Shown: positions 1 through 64,000 of the stretch, one piece after another
How positions within the stretch are numbered: the first letter of the stretch is position 1
How the letters are laid out: each line of letters starts with the position of its first letter
Source: Gammaproteobacteria bacterium
Lineage (GTDB): Bacteria > Pseudomonadota > Gammaproteobacteria > GRL18
DNA length: 64,000 nt
Reading direction: 5' to 3'
NCBI GenBank assembly: GCA_016744395.1
Contig: JADGEK010000011.1
Coordinates: 1-64,000 of the forward strand
The notes under the pieces: model-generated
Seen by the model: only the letters and a program-made list of their open reading frames with translations
Told to the model about the DNA's origin: nothing
The model's database searches: none
Position numbers and translations under genes: made by a program

Positions 1-961
1 GCTGATTGCTTGAATGAATACGTTTAAGATAAGCTGAACCAGTAATAATAGCTTCTTAGCATTGGGATGAAGAAAACCATAATCTCTCACACGCCTAAAA
101 CCTTTTGGTAAAACATGCTGAAACACAAGTCGTAAAAAAATCCTCACCTTTGAGCGTGCGCAGTTGAGTTTTCTTTGTTTTACTTTCAGTGTATTTAAAG
201 GTCACCAAACCATTGTTATTGGCGATAATATTTTTTTCACTGATCACCCCTCGATATAAATAACGTGAAAGATATTTAAGAGCAGGCAATCCTTTACCCG
301 CATGAATACAATTGACGATCCATTTATCGGGTGTTTTAGAAGGAATGGCCAATCCCTTTTGAATAATGGCTTCTAGAAAGCGGGCACGGAATACTTTTGC
401 CAAAGCGAATTCATTAAAGAGGTATTTTCCTTTCAATTTTTTCCACTGTTTTTTACGTTTATCCACACCGCCGCCAGGAACCACCAGATGAATATGAGGA
501 TGATAATCTAATTTTCGGTTGTGCGTATGTAAAACAGCGGTCATTCCCAGATGAATTCTGAGCTTATCTGGGTTAAGACCAAAATCTTTTAAGGTACTTG
601 AAACACAAGCAAAGAAAAGAGAATAAATCACTTTCTGATGCTGCCATGCTAATACCCTTAGTTGATAGGGTAATGTAAAAGTCACCAAAAAATACTCGAC
701 GGGCAGTAACTTGGCTTGTTGTCGTTCAAGCCATTGACTGGCTTCATGGTTCTGGCATTTTGGGCAACTGCGGTGACCACAAGACATGGGATGCCAATGT
801 GCCTCATTACAGTGTGTGCATTGCAGATACATCTCACCCGAGTCAGGCGTGCGACAACGCTGTAAAGCATGGATTGCCTGAAGCTGATTGGGTAATAACC
901 CAGTGCCATATTGTGCCAGGAATGAGGACTTATATTGGTTGATAATGGGTTCAAGTTCCAT
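1..961 (-). pseudogene. IS91-family (Y2/HUH) transposase, frameshifted near C-terminus, runs off window start
   Basis: ORF 95..961 has N-terminal Cys/His zinc finger (CTHCNEAHWHPMSCGHRSCPKCQ) and HUH-like YHPHIHLVVPGGG. After a 7-nt homopolymer the IS91-like C-terminus (LRLVFQHVLPKGFRRVRDYGFLHPNAKKLL) continues in another frame. Confidence 0.85.
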
Positions 962-963
962 AT

Positions 964-1867
964 TTACACCTTCTTAAAGTGAATATGAAGAGAATTGATT
1001 AAATCATCAATTTGAATTTTGGAACTTTCCTCTGTGACCTGAGTCAAGTGGGTGTAGCGTGCGGTCGTGGTGGGGCTGGAATGTCCGAGTAAGTCTTGAA
1101 TATGACGCAGGCTTAAGCCGCGTTCAAGAAGATGTGTCGCCCAGCTGTGACGCAAATTATGGATAGAGACTTTTTTTAATGCCACATTCTTCAACCACTC
1201 GTCTCATCGCATGATGCACACCGCCACTATCCATATGACTTTCTGCCAAGCAATATTTTTCCTTTTTACCTGTGGCGTTGGGGAATAATAAATCAGGATG
1301 TCGATGGGTTGCCCAGTAGGTACGCAAGGCTTTTAATGTTAACTCAGGTAGGGGCACCATGCGGTCTTTGGCACCCTTACCTCGACGAATATGAACCAGC
1401 TGACGTTCTGAATCAATATCACTCACTTGTAGGGATAAAGCCTCTTGTAAACGTAAGCCCATTGAATAAACGGTTAACAGGTAAACCTGGTAACGAAGTT
1501 TATTGGTATGAGTAATAATGCGTTCAATTTCAGAGGGTGTCAGGATATCAGGAATACTTTTTACTTTGGGTGGTTTGACAATATCGATCCATTGCCAGTC
1601 TTTTTTTAGGATATGACGCCAAAAAAATTGCAGTCCTATACGCTCAATTTTAACCGTACTCCAGGAATGTGTTTCAACTAATTGTTCAAAATAATCCTGC
1701 AGTTGCTCAGGAGTGAGTTCTTTCAGATGGCAATTAAAATGCTGACTGACACGGCGAACAGCATGAGAGTAGGCCTTCACTGTTTTTTCGGCTTTTCCTT
1801 GTAATTTTAGTAGCTTGACGTGGCGTTTATAATCTTTATCAAACTGTGACTGTTCTTCGCTATTCAT
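964..1867 (-). pseudogene. Tyrosine recombinase/phage integrase associated with the IS91-type element, split by a frameshift
   Basis: ORF 1157..1867 has the SAM-like N-terminal domain and the first catalytic Arg region (GLRLQEALSLQVSDID). ORF 964..1194 has [15 protein letters not shown] and [15 protein letters not shown]. The frames join at a 7-nt homopolymer near 1171-1177. Confidence 0.85.
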
Positions 1868-2094
1868 GGTATAGTTTCCTTTAAGTATTACCCGATATTG
1901 GGTGTAGAAATTATACCTGCGTGGAGGAAGTCATGCTTTTCTGCCGCAGAGCGGCTTCGTCCAACCATTCTTTGCTTTGGATCAGGGACGGAGCGATTAT
2001 CAAAAATCTGGAGAAAACCGAGAAGATTTGCTTTTTAATGTCTTCTCTGGAATATCCCTGTGCCCAAAGAAACAGGCATTGGTATTGAATAAAC

Positions 2095-2421
2095 ATGAAT
2101 AAGCTACCCTATATCATTATTTTTTCATTTATTGTGTTTTATGTGGGACATATTCTATATATTAGAGCTGATGAAAAATTTACTGTTGAAAAATGGGCAA
2201 GTGCAGACCCTGTTTCACACTATAGAATGGCTCTATATTTAGAAAGAGAAAAAATATTAATTGGGAAGCATAAAACAGAAGTACTTAACATGCTTGGGCC
2301 AGCAAGTCAGTCTGACAAAAATTATTTGTTTTATGTAATTGACCAACCTTCTGGAGACAAAGATGGTTTTTCAATTAACTTGTCAATGGGCTTCGTTGAA
2401 TCAGCGTACGTCCATGATTAA
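2095..2421 (+). CDS. Hypothetical membrane-anchored small protein
   Basis: ORF of 108 aa with N-terminal hydrophobic segment; no family confidently recognised. Confidence 0.45.
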   Translation: MNKLPYIIIFSFIVFYVGHILYIRADEKFTVEKWASADPVSHYRMALYLEREKILIGKHKTEVLNMLGPASQSDKNYLFYVIDQPSGDKDGFSINLSMGFVESAYVHD

Positions 2422-2579
2422 TTGTTATTTTTTTAATAGTGAAAAATCTTACCAGAGCATGCTCATGGAAAATCTGGTTGTTACTTGAAGCCAGAATTCT
2501 GAATTTTAGTTGAACAATTATGCCAAAAACAAAGTCTCTGGAACGACCAGTTTTCCAGAGATGCCGACGGTGAAAATAT

Positions 2580-2870
2580 ATGAAAGAAGAATCCGTTATC
2601 CAATTAATAAAAGTATGTTTTAATGACATTGAATTATCTAAACAACTCATTGATATTGAACCAGGTATCGTCAATTCAAGAACAGGGTTAGGTGAAAAGG
2701 CTTTACAATATTTATCTGTTGAGAATCATCTAGAGGCAGTTATATTTCTCTTTCACAATGGTGCTAAGATAAATACAGAAAACGACTGTGGAGGAACACC
2801 ACTATTTGAGTCATCTTCGCTTGGTTATATTGAGAGTGTTTGTCTCTCAGTTACTTTAATAAATTTATGA
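2580..2870 (+). CDS. Truncated ankyrin-repeat protein
   Basis: Ankyrin-like NHLEAVIFLFHNGAKINTENDCGGTPLFESSSLGYIE, then abrupt end. Confidence 0.5.
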   Translation: MKEESVIQLIKVCFNDIELSKQLIDIEPGIVNSRTGLGEKALQYLSVENHLEAVIFLFHNGAKINTENDCGGTPLFESSSLGYIESVCLSVTLINL

Positions 2871-2948
2871 ATATCTACCCTCTTATTTAAAAATATTCGT
2901 TTAACTCTTATAGGTGCTTACTTTACTCTGTAAGTAATAATAAATTAC

Positions 2949-4604
2949 ATGGAAATAAAATTATCAACTCTTTTGGTGTTTATATTGCTTCCTTTTTCTG
3001 TGAATGCAAAACTAACTGCTGAGCAATGTCCTGATTTAAAAGCTGAACTAGTTACTGAGATGTCACAGTCAGTATTTCATAAAGCTGCTGAAGATGGCTC
3101 TCCAATGGCTCAATATTATATGGCTGTTTCTTATTATGGTCATGATGATATAAAGAACCAAGATTATAATAAGGCTCTAGAGTGGCTTGAAAAGTCCGCT
3201 GAACAAGGGTTGATGGAAGCTCAATTTGATTTGTCTCAGTTTTATTTAAAAGGATATACTGCAAAGAAAGATAAATCTAAAGCTGTGTATTGGCTAAAGA
3301 AAGCAGCAGAGCAAGGATATATGGTGGCACAATATAATCTTGGTGTTCTTTATTATAATGGAATAGGGGTTAAACAAAATTATAAGCTTAGTTATGATTT
3401 GTTTAAAAAGGCTGCAATTCAAGGTTATAAAAATGCTCAATATAACTTGGCTCAATTATACGAAAAAGGATATGGAGCTAGAAATAATGATGCCAAGGCC
3501 TTTAATTGGTTTCTCAAAGCTGCAGAACAAGAACATGTTGGGGCACAATATAATATTGGTCTTTTCTATCAAAATGGTATTGGTACTGATGTAAATGCTG
3601 ATAAGGCGATATATTGGCTTGAGAAGGCATCAAAGAAGAATCACCTAAGCTCTATTTACAACTTAGGAGTAATATATCATGAGGGAACTATAAGAAGAAA
3701 GAATATAAAAAAAGCTATTGAATATTACACTGTTTCAGCTTTACAAGGGGATACAGATTCTCAGTATAATTTGGGAAATATATACCGTTTAGGAGAGGAT
3801 GGGCAATTTAAGCCTAAAGAAGCTATTAAGTGGTATTTAAAAGCATTTGACAATGGTGATGTTAGTGCGAGTTCTATGTTGGGGTACATGTATCGTGATG
3901 GAACTGGTGTCGATATAGATTATGACAATGCTGCCAAGTATTTCAAACATGCCTCAGAAAAAGGTGATGCTGAGAGTCAATATAATTTGGCAGTGTTATT
4001 TACCGAAGGAAGAATTAATCGAGATGTAGGTCAAGAAATTTATTGGTACAAAAAAGCTGTTTCGCAAGGTTTGGCACAAGCACAGCATAATTTAGCCTAT
4101 ATGTATCGTGAAGGTAGAGGAGTAGAAAAGAATACTGATGAGACGGTAAGGTTGTTTAAACTGGCTGCAACTCAAGGGTATTACTTGTCTCAATATGATT
4201 TGGGCTTGGCGTATCTTCGCGGAACTGAAATTGATAAAGATTACAATAAAGGTTTCTTATGGGTAAAAAAATCAGCAGAGCAAGGTTATTCAAATGGACA
4301 ACTTGGTCTTGCCTCTCTCTACAAAGATGGGATTGGCATAGAGCAGAATTATTCTGAAGCTAAAAAGTGGTATGAGGTTGCTGTTGAGAGTGGAAGCGTG
4401 GAAGCACTGGTAAATATGGCACTGTACTATTCTGAAGTAGAGAAAAAACTACCTGAAGCATGGGCATGGCTCAATTTGGCAGAGAATCAAGGAGGGGGTG
4501 AGGTGAAGTCCATGAAACTGAAACTAGAAAAGGAAATGAATGAACCGCAACTTGAACAGGCTAAGAAGTTTTCATCTGATCTGTATGTAAAATATTTAAA
4601 GTAA
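2949..4604 (+). CDS. Secreted Sel1/TPR-like repeat protein
   Basis: Signal peptide, then many about 36-aa repeats of type A..YNLG.LY..G.G...D..KA..W..KAAEQG. Confidence 0.92.
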   Translation: MEIKLSTLLVFILLPFSVNAKLTAEQCPDLKAELVTEMSQSVFHKAAEDGSPMAQYYMAVSYYGHDDIKNQDYNKALEWLEKSAEQGLMEAQFDLSQFYLKGYTAKKDKSKAVYWLKKAAEQGYMVAQYNLGVLYYNGIGVKQNYKLSYDLFKKAAIQGYKNAQYNLAQLYEKGYGARNNDAKAFNWFLKAAEQEHVGAQYNIGLFYQNGIGTDVNADKAIYWLEKASKKNHLSSIYNLGVIYHEGTIRRKNIKKAIEYYTVSALQGDTDSQYNLGNIYRLGEDGQFKPKEAIKWYLKAFDNGDVSASSMLGYMYRDGTGVDIDYDNAAKYFKHASEKGDAESQYNLAVLFTEGRINRDVGQEIYWYKKAVSQGLAQAQHNLAYMYREGRGVEKNTDETVRLFKLAATQGYYLSQYDLGLAYLRGTEIDKDYNKGFLWVKKSAEQGYSNGQLGLASLYKDGIGIEQNYSEAKKWYEVAVESGSVEALVNMALYYSEVEKKLPEAWAWLNLAENQGGGEVKSMKLKLEKEMNEPQLEQAKKFSSDLYVKYLK

Positions 4605-4775
4605 TTACTTGCAATCTAATGACGAAAAAAGTTCAGACACCTAAATTTTCATTATGATGAATTAGCAAAGATTTTTGTATTAGGTTGATTGATGGTGACT
4701 AGCCGCTATGTCACAAATCAAGCTGTAAACTTTGAACGACTGAACTCATATTGGAGTGAGATATTTAAATTCTGA

Positions 4776-4963
4776 GCAGCTGCTTTTTGATGTGTGTCGT
4801 TAGCATTTAAAAAATATCGACCTAGTGCTTTGGGACGATAGTGACGCTGTTTAAAAAATATTGACAGTTTAAAAGCAATTAATTTAGCATCAGGTTTCAA
4901 CACCAGAGATTGCCGATTTACGCCCTTAGTGACTAAATAAGTAAGTGCTAATTAAACCACTGT
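4776..4963. repeat. Dispersed diverged repeat, copy 1
   Basis: Shares exact 23-mer aaagcaattaatttagcatcagg plus flanking similarity with 11339-11525. Confidence 0.7.
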
Positions 4964-5098
4964 TTGTCGATCTCGACCATATTAATAATGTTTTTATAAC
5001 CAAGTTTGAACAATTGGGTGTGGCCGCTATCAGGAAATTTCAAAACAATTCATATTTGGACGAAATGTCTGGTTAAGGTCAGTTTTTACCAATTCAAA

Positions 5099-5659
5099 TT
5101 ATGCAGCAACCCTCTTTGCTAAACTTAAGAAGTCATCATTGTACTCGTATTCATTTCTGGTTTCTTCAATGGCAACATTTAAATCGTGAATCGCTTTTAA
5201 TACCTCAATATCATTGTCCTGGATATTAAGTTTGTTTTGCTTAAAAAGCCAGATGGCAACATCCAATACATACCAATAATCCACTTTTCCTGAAACGATT
5301 GAACAAGGGAATGGTTCACTACTAGCTGATTCTCCACGTGCATATTTACTCAGATTTTGCTTTGTGCACCCAAACAGGTTTGCCATTTCAGATAAATTGG
5401 CTATGTAAGGACCTGCCTTGATCAATTTAGCATGAGGTATTGCCTGAGTAATGGCTTCAATCGCTGATTTAATGGCATCAAAAGCAGTAGACGATTCTCT
5501 GGTAAAATCTGCCGCTAAATAACCTACTTTTCCAACACCCATAACAGCATCATCACATCCTGTTTCAAACAGCGCATCAAGATATTGTTCTGCATCTTCA
5601 TTCGAGTGAAGTGAGAATATAATTTGAAATTGGTAGTTATTCATTATCATCTTCCTCAA
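5099..5659 (-). CDS. HTH DNA-binding protein, putative antitoxin-like partner of the upstream HicA-like gene
   Basis: HTH-like NLSEMANLFGCTKQNLSKYARGE; overlaps upstream small ORF by 23 bp. Confidence 0.7.
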   Translation of the reverse strand: MRKMIMNNYQFQIIFSLHSNEDAEQYLDALFETGCDDAVMGVGKVGYLAADFTRESSTAFDAIKSAIEAITQAIPHAKLIKAGPYIANLSEMANLFGCTKQNLSKYARGESASSEPFPCSIVSGKVDYWYVLDVAIWLFKQNKLNIQDNDIEVLKAIHDLNVAIEETRNEYEYNDDFLSLAKRVAA

Positions 5660-5903
5660 TCATTACACAACCATCAATAACACGCATTATATCTCTGGCA
5701 TGTTGTTGTGGGTTTCTGGGGGTTGACCAGATACTTTTAATACAAAAGAGATTCTCCCTACATAAAGGAGAATTTTCTGGACAATACATTTTGCCCCAAC
5801 TGTGAGCATGACCAGAAGATTTTTCAATTTTCCAGTCTTTAGATTCAGCATATTGAAGTGCTTCTTCTATATGTTTGTTGGGATGTTTTTTTCTTGGCAT
5901 CAC
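5637..5903 (-). CDS. HicA-like small protein (putative toxin/mRNA interferase-like)
   Basis: 88 aa, motif HIEEALQYAESKDWKIEKSSGHAHSWGKMYCPE ... SIWSTPRNPQQHARDIMRVID. Confidence 0.65.
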   Translation of the reverse strand: MMPRKKHPNKHIEEALQYAESKDWKIEKSSGHAHSWGKMYCPENSPLCRENLFCIKSIWSTPRNPQQHARDIMRVIDGCVMIEEDDNE

Positions 5904-5974
5904 TGAAGAATAGCAAATTGGTTGTCAAATGACAACTGCAAATTTTTAAACCATAATTAAATTAACAAAAGGTA

Positions 5975-6602
5975 ATCCCCCAGCTCTGCTGGGGTGACTA
6001 TCAAAGTTTGACAAATACGGGATTCATCGTAAGTATCCTCATCTGCGAACCGCTCAAAGTTCAATGATAAGGAAACAAACGATGAAAGCACAATCAAGCT
6101 TAAACCATACAGTATGGGAATGTAAATATCATATTGTCTGGATACCAAAATACAGAAAAAAGACAATTTATAAGAATTTAAGGCAATATCTTGGAGTTAC
6201 ATTTAAAGACTTAGCCTCCCAAAAGGAATGTACAATAGAAGAAGGGCATCTGATGCCTGATCATGTTCATATATTGATATCAATACCACCAAAATATTCA
6301 GTATCACAAATTGTTGGTTTTATAAAAGGAAAAAGTGCCATATCAATAGCCAGAACGTATATGGGGCGAAAGAAAAATTTTACAGGTCAAAGTTTTTGGG
6401 CAAGAGGATATCATGTATCAACAGTTGGTCGTGATGAAGATACTGTCCGAGAATATATAAGACATCAGGAAAAAGAAGATCAGAGAATTGATCAACTGAA
6501 CTTTTTTTAAAGCGTTACCACCTTCAGGTGGTTAATAAATCAGTCCGCTTTGAGCGGTTAACAAATTCAAGCCTCCGGCTTTGCCGGAGGTATTTGACTA
6601 AG
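5975..6602 (+). mobile_element. IS200-type element (tnpA only) with terminal hairpins
   Basis: Y1 transposase ORF flanked by hairpins ccccagctctgctgggg (left) and cctccggctttgccggagg (right); ends approximate. Confidence 0.7.
6082..6510 (+). CDS. tnpA: IS200/IS605-family Y1 transposase TnpA
   Basis: HTVWECKYHIVWIPKYRKK, HUH motif MPDHVHILISIPPKYS, FWARGYHVSTVGRDEDTVREYIRHQEKED. Confidence 0.92.
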   Translation: MKAQSSLNHTVWECKYHIVWIPKYRKKTIYKNLRQYLGVTFKDLASQKECTIEEGHLMPDHVHILISIPPKYSVSQIVGFIKGKSAISIARTYMGRKKNFTGQSFWARGYHVSTVGRDEDTVREYIRHQEKEDQRIDQLNFF

Positions 6603-6630
6603 CAATCTAAAAGTTAAGAGGGAGATTATT

Positions 6631-6936
6631 ATGGAAACTCAACTAAAGAGCCAGCAAAAAAGACAACCATGGAATAAGGGACGTATCCTTGGTCAGAAAC
6701 CAGCCTTAAAACTCAAAGAGATATGGGAAATTCGTATTCGCTTACAGATGGATAATAATATACGTGAACTTGCTTTATTCAATATGGCAATTGATAGTAA
6801 ATTACGAGGCTGTGACCTGGTTAAGCTTAAAGTCAGCAATATTAGCAGAGCAATATTAGCAGGCCACCCACAAAATGAAGATTATAAAGCATTAAACTTT
6901 CTAGATAAATTCCATCAATATCGATTAAAAAAATGA
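6631..6936 (+). pseudogene. Truncated tyrosine recombinase (N-terminal remnant)
   Basis: QPWNKGRILGQKPALKLKEIWEIRIRLQMDNNIRELALFNMAIDSKLRGCDLVKLKVSNI is recognisable as a small tyrosine recombinase; the catalytic C-terminal region is missing. Confidence 0.65.
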
Positions 6937-7069
6937 GCTTACCTAAAAACAAGGGTAACTTGAGAAATAGAGGGCTCAATGTATTCAGAGGGAGGTAAAG
7001 CTGAGAACATCAGACAGGGGAGAATCTGCAATACCTTGCAAAACAGTCTAAAAGAGTAAACGATTAATT

Positions 7070-8086
7070 TTAAGTCGTGATGGGAGTCGGAAGGTTGGTT
7101 TTAAATAGCTTCCTGCAAGCATTAATCCCTCTAACCCAATGTCTTTTTTGTTTCTGACAGAGTAATTTCAACTGTTCTTCTGGTCCAACAAAAGAGTGAA
7201 AGCCTTTTGAAAATCCCTGAATGGTTTCCAACCAGATTTGTTCATCAAGTTGCAGTTTTTGTAGGATGTTGGGTGTGTTGGGATTAATAAAACCGCGTTT
7301 ATCGTCTCGGACAATACGACCCGTCCAGTCAGCCAGTTCCAGGTAATCCTTGAGGTCAAAGGCAACCCCATTCTCTTTGAGTGAACTGCCAATAAACAAT
7401 GACAGTTTGATTGTGTTGTTGTTCGTGCGCTTGGCTATTTTTGTTTGAGTGCTTTGCTCAATACGCTGTTTAATGGAGGTGTGCTCAGAAGTTTCCAGCG
7501 TCTTACAAATATCTGCTCTTATGGGGTTTAAGTCGACATAGACCATGCAACTGAGAATAGCCTGCTCATCGAGTAATGCCTGACTTTTAAATCGTCCTTC
7601 CCAGAATCGACCAGTGCAATGGTCTTCGGCATTGGCTTTACGGGCAATGTACTCATTTAAACAACGCATAAACCAGCTGATGTCCATGAGACGATGTCTA
7701 AAGACATTAATGGTTTCTCGTGCCTTGTCTTGCTCGGCCTCAGAGTGGCATTCGCCATTAAAATAGCGTTCGACCAGTACAGGAATTGAAAAAAGCTGTT
7801 CCCAGCGCTGTATGACTTGTTCATCACTCCAACCAAGGGCATGGTGCTCATTGATTTTCAGGACGGTATGGGTATGGTTTGACATAATGGCATAGGCACA
7901 AACTTCAATGGCAAAAGTGTTTGAGAGCAAGGCGAGTCGTTCGATGATCCATTGTTTGCGATGACTATAGTCTTTGTTGGTTGTCCTATCAATGCCGCAA
8001 AGAAATGTGCGACGAACACAGCGAGAAATACAGTGATAAAACGGGGTATCAGAAAGGCTGATTTGTTGTTTTCTTGGGGTGGGCAT
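7070..8086 (-). CDS. Y1 (IS200-like/REP-associated-type) transposase, full-length copy
   Basis: FYHCISRCVRRTFLCG, AYAIMSNHTHTVLKI (HUH-type motif), FWEGRFKSQALLDEQAILSCMVYVDLNPIRA. Confidence 0.88.
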   Translation of the reverse strand: MPTPRKQQISLSDTPFYHCISRCVRRTFLCGIDRTTNKDYSHRKQWIIERLALLSNTFAIEVCAYAIMSNHTHTVLKINEHHALGWSDEQVIQRWEQLFSIPVLVERYFNGECHSEAEQDKARETINVFRHRLMDISWFMRCLNEYIARKANAEDHCTGRFWEGRFKSQALLDEQAILSCMVYVDLNPIRADICKTLETSEHTSIKQRIEQSTQTKIAKRTNNNTIKLSLFIGSSLKENGVAFDLKDYLELADWTGRIVRDDKRGFINPNTPNILQKLQLDEQIWLETIQGFSKGFHSFVGPEEQLKLLCQKQKRHWVRGINACRKLFKTNLPTPITT

Positions 8087-8190
8087 TGATTAACTCCGTT
8101 TAATCATAATGAAAACAAAGTATATTCTTTATTTGTACGATAATCAAATTATTAGTGTAAAGGGTAATTTGTTTAAGATTTTTATCTGCT

Positions 8191-9120
8191 CTATACTGGA
8201 ATGAAATTATGGCTGTCCTGTAATATCCTGTAATATCGTTTTGAAAATCCCTGAATGGTTTCCAACCAGATTTGTTCATCAAGTTGCAGTTTTTGTAGGA
8301 TGTTGGGTGTGCTGGGATTAATAAAACCGCGTTTATCGTCTCGGACAATACGACCCGTCCAGTCAGCCAGTTCCAGGTAATCCTTGAGGTCAAAGGCAAC
8401 CCCATTCTCTTTGAGTGAACTGCCAATAAACAATGACAGTTTGATTGTGTTGTTGTTCGTGCGCTTGGCTATTTTTGTTTGAGTGCTTTGCTCAATACGC
8501 TGTTTAATGGAGGTGTGCTCAGAAGTTTCCAGCGTCTTACAAATATCTGCTCTTATGGGGTTTAAGTCGACATAGACCATGCAACTGAGAATAGCCTGCT
8601 CATCGAGTAATGCCTGACTTTTAAATCGTCCTTCCCAGAATCGACCAGTGCAATGGTCTTCGGCATTGGCTTTACGGGCAATGTACTCATTTAAACAACG
8701 CATAAACCAGCTGATGTCCATGAGACGATGTCTAAAGACATTAATGGTTTCTCGTGCCTTGTCTTGCTCGGCCTCAGAGTGGCATTCGCCATTAAAATAG
8801 CGTTCGACCAGTACAGGAATTGAAAAAAGCTGTTCCCAGCGCTGTATGACTTGTTCATCACTCCAACCAAGGGCATGGTGCTCATTGATTTTCAGGACGG
8901 TATGGGTATGGTTTGACATAATGGCATAGGCACAAACTTCAATGGCAAAAGTGTTTGAGAGCAAGGCGAGTCGTTCGATGATCCATTGTTTGCGATGACT
9001 ATAGTCTTTGTTGGTTGTCCTATCAATGCCGCAAAGAAATGTGCGACGAACACAGCGAGAAATACAGTGATAAAACGGGGTATCAGAAAGGCTGATTTGT
9101 TGTTTTCTTGGGGTGGGCAT
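8191..9120 (-). pseudogene. Second copy of the Y1 transposase, 3'-truncated by the duplication junction
   Basis: Nearly identical to 7070..8086 until ETIQGFSK, then a novel tail RYYRILQDSHNFIPV read from the junction. Confidence 0.9.
8214..8238. repeat. Short direct repeats cctgtaatatc (2 copies)
   Basis: ctgtcctgtaatatcctgtaatatcg. Confidence 0.85.
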
Positions 9121-9246
9121 TGATTAACTCCGTTTAATCATAATGAAAACAAAGTATATTCTTTATTTGTACGATAATCAAATTATTAGTGTAAAGGGTA
9201 ATTTGTTTAAGATTTTTATCTGCTCTATACTGGAATGAAATTATGG

Positions 9247-9320
9247 CTGTCCTGTAATATCTGTGTAATATCTGCTGTCCTGTAATATCTGTAATATCGC
9301 TTCTGTCCTGTAATATCGCT
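9247..9320. repeat. Short direct repeats (ctgtc)ctgtaatatc(gct), 5 taatatc cores
   Basis: taatatc at 9255, 9266, 9283, 9292 and 9311. Confidence 0.88.
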
Positions 9321-9372
9321 TTTTGTCACTATATTCTTGGAATTTTTAATTAATCTTTATTTAGGAGAGAAA

Positions 9373-11223
9373 ATGCAATCCCAAACGTTCATTGATACAT
9401 TGAATAAGTTAGAGAATAACGAATTAGATAACTTTCTTTTTAGTCAATGTCAGGAATTGAGTTTATGTCTTAAATTAGCCATGACTGAAACTACAGATGA
9501 AGCAATATTGACTGAACTGTCTAAAGACAAAAATAAAAAAATCAGAAGAGAAATTGCTAAAAATCAGTATTCACCTAAAGAATTATTAGTTGCATTATGT
9601 ACTGATAAGAATGAATTTATCCAGGAATATGCATTTAAAAATCCAAATTTTTCTATTAAAGCCCTGGAAGATATGGCCAAAAGTGATGATGAGGATTTAC
9701 GTTCAAAAGTTGCATTTAATCCAAATACACCACTTTACCTATTAAAGCAATTATCACAGGATAAAAGCACCGATGTTCGTCATGCTGCTGTAGCTCATAT
9801 AAAAATCCCTTTTCATATTATGGATAAATTTTATTATGAGGAAAGAGTAGAGTATTGTAATCACATGGGCCTAGACCCTGAGATAGAAGCTGGTTCTTTT
9901 GAAAATTGGCACGAATCCTATAAATTGTCAGAATATATGTCGTCGATACCTCCTAATCTAGAGACTCCTCCTGAGTTATTAGTAAAACATATAATATCAC
10001 TTGATTCAAAATCAAACCGTATTGAAATAATATATGATTATAGGGAAATAGCTTCTCATCCAAATTTGCCTCCTGAAGCTTTAAAACTTCTGGCAGATAA
10101 TAAGAATATTGAAGTACGTAATCTTGCTGCAATTCACCCTAACACCTCTTATGATACGTTACTATCTATGGTGACAAGTAAATCAGCAAAAGTTCGTGCT
10201 AAAGTAACAGAAAACCCTAACCTAAAAGAAGATGAATTACATAAGCTAAGTAAAGATAAAAATGAGTTGGTTGTTAAAAAAGCTATTGTGGCTTTACTTA
10301 TTTATTCATCAGAAGCATTAAAAGACTTAGAACTCAATCCTGAATATTTGCTTGAAAATGGATACGAATTCGAATCACTTAAAGGTATTGCTAAACCAAA
10401 GAAGTTAGCTCAAGCATTAATAGGTACATCTCATTCTGAAGAAATGAAGCTATTGTATTGCAATAAAAACTGGGATGGCCTTGGTGCTTTATCTACTTTA
10501 CAAGCAATTTTTATTAATCCGATTAAACAAAAATTGGATCGACATTCTTATCTTGAGTTTCTATCCGATATTAATTCTGTAGGTGATTTTTCATGGTTAT
10601 CAAAAATATTACCCGAGCAATTGAAGTTTTTTATTAAACTATTTGGCAATAATAGTTTAAAAGCTTTAGAACACAGTTATGTGAATAATGAAGAGAAAGA
10701 AGATGTTTTGAGAATGTTACATGGTTGTGTAGTAAAAGAATATGAATCCGATCAATTAAAACAGGAAAAGCTTGTCGTCAATTGGGTAAATAAAAACAAA
10801 ACATTTGGCATGAGATTTCATGATTATTTAATGAAAAAAGACTGGAGAGATAATAAAACAGATTCTTCAGATGATAATTTTTTCCCTCAATCTCAATTTA
10901 AAGATAAAATCAAAGAGTTAGATGATCAGAACTGGAGTACGTTCTTACCAACGAATCACTCTGAATTGAAGAAAATTGCTCATAGCCAAAGACACTGTGT
11001 CGGAGGTAAGTTCTATGCTGAACAGGTTATGCGTGGGGTTAACTATATCTTTTCAATAAATCCTATCGTTAAAGGTCAAGAAAAACTCAATAAAGGTTAT
11101 ACATTTCAATATTCCCATGATGGTGAACTACTCCAGGCTAGAGGTTATTGTAATTGTGAAGTACCTGATGAGCTTATAGAGCGGTCAAAGAAAATATTTA
11201 AACTACTAGAATATTCTGAGTAG
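9373..11223 (+). CDS. HEAT-like/variant leucine-rich repeat protein with PcfJ-like C-terminal domain
   Basis: Repeats of the form ...NPN.....L..L..DK...VR..A...; C-terminal LPTNHSELKKIAHSQRHCVGGKFYAEQVMRG...YTFQYSHDGELLQARGYCN resembles PcfJ-like domains; start with upstream taggagaga chosen over the ORF-track start 9337. Confidence 0.75.
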   Translation: MQSQTFIDTLNKLENNELDNFLFSQCQELSLCLKLAMTETTDEAILTELSKDKNKKIRREIAKNQYSPKELLVALCTDKNEFIQEYAFKNPNFSIKALEDMAKSDDEDLRSKVAFNPNTPLYLLKQLSQDKSTDVRHAAVAHIKIPFHIMDKFYYEERVEYCNHMGLDPEIEAGSFENWHESYKLSEYMSSIPPNLETPPELLVKHIISLDSKSNRIEIIYDYREIASHPNLPPEALKLLADNKNIEVRNLAAIHPNTSYDTLLSMVTSKSAKVRAKVTENPNLKEDELHKLSKDKNELVVKKAIVALLIYSSEALKDLELNPEYLLENGYEFESLKGIAKPKKLAQALIGTSHSEEMKLLYCNKNWDGLGALSTLQAIFINPIKQKLDRHSYLEFLSDINSVGDFSWLSKILPEQLKFFIKLFGNNSLKALEHSYVNNEEKEDVLRMLHGCVVKEYESDQLKQEKLVVNWVNKNKTFGMRFHDYLMKKDWRDNKTDSSDDNFFPQSQFKDKIKELDDQNWSTFLPTNHSELKKIAHSQRHCVGGKFYAEQVMRGVNYIFSINPIVKGQEKLNKGYTFQYSHDGELLQARGYCNCEVPDELIERSKKIFKLLEYSE

Positions 11224-11338
11224 ATAAAATAGCTGCTTATTGGTCTGATTATCTGGATAAGGAATTACTAATACAGCTCTTTTGGGTCGATCTCAACCAG
11301 ATTCGGATTCAAAAAGTTATTTATTTCATCAATTGAAA

Positions 11339-11525
11339 ACTGCCGCTTTTTCACTTTCAGCGTTATCCTATAAAAATAGTCCACTTGGTGCTTTGGAACG
11401 TTCTCGACACAGTGTAAAGAATTTGGGTATCTTGAAAGCAATTAATTTAGCATCAGGATTCAACACCAGAAATTGCCGCTAAACGCCCAAACTGAATACA
11501 TAAGGAGATTCTAATTAAGCCGTTG
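11339..11525. repeat. Dispersed diverged repeat, copy 2
   Basis: Similar to 4776-4963, same orientation; contains the shared exact 23-mer at 11435-11457. Confidence 0.7.
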
Positions 11526-12167
11526 TGGATCGTTTGACTCATTTCAATAAAATCCTAACTATCATTTTTCAGTCATTGTTAAAATAATTCACATTATCAG
11601 CTTAAAAATATAAGTTCAATAAAAGTGAAATATCAGTTATTTGTACATTTTATTGGGCATAAAAAGATGAATGATTTTGGTTTTTTCTCATCATTTGATT
11701 TTAGACAACACGAACGAGGTCACTGAGGTTGAAGAGTGGGTGGAGGTTTGGTTTGTCTTGCAGGGGCTTCACCGAGAGAGAAACGTTTCTCTTTATGTTG
11801 ATCTTGAACTACTGCAATACTCATTTAACGGCAAGTTTAAAAATATGGGACAATTTGAAGAACCCATTTAAATTTATAAGGCTCACTGTATTTAACGAAA
11901 AATGATTTGGAGCAGAGTTTGTGGACAATTTCACCTAAAAGCTCCATTTACTCCCACTATGTATCAAAAATCTATTGCAATAATGGGCAGATTTTCATAT
12001 CCTTAAAAAAGAATTTTTAGTCTAAAAACAAATGGTTATTATTAGTTTTTTCTAATATTGATTGATTTTTTATTATAATAACTCCTTTATTATGTTTCTA
12101 CATGTTTTTTTGACCAATTAATCATAATCAAATCCTATAAGCTCAATTGTATTAACTCTGACCCACT

Positions 12168-13052
12168 ATGAAAAAATATCTAAAGTTCGGCTTCATCATT
12201 TGTGCATTGACACAGCTCAGCGCTTGCTCAATGTCACAACTGACCGTTCGTGCCTCCATGCCAATGATCGAAGGTGGCATCACTGCAATGAACCAACAAT
12301 CTGATTTGGGCATTGCGGCATCAGCATTGCCTGCCAATATTAGTTTAATTGAAGGCATGTTAATTAAAGATCCTAATAATAAGGAATTACGAATCTATGC
12401 CGCCCAAGCCTATTATGGCTACGCATTTGGTTTTATTGAAAATGGCTTTGAAGCTCCAGCTGATCCAGAACGTGCAGCCAAGCTCTATCAGAAAGGTTAC
12501 CAACATGCCCAACAGGTCTTATCAGCTTATGGCTTAAACGATTCACTCATCAATGGTGAATTGGAAAGATTGCAAGGGGCCATCAATAATTTGGATAACG
12601 ATGCAGTACCCGCTTTATTTTGGGCAGCATCCTGCTGGGCCAAATCCATTGATTTAAATCGAGATAAAGCGAAGAACCTGGCCCAGCTCCCTAAAGCCGT
12701 CATGCTGATGCAACGAGTTCTTGATTTGGATGAACATTATTATATGAGCGGTGCCCATGTCTTCTTCGGTGTTTACTATGGCAGTCGCTCACCCATGTTA
12801 GGCGGTAACTATAAATTATCTGAGCAACACTTTTCGACTGCGAATGAAGCAAACCAAAATAAACTTCTGGTTGTCAAATTATTACAGGCACAATATCTGG
12901 AACGCCAACGGTTCAACCAAGAGACATTTCATAATTTATTAACTCAAATTAATCAAGCGAGTGACACTCTATACCCTGAGCAGGCTTTAATTAACAATAT
13001 CTCTAAATATAAAGCTTCTCTATTACTGAACAAGGAAGAGCAATGGTTTTAA
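12168..13052 (+). CDS. TRAP transporter TatT-family lipoprotein component
   Basis: Lipoprotein signal (LTQLSACS), helical repeat protein, immediately upstream of dctP. Confidence 0.85.
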   Translation: MKKYLKFGFIICALTQLSACSMSQLTVRASMPMIEGGITAMNQQSDLGIAASALPANISLIEGMLIKDPNNKELRIYAAQAYYGYAFGFIENGFEAPADPERAAKLYQKGYQHAQQVLSAYGLNDSLINGELERLQGAINNLDNDAVPALFWAASCWAKSIDLNRDKAKNLAQLPKAVMLMQRVLDLDEHYYMSGAHVFFGVYYGSRSPMLGGNYKLSEQHFSTANEANQNKLLVVKLLQAQYLERQRFNQETFHNLLTQINQASDTLYPEQALINNISKYKASLLLNKEEQWF

Positions 13053-14110
13053 AACAATTACACCCTCTCCTCAAGATAAGCCGACAGAGTCTGATTGGTC
13101 TCTCTACCCTATCCTGCATTCTATTGTTTAGCTTCCTGTTGGCAACAACCGTTTATGCAAAAGAACAATACACATTAAAATTTGCCACGCTGGTACCACC
13201 TGACACTGCCTGGATGAAAGAAATTGATCGCTGGGCCGATGAGGTGTACCAAAAAAGTAATGGTCGCCTGAAATTCAAGATTTATCCTGGTGGCGTCATG
13301 GGCGATGAGCCTGATGTATTACGAAAAATCCGTAGCAGACAATTACAAGGCGCTTTTTTTACCGGCTATGGGATTGGTCGAATTTATTCTTCTGCACGAG
13401 TGCTTGAAATGCCCTTTTTGTTTAAAAACACAGATGAGTCCGATTATGTCCGTGTTCGACTCATGCAAGAAATAGAGGCTGGTTTTCGTTACAAAGGTTT
13501 TGAATTACTGGGCTGGCCTGAAGTCGGTAGTATTCATTTCTTTTCCAAAAAACCCATAAACTCATTAGCCGAACTCAAACAACGTCGCATCTGGTTATGG
13601 CAAGGCGATCCTGTTGGTGAGGCCTTTGCGGATGCCAGTGGTATTTCACCTGTACCCCTGTCGATTATTGATGTTTATAGTCAACTCACAGCGAAACATG
13701 GCAGCATTGATACTGTTTATAATTCTGCTTTCGGCGCTCTGACAATGCAGTGGCACACCAAACTGTCATATGCCACCAATATTTCTATGACCAATGCGAT
13801 TGGCAGTTTAGTCGTGAGTAATCGTTTTTTCAAAAAGCTCCCGGAAGATCTTCAGCAACTGCTTAAAACCACAGGAAAAGAAACAGGTGATACTATTAAT
13901 CGCATCACCCGTCGTGATAATAATCAAAGCATCTCATTGTTAAAAGAAAGTGGCATCCAATTTATGTGGGACTGGAATGACCAGGAAAAGCAGGAAATGA
14001 TGGCGATTCGCGATGCCGCTGCCGCTCAATTAATTGAGTCTGATTACATTTCTAAAAAAATGTTTTCACGCACCAAACTTCTTCTTAAAGAATTTCGTAA
14101 GCAAGAATGA
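13043..14110 (+). CDS. dctP: TRAP transporter substrate-binding protein DctP
   Basis: KFATLVPPDTAWMKEIDRWADEVYQKSNGRLKFKIYPGGVMGDEPDVLRKIR. Confidence 0.93.
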   Translation: MVLKQLHPLLKISRQSLIGLSTLSCILLFSFLLATTVYAKEQYTLKFATLVPPDTAWMKEIDRWADEVYQKSNGRLKFKIYPGGVMGDEPDVLRKIRSRQLQGAFFTGYGIGRIYSSARVLEMPFLFKNTDESDYVRVRLMQEIEAGFRYKGFELLGWPEVGSIHFFSKKPINSLAELKQRRIWLWQGDPVGEAFADASGISPVPLSIIDVYSQLTAKHGSIDTVYNSAFGALTMQWHTKLSYATNISMTNAIGSLVVSNRFFKKLPEDLQQLLKTTGKETGDTINRITRRDNNQSISLLKESGIQFMWDWNDQEKQEMMAIRDAAAAQLIESDYISKKMFSRTKLLLKEFRKQE

Positions 14111-14661
14111 TTGAAACATCTATGCCAGGCTGGTTGAGAATAATTTTCAAAATTAAGCATGCTTTGATCGCTTTTGAAAAAATCATTGCGGCAGGCAGCC
14201 TTTTTTTATTACTACTTTTAGCCATCGTACAAATTATTGCCCGAAATTTTTTTGATACTGGCTTTACTCATGTCGATGTCATTTCTCGCCATCTGATTCT
14301 GTTTATTATTTTTATGGGTGCAGCCCTGGTATCTGAACAAAATCGACACATTAAAATTGATGTCTTAGTCCCACTATTGGACACCGAACAACAAGAAAAA
14401 CTCATTCGCCCACTGTTAGTACTCTGCGGCATCATCAGTGGTATTTTTTCCTGGTATTCTGTCGGATTTTGGCTGGATGAATGGCAGTATGCCCCATCCA
14501 ATGAGCGATGGTCTGTTTATTTGGCCTTAATTCTGCCCATTGGATTTGCCATATTATCTCTGCACTTGTTTTTACTGACCATTACCGGGTTTGAACATCA
14601 GCGAGTTTTACCTCAGGAAGAAAATTCTTCTAAACCCCCGCCATGTTCTGAAATAACTTAA
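14107..14661 (+). CDS. dctQ: TRAP transporter small permease DctQ
   Basis: 4-TM small permease, overlaps dctP stop. Confidence 0.9.
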   Translation: MIETSMPGWLRIIFKIKHALIAFEKIIAAGSLFLLLLLAIVQIIARNFFDTGFTHVDVISRHLILFIIFMGAALVSEQNRHIKIDVLVPLLDTEQQEKLIRPLLVLCGIISGIFSWYSVGFWLDEWQYAPSNERWSVYLALILPIGFAILSLHLFLLTITGFEHQRVLPQEENSSKPPPCSEIT

Positions 14662-14670
14662 TAGACCAAT

Positions 14671-15930
14671 ATGATCCTTCTTATTCTCGTTTTAATTCTT
14701 CTAGCCATCCTTGGCACTCCCCTTTTTGCAATTATGGGTGCAGGAGGACTGGTAGCCAGTCATTCCGCGGATCTTCACCCAAGTATACTGATAATTGAAA
14801 TCTATCGTCTGGCTTCCCAGCCCAATTTAATTGCAATTCCTTTATTTACTTTTGCAGGTATCACTCTGGCAACAGGTGGAGGCACAAAACGTTTAATTAA
14901 ATTATTCAATGCCATTCTTGGCTGGATGCCAGGCGGTATTGCAATTGTCACCATTGTATCCTGCTCAGCATTTACAGCATTTACAGGTGCATCTGGAGTA
15001 ACCATTATTGCACTGGGTGCTTTACTTTATCCTATGCTGGAACATGCCCACTATCGCCATAATTTTTGTCTGGGGTTACTCACAACATCCGGCTCACTCG
15101 GGCTTCTTTTTCCACCCAGCATGGCCATCTTATTGTATGGCATCGTATCAGGTGTCAGCATTGATGAGCTGTTTATTTCGGGCGTCATACCAGGCATTGT
15201 CTTGCTGATTATGCTCTCGATATTCAGTGTTTATTCTGCACCTAAATTTGAAATTCCAACACAACAATTTTCCTGGAAACAAGTTGCCTCAGCCACTCAA
15301 GAATGCATCTGGGATATCACTTTACCCATACTGATCTTTGTTGGAATCTTTGGTGGTTTTGTCACCATTACTGAAGTGGCCGCATTGACTGCCACTTATG
15401 TGCTTATTGTAGAAGCCGTCATTACCAAAGAAATTAATCTGTTTAAAGATTTGCCACATATTCTTGTCGATACCACCACTTTGGTGGGTAGTATTTTAAT
15501 CATTTTAGGGATGGCAATGGGCCTGACCAACTTGTTAATCGATTCCCAACTACCTATGAAGCTACTGGAGGTCGTTGAACAACATGTTGATAGCCAGTTG
15601 CAATTTTTATTATTACTGAATTTATTTTTACTCATTGTCGGGGCTATGATGGATATTTTTTCTGCCATAGTGGTCGTTGTACCACTGATAATGCCATTGG
15701 CCGTACGTTACAATGTCGATCCTGTCCATTTGGGTATTATCTTTTTAGCCAACCTGGAGATCGGTTACATGACGCCACCTGTTGGCATTAATTTGTTCAT
15801 TGCCAGTCAGCGTTTTAAACAGCCCATTTTGAAGCTCTTTAAAGCCACCTTCCCATTTCTGATAATTATGCTGTTCTGGCTACTATTAGTGACCTATATC
15901 CCATTTCTAACCACCTGGTGGCGGGATTAA
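14671..15930 (+). CDS. dctM: TRAP transporter large permease DctM
   Basis: FAGITLATGG, GASGVTIIALGALLYP, GYMTPPVGINLFIAS. Confidence 0.95.
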   Translation: MILLILVLILLAILGTPLFAIMGAGGLVASHSADLHPSILIIEIYRLASQPNLIAIPLFTFAGITLATGGGTKRLIKLFNAILGWMPGGIAIVTIVSCSAFTAFTGASGVTIIALGALLYPMLEHAHYRHNFCLGLLTTSGSLGLLFPPSMAILLYGIVSGVSIDELFISGVIPGIVLLIMLSIFSVYSAPKFEIPTQQFSWKQVASATQECIWDITLPILIFVGIFGGFVTITEVAALTATYVLIVEAVITKEINLFKDLPHILVDTTTLVGSILIILGMAMGLTNLLIDSQLPMKLLEVVEQHVDSQLQFLLLLNLFLLIVGAMMDIFSAIVVVVPLIMPLAVRYNVDPVHLGIIFLANLEIGYMTPPVGINLFIASQRFKQPILKLFKATFPFLIIMLFWLLLVTYIPFLTTWWRD

Positions 15931-15986
15931 ATCCCTGTCTCAACTGCATTGGTCGATATTAATCAAACAGGTTCACATTTGAATGA

Positions 15987-16208
15987 TTAAAATCGACTCG
16001 CTAAAATCCAGTCAGGGGTATCTGACTTTGCGGATTCTGAAATTTTTTCATTAATTGTGTCCGAATCATTAAGCTTCTGCTGTTCAGAAGCTTCTTTCAG
16101 TTTTTTTTCACGTTGGGTACTTTCCTTTTTTTGAGTCGCCATAAGGTGCTCCAATTCAGAAAAACTGATTTCTTCCACTTCATATTCATTTTTAAATACA
16201 CTCATCAC
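15987..16208 (-). CDS. Small hypothetical protein
   Basis: 73 aa charged ORF with a plausible upstream region. Confidence 0.45.
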   Translation of the reverse strand: MMSVFKNEYEVEEISFSELEHLMATQKKESTQREKKLKEASEQQKLNDSDTINEKISESAKSDTPDWILASRF

Positions 16209-16567
16209 AAACTTCCTCTATTTAATTCACTGATGTCTTTATCATGTATTAATCCTATCAAAGTAATTTCATCTACTCAGTGAACTATTTACTGCAAAAA
16301 TGTGAAATATTCACCTTTTTCCAATTGGCTAATCTAATATCTTCCAGGGTGTTTATTTCACTTTAAATTGAATGACTGTATTAAACAAAAAGGTAACAAT
16401 TTATTACTGAGTTGAATTGGTGGTCACATTAAAATAAGCGTTAGCTTTGGTGGTACTATCAAAATGAGCAGATATTATGCAGGCACAGTGTTTTTTATGT
16501 CAGCCTATTGAAGTAGGCCATCAGATAATATTAAAAATGAGAAATAGCTAGAAAACTAAAAGCAAGC

Positions 16568-16813
16568 TTAATTCATGAGTTTCAATGCAAAATAAGGCAT
16601 CAGATTGAAGACAATAATGGCTATTTTATAAGTCGCCAAATATTGGAAATACATATCATTAAGGTGGCTTTTTTCAATACCCAATAGTTTACTATGGAGG
16701 TTTGAAATGGATTCTTTCATCAGTATTAAAGAAATGGTACTGAGCATAAGTACGCCGATATTTAGAATAGAGCACCAGCCGAAAAAGGCGGTGAGAAGAT
16801 TAATGTCAATCAT
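16568..16813 (-). CDS. Small membrane protein, DUF6868-like
   Basis: LLTAFFGWCSILNIGVLMLSTI ... FQYLATYKIAIIVFNLMPYFALKLM. Confidence 0.65.
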   Translation of the reverse strand: MIDINLLTAFFGWCSILNIGVLMLSTISLILMKESISNLHSKLLGIEKSHLNDMYFQYLATYKIAIIVFNLMPYFALKLMN

Positions 16814-16878
16814 AATTAAGTCCTATTCAAATTAAAAAGGGGTGACCATAAGCCTAATAGTCAAAATCAGTTTAAATA

Positions 16879-17490
16879 TCACTCTGTCAGAAAAGGCAAT
16901 GCAGCCTGAGAGATTTCTTTACCCAGATTTTGTAAGGCTTTATTCATCGCAAATACCAGGTCATTATAATTTAATCCCTGTACTGTTTCAGTGATAAGAG
17001 AAACTTTCGTAAGCACAGGGCGATCTTGTTTATCAAAAATGCTCCATCTGGCTTCAAGAACAACTTCTCCTCCCAGCTTGCCATCAAAGCGACCTATATC
17101 AATGGCAACTCGAATATCCAGAGGGTATTGGCGGTCTTGCCTTGGTACCCAATAAACTCGATTTGAAGTCATATTATTAGACAAATTAATCACCAGTAAA
17201 CGGCTAATGCTGTCTGTAACAGGCTCTATCCAACGATTAAATTCTGAGACATTCATTTGATACATAGAGCTGCGAGTCACTATCTGAGGGCGATTGAGGT
17301 ATTCAGGAATATGAATAGGGCCAACACCAATGATACGCCCTTGTTCAACGCCGATTAAAGAAGGCTTGCTAACTTCTTCCAGTTGATAAAAATCAGTTTT
17401 TTGTGAGGTACCACATCCAGAAATAAAAACGGCCACTGATAAACTTATGACCAGAAAAAAAATGATTTTGTAAAATTTAAAAAAGCTCAT
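16879..17490 (-). CDS. ABC-type transport auxiliary lipoprotein (PqiC family)
   Basis: Lipoprotein signal; GVGPIHIPEYLNRPQIVTR; last gene of MCE operon. Confidence 0.85.
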   Translation of the reverse strand: MSFFKFYKIIFFLVISLSVAVFISGCGTSQKTDFYQLEEVSKPSLIGVEQGRIIGVGPIHIPEYLNRPQIVTRSSMYQMNVSEFNRWIEPVTDSISRLLVINLSNNMTSNRVYWVPRQDRQYPLDIRVAIDIGRFDGKLGGEVVLEARWSIFDKQDRPVLTKVSLITETVQGLNYNDLVFAMNKALQNLGKEISQAALPFLTE

Positions 17491-17533
17491 TTAACATTCC
17501 TCTTATAAGAGATAAAACGTTTCACTGCATACA

Positions 17534-18556
17534 TTAATATTTTTTTCCTTTAATCAAAGCTTCTGGATGACGTTCCAGGTACTCGGTAAAAACACGCATT
17601 GATTTAGCAGCTCGTGACAGTTCTTTCAGGCTCTGTTCAAATTCATTTCGGACACTGCTTTTTTGGTCAACAATGTCATTCATATTGGATAATACAACAT
17701 CACTTTTATCAAAGGCCTTAGTAGCAGAATCGGTCAAACCTGTCAGTTTTTCATTCACATCACTGGACAATTTAGTCAATTCCAATAATGTTTTTGTTAA
17801 TTGAATTTCTGTACTTTCAAGTAAAATCTGGACTTCCGCTAAACGTTCCTGAGTTGATTCAGATAATGGCAGAACCTGTTCATTCAAACTATCAATCAAC
17901 TGACGACTACCCACGATCGTGGCATTGATATTATTAAAGATCTCCTTTGCATCTTTATTGGCAAACATTTTATTAACTTCAGCGACCATAACAATCAAGC
18001 TTTCTGTTAATTCTTTTAATGGAATCGTTTTGAACAAGTTTTGGAGTTTATCCAGATCGGATTCAACAGTAGGAATTTCCAGATATTGTTTATCAATGCC
18101 AGTGACCTGAATCGGAATGTCTGGATCAAACTCGAATTCCACTAACTGGCGACCTGAGACCAGACTTTCAATGGTGAGCCTGGCATGAAGACCTGATTTA
18201 ATCAGATCAACCATCAGTCCAAGTGCTTGTTCTTGAGTTAATTTTTTTTCACCTTCCCCCTGAATCATCAATTCCATAACTTCCTGCTTCAAATCAATGT
18301 AAACAGGCACTAAACTTTGCTGGGTTTTATGATTATGATAAAGTTTAATTTGAGCAACTGAACCAATCTGAACCCCACGAAAAAGTACTGGTGAGCCAAC
18401 ATGCAGCCCATTAACAGTGCCTGGGAAAACAGCCATAAGCCTCATGTCATTTTTTAAAAATCGACCCGACCCTAATACTAAAAAACTGATCACAATTAAA
18501 ACAATTGCACCTATGACAAAACCACCGACCACTGTTGGGTTTGCTTTTACACTCAT
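17534..18556 (-). CDS. MlaD/MCE family protein
   Basis: N-terminal TM, FPGTVNGLHVGSPVLFRGVQIGSV MCE motif. Confidence 0.92.
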   Translation of the reverse strand: MSVKANPTVVGGFVIGAIVLIVISFLVLGSGRFLKNDMRLMAVFPGTVNGLHVGSPVLFRGVQIGSVAQIKLYHNHKTQQSLVPVYIDLKQEVMELMIQGEGEKKLTQEQALGLMVDLIKSGLHARLTIESLVSGRQLVEFEFDPDIPIQVTGIDKQYLEIPTVESDLDKLQNLFKTIPLKELTESLIVMVAEVNKMFANKDAKEIFNNINATIVGSRQLIDSLNEQVLPLSESTQERLAEVQILLESTEIQLTKTLLELTKLSSDVNEKLTGLTDSATKAFDKSDVVLSNMNDIVDQKSSVRNEFEQSLKELSRAAKSMRVFTEYLERHPEALIKGKKY

Positions 18557-19473
18557 TCGTTATAACCTCTTATTTCATGAGATTTTTGAATTACCGAATT
18601 GGAAGTATCACCTCGACTGAGAAAGGCTTGTACTTCCTCATGATGACTATTCGATAGCATGTCTTTTGGGGGGCCCTGGGCAATCATTGTTTTGGTATCA
18701 TGATCCAGAAAAATGGCATTATTCCCAATAGCAAATATACTGTCCAATTCATGAGTCACCACCACCATGGTGATCCCCATACTGTCTTTTAATTCCAATA
18801 AGAGATCATCAAGCAATTTTGAGCTGACAGGATCAAGGCCTGCAGAGGGCTCATCAAAAAACAAAATAGGGGGATCCATTGCCATGGCTCTGGCGATTGC
18901 CACCCGCTTTTGCATACCACCACTAATTTCTGAAGGATAATAATGCTCAAAGCCTTTTAAACCCACCAGTGATAGTTTAAACAGAGCAATCATTCGAATT
19001 CGACGCGGACTGTATTGGGTCGATTCTGTCAATCGTAGAGAAACATTTTCCAAAAGCGTCATTGAACTGAATAAAGCCCCATTTTGAAACATGACACCAA
19101 ATTGCTCCATTATGCCTAATTGCATGGCATTAGATGCTTGCCAAAATCCTGTATATTTCTTATCAAAGCTTTTACTTTTAACCGTCTGGACTTTGGAATA
19201 GGCGGCGTCACAATGGTAAAACACATCGCCACTTGCAGGTTTATTTAAGCCTGTCATTGCTCTCATCAAAGTGCTTTTACCACTACCACTATTACCCATA
19301 ATAATAAAAATGTCATTTTGCTTAACGACAAAGTTCAAATCTTTCTGAATAATTTGTTTCTCATAAGCCATTGTCAAATTTTCAACCACAATGGCATCAC
19401 TGGATGAGCATTCTTGATTCATAGCTCTGCCTGAGTGTGATTTTAAAGCTTGGTTAATAATCGATTCACTCAT
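18553..19473 (-). CDS. ABC transporter ATP-binding protein (MlaF-like)
   Basis: Walker A GNSGSGKSTLMR, signature SGGMQKRVAIARA, Walker B ILFFDEPSAGLDP. Confidence 0.95.
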   Translation of the reverse strand: MSESIINQALKSHSGRAMNQECSSSDAIVVENLTMAYEKQIIQKDLNFVVKQNDIFIIMGNSGSGKSTLMRAMTGLNKPASGDVFYHCDAAYSKVQTVKSKSFDKKYTGFWQASNAMQLGIMEQFGVMFQNGALFSSMTLLENVSLRLTESTQYSPRRIRMIALFKLSLVGLKGFEHYYPSEISGGMQKRVAIARAMAMDPPILFFDEPSAGLDPVSSKLLDDLLLELKDSMGITMVVVTHELDSIFAIGNNAIFLDHDTKTMIAQGPPKDMLSNSHHEEVQAFLSRGDTSNSVIQKSHEIRGYNE

Positions 19474-19476
19474 GCA

Positions 19477-20649
19477 TTATATTCCCAATACACCGTAAAT
19501 AACGGTTAAAATAGCAGCACAGATAAAAATAATCACCGTTGCAGTCACCACTGCCGATGTGGTTGAGGCACCAACAGCTTCTGCACTACTCCCACAACTC
19601 ATGCCTTTTTGGCAGCCCACAACGGCAACAATGACACCAAAGACCATCGACATAAAAATTCCTGCACCAATATCATTGAGACCGATCGATTTAATCACAA
19701 CACCAACGTATTGCTCCAGTGTAATATGCAGCATAGTATAAGCCACCAGTGCACCACCTAATATTCCCATAAAGCTGGCATAGATTGCTAATAAAGGCAT
19801 CATCAACATCATGCCAATCATTCTGGGCAACACTAAAAATTCCATGGGAGGCATTCCCATACTTCTGAGGGCATCAATTTCTTCATTCACTTTCATGGTA
19901 CCCAACTGAGCAGCAAAAGCCGCCCCCGTACGCCCAGCCATAATAATGGCCGTAATAATAGCTGCAATTTCTCGTGTCATTGCAACGCCAACCATATCAC
20001 CGATAAAAATTTCAGCACCAAATTTTTCAAGTTGCATAGCACCAATATAGCCTAAAATGGCACCCACAAGAAAATTCAACAGACTCACAATAGGCATAGC
20101 CTCAGCACCTGATTGCTGCATAATAAGCCAGGTATCCGATGAACGATAAACAGCCTTTCCTTTAAGCATGGAAAAAAATGCAACACTTGCCTCACTAATA
20201 AAGGCAATAACTTCACCCACATCTTTAATTGATGCTATCACATTATAACCAACATTATATAAAAACGAAGATTCTTTCGCTTGGTAATTTTGAGGACTTC
20301 TTGAGGGTATTTTTGATGACAGTTCAATGACACGACTCATTTCTAATGGCAATTGAGCCATATCAAATTGAACCTGATGTTCTTTACAAAGTTCAGTCAA
20401 ACAGAGAATGGTCGTCAACAATGCGGAATTCCAGGCAATGACCTGATCCATTGTAATTATGACGGATTCTATCTTAGGATTGTTTTTGAACTGTTGTTCC
20501 AACTCAACTTCAAAATCATCAGGCATCCTGGAAGCTAAGACATCAGAATCAAGCGTCCAGTCTCCCTTCAACTTGATGTCAAGCAATGAGTCATTATAGG
20601 AAATTTGAAATTCTGGAAACACCTTATCCACGAGATACCTATCTATCAT
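19477..20649 (-). CDS. MlaE-family permease with N-terminal STAS-like domain
   Basis: GRTGAAFAAQLGTMKVNEEIDALRSMGMPPMEFLVLPR. Confidence 0.93.
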   Translation of the reverse strand: MIDRYLVDKVFPEFQISYNDSLLDIKLKGDWTLDSDVLASRMPDDFEVELEQQFKNNPKIESVIITMDQVIAWNSALLTTILCLTELCKEHQVQFDMAQLPLEMSRVIELSSKIPSRSPQNYQAKESSFLYNVGYNVIASIKDVGEVIAFISEASVAFFSMLKGKAVYRSSDTWLIMQQSGAEAMPIVSLLNFLVGAILGYIGAMQLEKFGAEIFIGDMVGVAMTREIAAIITAIIMAGRTGAAFAAQLGTMKVNEEIDALRSMGMPPMEFLVLPRMIGMMLMMPLLAIYASFMGILGGALVAYTMLHITLEQYVGVVIKSIGLNDIGAGIFMSMVFGVIVAVVGCQKGMSCGSSAEAVGASTTSAVVTATVIIFICAAILTVIYGVLGI

Positions 20650-20773
20650 TTATAAATGCTTTAGCATCATGCCTCAATAGGTATATGCCAGCCAATACAG
20701 TAGAGTATAGCTGAGAAAGTAATAACTTACGAATATACAAATAAAACGTAAATCACAGATTTCATAGTTTTTA

Positions 20774-22051
20774 CTACCGTTTATCCACACAAACGGTAAA
20801 TTTTAAATGATGAAGCTCACTATCAATATTTTCCCATCCTGTAGTCTTAAAACCGACATTACCAAATTGCCCTGGGTTATTTTCTGGTAAGTCGATTTCA
20901 TGCAGTGCATCTCTTAGATAAAGTTGTGAATGAATCGGAAAATCATCAGGAATATCCAGTTTAACATTAAAATTTCCCAATTCACCCATGGCTGAAAAGT
21001 TGCTGGCCATAATTTGATTAAACTTCTTTTTATTGTCCGTATTTTTCCCATTCACTGGAAGGCTTAAATTCGAATTTTCAGTTTTAATGAACAAGTGTTG
21101 TTGTTCGACACTATTATTCCAATCCATAGTCGTCATGGTGATCAGTTCACTAAAAAAGAAGGATATTTTGAAGGGGATATCAATCATAGTATCCATAATA
21201 AAACCGTCAGGCATCATGACATAATCAATATAAAGTGCAGGGCTTTTTAATTTCCAAAACACTTTTACTGTATTTTCCGTACGTCGAATGACACGCAAAG
21301 GCCCTTTCTTCACACTCAGTAGCTTTGAATAATAATCATCATCTGTCCGTTTAAATGGGAAACCAAAAAACTTGCCCATATGACGAATTTTCATAGTGTC
21401 AGTCATATCTGAACTCCACTTTACTTCCTCAGATGCAAAATTCTCAGAGGATAGATTTTCTGACAAATTCCAATGAAAGGCATTCAATAAAAATGGCTTG
21501 TCGTTTGAAAAACCCACTTTATAGACAGGACTTATGATGCGATCTTCCTCTGACTGATAAAGCAGTGAAGCTCCCCGTTTGACGGAGTTTGATTTATTCT
21601 CTTGTAAAATGATATAAATCCAACCTGAAGATTTATTCTGATCAGAGTACACTTCTATTTCGATCAGGAGTTTTTGCTTGAATTGCTTGAAAGATGGACT
21701 CAGACGTTCACCCAGATCTTTAGCCCTAAAAACAAGCTCATCATTTTTTCCCAGTCGTTTATTGAGTTTAGAGTCATCAGGGTGCTTATTCAGTATGTAT
21801 CGACCGTGCACATCTTTTTGATCAATTTGAAAAACAATTGACTGTTGCTCATCTTCGGTAAAGCGAAGTAATGACAGGTTTTCTATTTTTAAACCTAGCG
21901 TTCTCGGTAGGTCAGCAGCAGATAATATGATTAAGCTGTATTCGCTATTACAGATAGAACTGGATTTAATGCGATATGACGCTGTTACTTGAGCCAGAGC
22001 AAAGGAGCTTTGCATAAAGAAAAGCAGACTAATGAAAATTTTTTGTATCAT
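20774..22051 (-). CDS. Hypothetical secreted protein
   Basis: 425 aa with signal peptide. Confidence 0.6.
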   Translation of the reverse strand: MIQKIFISLLFFMQSSFALAQVTASYRIKSSSICNSEYSLIILSAADLPRTLGLKIENLSLLRFTEDEQQSIVFQIDQKDVHGRYILNKHPDDSKLNKRLGKNDELVFRAKDLGERLSPSFKQFKQKLLIEIEVYSDQNKSSGWIYIILQENKSNSVKRGASLLYQSEEDRIISPVYKVGFSNDKPFLLNAFHWNLSENLSSENFASEEVKWSSDMTDTMKIRHMGKFFGFPFKRTDDDYYSKLLSVKKGPLRVIRRTENTVKVFWKLKSPALYIDYVMMPDGFIMDTMIDIPFKISFFFSELITMTTMDWNNSVEQQHLFIKTENSNLSLPVNGKNTDNKKKFNQIMASNFSAMGELGNFNVKLDIPDDFPIHSQLYLRDALHEIDLPENNPGQFGNVGFKTTGWENIDSELHHLKFTVCVDKR

Positions 22052-22163
22052 TATTATTCTATCTGAAATTAAATAACAGGAAGTATTTATAAAATGGTAT
22101 GACTGCGTACCTGTTGAGCCATCAGTTCAGTAAGCTTCATATTTTTGGTGAGCGCTGTAGGCT

Positions 22164-23777
22164 TTACTTCTTTAATTGCTTCCAAAACAATATCAAAGCA
22201 ATAATGAAAAGTAAAATAATGGGATAGTTACCCCATTGGACATAAGGTGTTGTTCCCACTCGCGGTTGTATTTTTCCATTAATGACCGCCTGTTTAAATT
22301 GAGGTCCTTTAACGACAACATTACCCTTTGAGTCAATTAAAGCAGAAATGCCGCTGGTGGTACTACGGATCAACTCACGACTGGTTTCAAGTGCTCTCAT
22401 ACGAGCCATTTCCAGATGTTGGTGAGGCGCAAAAGAATCACCATACCAGCCATTATTTGATAAATTAATCATAAATTGAGATTGAGAAATATGGCTCATC
22501 ATATCCTGGGGGTACACATCTTCATAACACAGTGTGACAACCACTTTATGGCCTTTAATAACGAGGGGTGGTTGATTGGGTTGACCCACACTAAAGCCTG
22601 ACATCGGGATATTAAAAAACTGAATTAACCCTCGAATCATGGAAGCCAGGGGCACATATTCACCAAAAGGAACCAGATGAGTTTTATAATAATAACCCTG
22701 TTCTTCCCCAAAATTGATCATTGAGTTGTAATACTGTTCCGTTTTATTATCAAAAATTGGTAAACCCGTGATTAATTCAGTTTCAGTTTTCTGGGCCTTT
22801 AAGGACAGTTTGCGATAGAAATTTTTTTCCAGAGTATGATAAAACACTGGAATTGCATTTTCGGGCCAAACAATCAGGTCATTACTCAGCCACTGATCTT
22901 CACTCAAAGCAACATAGAGTTGTTTCGTTTTTTCTAATTGCCTGCGATCCCATTTCAGCGATTGATTAATATTTCCCTGAATAAGAGCGACAGAAAGTGG
23001 CTCACCTATAGGCTTGCTCCATTGAATTTGTCCTAATACAAATCCACCCATAATAATTAAAGCAATACTCACCAGGCTAAACACTGATTTTATACGAACC
23101 ACCAGCATTGCCGATATAAACACAACCAAAAGAGACATTCCATAAATGCCAATAATGGGTGCATAATGAGCCAAAACAGTTTCAATCAAAGGGTAACCTG
23201 AAAGCAGCCATGGGAATCCCGTTAATATCCAACTGCGCAGCCATTCAAATAACACCCAGAGAATAGGCAGGTAAAATAAAATGACCGAGGCTTGAAAAAA
23301 GAATTCAGGACTTTTCGAAGTAATTTCTGACCTAAAACAATCCCTTACCTTAAAGAGACTCCAGCCAAAAACAGCATAAAAAATTGCCAGAAAAACAATG
23401 AATCCCCCTGTAAAGAAACCTGCTAATGACCAATGAGCAGCGCCGAAGTCATGAATAGCCACATATAACCAGGAAACGCCCACACTAAATAGACCAATAC
23501 CAAACAACCAGCCTTTATAAAATGCTTCTTTTGCAGTATCGATGTGCAGTAATTGATAGAAAAAAAGACTCAAAGGGAAAAAAATCAGATAGGAAAAAAC
23601 ACTGGATTGCGTATTAAATGGTGCAAAAGAAAAGGGTATTAATGCACCTAAAAAAAGACTAAAAAACCAAGATGAACGCCCCTGTGTTAACCATTGAAGC
23701 AGACGTTCAGGCAAAAATTCAACCAGACTGGCGTGTCTGGAGTAACCGTATTCATAACTTGATCTTAAAAAGGACAT
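22164..23777 (-). CDS. lnt: Apolipoprotein N-acyltransferase
   Basis: WPENAIP, GEYVPLA, LCYEDVYP, NLSNNGWYGDSFAPHQHLEMARMRALE. Confidence 0.96.
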   Translation of the reverse strand: MSFLRSSYEYGYSRHASLVEFLPERLLQWLTQGRSSWFFSLFLGALIPFSFAPFNTQSSVFSYLIFFPLSLFFYQLLHIDTAKEAFYKGWLFGIGLFSVGVSWLYVAIHDFGAAHWSLAGFFTGGFIVFLAIFYAVFGWSLFKVRDCFRSEITSKSPEFFFQASVILFYLPILWVLFEWLRSWILTGFPWLLSGYPLIETVLAHYAPIIGIYGMSLLVVFISAMLVVRIKSVFSLVSIALIIMGGFVLGQIQWSKPIGEPLSVALIQGNINQSLKWDRRQLEKTKQLYVALSEDQWLSNDLIVWPENAIPVFYHTLEKNFYRKLSLKAQKTETELITGLPIFDNKTEQYYNSMINFGEEQGYYYKTHLVPFGEYVPLASMIRGLIQFFNIPMSGFSVGQPNQPPLVIKGHKVVVTLCYEDVYPQDMMSHISQSQFMINLSNNGWYGDSFAPHQHLEMARMRALETSRELIRSTTSGISALIDSKGNVVVKGPQFKQAVINGKIQPRVGTTPYVQWGNYPIILLFIIALILFWKQLKK

Positions 23778-23810
23778 CGATTTCTCATGGAGATAATTCG
23801 TTTAAAGAGG

Positions 23811-24755
23811 CTAGCTGGATGAGCCTGTTACAGCAATTCGAATCACTCTCAAACTGTGAATTCGCCGATGATCAGCGCGGCTGACTTTGAACCGAAAATT
23901 ACCGCTTTCAACTTCTTCACCACGTTGAGGCATATAACCGAAGGTGTTCATAATAATGCCCCCAATCGTATCAAACTTATCACTTCTAAAATCTGATTTA
24001 AAAAACTCATTAAATTCTTCGATTTCTGTTAAAGCCTGTACATTATAGACACCTTCACCATGCGACGTAATGTTGCTGTCTTCTTCGACATCATGTTCAT
24101 CTTCAATTTCACCCACAATTTCTTCCAGAACATCTTCAATAGTCACCAGACCTGAAACACCGCCGTATTCATCAACAACCAGAGCCATATGGTTTCTATT
24201 GGCTCGAAAGTCTCTGAGCAACACATTAAGGCGCTTACTTTCAGGAATAAAAACGGCAGGACGCATGTATTCTTTTAAATCCAGAGACTCATGATCTTCT
24301 TTAGCGAAAAAGTTCAGCATGTCTTTGGCCAGAATAATACCTTCCACATCATCACGGTTATCACCGATGACAGGAAAACGGGAGTGTGCTGACTTAATGA
24401 TGCAGGCCAAAATATCGTCTGCTTTAGCATCTCGTTCAATGACCGTCATTTGGGAACGAGGTACCATCACCTCTCGCACTTGCATATCGGTCACTTCCAT
24501 AACGCCTTCGATCATGGAAAGAGTTTCACTACTGATGACATTACGATACTGAACGTCTCGTAAAATTTCTACCAGGCGGGATTTATCACTAATTTCGCCA
24601 ATTAAGGCATTGCCAATCCATTGTAATAGCTTTCGACCTCTACTTTTCAAAGTAGAAGTCCTGCTAGGTCGCTCTTCTTTCATTGTGTGCAGTAAACCAG
24701 TTCTATTTTTGCTTATAGGACCCACAATTCTACAATAGCTCATAGCAACATGCAA
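23811..24755 (-). CDS. corC: CorC/YbeX transporter-associated CBS-domain protein
   Basis: VREVMVPRSQM, two CBS domains, VVDEYGGVSGLVTIEDVLEEIVGEIEDEHD. Confidence 0.95.
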   Translation of the reverse strand: MHVAMSYCRIVGPISKNRTGLLHTMKEERPSRTSTLKSRGRKLLQWIGNALIGEISDKSRLVEILRDVQYRNVISSETLSMIEGVMEVTDMQVREVMVPRSQMTVIERDAKADDILACIIKSAHSRFPVIGDNRDDVEGIILAKDMLNFFAKEDHESLDLKEYMRPAVFIPESKRLNVLLRDFRANRNHMALVVDEYGGVSGLVTIEDVLEEIVGEIEDEHDVEEDSNITSHGEGVYNVQALTEIEEFNEFFKSDFRSDKFDTIGGIIMNTFGYMPQRGEEVESGNFRFKVSRADHRRIHSLRVIRIAVTGSSS

Positions 24756-24896
24756 AATACAAAAAAATACTAACGTCCCAAGCTCATTAATCAGACGTTG
24801 AACCTCTCCACCATCGACATGCTATCATTTGAGTCAATATAAAGGGTAAATAAATATTATAAAAAGGAGTGGAAATATGGACAAGCTTTAGAAAAC

Positions 24897-25370
24897 TTAT
24901 TGGTAAGGATTGGCGATATTAAAGCCATCAAGAATTTTTATTTCAAGCAATTCCATCACTTCAGCCTCTACATCATCAATGTGATCGAAACCTTTAAGGT
25001 GCAAAACCCCATGGACCACCATATGCGCCCAATGTGCTTCAATGGTTTTGCCCTGCTGCTTAGCTTCTTCAATCACAATATCATGGCAAATGACTAAATC
25101 ACCCAATAATGGCAGGGATATTTCAGCAGGTGATTCAAATGGAAAAGAGAGCACATTCGTTGCTTTATTCTGGTGACGATAAGTTCGATTTAAAGACTGA
25201 ATTTCATCTATACCAACAACACGAATCGTTAATTCTCGGTCTTCATCATGCTCTTTTTCAATTGCAAGTAATACTTTTCGAATCCATAATTCCAGTGTTT
25301 TCTGGGTAGGAATCGTATCGGACGTAACCACTTTTTGCAGATCTAAGTAGAGCTTAAAATCACCACTCAT
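24897..25370 (-). CDS. ybeY: Endoribonuclease YbeY
   Basis: NRTYRHQNKATNVLSFPFE ... VHGVLHLKGFDH. Confidence 0.95.
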   Translation of the reverse strand: MSGDFKLYLDLQKVVTSDTIPTQKTLELWIRKVLLAIEKEHDEDRELTIRVVGIDEIQSLNRTYRHQNKATNVLSFPFESPAEISLPLLGDLVICHDIVIEEAKQQGKTIEAHWAHMVVHGVLHLKGFDHIDDVEAEVMELLEIKILDGFNIANPYQ

Positions 25371-26438
25371 TTATGAGTGCCTATTCGCTGAATGACTGGA
25401 GTGATGTCCAGACTTTGCCTGTTTCTTTTCAGATGCTTTCTTTTCTGAAGAAGTCACGCGAGCTTCATTTAAGAGATCATTTTTTTCATAGGCATCAACA
25501 ATTCGTTGCACTAAAGCGTGTCTGACCACATCTTTGGAATTAAAGTAAGTAAAACTAATACCTTTGACTTTTGATAATACCTCTATCGCATGTTTTAAAC
25601 CAGAAGGTCGACCACCTGGTAAATCAATCTGTGTGATATCACCTGTCACAATGGCAGTAGAACCAAAACCAATACGGGTGAGAAACATTTTCATCTGTTC
25701 TTGTGTAGTATTTTGAGCTTCATCTAAAATGATAAAAGACTCATTGAGACTACGACCACGCATAAAAGCCAAAGGCGCCACTTCAATCACATTACGCTCA
25801 ATTAACTTGCTGACTTTTTCAAAGCCCAGCATTTCATAAAGTGCATCATAAAGAGGTCTGAGGTATGGATCAATTTTCTGTGATAAATCACCAGGTAAAA
25901 ATCCCAGATTTTCTCCCGCTTCAACTGCAGGACGAGTCAAAATAATACGTCTGACCTCATCACGTTCCAGTGCTTGCACTGCACAGGCTACGGCTAAAAA
26001 GGTCTTACCAGTACCTGCGGGTCCAATACCAAAACTGATATCATTACTTAAAACACCTTTTAAATAATCTTGCTGATTTTGCCCTCGAGGTTTGATTAGA
26101 CTGCGCCCCGCTAAGATTGAAATTTCATCTGTTATTTCAACCTTAGAGTCACTGGCTTCTTGTTTTAATTGTGTCTCAATTCCAGAGGCCTGTAAAAATA
26201 AATGCACACGTTTTGGGTCTAGAATTCCATTCTCGCTTTCTTCATACAAAGCTTCTAATACTGACACGGCTGCATCTCTATCTTTGGGCTTACCCATTAT
26301 CTTAAACTGATTACCACGATTAGAAATTTGCACAGCAAGGCGCCGTTCAATCAAACGAAGATGTTCATCCAATTGCCCACAAAGATTCACCAGACGTTTG
26401 TTATCGACAGGTTCAAGAACTAATTGAGCTGCAGTCAT
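25371..26438 (-). CDS. ybeZ: PhoH-family ATPase (YbeZ)
   Basis: [56 protein letters not shown]. Confidence 0.95.
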
Positions 26439-27805
26439 TTGTTATCTCCCATCGTGTTAAGCATAGTGTCAACAGAAGTATCGGCCAATTCTCCGCGTAG
26501 AGAGTTACTATAAGCATCGGTTATTTTCACAGGAATAATCTGACCAATTAAATCCATCCCTTGCGGATCAAAATTAACAACACGATTATTCTCCGTACGC
26601 CCAGCTACTTCTGATGTCTCTTTTTTTGATATGCCATGAACTAAAACGTTTTGCACGCTACCAATCATTTGTTGTGAATATTCTTGTGCAAAGTCATTAA
26701 TACGTGCCTGCAATTGGCTTAAACGCTGCTTTTTCACTTCCATAGGCACATCATCAGGCAATGATGAAGCGGGTGTACCAGGTCTGGGACTATAGATAAA
26801 ACTAAAACTCTGATCAAAACGAATATCTTCAATCAATTGCATCGTTGCCTGAAAATCAGCTTCAGTCTCACCAGGAAAACCAACAATAAAATCAGAGGAT
26901 ATATAAATATCAGGACGTGCTTCACGAATGCGTCGGATCTTACTCTTATATTCAAGGGCTGAATGGCCACGTTTCATCATACTTAAAATTCGATCAGAAC
27001 CACTTTGAACGGGAAGGTGTAAAAAGCTGACCAGCTCTGGAATTTCTCGATAAACATCCACCAATGAGTCTGAAAATTCATTGGGATGCGAAGTGGTATA
27101 TCGAATGCGTTGGATGCCTTCAATTTGCGCAATGTAGTGAATTAACAACGCCAAATCAGCAATATCACTCTCATGAGTTTCACCTCGATAAGCATTCACA
27201 TTTTGCCCCAGTAAATTGACCTCAATCACTCCCTGTCCAGCCAGCGAAGCAATTTCCGCAATGACATCATCCAGTGGACGTGAAATTTCTTCACCTCGGG
27301 TATAAGGTACGACACAAAAAGTACAGTATTTACTGCAACCTTCCATCACTGAAACAAAGGCACTAGGACCTTCAGCTCGGGGTTCTGGTAAATTATCAAA
27401 CTTTTCAATTTCGGGAAAAGAAATATCCATCACAGGATGATGAATGGTTGACACTTCATCCAGCATTTGCGGTAAACGATGCAATGTTTGAGGGCCAAAA
27501 ACCAGATCCACATAGGGGGCTCTTTGGCGAATCAGTTCACCTTCCTGACTGGCCACACAACCACCCACACCAATCACAATATTAGGATTTAGCTCTTTAA
27601 GCTGGCGGAATCGCCCTAAAAGAGAAAACACTTTTTCCTGAGCCTTTTCCCTTATAGAACAGGTATTTAGTAGCAAAATATCTGCATCTTTAGGCTCCTG
27701 AACCAAAACCACACCATGGGATTCATTTAAGACATCCGCCATTTTGGACGAGTCATACTCGTTCATCTGGCAACCAAAAGTTTGAATATACAGCTTACCG
27801 GGCAT
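26435..27805 (-). CDS. miaB: tRNA-2-methylthio-N6-dimethylallyladenosine synthase
   Basis: [41 protein letters not shown]-like C-terminus. Confidence 0.97.
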
Positions 27806-27994
27806 CAGGATGCATCCTCACATTCTGTTAATGGACTGACATAAAAGGGTTAATTTGTTAACCCATGTGTGCATCCATCAATAGGGAGAGTGTTCTTATG
27901 ATAAAAAAACATCTGAATGTTAATAAATGGATGGACAAAATCGATAAAAGAACGCGAGAAAATAACATATTTCAAGCATTTTTTCCACAAGATT

Positions 27995-29863
27995 TTATTG
28001 TCTGCGAAAAATGAAATCACCACCATTGTGGCCCACTTTTCTAACATTTGAGTATTCTGGAGTTTGATCCGCATTGAGGATCACATTATCTCTAAGTTGA
28101 GAAAAAACTTCTTCTGCTTCAATAACATCTTCCGTATTTCTTAAAACATTCAAAAGTGCTTCAGAAAAGACTGAGTGATTATCACCACCCGAATCCGTCA
28201 CAGGCTCCAGGCCACCCGAGGTAATGACAGTGCGAGATTTTTTCTTCAACAAACGTTCAATCAAAGAATATTTTTTTTCAGGATTTTTAAATTTTATTGA
28301 AATACTTCTGGCCAAAGTCCCCGAGTAACAGGAATCTGCAACGACTAAAACATGCCATGACTGCAAGGCTTTCAGTGTATCGGTCACCTCAGCGGTAGAA
28401 ATCCAATTGGAAGTGAAATCAGGCTCAGCATCCGTGGGTAGCCAATAGCCTCGTTCTGACGCTTTATCAAGAATGCCATGACCCGCATAATAAATCAGTA
28501 AGTTATCATCTTTAGTCAATGTATTTCTATATTTGCCCATCGCTTTGAGTGTGTCATAGCGGTTTGCATTGAGTAATAATTTTACTTTAAAGCCATAATG
28601 AGTGGTTAGCAGGTCACTTAAGGCCTGAGCATCATTAACCGCCGTTTCCAATTTAGGTAATTTTTTATACTGATTATTACCAATGATGAGTGCATGGTAA
28701 TTCCCAAAATTAAGGCCTGCATAACTTTGCCCAACCTTCTTCACAGGTTCTTTCTTGATTGTGTTCGCAGAATCTTGTTTGTTAAATAAAGGTGAAACTC
28801 TAAAGGTAGTATCCAGTAATGCTTTTTTGCGTTGCTCATACTCATTTTGAGAAATGATTTCTTGTTCTTTTAAAGAGCGTAGAAGCGTTAGCTGTTCCAT
28901 AAATTGTTGTTGCTCAGGTTTGAGCACTTTCTTTTCAACTTTTGCAGAGGGAATTTTCTTCACTTTAACTGCTGTTTTGGTTTTAACTGGTTTCGTTATT
29001 TTAGATGCTGTTTGAGGTACTGATTTGGTTGAGTTTTTGCTTGCAGTATTTGTTTTTGAGCTCAGTGGGACTTTGCTTTTAACCAGGACGGGCTGCTTAT
29101 TAGTCTTTTGGGGGATTGATTTTGTTTGCTGCTTTGTTTTGGAAGCAGTTTTTTGCTGTTTCTGTTTTTTCTGAGCAAGCGTTTGTCGTTGTACTAGTTT
29201 TTTTAGTTTTTTAGAGGTACTGGCATCTTTGGAGTTCAGTTTGACTGCTTTTTTATAAGCCGTCACTGCCTGTCTGTTTTTTTGTTGAGAAGCATAAATA
29301 TCACCCATTGAGATAAACAGGGATGCATCTTTATCATTGACTTTTATAGCCTGAAGACAAGCATTTAATGCAACTTTACCCGTCAGGCGAGTGCAGCGAA
29401 TTTTATTCAACTTGAATTTTGTAGAAGCGCCAGAAGCAGCAGACTTATTGACTGTATTTCTTTCTCCTCTTTTTTTATTACGCAGCCATTGTTGCTCTTT
29501 ATAATTACTCTCAGCAATTGAGCGTTTTCTTAAAAAATAATCATCTTGAGGGAAAGCTCTCAGCGCATTATCATAAGCAACCAGAGACTCTTTAAATTTT
29601 TGACGTTTATCCAGAGTTTTACTCAAGGCAGCATGCAACTTATAGTTCTTTGAATTTGAACGCAGAAGCAGCTGGCAAGCAGCAACTTGATCATAATCTT
29701 CACCATCACCATCCAGGCAATCTGAAAACGCAGGTGGGTTGGTGGCATAGGCAGCGCTATAAAATAGCAGAAGCAGACACGATAAAGCAACGGCACTTAT
29801 CAAAAGAGATACGTGTCGCTTCAATGATATTCTCAGTTTACAATCACAAAACCCAAAAGACAT
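27995..29863 (-). CDS. Caspase-family (peptidase C14-like) protein with N-terminal TPR and Lys-rich linker
   Basis: NYHALIIGNNQYKKLPKLETAVNDAQAL, catalytic His YYAGHG, catalytic Cys VVADSCYSGTLAR; TPR-like N-terminus. Confidence 0.9.
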   Translation of the reverse strand: MSFGFCDCKLRISLKRHVSLLISAVALSCLLLLFYSAAYATNPPAFSDCLDGDGEDYDQVAACQLLLRSNSKNYKLHAALSKTLDKRQKFKESLVAYDNALRAFPQDDYFLRKRSIAESNYKEQQWLRNKKRGERNTVNKSAASGASTKFKLNKIRCTRLTGKVALNACLQAIKVNDKDASLFISMGDIYASQQKNRQAVTAYKKAVKLNSKDASTSKKLKKLVQRQTLAQKKQKQQKTASKTKQQTKSIPQKTNKQPVLVKSKVPLSSKTNTASKNSTKSVPQTASKITKPVKTKTAVKVKKIPSAKVEKKVLKPEQQQFMEQLTLLRSLKEQEIISQNEYEQRKKALLDTTFRVSPLFNKQDSANTIKKEPVKKVGQSYAGLNFGNYHALIIGNNQYKKLPKLETAVNDAQALSDLLTTHYGFKVKLLLNANRYDTLKAMGKYRNTLTKDDNLLIYYAGHGILDKASERGYWLPTDAEPDFTSNWISTAEVTDTLKALQSWHVLVVADSCYSGTLARSISIKFKNPEKKYSLIERLLKKKSRTVITSGGLEPVTDSGGDNHSVFSEALLNVLRNTEDVIEAEEVFSQLRDNVILNADQTPEYSNVRKVGHNGGDFIFRRQ

Positions 29864-29959
29864 ACAATTTAAAACCCTGATTTTTAACTAAATGGTTTCT
29901 CATTATAATACAAGTGACTGCAGAGTGTTAGACAGAGTTAAGGAGTCAACTTCAGCTCT

Positions 29960-30796
29960 CTAATACTGGAAGCCTCCTGAATTACCACTTGCGTTATTTC
30001 CTAAATTGAAAATCCACTCACCCGAAGGCATACGGATGAGACCAAATAAATAGCGTTTTTCAACAGTTTGATAAGGAGGATCTTCTCTGGCTATCATTTT
30101 ATTAATTTCATCTTTTAGCTGTTTGACACCATAATCCTCTTTTACATTTCCGATAGTACCATCACCATCAGAATCATAACCTTTTAGATTCTGCTCCGTT
30201 AATAATTGAATTTCCTCTGCCAGGACCATGGCTTCTTCATGGGAGGGTGATTTTAAAAGAGCCTGACTCAAAGTAACGATCAATTCATTCCTCTCTGAGA
30301 TTGCTGACACCTTTTTTAACCACACTTGTGAAAATATTTTGATGTTATCACTGGCATCTTTTGAATCCGCTGCAAATGAAATATGATCACTCGAAGAATT
30401 AATGGCTTTAATGAAACCATACCCAAGCCCAGGTCCTTCATCAGCCTTTTGAGACTTATTCTTTGAAACTAAAGCAGGATCCATCGCATGTTGAACATGC
30501 ACCGTATGCATTTTTATTAATTTTAAATCATGGGAATTTTCCACCGCATACTGGGCATGTTCATAAGCAATAACAGCCTCTTTTTCCGCAATAACAAACA
30601 GGCCTTGTTCATTAGGTGTATCTCTCCAAGCCGTCATTGCATGGCCCACATGGACATGAGAAATTTTTGGTGCCTGTGTTGTCACACAAGCTGATAAACT
30701 CAATAATACAATTAGAAAAAAGGTGATTTTAGATACAATTTTAATGGTGTTTACTCGTAACATAATGGTTCTCTTTTTTTGAGGATATTCCTGCAA
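29960..30796 (-). CDS. Predicted lipoprotein, His-rich and EF-hand-like (putative metal binding)
   Basis: SACVTT lipobox; HVHVGHAMTAW and HTVHVQHAMDP; DSDGDGTIGNVKED. Confidence 0.65.
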   Translation of the reverse strand: MQEYPQKKRTIMLRVNTIKIVSKITFFLIVLLSLSACVTTQAPKISHVHVGHAMTAWRDTPNEQGLFVIAEKEAVIAYEHAQYAVENSHDLKLIKMHTVHVQHAMDPALVSKNKSQKADEGPGLGYGFIKAINSSSDHISFAADSKDASDNIKIFSQVWLKKVSAISERNELIVTLSQALLKSPSHEEAMVLAEEIQLLTEQNLKGYDSDGDGTIGNVKEDYGVKQLKDEINKMIAREDPPYQTVEKRYLFGLIRMPSGEWIFNLGNNASGNSGGFQY

Positions 30797-30994
30797 TTCA
30801 TTCTTAAATGATTATTATAATAAATGATAATCAACTAACGACTCTTTAAAGTACCCAATGAGTTACTCATTGTTAGCCATATTAATTGGATTAAATATTC
30901 ACTTTAGTTAAAATATTCATTTAGTAAAGAGTATAGGTGCAAATACTGATTTGTAAAATAAGATGTTTCCCTGATATTTTTCATTGAATTTCCA

Positions 30995-31861
30995 TCAATA
31001 ATGCATCACCGAATAACCTTTATTGCGTAACAATTGTAACAGGCCATCTTCACCCACTAAATGCAAAGCACCGACCAGTACTAAAGCCGTTGTCTCATCG
31101 TTAAACATGGCTTCAATACGAGGTAGCCAGTTGTTATTACGTTCCACTAACATACTTTGATACAATTCAGGATAATCCTCCAGCATATCTAGTAAGACAA
31201 TATTTTTCATTTCAAGTTCATTGCCTGAACGCCATGCACTTCTTAAAGAATTTATCATTGAGCTGATATTTTTAAGATCATTGAGAGTATTTAGAATCAA
31301 TTCATTTTCATTCCCATTGCCCATATTAACCAGAAAGCTCAGCTGTTCATCCAGGGTTTCCAGTGTATCAATTGATTTTTTTTCTGCCATCGCTCGCTGC
31401 CAAAAGTGCTCATCCACACCCACCGTCACCATTCCCATTCGCTGAAACTCAATTGCAGACATAACAATCACAACCATTCCCGGCTTCATAGCACTAATCT
31501 GCCCCATGGGCACCTTGTCTGAAAAATAGGCCTCTAATCGTTGATAGGTTGGTTGGCTTAGAACATCCTGAAGTGATTCTCCCAGAGGGTACAACATTGC
31601 CTGCATCATTTTTTGTGAAAATTCAGGTTCTTTAGCCTGAGTAATATTAGTTTCAAAGACAATTTTTCCTGCTGCTTTAAAGGCTTGTTCAAATTCCACA
31701 GGCAGAGGGTAGTCATCATGTCCCAAAACATGTACCGTCCCCCCCAGATACAAAGTTTGATTGTCTTTACTGATTTTCCAAAGAGAGGTCTGGGCAGAGA
31801 CAGAATATGAAACAATCAGAAGAATCAGTGTAATAAAGGATAGAGAAATCGTTTTTGTCAT
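30995..31861 (-). CDS. TraB/GumN family protein
   Basis: SLWKISKDNQTLYLGGTVHVLGHDDYPLP ... ALVLVGALHLVGEDGLLQLLRNKGYSV. Confidence 0.92.
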   Translation of the reverse strand: MTKTISLSFITLILLIVSYSVSAQTSLWKISKDNQTLYLGGTVHVLGHDDYPLPVEFEQAFKAAGKIVFETNITQAKEPEFSQKMMQAMLYPLGESLQDVLSQPTYQRLEAYFSDKVPMGQISAMKPGMVVIVMSAIEFQRMGMVTVGVDEHFWQRAMAEKKSIDTLETLDEQLSFLVNMGNGNENELILNTLNDLKNISSMINSLRSAWRSGNELEMKNIVLLDMLEDYPELYQSMLVERNNNWLPRIEAMFNDETTALVLVGALHLVGEDGLLQLLRNKGYSVMHY

Positions 31862-32000
31862 TTACTTTTACCTGACATTATCAATGCTACAAGCCATTTT
31901 TATAGATATTTTTTCATGACTATAGCAGATATATTTAAGTCCATATATACTAGAAATATAGCCACTCACTCCACAGTTCAGAAATAGTACGAGCATAAAT

Positions 32001-32834
32001 ATGGGAATTTTAGATGATTTAAGAGAAGAAGCCAGTCAGAAACAGGCCGACCTTCAAGAAGATACGCTTCTTAGAGAAAAACTTGAACACAATTATCAAT
32101 TATTGGTTCTACCAAGAATGCAGCAATTATTTTCTTATTTCAAGGAACTCATTGAGTATTTAAGCATTATTGAGAACCCCATTGAAGTTTCTCAATATTC
32201 AAAACGCTATTCTCAACTGGGTTTGCTTTATCAACAAAATTATCGTCTGAGCACAGATAAACATGGTGGCCTTTCTCACTATGATAAACTCACTGAAGTC
32301 AACTTGCGATTTAATTATGAGCCTAAAGAGGGAGAAGAAGACACATTTTCACACCTTATTAAACACAAAATTGAAGCTGAGCAGGAGAAGGATTTTTTAT
32401 CCCGCCATAAAGTCGCATATAATATTGATCGAAATTTTGGTAACACCAAAGAAACAGCCATTACTTTTCAAATTTCAAGAAAAATTCCAGTGCTCTTCAA
32501 ATTCTCAGTCGATTATGAGAAAGCACTCATTATTCTCAAGATACAAAACCACGAAAACTTTGAATCAAGAACAAAAGTGATTAATCCCGAACAAATTAAT
32601 GAACAAAACCTTGATACATTAGCGCGCTATATTTTAAGAAAAGACGATGACTTTCTGCGCATGGAAATTGATGAAGTTTCTAAAGAAAAAATAAGAGAAC
32701 AAGTCAACTTACAAAAACAAACCCATGCAAATGAACTGAAAGAAGCGCTTCTGCGAGAGGAAAATGAGAAGAAAAAAGAAGAGATCAATAAGGTCAGTAA
32801 TAAAATAAAATCATTTTTTAAGCAAATAAAATAA
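32001..32834 (+). CDS. Hypothetical coiled-coil protein
   Basis: 277 aa, coiled-coil ends, no family recognised. Confidence 0.6.
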   Translation: MGILDDLREEASQKQADLQEDTLLREKLEHNYQLLVLPRMQQLFSYFKELIEYLSIIENPIEVSQYSKRYSQLGLLYQQNYRLSTDKHGGLSHYDKLTEVNLRFNYEPKEGEEDTFSHLIKHKIEAEQEKDFLSRHKVAYNIDRNFGNTKETAITFQISRKIPVLFKFSVDYEKALIILKIQNHENFESRTKVINPEQINEQNLDTLARYILRKDDDFLRMEIDEVSKEKIREQVNLQKQTHANELKEALLREENEKKKEEINKVSNKIKSFFKQIK

Positions 32835-32836
32835 CC

Positions 32837-32868
32837 GTAGAGACAAGATATAGATAGCTTGTCTCTAC
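32837..32868. terminator. Hairpin between convergent genes
   Basis: gtagagacaag ... cttgtctctac, 11-bp perfect stem, no long T tract. Confidence 0.5.
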
Positions 32869-32877
32869 AAGCATTAA

Positions 32878-34194
32878 TTAAAAGTCGTAACCACGTTCAT
32901 CATGAGAGGCAATGTCCAGACCTTCGGTCTCTTCTTCCCGATCAACACGCAAGTCAACAAATACACCAACCACTTTCAAAATGATATAAGTCATAACCGC
33001 AGTATAGAGCATTGTTGCACCAATACCTGTTAACTGGACAATAAGCTGACTGCTCATATTCATACCTTCTGCATAACCCTGACCAGAGAAAACTCCCAGG
33101 CCTGCTGAAGCAAAGATGCCCGCAAGAAAAGTACCCAATATTCCGCCCACACCATGCACAGGGAAAACATCTAATGAATCATCTAATTTTAGTTTTACTT
33201 TGATGATTTGAGTCGCAAAATAACAAACAAAACCAGCACTCAAACCGATGATTAAAGCACCTGCAGGTCCAACAAATCCAGAGGCTGGTGTAATCGTACC
33301 CAGACCTGCAACCATACCAGTCACTATACCTAAAACCGAAGGCTTACCATGTTTAACCCACTCAATTGCAGCCCACATACCAGCACCTGCAGCTGCAGAT
33401 ACATGAGTGACCAACATTGCCATAGCTGCATTACCATCAGCAGCTAAAGCGCTACCACCGTTAAAACCAAACCAGCCCACCCATAACATACCTGCACCAA
33501 TAACAGTCATTGTCAGGTTATGTGGCGGCAGTGCATGAACGCCAAATTCTTTACGTTTACCGATCACTAATGCAGTCACTAATGCGGCAATACCTGCAGT
33601 AATATGTACCACGGTTCCGCCAGCAAAATCCAACAAACCCATTTCATATAACCAGCCACCTTCTGCCCACACCCAGTGAGTAATCGGTATATAAACAACA
33701 AATAACCAGATGGCACTGAAAATCATCATCGCCGAAAAACGGGCTCTCTCAGCAAAAGCACCGACAATCAAGGCTGGGGTAATAATCGCAAATGTCATTT
33801 GAAACAATGCAAATAAACCTTCTGGTATCGTACCTGAGACACTGCTTTCCATAACGCCAGCAAAAAGCACCTTATCAAAGCCACCAATAAAGGCATTCAT
33901 TGAGCCGCCGTCACTGAATGCCAATGAGTAACCCGCAACTAGCCAGAGTATTGACATAATACTGGTGATAGCAAAACACTGCATCAATATCGATAAAACA
34001 TTCTTGGTACGGACCAGACCACCATAAAACAGTGCCAGACCAGGCAAGGTCATAAACAAAACCAGAGCAGTAGAAATCATTATCCAGGCTGTATCTGCAC
34101 CATTGATGGTATCAGCGGCCATTGCATTTCCCGAAAATAAGAGCAGTAAAACTGAAATCAGGCTGATGCCTGATAATTTATGATTGATTGTCAT
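32878..34194 (-). CDS. amtB: Ammonium transporter AmtB
   Basis: ALFYGGLVRTKNVLS, WLVAGYSLAF, DFAGGTVVHITAGIAAL, DVFPVHGVGGILGTFLAGIFA. Confidence 0.97.
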   Translation of the reverse strand: MTINHKLSGISLISVLLLLFSGNAMAADTINGADTAWIMISTALVLFMTLPGLALFYGGLVRTKNVLSILMQCFAITSIMSILWLVAGYSLAFSDGGSMNAFIGGFDKVLFAGVMESSVSGTIPEGLFALFQMTFAIITPALIVGAFAERARFSAMMIFSAIWLFVVYIPITHWVWAEGGWLYEMGLLDFAGGTVVHITAGIAALVTALVIGKRKEFGVHALPPHNLTMTVIGAGMLWVGWFGFNGGSALAADGNAAMAMLVTHVSAAAGAGMWAAIEWVKHGKPSVLGIVTGMVAGLGTITPASGFVGPAGALIIGLSAGFVCYFATQIIKVKLKLDDSLDVFPVHGVGGILGTFLAGIFASAGLGVFSGQGYAEGMNMSSQLIVQLTGIGATMLYTAVMTYIILKVVGVFVDLRVDREEETEGLDIASHDERGYDF

Positions 34195-34231
34195 AGAGTA
34201 AAACCTTTAAAATTTTTAGATGCCATATTTA

Positions 34232-34247
34232 AGCAATTTTTGCACCA
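34232..34247 (-). promoter_or_regulatory. Sigma54 (-24/-12) promoter of amtB
   Basis: Coding-strand sequence TGGTGCAAAAATTGCT matches TGGCACG-N4-TTGCW with correct GG-N10-GC spacing. Confidence 0.75.
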
Positions 34248-34393
34248 TAAACGCTCAAAATCTATAGAATCAAAAACTTACTGAGATTTTTATTATTTTT
34301 TTTTGTCTTTAATACAGCAATAAAGCACCACAATGATTCACAAAAAACAATAATGCACCATTTTGAGACAGATTGACCAAACAAAAGAGAATT

Positions 34394-37300
34394 CTAGCTC
34401 ACTTTTGAATATTTCATAAAAAATTGATACAAAAGAGGAATAACGAAGAGAGTCAACATGGTTGAAAAAGCCAGGCCCCATACAATAGCCGTTGCCAAAG
34501 GGCCCCAGATGAGCGATTTTCCTGCAAAGCCACTGGCCAGAGAAAAAAGGCCTGCAATCGTCGTTAAAGAAGTAATTAAAATAGGAATGATCCGCCTTCT
34601 AGCGGCAAAAATAATGGCATGATTAACCGTCATACCTTGCCTCAATCGTGTATTAGCCGCGGAAATCAAGACGATAGAGGCATTCACTGCAATACCAACC
34701 AGAGCAACCACACCATAAAGCGTATAGAGGCTCAGAGGGTTATTACTCACAAACAGACCGATGACAACGCCTGTAAAAGCTAAAGGAATGGTGGCAAGAA
34801 TCAGCAAGGGCTGAAAATAACTTCTAAACTGAGTGCCTATAATAAGATAAATTAAACCCACCCCCATCAAGAAAAGATATGGCATAACCTCCAGAGTTTC
34901 TTCCAAATCATCTAACTGACCGGAAAAATCCAAACTGATACCAGGATGTTTGACTTTAAGTGTCTGCCAATGCTCCTGAATCAAATGATTCATCTCAAGT
35001 GTATTCGGTCCTCCGTCTTTAATATCGGCTTCAATGATAACCACACGCTGTAGATTATAATGTCGAATATTACTGCGTGACAGTTGATAACGTTCCTGGA
35101 CTAATTCATTGAGTGGAATCGATGAGACCCTGTCATTTTGTTCATCAAAAAAACTGATGGGTGTTTGTAACCAGCTTGACAGCATATTGGGTGTCTTTAC
35201 TGAATTTTGTAAATGATCATTCTCATCATTCAGACCTGCTTTTACTCTGATATTAACTTCTTCACCTCGATACTGAAAACTACTGACGACTTCTCCGCCT
35301 GCAAGAATACGAATATCCCGCATAATTTGACTGGGTGGCAAGCCTGAACGATGAACGGCATCCTGATTTAATTGCAGCGCTAATTCCATAGTCCCTGCAC
35401 TGTCCAAAATAGTGATATTTTCAATATCATCCAATTGTTCAAAAAACAGTTTAATATCTGCAACAGCTGCTTGAATTAATCCAAATTCAGCACCCTGTAC
35501 TTTCATACTGATGGCTCGATTCACTGGTGGCCCATCTTCTAACTGTAATAAAGACATTTGTTCCACACCTGTCATTCCTTTGAATTGCTGCTTCAAATTC
35601 TCATGCAATCGTTCCACACCTTCTGCTGGTGTATCTGGTAGTGACAAAACAATCTGTCCATAATGTTCACCAAATAAAGGTTCAACCTGAGTAAAATAAA
35701 AGCCTGCATAGGAAGCCATTTCACGATATTCATCTCGAGCAAGCACTGATTTTATCTTGTTTTCCAGCTGATTCACTTTTGCTAAAGTATAATCAATCGG
35801 TGTACCTTCTTTCATTTTCAAATTGACATAAATGAGTGGAAATGGCTCGCCAGCAAAAAAATTAACCAGAATTTTTCCACTTTGTAAGGCATAAACAGCA
35901 CTGCAAAAAAGCAAGAACAAACTCAATAGAATGATTTTAGGTCGCCTTAGAGAACCTATTAGCAAACGCATATAGGTGAGTTTCAGTTTGTGTGTGAATG
36001 ACTCACGAAACCTTTGCATTTTATTGACTTTGAGTAGCCCATTATTCGTCTGAGACTCAGAATAATCAGGTTTACTGGCAATAATATGTGCTGGCAGCAT
36101 CCAATAGGCCTCAATTAGACTGATGCCCAGTGCAATTGTCACCACCAGGGGAATTACCAGCATAAATTCACCTATGATTCCAGGCAATAGCATCAAGGGC
36201 AAAAAGGCGGCCATGGTCGTCAGTACCGATGCAGTCACTGGTGCAATCACTTCAGTAATGGCATTGATTGCCGCTCGTGTACTATCCATTCCATGACGCA
36301 TTCGCGTGTACATTGACTCTACAACAACAATGGCATCATCAACCAGCATACCAAGCACAATGACAACTCCGAGTAGAACCGCATTATTCAATGTATGGCC
36401 TAAGCCATGCAGCACCCAAAATGAGGCTGCTAAAGTAAATGGAATACCTATTGTCGTAAAAAAAGCAATGCGTGAACCCAGAAAAAACCATGTGACTAAT
36501 AACACTAAAGATAAACCAATTAAGGCATTATTCTGCATTATTTTAATGGCTTTACGAGTCAACAAAGTATTATCATCCAGCAAAGTAACCACAATACCTG
36601 TCACCCTGGACAATTGATTTTTTTCATCAATAAACTCTTTTAAATCATCAATCATTTTTAAAGTATTGACATCATCTTTTTTAAACACAGAAAGTATGAT
36701 TGCAGGGCGATTATTATAAAGAGATTTTGTGCTCAGTTTATCTTGTCCCAAATAAATTCTTGCAACATCACCTAAAAGGACTTGATGTTTAATACCCATA
36801 ATAGGCATTTTTGCCAAGTACTCAGGGTCACTATTCGTTCCTTTAACACTGATTAACCACTGTTGATCTTCAATATTAATTGTACCTGCTGCAGTGTCTC
36901 TAAACTGAGTTTGAATGGTTTGAGCAACAACAGAAGGCGATAATCCCAAACCAGTAAGGCGATCAATATCAACCTCAACAATTAATTCTGGGTCACTACT
37001 GCCAAGAAGATCAACACGTTCAATATAAGATAGGCGTTCCATTTCTTTATCAAGCGCCTGAGCATAAAAGCGAAGGCTTTCATCATAGGCTTTACCCTGT
37101 AAAACAAGAGTGGCTGTAGGAAATGCACTGGATGAGGTGAGTTCTAAAATCAGCGGGGATTCTGATTCTTCAGGTAAGCGCGTATTTTCAATGTGTTGAA
37201 TTTCACGCCGTAAATCAGCAATCCGTTTATCAAAAATTTGTTCATCCAGATCTTCAAAGCGCACCAGAATACTGGACATTGATTCTCTAGAGCTGGATGA

Positions 37301-37555
37301 AATAAAGCGGATATCCGAAACTTTAGCAATCCCCTCCTCTAAAGGCTCCGTGATTCTTTTTTCAATATCTTCTGGTGAGGCATCAATTAAAACCGTATTA
37401 ATTTGAATCCAGTTAAAATTCATGGATGGATCTTTTTCTTTGGGCATTGCATTATAGCTTAAAAAACCCATAACCAAAATAAGAACAAAAGTCAGATTAG
37501 CTAAAACATGATGCTGCAAGAATTGTTGAAATATTGAGTTTGGCATATTAGTCAA
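34394..37555 (-). CDS. RND-family efflux transporter permease
   Basis: 1053 aa, GVVIVLGMLVDDAIVVVESMYTRM, AcrB/MdtB-like topology. Confidence 0.95.
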   Translation of the reverse strand: MTNMPNSIFQQFLQHHVLANLTFVLILVMGFLSYNAMPKEKDPSMNFNWIQINTVLIDASPEDIEKRITEPLEEGIAKVSDIRFISSSSRESMSSILVRFEDLDEQIFDKRIADLRREIQHIENTRLPEESESPLILELTSSSAFPTATLVLQGKAYDESLRFYAQALDKEMERLSYIERVDLLGSSDPELIVEVDIDRLTGLGLSPSVVAQTIQTQFRDTAAGTINIEDQQWLISVKGTNSDPEYLAKMPIMGIKHQVLLGDVARIYLGQDKLSTKSLYNNRPAIILSVFKKDDVNTLKMIDDLKEFIDEKNQLSRVTGIVVTLLDDNTLLTRKAIKIMQNNALIGLSLVLLVTWFFLGSRIAFFTTIGIPFTLAASFWVLHGLGHTLNNAVLLGVVIVLGMLVDDAIVVVESMYTRMRHGMDSTRAAINAITEVIAPVTASVLTTMAAFLPLMLLPGIIGEFMLVIPLVVTIALGISLIEAYWMLPAHIIASKPDYSESQTNNGLLKVNKMQRFRESFTHKLKLTYMRLLIGSLRRPKIILLSLFLLFCSAVYALQSGKILVNFFAGEPFPLIYVNLKMKEGTPIDYTLAKVNQLENKIKSVLARDEYREMASYAGFYFTQVEPLFGEHYGQIVLSLPDTPAEGVERLHENLKQQFKGMTGVEQMSLLQLEDGPPVNRAISMKVQGAEFGLIQAAVADIKLFFEQLDDIENITILDSAGTMELALQLNQDAVHRSGLPPSQIMRDIRILAGGEVVSSFQYRGEEVNIRVKAGLNDENDHLQNSVKTPNMLSSWLQTPISFFDEQNDRVSSIPLNELVQERYQLSRSNIRHYNLQRVVIIEADIKDGGPNTLEMNHLIQEHWQTLKVKHPGISLDFSGQLDDLEETLEVMPYLFLMGVGLIYLIIGTQFRSYFQPLLILATIPLAFTGVVIGLFVSNNPLSLYTLYGVVALVGIAVNASIVLISAANTRLRQGMTVNHAIIFAARRRIIPILITSLTTIAGLFSLASGFAGKSLIWGPLATAIVWGLAFSTMLTLFVIPLLYQFFMKYSKVS

Positions 37556-37573
37556 TTTCTAACTCGATACGAA

Positions 37574-38623
37574 TCATTGTGCGCTTACTTTTTTTAAAGA
37601 AACCAACTGACCATCGGTTAATGCATTCCGCCCTGAGATGACCACTCTAGTATCCATAGGCAAACCAACAATTGCAGCTCGACCAGTCATCGCATTTTTG
37701 ATGGGATGAAAATGAGCTTTCAAGTTTTTATTATCAATTTCATCTTTAATAATAAAAATACCCGTTTTAGACTTTCTAGTCACAAGATAATTAGCAGGAA
37801 TATGCATAGCTCGTAATGTAATTTCAACCATGCCATAAGCATCGGGCAAGGTTTTTTCTTGCAAAAAAGTCAAACGTACTCGTTGATGTCTTGCACGAGT
37901 TTCAATGCTTGGAATAATAGCCCTGAGTTTTAATGGGTATGCCTTATTTCGATAAATAAAGTTTAAGGCCGTATAATCCAAATTATCAATCATAACAATG
38001 GGCACCTGAACTTCAACTTCAAGATTATCAACGTCAATAAGTCTAACTAATGCCGTATGAGGTGCAACGTGTTCACCCACATGAATTAAACGTTCAGAGA
38101 TAACGCCTGAAAAAGGTGCTTTGATCTGACAACGCGAAATAATTTTTTCTGATTGCTTTATCTTATTATCCAGCAATTGTCTTTGTGCACTCAGTTTTGC
38201 CACTTCTGTCCCTAACTTTCTATGGGCCTCTTGTGAAACACTTTTACTTTTTATTAATTTTTTAGAGCGTTCGTATTGATAATTTGCAAATTGCTGATCT
38301 GCAATCAACATGTTTTTTTCTGAAATCTGTTGTTCTCTAGCCAGTTCAAAATCATCACATTCCAAACTGATTAATAGCTGATTTTTAAGCACCTGATCGC
38401 CAATTTGAACATGAACATTTTTGACCAGGGCTGAAACTTCAGAGCTGAGTAAACTGTTTTGCAAAGTGACAACCTGGGCGGGTGCTTTTTTGACAGGATG
38501 AAAAACCAATTGTTCGATGGATTTAATTGTAACAGGAATCACTTCGTCTTTAGCCGCATTGGCAGATAGGCAAAATAAGAGAGCCATTAATAAAAAAAGT
38601 CTAATGCCAAATTTTTTTTTCAT
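37574..38623 (-). CDS. RND efflux periplasmic adaptor subunit (HlyD-like)
   Basis: Signal peptide, lipoyl/hairpin domain VKNVHVQIGDQVLKNQLLISLE, adjacent to RND permease. Confidence 0.92.
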   Translation of the reverse strand: MKKKFGIRLFLLMALLFCLSANAAKDEVIPVTIKSIEQLVFHPVKKAPAQVVTLQNSLLSSEVSALVKNVHVQIGDQVLKNQLLISLECDDFELAREQQISEKNMLIADQQFANYQYERSKKLIKSKSVSQEAHRKLGTEVAKLSAQRQLLDNKIKQSEKIISRCQIKAPFSGVISERLIHVGEHVAPHTALVRLIDVDNLEVEVQVPIVMIDNLDYTALNFIYRNKAYPLKLRAIIPSIETRARHQRVRLTFLQEKTLPDAYGMVEITLRAMHIPANYLVTRKSKTGIFIIKDEIDNKNLKAHFHPIKNAMTGRAAIVGLPMDTRVVISGRNALTDGQLVSLKKVSAQ

Positions 38624-38639
38624 TTTAAACCTTTAGCCA

Positions 38640-39479
38640 TTATTCGTCTTTCACATGTTGCCACACTTGATCCATTTCCTCAAAAGAGGCTTGTTCCATC
38701 TTTTGTCGATCACATTGATAGTACTGTTCCATTTTTTTGAACCTTTGGCTGAATTTATGATTACTCATGCGTAATGCTTTTTCAGGATCAATTTTCAGTT
38801 TACGGGCCAAATTAACACAACTGAATAAGACATCACCCAATTCATCTTCAATCCGTTCAATAGCGCGTTCTTTACCTTCATTCTCTGCCGTTGAAAATGC
38901 CGAAAGCTCAACCGAAAGCTCTTCCAACTCATCAGAAATAATCGGCAACACCTCTTCTGCCGACTCCCAATCAAAACCAACCTGAGTGGCTTTTTTCTGT
39001 ATTTTTACCGATCGGGTCATGGCTGGAAGAATTTTACTGATACCATCCATCAGGCTCACTGGTTCTGACGCCTCAAAATCAGATTCTGCTTTAGAGACTT
39101 GAGCACCCCTCTTTTCAACTTCCTTCTGCTCTTCCCAGGCTTTTAGAAACGCAGCTTCATTTTCATATTGATGATCTGAAAACACATGAGGATGTCTGGT
39201 AACCATTTTATCTGCAATCGCCTCAGCAATATCATCAAAATCAAACAAATTCTCTTCTTTAGCTAACTGAGCATAAAAGACAACCTGAAACAATAAATCC
39301 CCTAACTCCTTTTTGACCTCATCCATATCCCCCAGTTCAATCGCCTCAGCCACTTCATAAGCTTCCTCCAGGGTATACGGAACCAAAGACTTATAGTCCT
39401 GCTTCAAATCCCAGGGACAACCACCCTCAGGATCTCTAAGTTGAGACATAATATCAAGCAAACGTGTCAATTGTTGCAT
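38640..39479 (-). CDS. mazG: Nucleoside triphosphate pyrophosphohydrolase MazG
   Basis: LRDPEGGCPWDLKQDYKSLVPYTLEEAYEV, duplicated EELGD/ELGD motifs. Confidence 0.96.
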   Translation of the reverse strand: MQQLTRLLDIMSQLRDPEGGCPWDLKQDYKSLVPYTLEEAYEVAEAIELGDMDEVKKELGDLLFQVVFYAQLAKEENLFDFDDIAEAIADKMVTRHPHVFSDHQYENEAAFLKAWEEQKEVEKRGAQVSKAESDFEASEPVSLMDGISKILPAMTRSVKIQKKATQVGFDWESAEEVLPIISDELEELSVELSAFSTAENEGKERAIERIEDELGDVLFSCVNLARKLKIDPEKALRMSNHKFSQRFKKMEQYYQCDRQKMEQASFEEMDQVWQHVKDE

Positions 39480-39599
39480 AGGGAGTTTTTCCTATATCAG
39501 ATAAAAATGTTAAATAGTATTTAAAAGGGAAATATTCGAAAATGGCTTAAAAGGTTCGCTTTGGCTTTTCCACCTCTAGCGAGAAAAATATTACGTTGA

Positions 39600-39712
39600 G
39601 TGTTTGGGAGGTCTGTTGCTCTATTGGGGCTTTTCGAGGCAGGGATGCCGAGGTTGAGCGTGCCATGGATGGCCTAGAGCGCCCCCAATAGAGCAACAGA
39701 CCTCCCAAACAC
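39600..39712. repeat. 30-bp perfect inverted repeat with 53-nt loop
   Basis: gtgtttgggaggtctgttgctctattgggg (39600-39629) and ccccaatagagcaacagacctcccaaacac (39683-39712). Confidence 0.95.
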
Positions 39713-39745
39713 GCCTTTCAATCCTAAATATTTCGAGCGCCCCTT

Positions 39746-40198
39746 TTATGGGTTTTCCACAGCCAACAAAGCTGAAATCACATCATCTTCAAGGCTTATT
39801 CTATCGGCAAGTAACTCACCCACAGAATTCAAACAAGTCTCCAGCTTATCACAATCCAGGGCTGAGACATCACTATTATATTGATCATGAAAATCAAGTA
39901 TTTTTTGAGTATTATCAACAAGTTCTGGATAAACACTATCAGCAATTTTTAACACACTTTGACGGCGTTCTTTATTTTCTTCAAGGTAATTGTAGAGGTT
40001 AAAATGAGCTTTGGCGCTATAGTCAACCATGGATTCACAGAAATCTTCTAGTACTTCCTGGAGCGTTTCATTCATTTCAAATGGTTGATAAGACATCACC
40101 TCTTTGTATTGAGCCAGAGTTTCAGTTCGTGAATCCACCAAAGATTCAACGACATTACGTGACTGAACCCGACGTTCTTTTACTATTGTATCAACCAT
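39746..40198 (-). CDS. rsd: Rsd/AlgQ-family anti-sigma70 regulator
   Basis: DFCESMVDYSAKAHFNLYNYLEENKERRQSVLKIADSVYPEL. Confidence 0.88.
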   Translation of the reverse strand: MVDTIVKERRVQSRNVVESLVDSRTETLAQYKEVMSYQPFEMNETLQEVLEDFCESMVDYSAKAHFNLYNYLEENKERRQSVLKIADSVYPELVDNTQKILDFHDQYNSDVSALDCDKLETCLNSVGELLADRISLEDDVISALLAVENP

Positions 40199-40561
40199 TT
40201 TTTATTCCTGTTAACCATTCGACTGGCAATAATGTTAATTTTCTAATACCAGTCTTTCAAATGTACTGATTTTAAATTCAAACTCTCTTTTCTAGCATCT
40301 TACCTATTATTTTACAAAAAATCGAAATTTTCTATATTTTCCAAGTATATAATAAAACTCATATATTCTAAAAAAGCACATCATTTTAGAATTTTACTCA
40401 AAAATGATTTTGGAAAAAAATGAAATTTTGTACTATAGTTATTGCATTATTAGCATTTTCCCAGTTAGAAGATGCTGAACATGGTTAAAGTTATTTATTT
40501 ATCTGTCGTTATACTTAATTATAACAACAAAAACCCTGTGCCCTAAGAAGAGAAACAAACT

Positions 40562-41536
40562 ATGCCTAATTTTATTCAATCTGTCGATGAACGTACTAAT
40601 CTTGCAGGGACCAACAGGCTTGAAGTCCTACTGTTCAGCTTAGGAAAAGATGATTCAACAGAAAGACAGGAAGTCTATGGTATTAATGTTTTTAAAGTTC
40701 GTGAAGTCATGCAGGTTCCTGATATCACTCATGCACCCGACATGCCCAATTCGGTCGAAGGTATGACCAGTCTTCGCGGCACAATGGTACCTGTAGTCAA
40801 CCTCCCCAAATTTTGTGGCCTTAATATTTCTGATGAACCTCAAATTCTCATTGTGACCGAATATAACAAACACATGCAGGGCTTCTTAGTTCATTCTGTG
40901 GAAAATATCCTGCGCCTACAATGGAATGACATTAAAGTGCCGCCTCAAATGATGTCTGATCAACTGGGTGGGCTGGTCACTGCCGTCACCGAATTAAAAG
41001 ATGGCCGAATCGCCATGATCATGGATGTTGAAAAAGTATTAGCAGAAACGGCTCATTTTGCCCAGGAAGACTCCTATTATGAGGACATCTCAACCTTGGA
41101 AGATCAAGGCTACACAGTCATGTACGCTGATGATTCTTCAGTTGCCCGCTCACAAATTGAACGCACTTTAGATCACATGGGTATTGCTCATGTTAGCGCA
41201 ATGAACGGTTCAGAAGCCTGGACTAAACTCAAAGAAATAGCAACTCGGGCAGAAACCACAGGATTACCTGTTAAAGACTACATTCAAGCCATTTTAACAG
41301 ATGTCGAAATGCCTGAAATGGATGGTTATGTACTCACTAAACACATTAAAAATGATCCTCGTTTTGAGGGGATCCCCGTGATCATGCATTCCTCTTTATC
41401 TGCTGATGCTAATATGTCACTCGGACGAGGCGTCGGCGCTGATGCTTATGTGGCCAAGTTTGAGCCTAAAGAACTCTCAAATAAACTCGTGGAAATTTTG
41501 AACCATAAGACCAAAGCTCTGGAGAATAATTCTTAA
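40562..41536 (+). CDS. cheV: Chemotaxis protein CheV (CheW-REC)
   Basis: N-terminal CheW-like domain, C-terminal receiver AILTDVEMPEMDGYVLTKHIK. Confidence 0.93.
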   Translation: MPNFIQSVDERTNLAGTNRLEVLLFSLGKDDSTERQEVYGINVFKVREVMQVPDITHAPDMPNSVEGMTSLRGTMVPVVNLPKFCGLNISDEPQILIVTEYNKHMQGFLVHSVENILRLQWNDIKVPPQMMSDQLGGLVTAVTELKDGRIAMIMDVEKVLAETAHFAQEDSYYEDISTLEDQGYTVMYADDSSVARSQIERTLDHMGIAHVSAMNGSEAWTKLKEIATRAETTGLPVKDYIQAILTDVEMPEMDGYVLTKHIKNDPRFEGIPVIMHSSLSADANMSLGRGVGADAYVAKFEPKELSNKLVEILNHKTKALENNS

Positions 41537-41729
41537 GCACTCTTGGTACTCAATGAGTAAAAAAATAGCACAAGGCATCTGTTTATCGTTGAGATGAATT
41601 TCTTACACTGTACAAGCAATGCTTTACCTTTCACGCATTAAACGTTATGTTAAGGTTAACACGATTTAGCCCACTACAAAATGGACAATGGAGGTGATTT
41701 TGATGAGTCACACCAGAAAGGAATAATTT

Positions 41730-43694
41730 TTGACTGCCACATTAACAAGAATTAAAATGTTAATAAGCTTAAAAGCACTTCCAGCAAAGCTAAATGTCTT
41801 CACACTTTTTTTGTTACTCACATTAAATTCTATTTTATCTACTCCTCTTCATGCGACATCTGAAGTCTCTGTTGAAACAATAAGCAAAACCAGTAATACT
41901 CTTGCAGAGTCTCAATCAGCAAACCAAAAAAAACAACAATTTACCATTGGGATACTGAGTCAAACACCACGAAAGTCAACCAAAGGAACCCCTTGGCAAT
42001 TCAGTTTTGACCGCTTAAACAGCCATCCAAAATTTCAGTTCAAAGCTCTTTTTTTAAACTCTCAAGAATTAACAAAAGCTTTAATCAATGATAGGCTTGA
42101 TTTTGTGATTTGCGATGCTATCAACTATTTAAGACTAGAAAAAAAGTATGGTATTTTACGCCTATTGACTCGAGCGGAACAATACTCTGACCAGTTTGTC
42201 AGTTCAGAAGGTTTATCAGTTCATACCCTGAGCAATAACTCTAATATTACTCGACTGCAAGACCTAAAAGACAAGAGCATTGGTGTCATTGATGATCGTT
42301 CATCTATTTCATGGCTTTTTTTAGAAAAATTTTTATTCAATCACGGCTTAATTGCTGATACGAACATTACGATTACTGCTATTTCAGATATTAATCAATC
42401 AATACCCTTATTACAGTCAAATACTTTTGATGCCATTATTTCAAAATCAGGCTTGATTGATAAATATTTCCCTCAAGGAAAAATTGATAACTTGAGACTC
42501 ATCAATCCTCGCAGAGGTTGGCAAGCTCCTTTTTTACATAGCTCTGTATTGATTCCTGAATGGCCCCTGGCAAAAGCCTGGTATGTTGATAATCAAATAG
42601 CCAGCCAGGTTGTTTCACTTTTACTGAATCAACACAATAGTCGCTCAAACAATTCAAATGCCTATTTCTTACCTCAATATTATTGGGACATTGCCCTAAA
42701 TTATAACGCCTTAAACGAACTCTTTTTTTTCTCTGAAAATTATGACGATGAAGCAGATACCGAAGAAAGTACATTGTCGCAAAAAGTACAGTACTGGATA
42801 AGTTTTATTATTATCTGTTTTTTAGTACTTATCCTGATTTTATACCTACGCTCTTCCAGGGATCTGAATAATAAATTGACACTCTCCAAAGAATCATTAG
42901 AACAGGAAATCAAAGAACGCCAGCATGCCCAGGAGCAAGCCTTAACACATCAGGCTGAACTCGCCCACGTAGCAAGACTCAGCACCATGGGAGAAATGGC
43001 TTCTGGTCTGGCTCATGAATTAAATCAACCCCTCTCGGCAATACACACTTATGTTCAAGGCTGTATACGCCGTATAAATATGGGAAATACTGATCTTGAC
43101 GCAATTGTAGGTGCTTTAAAATTAACAGCCCAGCAGGCCGATCGAGCAGGCGGAATTATTCGTCGTTTACGCAGTTTTGTGCGTAAAGGTGAATCACATA
43201 AAACCTATAGTGAAATCAACCAAATAGTCAATGAAGTCACAGGCTTTCTTGAAACTCAACTGAAAAATAAACAAGTCAGTCTAAAATTTGATCTGGAAGA
43301 GGATTTACCCCCCGTGCTTGCTGATATTATTCAGATAGAACAAGTACTTATTAATTTGTTGAAAAATGGTATTGAGTCTATGTCTAATATTGAGAAACCC
43401 GTTATAATGGTTTCAACTAGACGATTAGATCCAAAACTGATTGAATTATGTGTTATTGACAGTGGTCACGGAATCAGTGAAGATAAGCTCAAACGAATTT
43501 TTAATCCCTTTTTTACAACCAAAACTAGCGGAATGGGCATGGGATTGTCTATCAGTAGCTCAATAATTGAAGCTCATGATGGCAAGTTATATGCTGAAAA
43601 TAATCCCGAACAGGGGGCAAGATTTTGTTTAACATTGCCGATTACAGAAGAACCTATTATAGAAGAACAAGCAGGAAAGGATAATAATGAGTAA
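41730..43694 (+). CDS. TtrS-like sensor histidine kinase with periplasmic PhnD-like sensor domain
   Basis: FTIGILSQTPRKSTKGTPW sensor; TMGEMASGLAHELNQPLSAIHTYVQGC; GMGMGLSISSSIIEAHDGKL. ORF-track start may be a non-ATG codon. Confidence 0.9.
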   Translation: MTATLTRIKMLISLKALPAKLNVFTLFLLLTLNSILSTPLHATSEVSVETISKTSNTLAESQSANQKKQQFTIGILSQTPRKSTKGTPWQFSFDRLNSHPKFQFKALFLNSQELTKALINDRLDFVICDAINYLRLEKKYGILRLLTRAEQYSDQFVSSEGLSVHTLSNNSNITRLQDLKDKSIGVIDDRSSISWLFLEKFLFNHGLIADTNITITAISDINQSIPLLQSNTFDAIISKSGLIDKYFPQGKIDNLRLINPRRGWQAPFLHSSVLIPEWPLAKAWYVDNQIASQVVSLLLNQHNSRSNNSNAYFLPQYYWDIALNYNALNELFFFSENYDDEADTEESTLSQKVQYWISFIIICFLVLILILYLRSSRDLNNKLTLSKESLEQEIKERQHAQEQALTHQAELAHVARLSTMGEMASGLAHELNQPLSAIHTYVQGCIRRINMGNTDLDAIVGALKLTAQQADRAGGIIRRLRSFVRKGESHKTYSEINQIVNEVTGFLETQLKNKQVSLKFDLEEDLPPVLADIIQIEQVLINLLKNGIESMSNIEKPVIMVSTRRLDPKLIELCVIDSGHGISEDKLKRIFNPFFTTKTSGMGMGLSISSSIIEAHDGKLYAENNPEQGARFCLTLPITEEPIIEEQAGKDNNE

Positions 43695-44307
43695 TGATGC
43701 CATAGTTTTTATTGTGGACGATGATGAAGCAGTCAGACAATCAACAGCCTGGCTAATTGAATCAATTGGTTTAAAGGTAACCACATTTACTTGTGCTGAC
43801 GAGTTTCTAGAAAACTACAATAATGAGCCTGGCTGTATTGTCATGGATGTCAGAATGCCGGGTATGAGCGGACTGGAAGCACAGGAAGAAATGAAGAATC
43901 GAGGTATGACATTACCTCTCATCTTTATTACAGGTCATGGCGATGTTCCTATGGCTGTACGTGCTCTCAAACGGGGTGCATTTGATTTTATTGAAAAGCC
44001 ATTTAATGATCAGTTACTTCTTGATGCCGTGCAAAGAGGCCTTAAAAATAACAGTGAAGCAATGGAGTCTCTGATTCAAAATGAATCCATTGATAAGCGA
44101 ATCACTTCGCTGACACCAAGAGAGCACGAAGTCATGATGAGAGTCACTGAGGGTAAACCAAACAAAGTCATTGCCCATGAACTCAATGTCAGTATTAAAA
44201 CCGTTGAGGTTCATCGTGCTCGAATGATGGAAAAAATGGAAGCCACTTCTGTTGCTCAGCTTGTTAAAACCACTATTCAGGCACGACAAAATAATATTTT
44301 AGATTAA
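43687..44307 (+). CDS. FixJ/TtrR-like response regulator (REC-LuxR HTH)
   Basis: VFIVDDDEAVRQSTAWLIES, VMDVRMPGMSGLEAQ, LTPREHEVMMRVTEGKPNKVIAHELNVSIKTVEVHRARMM. Confidence 0.95.
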   Translation: MSNDAIVFIVDDDEAVRQSTAWLIESIGLKVTTFTCADEFLENYNNEPGCIVMDVRMPGMSGLEAQEEMKNRGMTLPLIFITGHGDVPMAVRALKRGAFDFIEKPFNDQLLLDAVQRGLKNNSEAMESLIQNESIDKRITSLTPREHEVMMRVTEGKPNKVIAHELNVSIKTVEVHRARMMEKMEATSVAQLVKTTIQARQNNILD

Positions 44308-44336
44308 TGCCTGGAAATAATAAATGCGATACAGCT

Positions 44337-44368
44337 TGTTTGACAATGGTTTGTAGCATTGTCAAACA
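44337..44368 (+). terminator. Hairpin downstream of response regulator
   Basis: tgtttgacaatg-gtttgtag-cattgtcaaaca, 12-bp perfect stem, weak T tract. Confidence 0.45.
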
Positions 44369-44473
44369 TAACCTTACTCAATTACCTTCATTCATTAACC
44401 CACCAATAACGTGGACGAGTTCACATAAACTCAAACAGACACCGTTACCACCCCTTTCTAATAAGTCTAAGTT

Positions 44474-44500
44474 ATTGTATTAATAGTATATTAATACAAT
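44474..44500. repeat. AT-rich perfect palindrome (operator-like)
   Basis: attgtattaata-gta-tattaatacaat. Confidence 0.8.
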
Positions 44501-44559
44501 TCAGGGTTTACCCCCAAATTTTTTACAACAGTCCCAATTATCTCCAGGTATATAATTCG

Positions 44560-44886
44560 GTAAAGTAACCATATTGAAGCAAAAGAATTGCATCAATAAT
44601 AACTATTTAAAAAAATAGAAAAACAGTGATGGAACACCCCTTTAGCCACTAAAAGACGCCATTAATCTATAGACGACAAAAATATAGATTACTAAGGTAA
44701 GGCAGCAGGGAAAGTAATAGCGATGCTATTGCAATAAAGGGATATCAATAAAAAAGACGAGGGATATACTTTTCTAAGGATGGAAACGAGTGATGGGGGA
44801 GGATGCTGTTTTTGTAAATAAAGCAGTTTCCAAGGCAATAGAGCGGACACAAAAATACATGTCAACTCTATTGCCTTTATTTTTTG
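44560..44886 (+). ncRNA. Candidate CsrB/RsmZ-type CsrA-sequestering sRNA (speculative)
   Basis: No ORF; nine GGA motifs on + strand (44631-44847); hairpin tttct-aaggat-ggaaa exposing AGGA; ends at a strong Rho-independent terminator. 5' end not defined. Confidence 0.4.
44832..44886 (+). terminator. Rho-independent terminator
   Basis: aaggcaatagag ... ctctattgcctt followed by tatttttt. Confidence 0.88.
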
Positions 44887-45079
44887 TTTATTTGGTCCAA
44901 CTTTAAGTTCACCTTTAAGTGTAACAATGCAGTTTAAAGGTACTCAATTTTGGGAGACAGTCTGTCGGTTAAAGTATCAACGTTCTAAAAAACACTGACA
45001 ACAAAATACCCTTTTCTTATTTCAATTTTTTTCTTATAAACTAGAAAAATACTCCATACGGAGATAGAGGGGAACATCA

Positions 45080-45409
45080 ATGAATAAGCGCTGGAATAAT
45101 AGAAAGCCTTCTTCAGTCAATCTGGTTATTAGCTATCCTGCTTTTGGCTTACTACGAGGAAAAGCGGTTAATATCAGTCATAATGGTATGTTTATCGAAA
45201 CTGCAGCAATATCACTATGTAATTATTCCGAAATAGAACTGACACTCATTTTGCCCGAATTGTCTGATTCACCTATCAATATTCAAGCAACCATTATTCA
45301 CAATACAGATAATGGTATTGGGGTTATGTTTCGAAATGAAGAAGATAATACGCTTGTAAATACTCTTCACCAATACGCCACAACCCCAGTTCACCAACAA
45401 GCAGTATGA
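45080..45409 (+). CDS. PilZ domain protein
   Basis: NRKPSSVNLVISY...GKAVNISHNGMFIET...IQATIIHNTDNGIGVMFRN. Confidence 0.85.
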   Translation: MNKRWNNRKPSSVNLVISYPAFGLLRGKAVNISHNGMFIETAAISLCNYSEIELTLILPELSDSPINIQATIIHNTDNGIGVMFRNEEDNTLVNTLHQYATTPVHQQAV

Positions 45410-45413
45410 ATGA

Positions 45414-45773
45414 TTAAGATTTATTCTTCTTTCTTTTTACTCGTAAACGCGTACCATGTTCAAGAGAAAGGAGCAGTTCTGAAGCTGAAATTTCAACAGG
45501 AAAATAGGTGCCTGAAATTTTAGCACCATTGATACTGGCACCATCTAATAATGAGCCTCTAAAATCAATTCCCCTTAGGTCTGACATTCTAAAATAAGCA
45601 CTTCTAAAATCCAGTCCAACTGCATCAATCCCTTTTAAATCCAGAGACCTAAAATCACATGACTTTAAATTACAATATTCACCCGCCTGTTTCTTAGCAT
45701 TAAATTCATCAATTTTTCCTTCTCGGATAAGTTGATACATGGGATCAGTTGAAATTTCTGGTGAATTGTTCAT
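45414..45773 (-). CDS. Pentapeptide repeat protein
   Basis: CDFRSLDLKGIDAVGLDFRSAYFRMSDLRGIDFRGSLLDGASINGAKI. Confidence 0.88.
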   Translation of the reverse strand: MNNSPEISTDPMYQLIREGKIDEFNAKKQAGEYCNLKSCDFRSLDLKGIDAVGLDFRSAYFRMSDLRGIDFRGSLLDGASINGAKISGTYFPVEISASELLLSLEHGTRLRVKRKKNKS

Positions 45774-45853
45774 TTTTCATACCTAATTGAATCGTATACT
45801 GGGAAACGGTTAATCAAACTTATCTACACTTTTATCTACACTTATAGTGTAGA

Positions 45854-46336
45854 CTATTTACCATTTATTTTCCTTGTCCTGGGCACATAACCCTCTGACC
45901 TAATAGCCACTCGGCAGGTGATTTGTGTACATAATTGTTCATCCTGATCATAAAAGGCATATTCAAAAACAGGGTTTGCTCGGCCTCTTTGCTGCATGTC
46001 TTGTTGAATTTTAAGTAATTGTTCATCCGAAAATTCAAATCGTAACTCCAAATCAGTACGCCCTTCACGGATGAAGTTTAATTGTAAGTTTCGAGTCCAG
46101 ACTTCACAGCCAGGAAAAGATTTCAAACAAGCCAGTGCCGCAATAGGATCAGCCAAAGAAGCCTGAAAACCACCAAACATCCCTCCTCCAGGATTTTTAG
46201 AAATTCTCGTCAGGGGCAACTTAATGCGAATATTTCGCCATAAGCGATCCATTTTTATTACTTTAATCCTCATTAACCAAAATGGTGGATACCAACTGAG
46301 ACGAGTTGCTGGTGAAAAAAATGAAATGAAAGACAT
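45854..46336 (-). CDS. DUF4442/PaaI-like hotdog thioesterase family protein
   Basis: NPGGGMFGGFQASLADPIAALACLKSFPGCEVWTRNLQLNFIREGRTDLELRF. Confidence 0.8.
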   Translation of the reverse strand: MSFISFFSPATRLSWYPPFWLMRIKVIKMDRLWRNIRIKLPLTRISKNPGGGMFGGFQASLADPIAALACLKSFPGCEVWTRNLQLNFIREGRTDLELRFEFSDEQLLKIQQDMQQRGRANPVFEYAFYDQDEQLCTQITCRVAIRSEGYVPRTRKINGK

Positions 46337-46560
46337 TAATTTGATATCCTCTCCATACTGACCATTTTATTATTATTATCAAAAATAATTCTAAAGCTGC
46401 CATTGACTCCTGACTGATCAACATGTTTTTGTAGAGCACTTGCTGGAAACTGAATGGTCTTTCCTCCAATGATGGTTACTAGTACAGAGTCTACTTCACC
46501 CTGATAATAACGCAGGTATTCCTGAGCACTAATTTCAAGTCGAAAACGAATTTCATTCAT
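46336..46560 (-). CDS. DUF2835-like small protein
   Basis: EYLRYYQGEVDSVLVTIIGGKTIQFPASALQKHVDQSGVNGSFRIIFD. Confidence 0.8.
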   Translation of the reverse strand: MNEIRFRLEISAQEYLRYYQGEVDSVLVTIIGGKTIQFPASALQKHVDQSGVNGSFRIIFDNNNKMVSMERISN

Positions 46561-46737
46561 CTAATACACACCATAGGAATACTATTGAGTTTTATCCATT
46601 GCATTATTTTAAAATATTTATCATTTTGTATTGTAATTTAGTTATTTTAGACTAGAATTCCATTATAAAAAATATGTCTATAAAAAAATAAATATTGTTC
46701 ATCATCCACTCAATTTACTCTGAAAGGAATACCGTAA

Positions 46738-46947
46738 ATGAAAATGCAAGACATCAGAAAAATCGCTAAAGACAATGGTTTAAAGACTGGGAAACTGAAT
46801 AAAACTCGATTAGTTAAAAAAATCCAAATTACAGAAGGTAATTTTGACTGTTTCGCTACCGCTTCAAACGATTATTGTGATCAGTCCGCCTGTATTTGGC
46901 AAGTTGACTGCATGACTTTGTCTAAGAAAGCCGTTTCTGTATCATAG
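46738..46947 (+). CDS. SAP/Rho-N-like small protein
   Basis: MKMQDIRKIAKDNGLKTGKLNKTRLVKKIQITEGNFDCFATA. Confidence 0.7.
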   Translation: MKMQDIRKIAKDNGLKTGKLNKTRLVKKIQITEGNFDCFATASNDYCDQSACIWQVDCMTLSKKAVSVS

Positions 46948-47095
46948 TTTTTTGTATCATAGCGCTCTGTTCTTTATAATAAGAACAATTATAAGTCTGT
47001 AAACCATAATTTCCTAACTTGATATAACCTTGGCTAAGTAATGGTTCACAGGCTGGTATATCGCTCTTAAATGCCAAACAAACATTGCTTACATT

Positions 47096-50000
47096 TTAAG
47101 TTTCAATGCATTCCTGCCACTTTTTTTCCAGGCGTTTCACTGAGATGGGCTGAGCAGTTTTCAATTCTTGAGCAAACAATGAAATTCTAAGCTCCTCTAT
47201 TAACCAACGATACTCTTCTAATTGTGCTTCTGCAAAAAATAAGATTTCAGGCGTATTTTTTTCTTCTTTTAAACGTTTGTATTGCGTATTATATTGCTCC
47301 CAAAGAGGCGTAATTTGTACTTGATTAAGGCCATCTCTTCTGTGGTCACTTCTTGCTTTTTCAAGACGAGCCATCATGCCTTTAAAATATCGAGGCATAC
47401 GTTTCAACCAAATCAGGGGCGTTTGTTCAATAAATTGTTTATAAATCAATGAACTTTGCTGGCTTTTAATGTCAGCCAGAGTGGTCACCAGATTAAATGG
47501 AATATTTCCCTTAAGCTGTTTAGACAAAGTTTGATTCGCCTGTAATGCATTTAAAACAGCCTGACTGACATCCACTCGACTTTGATCTAATGAATTTTTA
47601 ATCGATACAACTAAGCTTTCAAAGGCCTCCTGATTTCTAATCGCATTTATCCTGAGCAAGCCATGAATGTCTTTAGCAATAGCTTCACGAACACTATTAA
47701 GCAAAATGCCATTCACCATATCCTGCTTCAAATCAGAGCACGAACCATAAGGAGTAAACAATAGGCAAATTTTATCAATGTCAGGCAGTTGTTTTTGTAT
47801 CTTTTTTAGTTCCTTGCTCAATCTTAATTTAATGAGTCGATAGACTCCCTGACCGTGATTATCATCGGCAGTTTTCTTCTGATCATAGAGTTTTATAGCA
47901 ACACTATTAGCATCATCCCGCAATGCTGGATAGAGTGTCATCGTCATACCATGGCGTTCAAATGTTACTTCTTCTACCAAAGGCTCAAAATCCCAGTTTA
48001 AAATATCCTGATGCTCAATGGTATTGTCAATACCACCCAAGCCATCGGTTGTTTTTTCTAATTGCTCAAGTGCCTGGTCGCCCCAATGTTGTTTTAGAGT
48101 TGTTAAATTTCGACTGCTATCCAACTCATGCCCATCTTTATCAATGATTTTAAAATTCATTTTTAGATGTTCAGGAATTTTTTTCTCAAAATCAGCATGA
48201 ACATCCTTCCCCATTTCATGCTCAAGTTGGTTGGATAAAGTGTAAGAAAGTCTGGATTTTAAAAAGTCTAATAATTGTCCAACTAACTGACCTTGACGAT
48301 ATTGCTTTTGTTCCAAAAAAGACGTCACAGTATCAGGGACAGGGACAAACTGTTTACGAATCACTTTAGGCAATGCTCGTAACAATAAGGTTATTTTTTC
48401 TCTGATTAAACCTGGCACTAACCAATCAAAAAGTTCTTCATCCAGTTGATTAATAATCGTTAATGGGAAAGCAACGGTAACACCATCTAACTCATGTCCA
48501 GGCAAGAAATGATATTCAAGAGGCAGTTGTAAATCTCGATTTATAATTGTTGGCGGATAAAGATCGTCAGAAATATGGGCTGCATCTTTTTTGAGCAAGT
48601 CAGATTGTTCTAAATGCAGGTAATCAGCTTCATTTTTTTCTATTTTCTTTCGCCATTGTTCAAAAGCAGCTCGAGTATAAATAAAACTGCTTTGATCATG
48701 TTGTATGCGTTGTTGGTAAAATTCAAAAATAGCCAGGTCATCAACCAGCAAATCTTTACGCCGAGATTTATGCTCCAGATGTTCCAGCTCATTAATCAAA
48801 GCAAGGTTGAATTTTATAAAATGAGGTGTTTTTCGGTTTTGATCTTTGTATTCTCCTGTTACCAATGCATCTCTGATAAAAATTTCCTGAGAAATCTCAG
48901 GATCAATAGGGCCATAATTGACTTTCTTTCTGGCATTAATGACTAGACCATAAAGACTGACTTTACTCCAGGCAGAAACCTGACCAGTTTTCTCTTCCCA
49001 AAAGGGTTCATAGTAATGATGCTTTAACAGATGTTGTGCTTGTTGTTCTAACCATAGCGGTTCAATTCCAGCCACATTTCGGGCATAAACAGCCGAAGTA
49101 TCAACAATTTCAGCCGCCATTAGCCATTTAGGCTTACGTTTATAAAGACGAGAACCAGGAAAAATGCCAAAACGCATGTTTCGTGCCCCCAGATACACAT
49201 TTTTATCTTCTTTAGAGCCAATATTGCCAAGAAACCCTGTCAGAAGCGCTTGATGAATGGACACATAATCCAATTTATCTTCATCATCACTGATTTTTTC
49301 AGTATTTAGTGAGGGCAATTCATTCAAATGAAATCCCAAGTCTTTAGCCTGAGTCAATAATTGCTGATAAAGCTCTCGCCATTCACGCATGCGCATAAAT
49401 GAAAGAAAATGTGCTTTACAGTATTTTCGAAGTTTATTTTGCGTCAAATGCTTACGTTGTTTTTCATAAGTCACCCATAAATTCAAAAATGTAAAAAAGT
49501 CAGAGCGTTTACTGGCATATTGGGCATGCTTCTCATCGGCAGCCTGTTGTTTATCAGAGGGTCTTTCTCTTGGATCCTGACAACTCAATGCTGCAGCAAT
49601 AATCAAAACTTCTGATAAAACACCTTGTTGCTGACCTGCAATAATAATTCGACCAATTTTAGGATCGACTGAAAATTTTGCTAAAGAACGACCAATACCC
49701 GTTAATTGCCGAGATGAATTAATCGCCCCCAACTGTTCTAATAAAAGATAGCCGTCATTGATCTGTTTTGCCGACGGCTTTTCAAGAAAAGGAAATGCTT
49801 TTATGTCTCCAAGTTTCAGAGACAACATCAGTAAGATGACTTGGGCCAGATTGGTTCTGAGCAACTCTGGCTCAGTAAAAGAAGGACGTTGATCATGGTC
49901 TTGCAGACTATAAAGACGTATGGCAATACCATCACTGACACGTCCACAGCGACCACTGCGCTGACGTGCAGATGCTTGAGACACTTTTTCAATGGGTAAA

Positions 50001-51241
50001 CGTTGAATTTTATGACGCACACTGTAACGGCTAATACGGGCAAACCCCGTATCAATAACATAACGAATGCCTGGCACTGTCAGTGATGTTTCTGCCACAT
50101 TTGTGGCCAATACAATCCGTCGGCCACTATGGCCTGAAAATATCCGACTTTGCTCTCCAGGAGATAAGCGTGCATAGAGAGGTAGTATCTCAGTAGGAGC
50201 CTTTAGCTTTGTAGAAAGTGGGTGGTGTTTGCGTAATGCTTCTGCAGATTCCCGAATTTCTCTTTCACCCGATAAAAAAACCAAAATATCACCCTCAGTT
50301 TCTAAAGCCAGTTCGTCCACAGCTGAGACAATGCCTTCCACCATATCACCGTCTTCTTCCAATGCATTGTAACGAACTTCAACGGGATAAGTTCTTCCTG
50401 ACACTTCAATGACTGGGGCATTATTAAAAAACTGAGAAAAACGATCCGTATCAATTGTTGCAGAAGTAATAATCACTTTGAGATCAGGGCGTCGAGGTAA
50501 TAACTGCTTAATATAACCCAGTAAAAAATCAATATTTAAGCTGCGTTCATGTGCTTCATCAATGATGATGGTATCATAGCGATTCAGAAAACGATCAGTC
50601 TGAGTTTCAGCCAGCAAAATACCATCCGTCATCAGTTTGATGCTGGTTTCTTCACTGGAATTATCACTAAAACGTACTTTAAAACCCACCTTATCACCCA
50701 GAGGGGTGTTTAATTCCTGAGCAATACGACTGGCCACACTCCTTGCGGCAAGACGACGCGGTTGAGTATGCGCAATTTGTCCCATAACACCTCGACCAAC
50801 GGTTAAAGCAATTTTGGGTAATTGAGTCGTTTTTCCTGAGCCCGTCTCACCAGCCACAACAATAACCTGATGTTTTGCTATTAACGTTTGAATTTCTTTT
50901 AATTTTCTTGAAACAGGCAGCTCATTTGGGAACTTTGGATTGGGCAGTGCTTGTTTGCGGTGCGCCACTTTATCAATGGATTTTTTAATTCTTTTCTCAC
51001 AAGCATTCAACAGTTCATTCAGTTGCCCAGACACCTTATCATTCGTATGACCATGGCGATCATCTGCGGGTTTTATCAGTGCCTCATTTTGAGGTGTCCG
51101 GGGTAATTTTTTTAATAGTCGAAAGGCCTTATCCAGTTGTTTTTTAAGAGGGTAACGCTCAAACAAATAACATTGTTTCATTTGGCCAAGCAAATACGAG
51201 TGGCGCTGCTTAAAGTGACTGTAGGATGTGTTCTGGTTCAT
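47096..51241 (-). CDS. hrpA: ATP-dependent RNA helicase HrpA
   Basis: GETGSGKTTQLPK, DEAH box IIIDEAHERSLNIDFLLGYIKQLLPRRPDLK, 1381 aa. Confidence 0.97.
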   Translation of the reverse strand: MNQNTSYSHFKQRHSYLLGQMKQCYLFERYPLKKQLDKAFRLLKKLPRTPQNEALIKPADDRHGHTNDKVSGQLNELLNACEKRIKKSIDKVAHRKQALPNPKFPNELPVSRKLKEIQTLIAKHQVIVVAGETGSGKTTQLPKIALTVGRGVMGQIAHTQPRRLAARSVASRIAQELNTPLGDKVGFKVRFSDNSSEETSIKLMTDGILLAETQTDRFLNRYDTIIIDEAHERSLNIDFLLGYIKQLLPRRPDLKVIITSATIDTDRFSQFFNNAPVIEVSGRTYPVEVRYNALEEDGDMVEGIVSAVDELALETEGDILVFLSGEREIRESAEALRKHHPLSTKLKAPTEILPLYARLSPGEQSRIFSGHSGRRIVLATNVAETSLTVPGIRYVIDTGFARISRYSVRHKIQRLPIEKVSQASARQRSGRCGRVSDGIAIRLYSLQDHDQRPSFTEPELLRTNLAQVILLMLSLKLGDIKAFPFLEKPSAKQINDGYLLLEQLGAINSSRQLTGIGRSLAKFSVDPKIGRIIIAGQQQGVLSEVLIIAAALSCQDPRERPSDKQQAADEKHAQYASKRSDFFTFLNLWVTYEKQRKHLTQNKLRKYCKAHFLSFMRMREWRELYQQLLTQAKDLGFHLNELPSLNTEKISDDEDKLDYVSIHQALLTGFLGNIGSKEDKNVYLGARNMRFGIFPGSRLYKRKPKWLMAAEIVDTSAVYARNVAGIEPLWLEQQAQHLLKHHYYEPFWEEKTGQVSAWSKVSLYGLVINARKKVNYGPIDPEISQEIFIRDALVTGEYKDQNRKTPHFIKFNLALINELEHLEHKSRRKDLLVDDLAIFEFYQQRIQHDQSSFIYTRAAFEQWRKKIEKNEADYLHLEQSDLLKKDAAHISDDLYPPTIINRDLQLPLEYHFLPGHELDGVTVAFPLTIINQLDEELFDWLVPGLIREKITLLLRALPKVIRKQFVPVPDTVTSFLEQKQYRQGQLVGQLLDFLKSRLSYTLSNQLEHEMGKDVHADFEKKIPEHLKMNFKIIDKDGHELDSSRNLTTLKQHWGDQALEQLEKTTDGLGGIDNTIEHQDILNWDFEPLVEEVTFERHGMTMTLYPALRDDANSVAIKLYDQKKTADDNHGQGVYRLIKLRLSKELKKIQKQLPDIDKICLLFTPYGSCSDLKQDMVNGILLNSVREAIAKDIHGLLRINAIRNQEAFESLVVSIKNSLDQSRVDVSQAVLNALQANQTLSKQLKGNIPFNLVTTLADIKSQQSSLIYKQFIEQTPLIWLKRMPRYFKGMMARLEKARSDHRRDGLNQVQITPLWEQYNTQYKRLKEEKNTPEILFFAEAQLEEYRWLIEELRISLFAQELKTAQPISVKRLEKKWQECIET

Positions 51242-51490
51242 GTTTATTGAATGTTTTAATCATAAATGAGTCTAAAAGATAATTATAACCGAACTGGTTC
51301 AAAATTTTTTGACTTCAGTGTTTGCTTTTGAATTGTTTCTGCTAGAATTAATAGATAGATCCCTAACAAAATAAATTCTGTATGCTATCAATCAGCGATA
51401 ACTGAAACAACAGTTAATCAGCATTCAGGAGCAATCAAGGATTGTAAAAAAACCTCATTCCTTGGCTCGACTGGTAATCGGAGTAGTTAA

Positions 51491-54400
51491 ATGGCTGCCA
51501 CGCCTAATCTTGATGTTAATGTTATAAAAAAATTTAAGCCCTTAGATTCTCTGAGTCTTGATAAAGTTCAAGAAGTGATTGAAAAATCAGCTGTTCAGAA
51601 GATTCCTGCTGGGCGAATGCTTTTTAAACTGGGCGATAAAGATAAATGGACAGTTTATCTGCTTTCTGGGAAAGTTCAACTAAAGCAAAAAGATGGTTCT
51701 AAAATCATACTTGAAGCCAATACACCTGATGCCCAGGCTGCCATAGCCAATGAAATCCCACGTCCCGCATCCGCTAAGGCCAAAACAGATATTAGTATTC
51801 TCATCATCGATAGAGACCTACTGGACATATTACTTAACTGGAATGCCCCTTCCAGCATTGAAGTCTCTGATTTAGATGATGAAGACGAAGACTGGATGAC
51901 TCGTTTTCTACAATCCAATGCATTTTTGCAATTACCAGCGTCCAATATACAGGCATTAATGATGCGCCTGGTTGAAACACCTTTAGCTCAAGGTTCAACC
52001 ATCATTAAAGAAAATGATGCCAATGACGACAAATTTTATATTATCCAGCAGGGCCGCTGCCTTGTCACAAAAACCAATCAAAATTCTGGAGAAGAAATTA
52101 CACTTGCTGAATTACGCCTGGGCGATGGTTTTGGCGAAGAGGCTCTGATTACAGGTGGCATACGTGGTGCCAGCGTCATCATGAAAACCGATGGTGTGAT
52201 TCTATCTCTGGATAAAAAAGACTTTATAGATCTCCTGGTGTCCCCCTTAATTCATCGCATTAAACACGAAGCGATTGATGCTCTTGACAAACAAAAATAT
52301 CAACTCATTGATCTCAGGAATGAAGATGAATTTGCAGTCAATGGTCTGCCTGGCAGTAATAATATTCCAATTAACCTGATTCGGACTCAACTAAGTAAAT
52401 TGTCAGCTGACAAACACTTTATTCTTTATTCAGGTCATGAGAACCGCAGTATTGCGGGTGCTTTTTTATTTATTCAACAAGGCTTTGAATGCTCTATTAT
52501 AGAAGGTGGCATTGGTCAAGCAGATGTGCCTCCTCAAGCAACGAGCCCAGGAACCAGAACAGAAAAAGCAACAATCTCTGAGCCTAAGGTTCCAGAGAAA
52601 GCAACAAGCATTCCTCAAGAGACCGCTGGCAAGACCGTTACTGATATACCTTTTGATGAAAAAAGCGAACCTGACAAGACACACCCTGAACGTCGTCATG
52701 AAACACTCACTTCACCTGAAGTTGAAGCAGCTCGTAAAAAAGCAGAAGCCCAATCTAAGCAACTCACCATCGCAGAAACCGCTCGAAAAGAAGCTGAAAG
52801 TATGGCAGCTGATTTGAGAGGCGAAGCACAGGAGGCACTGAAAAAGGCAGAACAAGAAGCCAAAAGGGCTCAACAGGCTGAACTGGCACTTAAAACAGCA
52901 CAACTCAGAGCCGTTCAACTTGAAGCTCAACAAGAAGAACAGGGACAATCATCTCAAGAGCTCGAAAGCATTAAGCAACAGGTAGAAGAAGAAACCAATC
53001 TCAAAGCAGACGCTGAAAATGCCCGTCAAAAGGCCGAAGAAGAAGCGGAAAAATTCCGTAGTGAAGCAGATTCAGCTCGCCAACAAGCAGAAATAGAGGC
53101 ACAGCGAGCCACCGAAGCAGAAGCCGCACGAAAAGAAGCCGAAGAAACGGCAAAAGAACTTCACAAAGAAGCTTTACAGAAGAAATCGAATGAAGTAGAC
53201 AATGCTCTATCCAAAGCAAAATCAGAAGCTGAGCGTGCAGAAAGTGCAGAATTAGAAGCAAATCGTCTCAGAGAAGAATCAGAACAAGCACTTCAAAGAG
53301 CAGAAAATGAAGCCAAGCGAGCCGAAGAGGCTGAACAAGCAAGAAAAGAAGCTGAAGAAGCCATCCGTCAAGCCAGTCAGGAACAGTTAAGCGAGAAAGA
53401 AGCAGCCTTGGCTGAGGCACAAAAGCAATCTCAAGAAGAAGCACAACGTGCCGAGCAAGCAATTGAAGAAGCCCAGCGCGTCCGCGAAGAAGCCGAACAA
53501 GCCTTAAAACAATCAGAGGATCTGGCCAAACTCTCCTCTCAAGCTGAGTCTGAGCTATTAAATGCCAAAAGTGAAATTGAGCGTCTAAGAAAAGACGCTG
53601 ATGCCCGTCAGCATGCCGAAATTCATGAAGCCCGAATAAAAGCACAAGAAGAAAAGGAACGGGCTGAAAAAATTGATGCCGATAGAGAAGCGGCATTAGC
53701 TGAGGTGGAACGTCTCAAAGAAGAAATGCAAGATGCCAAGTCTCAAATGACAACTGAACTGGCAAAGCAACAAGAAGAACATGCCAAACACCAGGAACAG
53801 CAGTTTGGACACTTAAAATCAACTGCTGAAGATGAAATTCAGCACATGAAAGCTGAAATGGATGCGGCTCAAGAAGCACTTTCTGAAGAATATGCCCGCT
53901 TGAACATGGAACAGGAAACATCATTACAAGAAAAAATCAATCAGGCCCAATCAGAAGCCGATCAACATGAGAGTCAACGTCTGTCCGCAGAGCAAGCTCG
54001 TCTTGATGCACAAGATGAAATGCAGCGTCTTGCTGAACAAATGAAAAGTGAGAAGCTTGAGAGAGAAGAACAGGAAAAACTTCGCTCAGCAGAACTGGCC
54101 GAAGCACAACAACGCATCGAAAGCGCTAATGAACGTGCTCAAGCCGCAGAAGTAGCCCGAAAAGAATTTGAAGATGAATTAGAGCAAGTTCGTGCGGAAA
54201 CTGAAAAAGCACGTACCGAAATGGAGCAGTTGCGCCAGGATATGGCGTTGGAAATTGAAACAGAACGACAAGAATTAGAAGCGGCAGTGTTAAAACAGCG
54301 TGAAGACATGACACGTGAAATTGAAGCTGAACGTCAAGAGCTTGAAGCCGCTGTTTTAAAACAGCGTGAACAGCTGGAGTCTGAAAAAAAATCACTATCA

Positions 54401-55069
54401 GAAGAAGCTCAAAAGCTGGAAGAAGAAGCAGTCAAATACCAGCAGGAAATTTTTGCATTTAAAGAGCAGGTTGAAGCGTCAAAGCAAGAAGCAATAAATG
54501 AAGCAGAAGAATTGAGAGCTCAACAGGTAGAATTGAAGAAACAAACGGAAGAAGAAACTGAAAGATTAAAACTGCAGCTCGAAGCAGCTCGCCAGGAAGC
54601 AATGAAAGAAGTTGAAGAACTAAAAAATCAGAAAATCGAATTGGAGAAGCAAGCTCGAGAAGAAGCTCAGGAACTGAAAGAACAACTGGAACAAATCCAA
54701 ATCAATAAAAAACTTCAGGAGCAATCCATTGCTCTGCAAAGAGATGAGTTGGAGCGAATGCAGTCTGAAGCTGATAATGCTCGCAGTCAATTAGAAGCTG
54801 AATCCTTACGTTCTCGCGAAATTGAACGTCAGAATGCTCTACTGAGAGCGAAAGAAGAAGCCCGTAAACAGGCTATTGAAGAAGCCAAACGTCGTCGTGA
54901 ACAATTGTTGGGCAATACCCAGGAAACTACGCCAGCAGCCATACCAACAGTCCAGACAGAAGCAGCACCTCCTGTTTTGAAAACATCGGTACCTGATTCC
55001 TCTAATAGTTCAATTCATGATGATCTTAAAGCAGCTTACGATTCAATCAAAAAAGAAAATGGTGCTTAG
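51491..55069 (+). CDS. Cyclic nucleotide-binding (two CNMP-like domains), rhodanese-like, long coiled-coil protein
   Basis: Two cNMP-like regions (MLFKLGDKDKWTVYLLSGKVQL; STIIKENDANDDKFYIIQQGRCLV), rhodanese-like QLIDLRNEDEFAVNGLPGSNNIP, then a long A/E/Q/K-rich heptad region. Confidence 0.88.
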   Translation: MAATPNLDVNVIKKFKPLDSLSLDKVQEVIEKSAVQKIPAGRMLFKLGDKDKWTVYLLSGKVQLKQKDGSKIILEANTPDAQAAIANEIPRPASAKAKTDISILIIDRDLLDILLNWNAPSSIEVSDLDDEDEDWMTRFLQSNAFLQLPASNIQALMMRLVETPLAQGSTIIKENDANDDKFYIIQQGRCLVTKTNQNSGEEITLAELRLGDGFGEEALITGGIRGASVIMKTDGVILSLDKKDFIDLLVSPLIHRIKHEAIDALDKQKYQLIDLRNEDEFAVNGLPGSNNIPINLIRTQLSKLSADKHFILYSGHENRSIAGAFLFIQQGFECSIIEGGIGQADVPPQATSPGTRTEKATISEPKVPEKATSIPQETAGKTVTDIPFDEKSEPDKTHPERRHETLTSPEVEAARKKAEAQSKQLTIAETARKEAESMAADLRGEAQEALKKAEQEAKRAQQAELALKTAQLRAVQLEAQQEEQGQSSQELESIKQQVEEETNLKADAENARQKAEEEAEKFRSEADSARQQAEIEAQRATEAEAARKEAEETAKELHKEALQKKSNEVDNALSKAKSEAERAESAELEANRLREESEQALQRAENEAKRAEEAEQARKEAEEAIRQASQEQLSEKEAALAEAQKQSQEEAQRAEQAIEEAQRVREEAEQALKQSEDLAKLSSQAESELLNAKSEIERLRKDADARQHAEIHEARIKAQEEKERAEKIDADREAALAEVERLKEEMQDAKSQMTTELAKQQEEHAKHQEQQFGHLKSTAEDEIQHMKAEMDAAQEALSEEYARLNMEQETSLQEKINQAQSEADQHESQRLSAEQARLDAQDEMQRLAEQMKSEKLEREEQEKLRSAELAEAQQRIESANERAQAAEVARKEFEDELEQVRAETEKARTEMEQLRQDMALEIETERQELEAAVLKQREDMTREIEAERQELEAAVLKQREQLESEKKSLSEEAQKLEEEAVKYQQEIFAFKEQVEASKQEAINEAEELRAQQVELKKQTEEETERLKLQLEAARQEAMKEVEELKNQKIELEKQAREEAQELKEQLEQIQINKKLQEQSIALQRDELERMQSEADNARSQLEAESLRSREIERQNALLRAKEEARKQAIEEAKRRREQLLGNTQETTPAAIPTVQTEAAPPVLKTSVPDSSNSSIHDDLKAAYDSIKKENGA

Positions 55070-55093
55070 AACACCCGATTCTTAAGCCCAAAT

Positions 55094-55744
55094 ATGCTTG
55101 ATAACACACGCTATTCTGTCCCCGCAAAAAACATTGAAGTGGTCACTGAAATAAAGCGCAGTCGGTTTATTGCACGAATTTCTCACAGCCAAAATGCAGA
55201 TGAAGCCTTTGCCGTGATTGAACAAGCAAAAAAAGATTTTCCTGATGCCCGACATCACTGTTGGGCTTTTATCGCCTGCTCTCCCCTATCAGCATCAGCC
55301 GTACGTTTTTGTGATGCAGGAGAGCCTGCGGGCACCGCAGGAAAACCCATATTAAACGTTCTTCAATACAGTCATTATGGCGAAATTGTTTGTGTTGTCA
55401 GCCGTTATTTTGGTGGTATAAAACTGGGAGCAGGCGGTCTGGTTCGAGCTTATAGCAATAGCACTCAGGCTGCTTTAGAACAATTAATCGTTAAAGAAAT
55501 AGTTGAACTTTCTTCAGTACTGATTCAATTTTCATACCCATATGAATCCTCTATTCGACACTATCTGGAATCTATCAATGTTATGATTAGCCAGGTTGAT
55601 TATCAGGAACAGGTTATTTTCAAATTGAGTATTGAAAAAAGACTCATAAAACCAATGATGGAGCATGCTTTAAACCTGTGTAGAGGTGAAATTGTATTGC
55701 TTAATTCAAGTTCGTTAAAGACTAACTCATTAAAGATTAAATAA
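55094..55744 (+). CDS. yigZ: YigZ/IMPACT family protein
   Basis: EIKRSRFIARISHSQNADEAFAVIEQAKKDFPDARHHCWAF...DAGEPAGTAGKPILNVL...RYFGGIKLGAGGLVRAYS. Confidence 0.95.
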   Translation: MLDNTRYSVPAKNIEVVTEIKRSRFIARISHSQNADEAFAVIEQAKKDFPDARHHCWAFIACSPLSASAVRFCDAGEPAGTAGKPILNVLQYSHYGEIVCVVSRYFGGIKLGAGGLVRAYSNSTQAALEQLIVKEIVELSSVLIQFSYPYESSIRHYLESINVMISQVDYQEQVIFKLSIEKRLIKPMMEHALNLCRGEIVLLNSSSLKTNSLKIK

Positions 55745-55747
55745 ACA

Positions 55748-56320
55748 ATGCCTAACGTAAAAATAAAAAACTGTCTGGATAACTTTTTTAAACGCTTTAT
55801 CAATACGGTTGAAGCTGAAACAGGCAATCTTCCCACCACCAAAAATGAACCTGATTGGCCATCAGACTGCCAGCAAGGTGATGCCTTTCTTTCTGAAGAA
55901 ATGGTTGACTCAATTCATTGGCAACCCATACAACGTGAGACCAATAACGCTTTAGCAGGGCTTGAAAAAGCATTAGACATCGAAATTCATCAAGATATAC
56001 AGGCCTTTTTTTGCCATTATTGGTCAGAACAAATCGAAACAATTTTTCAGCAAGGTAATTTGTTACTATTATTTGTCTGGAATCAGGCCGATATGGAACG
56101 ATTAATAGAAAATCAAATCGGCCATGCATTAGGAAAAATCCGAAACAAACAAACATTGACTTTTTTTATTGCCTGTACCGATTCAGATTATATTATCAGC
56201 ATTGAGAACGATTCAGGACAAGTGGTTCTAGAGCGCCCAGGCTATCCCATGGAAAAAATATTGGCTTCTAATTTAACTCAATTTATAAACGAACTGGAAT
56301 ACGGCAAGTTATCAGCCTAA
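55748..56320 (+). CDS. syd: SecY-interacting protein Syd
   Basis: YWSEQIETIFQQGNLLLLFVWNQADMERLIENQIGHALGKIRNKQTLTFFIACTDSD. Confidence 0.85.
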   Translation: MPNVKIKNCLDNFFKRFINTVEAETGNLPTTKNEPDWPSDCQQGDAFLSEEMVDSIHWQPIQRETNNALAGLEKALDIEIHQDIQAFFCHYWSEQIETIFQQGNLLLLFVWNQADMERLIENQIGHALGKIRNKQTLTFFIACTDSDYIISIENDSGQVVLERPGYPMEKILASNLTQFINELEYGKLSA

Positions 56321-56329
56321 GATAAGTTT

Positions 56330-57145
56330 ATGCTTAAAGAATTTTTCGACAAACTCACATTTAAACCCGATCCAATTCGGCTTTATTCAGCAGGAATAAC
56401 TGATGTAGGACGACGCAGAGATCATAATGAGGATAATTATCTCATTGATGAAAAGCTGGGCCTGTTTATCGTCGCTGATGGAATGGGTGGCCACGAAGCA
56501 GGTGAAGTTGCCAGCAAACTGGCTATTGAGACCATTTTTAACCATATCAGAAAATTAGACGACAGCTACAAACAAAGCAGCAAAAAAAGTACCAAACAAA
56601 TCATAGAAATTATTAACAATTTATTACAAGATGCTGTTGAAGATGCTAATAATCAAACCCATTGCTACAATATCGCCAAAGGTCTATCTGAGGGCAGAGG
56701 CATGGGGACAACAGTGACAGGCTTCTTAGTCAGCACACCTGATGACACAGGGGTAAAGAAACTTTATTCTTTTAATGTGGGCGACAGTCGAACTTATTCT
56801 TTTCATCGAGGCCAGTTAACACAGCTGAGTACCGATCACAGTCATTATCAATTATGGTTGGAAACAGGCAAGGACGGTCCTCCGCCCAAGCATAATATTA
56901 TCTACAAAGCCATTGGCCCATGGCGGCGAATTGTGGCTGAACAAAAGACTATCGAGATAAAAGCCAATGAACTCTTTTTGCTTTGCTCTGACGGCTTAAG
57001 CGATATGTTAGCCGATAAGGAAATACGTCAAATTCTTCATGACAACAGAAAAAATACACTTAAAATTATGGCTCATAGCTTAATTGATGCCGCCAATGAA
57101 GCAGGAGGAAAAGATAACATTACAGTTGTCATCGTCAGACCTTAA
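56330..57145 (+). CDS. PP2C-type protein phosphatase
   Basis: TDVGRRRDHNEDNYLI, FIVADGMGGHEAGEVAS, LFLLCSDGLSDML, GGKDNITVVIV. Confidence 0.96.
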   Translation: MLKEFFDKLTFKPDPIRLYSAGITDVGRRRDHNEDNYLIDEKLGLFIVADGMGGHEAGEVASKLAIETIFNHIRKLDDSYKQSSKKSTKQIIEIINNLLQDAVEDANNQTHCYNIAKGLSEGRGMGTTVTGFLVSTPDDTGVKKLYSFNVGDSRTYSFHRGQLTQLSTDHSHYQLWLETGKDGPPPKHNIIYKAIGPWRRIVAEQKTIEIKANELFLLCSDGLSDMLADKEIRQILHDNRKNTLKIMAHSLIDAANEAGGKDNITVVIVRP

Positions 57146-57286
57146 AAGGGATGCTGTTGAAAATTAAATTAAAATTCAGAAAAATTCTAATTTATTTATC
57201 ACCGTTCACTTTTCAATAACATGCGCCGTTCTGAATATACTATAAGCTTTTAGATCAATAAAACATTTTCCTAGAGTACGCATCAA

Positions 57287-58435
57287 ATGATACCAAAAAA
57301 ATTATTGACTAAAAAAAACTTTCTGTTTAGTTGCTCAATTATTATGTCTTTAAGCTTTTCATGCTGGATGGTTTTACTCAATAACTTTGTGGTAGAAAAA
57401 GCGGCATTTACGGGTGCTGAGATTGGTATTTTACAGAGCTTACGTGAAGTCCCTGGTTTTTTGTCATTTACTGCTGTTTTTTTATTACTCATATGGCATG
57501 AACAAACACTGGCATTGATATCCCTTTGCCTGTTAACAGCAGGCATTGCTATCACAGGTTATTTTCCCACTACTTATGGCCTGTACGCAACCACGGTCTT
57601 AATGTCGATTGGCTTTCATTACTTTGAAGCCGTCAACCAATCACTGCAATTACAATATTTATCAAAAGCTGAAGCCCCAAAAGTGATGGGGCAGTTAATT
57701 TCTGTTCGAAGTGCAGCCGCATTATTGAGTTATGCCTCAATCTGGATCTTTTTTAATATCCTGGGCTTTGATTTTAAGCTCATTTATTTGATAGTAGGCG
57801 GACTCAGTTTTGTATTAGTGCTTTTTGTATCCAAAGCCTTTCCAAAATTTGCAGAAGAAGTACCACAGCATAAAAAACTCATTCTTCGTCGACGCTACAG
57901 TTTATTTTATTTACTGACTTTTTTTGCAGGGGCCCGACGACAAATTTTTATTGTATTTGCCGCATTTATGATGGTAGAAAAATTTGGCTATAGTGCTTCT
58001 GATATCGCCCTACTATTCATTGTCAATCATGTTCTGAATTTATACATCGCTCCTAAAATAGGTCAATGGATAGGCAGAGTGGGTGAACGCAAAGCATTAA
58101 CAGTGGAGTATATTGGTCTGATAGTTGTTTTTAGCTCCTATGCCATCGTTGATAATGCCACTATTGCAGCTTGTCTGTTTATTATCGACCATCTGTTTTT
58201 TGCTATGGCAATCGCTATCAAAACCTACTTTCAAAAAATTGCCGATCAAGCGGATATGGCTTCATCTGCTGGGGTGAGCTTTAGTATTAACCATATTGCA
58301 GCGGTGATTATTCCAGCGGCATTTGGCATGCTATGGTTATATGATCCTGCCCTGGTTTTTTATTCGGGTGCATTCATTGCTTTTATATCACTGCTACTGA
58401 CTCAAGGCATATCTTATGAGAAAAGTCCTATTTGA
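57287..58435 (+). CDS. MFS-type transporter
   Basis: 382 aa, about 12 predicted TM segments, MFS-like loop pattern. Confidence 0.8.
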   Translation: MIPKKLLTKKNFLFSCSIIMSLSFSCWMVLLNNFVVEKAAFTGAEIGILQSLREVPGFLSFTAVFLLLIWHEQTLALISLCLLTAGIAITGYFPTTYGLYATTVLMSIGFHYFEAVNQSLQLQYLSKAEAPKVMGQLISVRSAAALLSYASIWIFFNILGFDFKLIYLIVGGLSFVLVLFVSKAFPKFAEEVPQHKKLILRRRYSLFYLLTFFAGARRQIFIVFAAFMMVEKFGYSASDIALLFIVNHVLNLYIAPKIGQWIGRVGERKALTVEYIGLIVVFSSYAIVDNATIAACLFIIDHLFFAMAIAIKTYFQKIADQADMASSAGVSFSINHIAAVIIPAAFGMLWLYDPALVFYSGAFIAFISLLLTQGISYEKSPI

Positions 58436-58717
58436 TATGTATACTCGTGATAGCTCTCTGGCAACCTCAGTACAGACTTGTTGCTTTAATGATATGCCCT
58501 AAATATCGCTTTCCACCACTTAAAAACTGTGGACGGGATGATGGTTTCAGAGAAGCACTTATATTCAGTTAAAATTTATTGAAGTCTAAAATTGCCTTGT
58601 CAGCACTCTAAAAGCTTGATCTCATATTAAGTATTTATAATACTCAAATTTTTTCTTTTTTCTGATTGATCGTCTATATTTAAAATAATAGCATCTGCCT
58701 GGAAAAGGAAGAGAAGA

Positions 58718-61444
58718 GTGACAATAAACAAACATGAAATAGAAGTCGAAAATAAAAACGACCTCCTGTTTGGTGATACAGAGCATAATGCAGACCAGGA
58801 TAAACAGCCAGTGGCATTCAATCATTCACCCTGGAAAATTATGATCATCGATGATGATAAAAGTATCCACAGTGTTTCTCAAATGGTGTTAAAAAATTTT
58901 TCTTACAAGAACCGTGGACTTGAATTTATTCATGGTTATTCAGGTGACGAAGCATGTAAATTAGTAGAACAACATCCTGACACTGCTATATTACTGCTAG
59001 ATGTGGTGATGGAAACTGATACAGCAGGTCTGGATACAGTGAAATATATCCGAGAGAAATTGCAGAACAGGACCATCAGAATTATTCTTCGCACTGGTCA
59101 GCCTGGACAGGCACCTAAACACACCGTGGTGCGGATGTATGACATCAATGACTACCTGGAAAAGAGCAAACTCACTTCACAATATCTTGAGATTGCCTTG
59201 ATCACTTCGCTTCGATCATTTGATGACATCTGCACTATCAACCAGCTCACGGCCGACAATGACACCCTGGACTCCATCATCAAAATTCGCACTCAAGATT
59301 TATCTGATGCTAACGCCATACTACGGCAGCAAATGAAGAATCAAGCACAGACTCATGAAGCGCTGCAAAGAAGTGAGACACAATTGGCTGAGGCCCAGCG
59401 TATTGCCCACATTGGCCATTTTGAATGGTCCAGCACCAATGGCAACATGACATGGTCTGAACAGGTTTGTCATATCCTGGCAACCACCGTGACAACAAAT
59501 CAGCACACACTGACTGAATTTCTAAATTATATTTTTATTGACGATCAAGATTTAGTAGTAAAAACGATGGAACAGGCTATTCAGAATCAACGACCTTACG
59601 ACATCGAACTTCGAGTACAACAGACCTCTGGAAATATTTGTTACGTGCGTCAACAGGGCGATGCATTGGTGGATACAGATGGCGATGTGACACGTATTGT
59701 TGGTACTCTGCAGGATATTACCGAGCAGCGTCTTGCGGAAATTGAAATGCGAAAGCTATCGACAGCAATTGAACAAATTGCTGATGGTATTATGATCACT
59801 GATCCTAATGGCATCATTGAATATGTGAACCCTGCCATTACGGAAATAACTGGGTATAGCCAAGAAGAGCTAATTGGTAAGACTCCGAACATACTGAAAT
59901 CAGGTAAACAGGGTGATGTTTTTTATCAACGGATGTGGAAGACTATTCTTCAAGGAGTAGTGTTCAATGAAGTTGTTATTAACAGGAAAAAGAATGGCCA
60001 GTTTTATTTCGAAGAAAAAACCATAACACCACAGAAAAATACTCGTGGTGAAATCATTAGCTATATTTCCAGTGGTAAAGATATTACCGAACGAATGGAA
60101 GCTCAGGAGCGCTTACACCATCTTGCCCATCATGATTCCCTGACAGGATTGCCTAACAGAATACTGTTTGAGGATCGTCTTGCTCAAGCAATACTGCGTA
60201 CTCGCTGGCAGAAGAGAAAAATTGCAATATTATTTCTTGATATGGATCGTTTCAAGGTTATCAATGACAGCCTGGGCCATAATATCGGTGATATAATTCT
60301 GCAGGAGATAGCTTTACGGCTTTCAGACTGTGTGCCTGAGGGTGACACAGTTTCCCGATTTAGTAGTGATGAGTTCTGCATCATCCTCAATGACATTGCA
60401 GCAGAAAGTGATATTCCCAAGTTGGCCAGCAAGATACTCATTGACCTGGCAGTACCCTTCAACTGCGAAGGTCGCGAGTTATTTGTTACCTCCAGCATTG
60501 GTATCAGTCTATTTCCCGATGATGGTGACAACGCCCAGACACTATTGAAAAAAGCCGATGCAGCCATGTATCACTCCAAACGAAAAGGTAGAAATGCTTT
60601 TCAGTTTTACACTACAGAAGACGAGCAAAAGGCAATAGAACGTCTGACACTGGAGTCAAGTCTACGACGGGCATTAGAACGCGACGAATTCAGACTCTAT
60701 TACCAGCCTCAGCTCAGTCTCCCTTCTTGTCAGGTTGACAGTTATGAAGCATTGATACGCTGGCAGCACTCAGAATATGGCCTTGTTTCTCCCATCCACT
60801 TTATACCATTGCTGGAAGAGACAGGAATGATTATCGATGTCGGTGAATGGGTTTTGCAGACAGCCTGCACTCAGGAAAAGAAAAACCAGCAAGCAGGTCA
60901 CTCTGCAAAAAAAGTAGCGGTTAATATTTCTATCCACCAGTTCAGACAAAAAGACTTCATTCAGATGGTTGAACGTACATTAAAAAACACCCGACTTGCA
61001 CCCAATTATCTCGAATTAGAAGTCACTGAAGGAGTGTTGATAGATGATATCAACGAAACTGCAGAAAAATTGCAGGAACTGCATAATATGGGTGTATCTC
61101 TTTCTATCGATGATTTTGGTACTGGCTATTCCTCAATGAACTATCTCAGGCGATTACCATTTGATTTGCTGAAAATCGACCGTTCATTTGTAAATGAAAT
61201 CACCACCAATAGTGAAGACGGTGCCATCACAGCGGCCATCATTACCCTGGCACATTCCATTGGTCTTGAGGTCGTTGCCGAAGGTGTCGAAACCACGGAG
61301 CAATTGCAGATTCTTGATAAACTGGGTTGCGACTCTATTCAGGGCTATCTCTGTAGTCCTCCGTTACCTACCGATGCATTTAATTCAATGGAAGATGATC
61401 TTTACCACACCTGGAAGGAACACTTAAGTCACAGCGAACACTAG
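58718..61444 (+). CDS. REC-PAS-PAS-GGDEF(degenerate)-EAL protein, likely c-di-GMP phosphodiesterase; GTG start
   Basis: REC LLLDVVMETDTAGLDTVKYIRE; PAS domains; GGDEF site reads SSDEF; EAL motif YEALIRWQH and DDFGTGYSSMNYLRRLPFDLLKIDRSFV. Confidence 0.95.
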   Translation: MTINKHEIEVENKNDLLFGDTEHNADQDKQPVAFNHSPWKIMIIDDDKSIHSVSQMVLKNFSYKNRGLEFIHGYSGDEACKLVEQHPDTAILLLDVVMETDTAGLDTVKYIREKLQNRTIRIILRTGQPGQAPKHTVVRMYDINDYLEKSKLTSQYLEIALITSLRSFDDICTINQLTADNDTLDSIIKIRTQDLSDANAILRQQMKNQAQTHEALQRSETQLAEAQRIAHIGHFEWSSTNGNMTWSEQVCHILATTVTTNQHTLTEFLNYIFIDDQDLVVKTMEQAIQNQRPYDIELRVQQTSGNICYVRQQGDALVDTDGDVTRIVGTLQDITEQRLAEIEMRKLSTAIEQIADGIMITDPNGIIEYVNPAITEITGYSQEELIGKTPNILKSGKQGDVFYQRMWKTILQGVVFNEVVINRKKNGQFYFEEKTITPQKNTRGEIISYISSGKDITERMEAQERLHHLAHHDSLTGLPNRILFEDRLAQAILRTRWQKRKIAILFLDMDRFKVINDSLGHNIGDIILQEIALRLSDCVPEGDTVSRFSSDEFCIILNDIAAESDIPKLASKILIDLAVPFNCEGRELFVTSSIGISLFPDDGDNAQTLLKKADAAMYHSKRKGRNAFQFYTTEDEQKAIERLTLESSLRRALERDEFRLYYQPQLSLPSCQVDSYEALIRWQHSEYGLVSPIHFIPLLEETGMIIDVGEWVLQTACTQEKKNQQAGHSAKKVAVNISIHQFRQKDFIQMVERTLKNTRLAPNYLELEVTEGVLIDDINETAEKLQELHNMGVSLSIDDFGTGYSSMNYLRRLPFDLLKIDRSFVNEITTNSEDGAITAAIITLAHSIGLEVVAEGVETTEQLQILDKLGCDSIQGYLCSPPLPTDAFNSMEDDLYHTWKEHLSHSEH

Positions 61445-61468
61445 CCTAACTTCATAGGAGCACCGCTC

Positions 61469-62011
61469 ATGAACCCCAGTAAATTACAAGATATTCCAGT
61501 AAAAAATTTGAATATTCCGTTGGAGCGAGACGGGTTCTCACGCTCCCTGATTCGTGAGCTGAGCGGCTTGCTGGAAGAGATGATTGGACTGGATGAGGCC
61601 GCTGGCTTTATCAGTGTCGTGGGCCAGCGTATTGGATCTGAAATAGGGGGTTATTACAAAGAAGCACTACAGGTTTCCAGGCTCAACCAGCAACAAATCA
61701 GTGATGTGCTAGTGGATCTCAAGCTCCGCATTCAGGGTGACTTTTATATTATAGAAATCGATGAAAATAAGATCGTGATGGGGAATAATGCTTGTCCATT
61801 CGGTGACAAAGTCAAAAATCGTCCATCATTGTGTATGATGACATCCAATGTATTTGGCACTATTACTGCTGACAACAATGGCTATGCAAAAGTCGTATTG
61901 GATAAAACCATTGCACAGGGCGATCCGAGTTGCCATGTGACTGTTTTTTTCAAAGCGACTGATGAAGCAAATCTGGCCGATGGCAGAGAATACTACGAGG
62001 CTGGAGAATAA
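61469..62011 (+). CDS. Putative signalling output-domain protein (MetOD1-like)
   Basis: AAGFISVVGQRIGSEIGGYYKEAL...GNNACPFGDKVKNRPSLCMMTSNVFGTITADNNGYAKVVL, located between EAL protein and histidine kinase. Confidence 0.6.
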   Translation: MNPSKLQDIPVKNLNIPLERDGFSRSLIRELSGLLEEMIGLDEAAGFISVVGQRIGSEIGGYYKEALQVSRLNQQQISDVLVDLKLRIQGDFYIIEIDENKIVMGNNACPFGDKVKNRPSLCMMTSNVFGTITADNNGYAKVVLDKTIAQGDPSCHVTVFFKATDEANLADGREYYEAGE

Positions 62012-62015
62012 TAGC

Positions 62016-63326
62016 ATGTTATCAGAAACCTTCATCAAGATCACCAATGCCTTGCCTGAGCTGCATTTTCTACTGACTCATGACGGCACCATTATTGCGG
62101 TTAATCAGGCAGTGAAAAAAAAAATCCCTGAACTGAATTCTAGTGTTAATACTTTGAATTTAGATGATTTGATAGTGGATGAATCAGCAAGATTGAAACC
62201 GTTGTTACAAATGTGGTCACGCAGTCAATCGCCACTGCCCGCAAATATTGTATTCAAAACTGATGGTGGTATGTCCATTAATTATTTGTGCAAAGGCAGT
62301 GTTATCAGGCCAGCTCTTAACAATGAACCTGCGTTGCTCATGATGAACTGTATTGATAAGCATCAATCTACCTCTGTATTTATCACCCTCAATGAAAAGA
62401 TTGAGCAATTAAAGCGAGAGATTAGTGAACGACACCGTATTGAACAGGAAGTCCGGTTATTAAATCAGGAGCTGGAAGAGCGGGTAAGGGCTCGAACATA
62501 TGAGCTGGAGGAAGTAAATACCGAACTCAGCCGCTCCCTTGAAAAGTTAAAAAGTACTCAGGATCACCTCGTGCGTACCGAGATTCTGGCCTCACTAGGG
62601 GGAATGGTTGCTGGAGTTGCCCATGAGATCAATACGCCGGTTGGAATCTGCGTTACTGCAGCTTCATTCCTGGAGGAACAAGCTCATCAATATCACAGAC
62701 GTTATAATGAAGGTGTGCTCACTCGTAAGGATTTTGAGTCTTTCCTTGATGAAGCACTGGAATCCTCAACTCTTATGCTTAACAACCTTAGCCGCGCCGC
62801 TGACCTTGTGAGCAGTTTTAAGCAACTAGCGGTAGACCAAACAAGTGATCAGCGACGTCATATTAATCTGAAAAGCTATATTGAGGAACTATTAATTAGC
62901 TTACAATCCTATTTTCATCATACATCCCACAAATTCAAACTCATTTGTCCAGTAGATATCAATATTGAAAGTTATCCTGGCGCCATCGCCCAAATCATTA
63001 ATAATCTAATCAACAATTCAATGATTCACGGTTTTGAGAGTATTGATGGTGGTTTGATCACGATTGAAGTCACCTGTGATCAAGATAATATTCAGCTGCA
63101 TTATAGTGACAATGGTATTGGAATTTCAAAGGAAAATCAGGCTTATATATTTGATCCTTTTTTTACCACTAAAAGAAATCAGGGCGGTAGCGGCCTGGGG
63201 CTGAATATTATCTACAATCTGATAACCAACAAACTAGGGGGTAAAATCAGGTTTACCAGCGAAGAACTTCAAAATACACATTTTTATATCAGCCTGCCAG
63301 TTTTGACCGATACCCAACAGTTATAA
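62016..63326 (+). CDS. PAS sensor histidine kinase
   Basis: LGGMVAGVAHEINTPVGICVTAASFLE, HATPase YSDNGIGISKENQAYIFDPFFTTKRNQGGSGLGLNIIYNLI; start chosen at ATG after upstream stop. Confidence 0.92.
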   Translation: MLSETFIKITNALPELHFLLTHDGTIIAVNQAVKKKIPELNSSVNTLNLDDLIVDESARLKPLLQMWSRSQSPLPANIVFKTDGGMSINYLCKGSVIRPALNNEPALLMMNCIDKHQSTSVFITLNEKIEQLKREISERHRIEQEVRLLNQELEERVRARTYELEEVNTELSRSLEKLKSTQDHLVRTEILASLGGMVAGVAHEINTPVGICVTAASFLEEQAHQYHRRYNEGVLTRKDFESFLDEALESSTLMLNNLSRAADLVSSFKQLAVDQTSDQRRHINLKSYIEELLISLQSYFHHTSHKFKLICPVDINIESYPGAIAQIINNLINNSMIHGFESIDGGLITIEVTCDQDNIQLHYSDNGIGISKENQAYIFDPFFTTKRNQGGSGLGLNIIYNLITNKLGGKIRFTSEELQNTHFYISLPVLTDTQQL

Positions 63327-63395
63327 ATTTTCCCGATGAGCCCAACTCACAACTACCTTACAGAGATGTGCAATACATTATGTCTATCATGCAAA

Positions 63396-64000
63396 TTAAT
63401 CACAATCCACTTCTTGCGCAGCACGTACAATCAGCTCTGCTCCATTTTCTTTTTTCCAGGCATTCTCGCTCAACACTCTCCTAAAATGCTTAGCCCCGTT
63501 GCAGGAATGCATCAAACCCAATACATGACGAGTCAAATGAATCAAAGGAACGCCCTTTATCATTTCCTGATCAACATAGTCAGCATAGGCATTAATGATT
63601 TCTTTTCTGGTCGGCTTTTTCTCATTAGAACCATAAAAACACTGGTCAACATCCGCCATTAAATAGGTATTATGATAAGCCTCACGACCTATCATTACGC
63701 CATCGACATGATCCAAATGACTGTGCATATCATTTATTGTTTTAATCCCGCCATTGATGGAAATGTGTAAATCTGGAAAATCATTTTTCAGCTGATAGAC
63801 AAAATCATAACGCAGTGGCGGTACATCTCGATTCTGCTTAGGGCTCAAGCCCTCTAACCAGGCTTTACGAGCATGAATGGTAAAATGCTCACAACCTGCT
63901 TGACTGACCAGCTCAACGAGATCTTGTAGCTGTTCATAGTCATCTTCATGGTCAATTCCAATTCGGGTTTTTAGCGAAATGGGGATATCCACACTGTCGA
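63396..64000 (-). CDS. dusA: tRNA-dihydrouridine synthase DusA, partial (N-terminus outside window)
   Basis: ISLKTRIGIDHEDDYEQLQDLVELVSQAGCEHFTIHARKAWLEGLSPKQNRDVPPLRYDFVYQLK ... GVMIGREAYHNTYLMADVDQ. Confidence 0.95.
   Translation of the reverse strand, partial: DSVDIPISLKTRIGIDHEDDYEQLQDLVELVSQAGCEHFTIHARKAWLEGLSPKQNRDVPPLRYDFVYQLKNDFPDLHISINGGIKTINDMHSHLDHVDGVMIGREAYHNTYLMADVDQCFYGSNEKKPTRKEIINAYADYVDQEMIKGVPLIHLTRHVLGLMHSCNGAKHFRRVLSENAWKKENGAELIVRAAQEVDCD

Follow-up and report, generated by a model that had tools for sequence, protein, structure and literature searches.

The window analysed here is a 64-kb stretch of DNA from the MAG of an uncultured gammaproteobacterium, and all coordinates refer to it. 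On its plus strand a sensor histidine kinase gene and a gene for a FixJ/TtrR-like response regulator are followed by an intergenic gap and a PilZ-domain gene (Table 1). With the NCBIfam equivalog models the regulator scored 237 bits for FixJ (cut-off 255) and 191 bits for TtrR (cut-off 290), under the cut-off in both cases; the kinase scored 215 bits for TtrS (cut-off 750), in an alignment over 68-631 that takes in most of the protein length, and 257 for FixL (cut-off 850). We place the pair, as judged from these models, in the TtrSR/FixLJ superfamily and not among the TtrSR or FixLJ equivalogs. As the same genome carries two soxB genes, a sulfur signal is plausible for the kinase. On the other side of the kinase gene, an Rsd/AlgQ-type anti-sigma-70 gene (minus strand, 39746-40198) lies beside a CheW-receiver (CheV-like) gene (40562-41536).

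No ORF in the gap is convincing: just two frames reach 50 aa, one of 58 aa (plus strand, 44307-44483) and one of 57 aa (minus strand, 44692-44865). The gap does contain a strong Rho-independent terminator with a 12-bp stem and a T-rich tail (-22.8 kcal/mol; none of 200 shuffles was as stable), located ~190 nt before the PilZ gene. Both features had been pointed out in a preliminary description of this DNA, which proposed a CsrB/RsmZ-like small RNA at 44560-44886. The 3′-end of that interval, set by the terminator, stands; the start is better moved to ~44573, because TAAAGT at 44561-44566 is a -10-like promoter element and not a part of the RNA. A generic scan for promoters and terminators missed the former, which has no -35 consensus, as well as the latter, whose loop is over the limit of the tool. 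With its own promoter, a Rho-independent terminator and no ORF, the region has the make-up of a gene for an sRNA of the CsrA-antagonist class, with the start site placed by conservation; we propose that a small RNA, ~44573-44886, is transcribed from it as a unit of its own and ends at the terminator.

Table 1. Genes, predicted signals and RNA elements at the locus (window coordinates)
Feature	Coordinates	Strand	Basis
Sensor histidine kinase, periplasmic phosphonate-binding-type (PhnD) domain, TtrS/FixL-like	41730..43694	+	Pfam, NCBIfam
Response regulator, FixJ/TtrR-like, putative activator of RNA synthesis	43687..44307	+	Pfam, NCBIfam, synteny
Inverted repeat GTTTGACAATG...CATTGTCAAAC 3′ of the regulator gene, possible end of the regulator transcript	44338..44367	+	No T-run after it
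AT-rich palindrome (12-3-12) adjoining the operator on its 5′ side, possible second operator	44474..44500	.	Similar in G008, degraded in other species
AGGGTTTACCCC, putative ThsR/TtrR-type operator, core GGGTTTACCC (44504-44513), centred at ~-64	44503..44514	+	Conserved, fixed spacing
CCCAATTATC, conserved element near -35, 19 nt 3′ of the operator core	44533..44542	+	Promoter comparison
TAAAGT, conserved -10-like element	44561..44566	+	Promoter comparison among orthologues
Proposed CsrA-sequestering small RNA, ~314 nt, nine GGA	44573..44886	+	Conserved promoter (predicted start), terminator (end)
5′ hairpin with the loop AAGAA (AAGGA or AUGGA in G012, G008 and G015)	44574..44596	+	Fold z = -3.1; orthologues
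GTGATGGAACA, block with GGA, retained by most orthologues of the genus	44626..44636	+	Sequence comparison
Hairpin UUUCU-AAGGAU-GGAAA, putative CsrA-type site with covarying closing pair	44771..44786	+	Sequence, orthologues
GATGGGGGAGGATG, conserved G-rich double GGA site	44792..44805	+	Orthologue comparison
Rho-independent terminator	44832..44885	+	Fold; conserved in same-genus orthologues
Gene with a PilZ domain, 3′ of the RNA and separate from it	45080..45409	+	Pfam; absent 3′ of the RNA in G009, G011 and G014

The nine plus-strand GGA motifs reported earlier are found exactly where they were placed (44631, 44709, 44740, 44762, 44778, 44782, 44798, 44801 and 44845), the opposite strand is nearly free of GGA (one within 44573-44886), and the compact hairpin TTTCT-AAGGAT-GGAAA is there in the sequence at 44771-44786. 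The odds of such a count arising by chance had, however, been judged too generously. The GGA count of 44573-44886 ranks in the top 0.6% of equal-size windows of the 64 kb, and it compares with 6.5 expected (p = 0.13 by dinucleotide shuffles, p = 0.047 by mononucleotide shuffles); the longer motif A-N-GGA occurs six times against 2.8 expected (p = 0.04). Nor did the folding check proposed in the preliminary description help with this sequence: in the predicted ensemble of the full-length fold the unpaired probability of GGA was 0.47 vs 0.45 for other bases, and one clear local hairpin with GGA in its loop was seen where 0.8 would be expected. A condition named there as refuting, GGAs mostly buried in stems, thus applies in part to the minimum-energy fold of this sequence. 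A weak GGA excess together with a global fold that does not expose GGA would also suit a small RNA of some other kind, e.g. a base-pairing one, purine-rich and with incidental GGAs. Calling a Csr RNA from this single sequence would be a guess, for which single-sequence statistics and folding are insufficient; it takes the orthologues to make the case decisive.

A DNA search of 57 genomes gave matches to the region in six further genomes of the same genus and a weak one in another genome of the family, seven in all. In the six same-genus genomes the syntenic RNA has kept both promoter and terminator. The matched blocks, 44503-44638 and 44740-44885, correspond to the promoter with the 5′-end and to the 3′-end of the RNA, while the middle turns over. 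Wherever contigs reach, the same FixJ-like regulator gene is found upstream, with PilZ and/or pentapeptide genes downstream. The RNA diverges fast, so that in sister species little persists beyond the promoter, the GGA motifs and the terminator. In the sister genus (G017, G020-G023) there is a longer counterpart of ~380-500 nt with 14-25 GGAs, the highest number being that of G023. A third genus of the family is represented by G016, where a GGA-rich stretch lies 3′ of the regulator gene.

The GGA counts of the G020, G022 and G023 orthologues were reached by none of 1000 shuffles. When 15 RNAs were pooled (they are related and hence not independent, and the one from G017 ends at a contig edge), GGA was counted 190 times vs 123.2 ± 6.9 expected and A-N-GGA 138 times vs 47.4 ± 6.0 expected. 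Hairpins with GGA within a 5-9-nt loop and a closing stem of at least 4 Watson-Crick pairs numbered 46 vs 15.3 ± 3.5, a roughly threefold excess; the exposure of GGA in loops thus holds for the orthologues taken together. Among 11 less redundant RNAs GGA ranked first of all 64 trinucleotides for over-representation (z = 6.0, the next one 3.3) and was also on top inside loops (33 vs 13.9, z = 5.2). Examples of such hairpins are AAGCAA-AUGGA-UUGCUU (G008), CUCCA-GGGAUA-UGGAG (G004), GGCU-UAAGGAUU-AGCC (G023) and GACC-UAGGAAU-GGUC (G016). In the counterparts of the hairpin at 44771-44786 the loop A-(A/U)-GGA is retained and the closing pair varies: U-G here, U-A in G004 and G008, C-G in most sister-genus orthologues as well as in G005. 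This covariation, read by eye because short automatic alignments shift the loop by one base, appears small but consistent.

These counts bear directly on the nature of the RNA. If GGA were incidental to a base-pairing or other small RNA, it would hardly be the most enriched trinucleotide both over the orthologues and within their loops, and antisense pairing could hardly be conserved at the speed with which the remaining sequence changes; such an RNA therefore appears quite improbable. That the gap is leftover intergenic sequence with no transcription is scarcely credible, since promoter spacing, terminator and GGA content have been conserved in spite of the rapid divergence.

The PilZ gene, found downstream in many species, raises another alternative: the transcript could be a long leader or attenuator that would control PilZ via regulated terminator read-through. 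G015 speaks for it: in this genome (L143) the RNA is shortened, the terminator is gone and the transcript unit leads straight into the PilZ gene, so that the operator-bearing promoter has apparently turned into a PilZ promoter with a short GGA-hairpin leader. In G009, G011 and G014, however, the RNA and its terminator persist with no PilZ gene behind them, and here a strong terminator stands well ahead of the gene. We consequently reject the leader as the main role and regard this alternative as improbable, about as much so as the base-pairing one.

Counter to our reading, not every genome keeps the locus in full. In G001, G007 and G010 the regulator gene is present with neither operator nor RNA 3′ of it, and G016 has the GGA-rich RNA and no operator. 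In the near-complete genome G013 (L097) genes resembling those of an insertion sequence (IS66-type by appearance) are located just 3′ of the RNA promoter, where the spacer is 18 nt; the RNA seems to be disrupted there.

The preliminary description had asked for a csrA gene and a GacA homolog, and both are present: a single csrA of normal sequence (86.7 bits) and an orthologue of gacA/uvrY that exceeds the NCBIfam cut-off. One or more copies of csrA were found in 22 of the 24 family genomes, with additional CsrA paralogues in G020 (up to five matches), G013 and G023. For BarA, no single match in the genome reached the cut-off; many hybrid kinases are present.

Csr RNAs are known to escape homology-based searches, and those studied well belong to a few groups, e.g. 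enteric bacteria, pseudomonads, vibrios and Legionella. Searches with Rfam at gathering and at permissive thresholds gave nothing above chance, from Csr or any other family, for the window, the region or ten orthologous loci, and neither CsrB (RF00018) nor PrrB_RsmZ (RF00166) was found in the genome as a whole. The likeness to CsrB/RsmZ is thus one of function, and the RNA is not to be filed in these sequence families. The functional class proposed earlier is supported in this form by the syntenic RNA with its retained GGAs, the loop enrichment, the promoter and terminator and the presence of csrA. We consider it very probable, from comparative evidence, that the RNA is a CsrB/RsmZ-type sponge, which would sequester CsrA via repeated A-N-GGA sites, several of them in hairpin loops.

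With CsrB/CsrC of Enterobacteria and RsmX/RsmY/RsmZ of Pseudomonas it shares the intergenic location, the rho-independent terminator, many A-N-GGA motifs partly in loops, an upstream palindrome of the activating kind, fast divergence and a csrA gene in the genome. Unlike them, it has no Rfam match and no GacA-type upstream site, lies 3′ of a FixJ/TtrR-like two-component operon, and shows in this species no more than a single clear hairpin with GGA in the loop.

The promoter tells more about control. Aligned promoters consist of AGGG-N4-CCC, 19 nt, CCCAATTA and a TAAAGT-like -10 element; the operator here reads AGGG-TTTA-CCCC. This module was found in 18 of the 24 family genomes, nearly always at this locus alone; the exceptions are a match in a coding sequence in G006 and a second match in the genome under study (C121), which looks like chance. 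In G019 the module is present on two contigs with identical sequence. It also occurs in distant Proteobacteria (L030 Thiohalomonas, L033, L035, L070), ~30-160 nt 3′ of the same regulator gene and with a spacing of 19 or 20. Outside the clade, three PWM matches exceeded 18 bits, vs 0-1 in 20 permuted-column controls.

The published ThsR operator (PphsA) is TATGTGGTTTACCACAAT (PMC5408782), and the TtrR box is GTGG-N4-CCAC (PMC11293645). The layout is common to these and to our element, i.e. two inverted 4-base halves separated by N4, in the service of TtrR/ThsR-type regulators, which are FixJ-like; the N4 of the ThsR operator, TTTA, is identical to ours. Our element differs in the half-site, which is AGGG instead of GTGG, in the additional fixed CCCAATTA element 19 nt downstream, and in its target, an RNA gene. 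In geometry, and in the adjoining genes for a PhnD-domain kinase and a FixJ-like regulator, it agrees with an operator of the ThsR/TtrR/FixJ type, to which binding is predicted. As the promoter carries such a FixJ/TtrR-family operator, AGGG-N4-CCCC, the activator of RNA synthesis is most likely the adjacent regulator; granted that the RNA is a sponge, we judge this mode of control likely.

The usual activator of Csr RNAs is GacA, and a GacA site upstream of them is typical, not universal. The preliminary description had hinted at control by GacA; no GacA box (TGTAAG-N6-CTTACA) is present at up to 3 mismatches within 43518-46720, and the promoter points to the adjacent response regulator instead. 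Since a gacA orthologue exists, GacA could still act via a diverged site, in which case the RNA would be an ordinary CsrA-sequestering one driven by GacA/UvrY and the two-component genes would be mere neighbours. The palindrome at 44474-44500 is left unexplained by our reading, and no other GGA-rich RNA driven by GacA was found in the genome: of ten GacA-box-like places (up to 1 mismatch) none is followed by a GGA-rich stretch, strand matches at this level number 20 vs 30 for the reversed control pattern genome-wide, and the sole perfect box (C191) has protein-coding starts on either side. Against GacA stand not only the missing box but also the conserved upstream AGGG-N4-CCC, with its match to the ThsR/TtrR operators, and the fact that in distant Proteobacteria, too, this element lies 3′ of the same regulator gene. 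We find GacA control unlikely, though less so than the leader and base-pairing alternatives above.

Control by something other than GacA would have precedents: Yersinia CsrC is activated by PhoQ/PhoP, and RsmW of P. aeruginosa, an RNA derived from a 3′ UTR, is not GacA-activated (PMC4950607). The regulators in these cases are different ones, and neither RNA is tied to a TtrSR/ThsSR/FixLJ-type system in that report. A literature search of incomplete coverage returned no report that connects a Csr RNA with sulfur sensing or with a system of the TtrSR/ThsSR/FixLJ type. What would be new at this locus is, judging from these comparisons, the unusual predicted input and an RNA outside existing Rfam families; the CsrB/RsmZ-like sponge function is known.

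Our reading as a whole, a CsrA sponge under the adjacent two-component system, is one we favour as rather probable, with less assurance than either of its parts. The PhnD-domain kinase would sense a ligand, possibly a sulfur compound, and pass the signal to its partner regulator; the phosphorylated regulator would bind at ~-64 and switch on transcription of the RNA, which upon accumulation would titrate CsrA and release CsrA-bound mRNAs. If so, an environmental signal would be tied directly to CsrA, the cell's main RNA-level switch, and the Csr network would have been rewired, gaining a dedicated input by placement of a sponge gene behind the operator of the system. One could speculate further that the sponge is wired to a neighbouring ThsSR/TtrSR-like sensor of sulfur compounds, with a reduced-sulfur signal resetting the CsrA regulon; this clade of marine Gammaproteobacteria, probably sulfur oxidisers, would then have an input to Csr other than GacS/GacA. 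This narrower version is tentative, and we think it somewhat more apt to be wrong than right. The locus may in any case offer a family-wide example of a Csr RNA in these uncultured, probably sulfur-oxidising bacteria, and the stretches 3′ of AGGG-N4-CCC-N19-CCCAATTA modules are a possible place to search for further hidden Csr RNAs.

Two observations from more distant genomes concern the surroundings of the module. In L033, soxZ and soxB lie ~2-3 kb beyond it. In a Rhodocyclaceae MAG (L043), AGGG-N4-CCC-N19-CCCAATT-like modules on the minus strand (L043:3629 and L043:8200) precede a gene for methanethiol oxidase and another that is OsmC-like, which suggests a wider sulfur-linked regulon of this regulator family.
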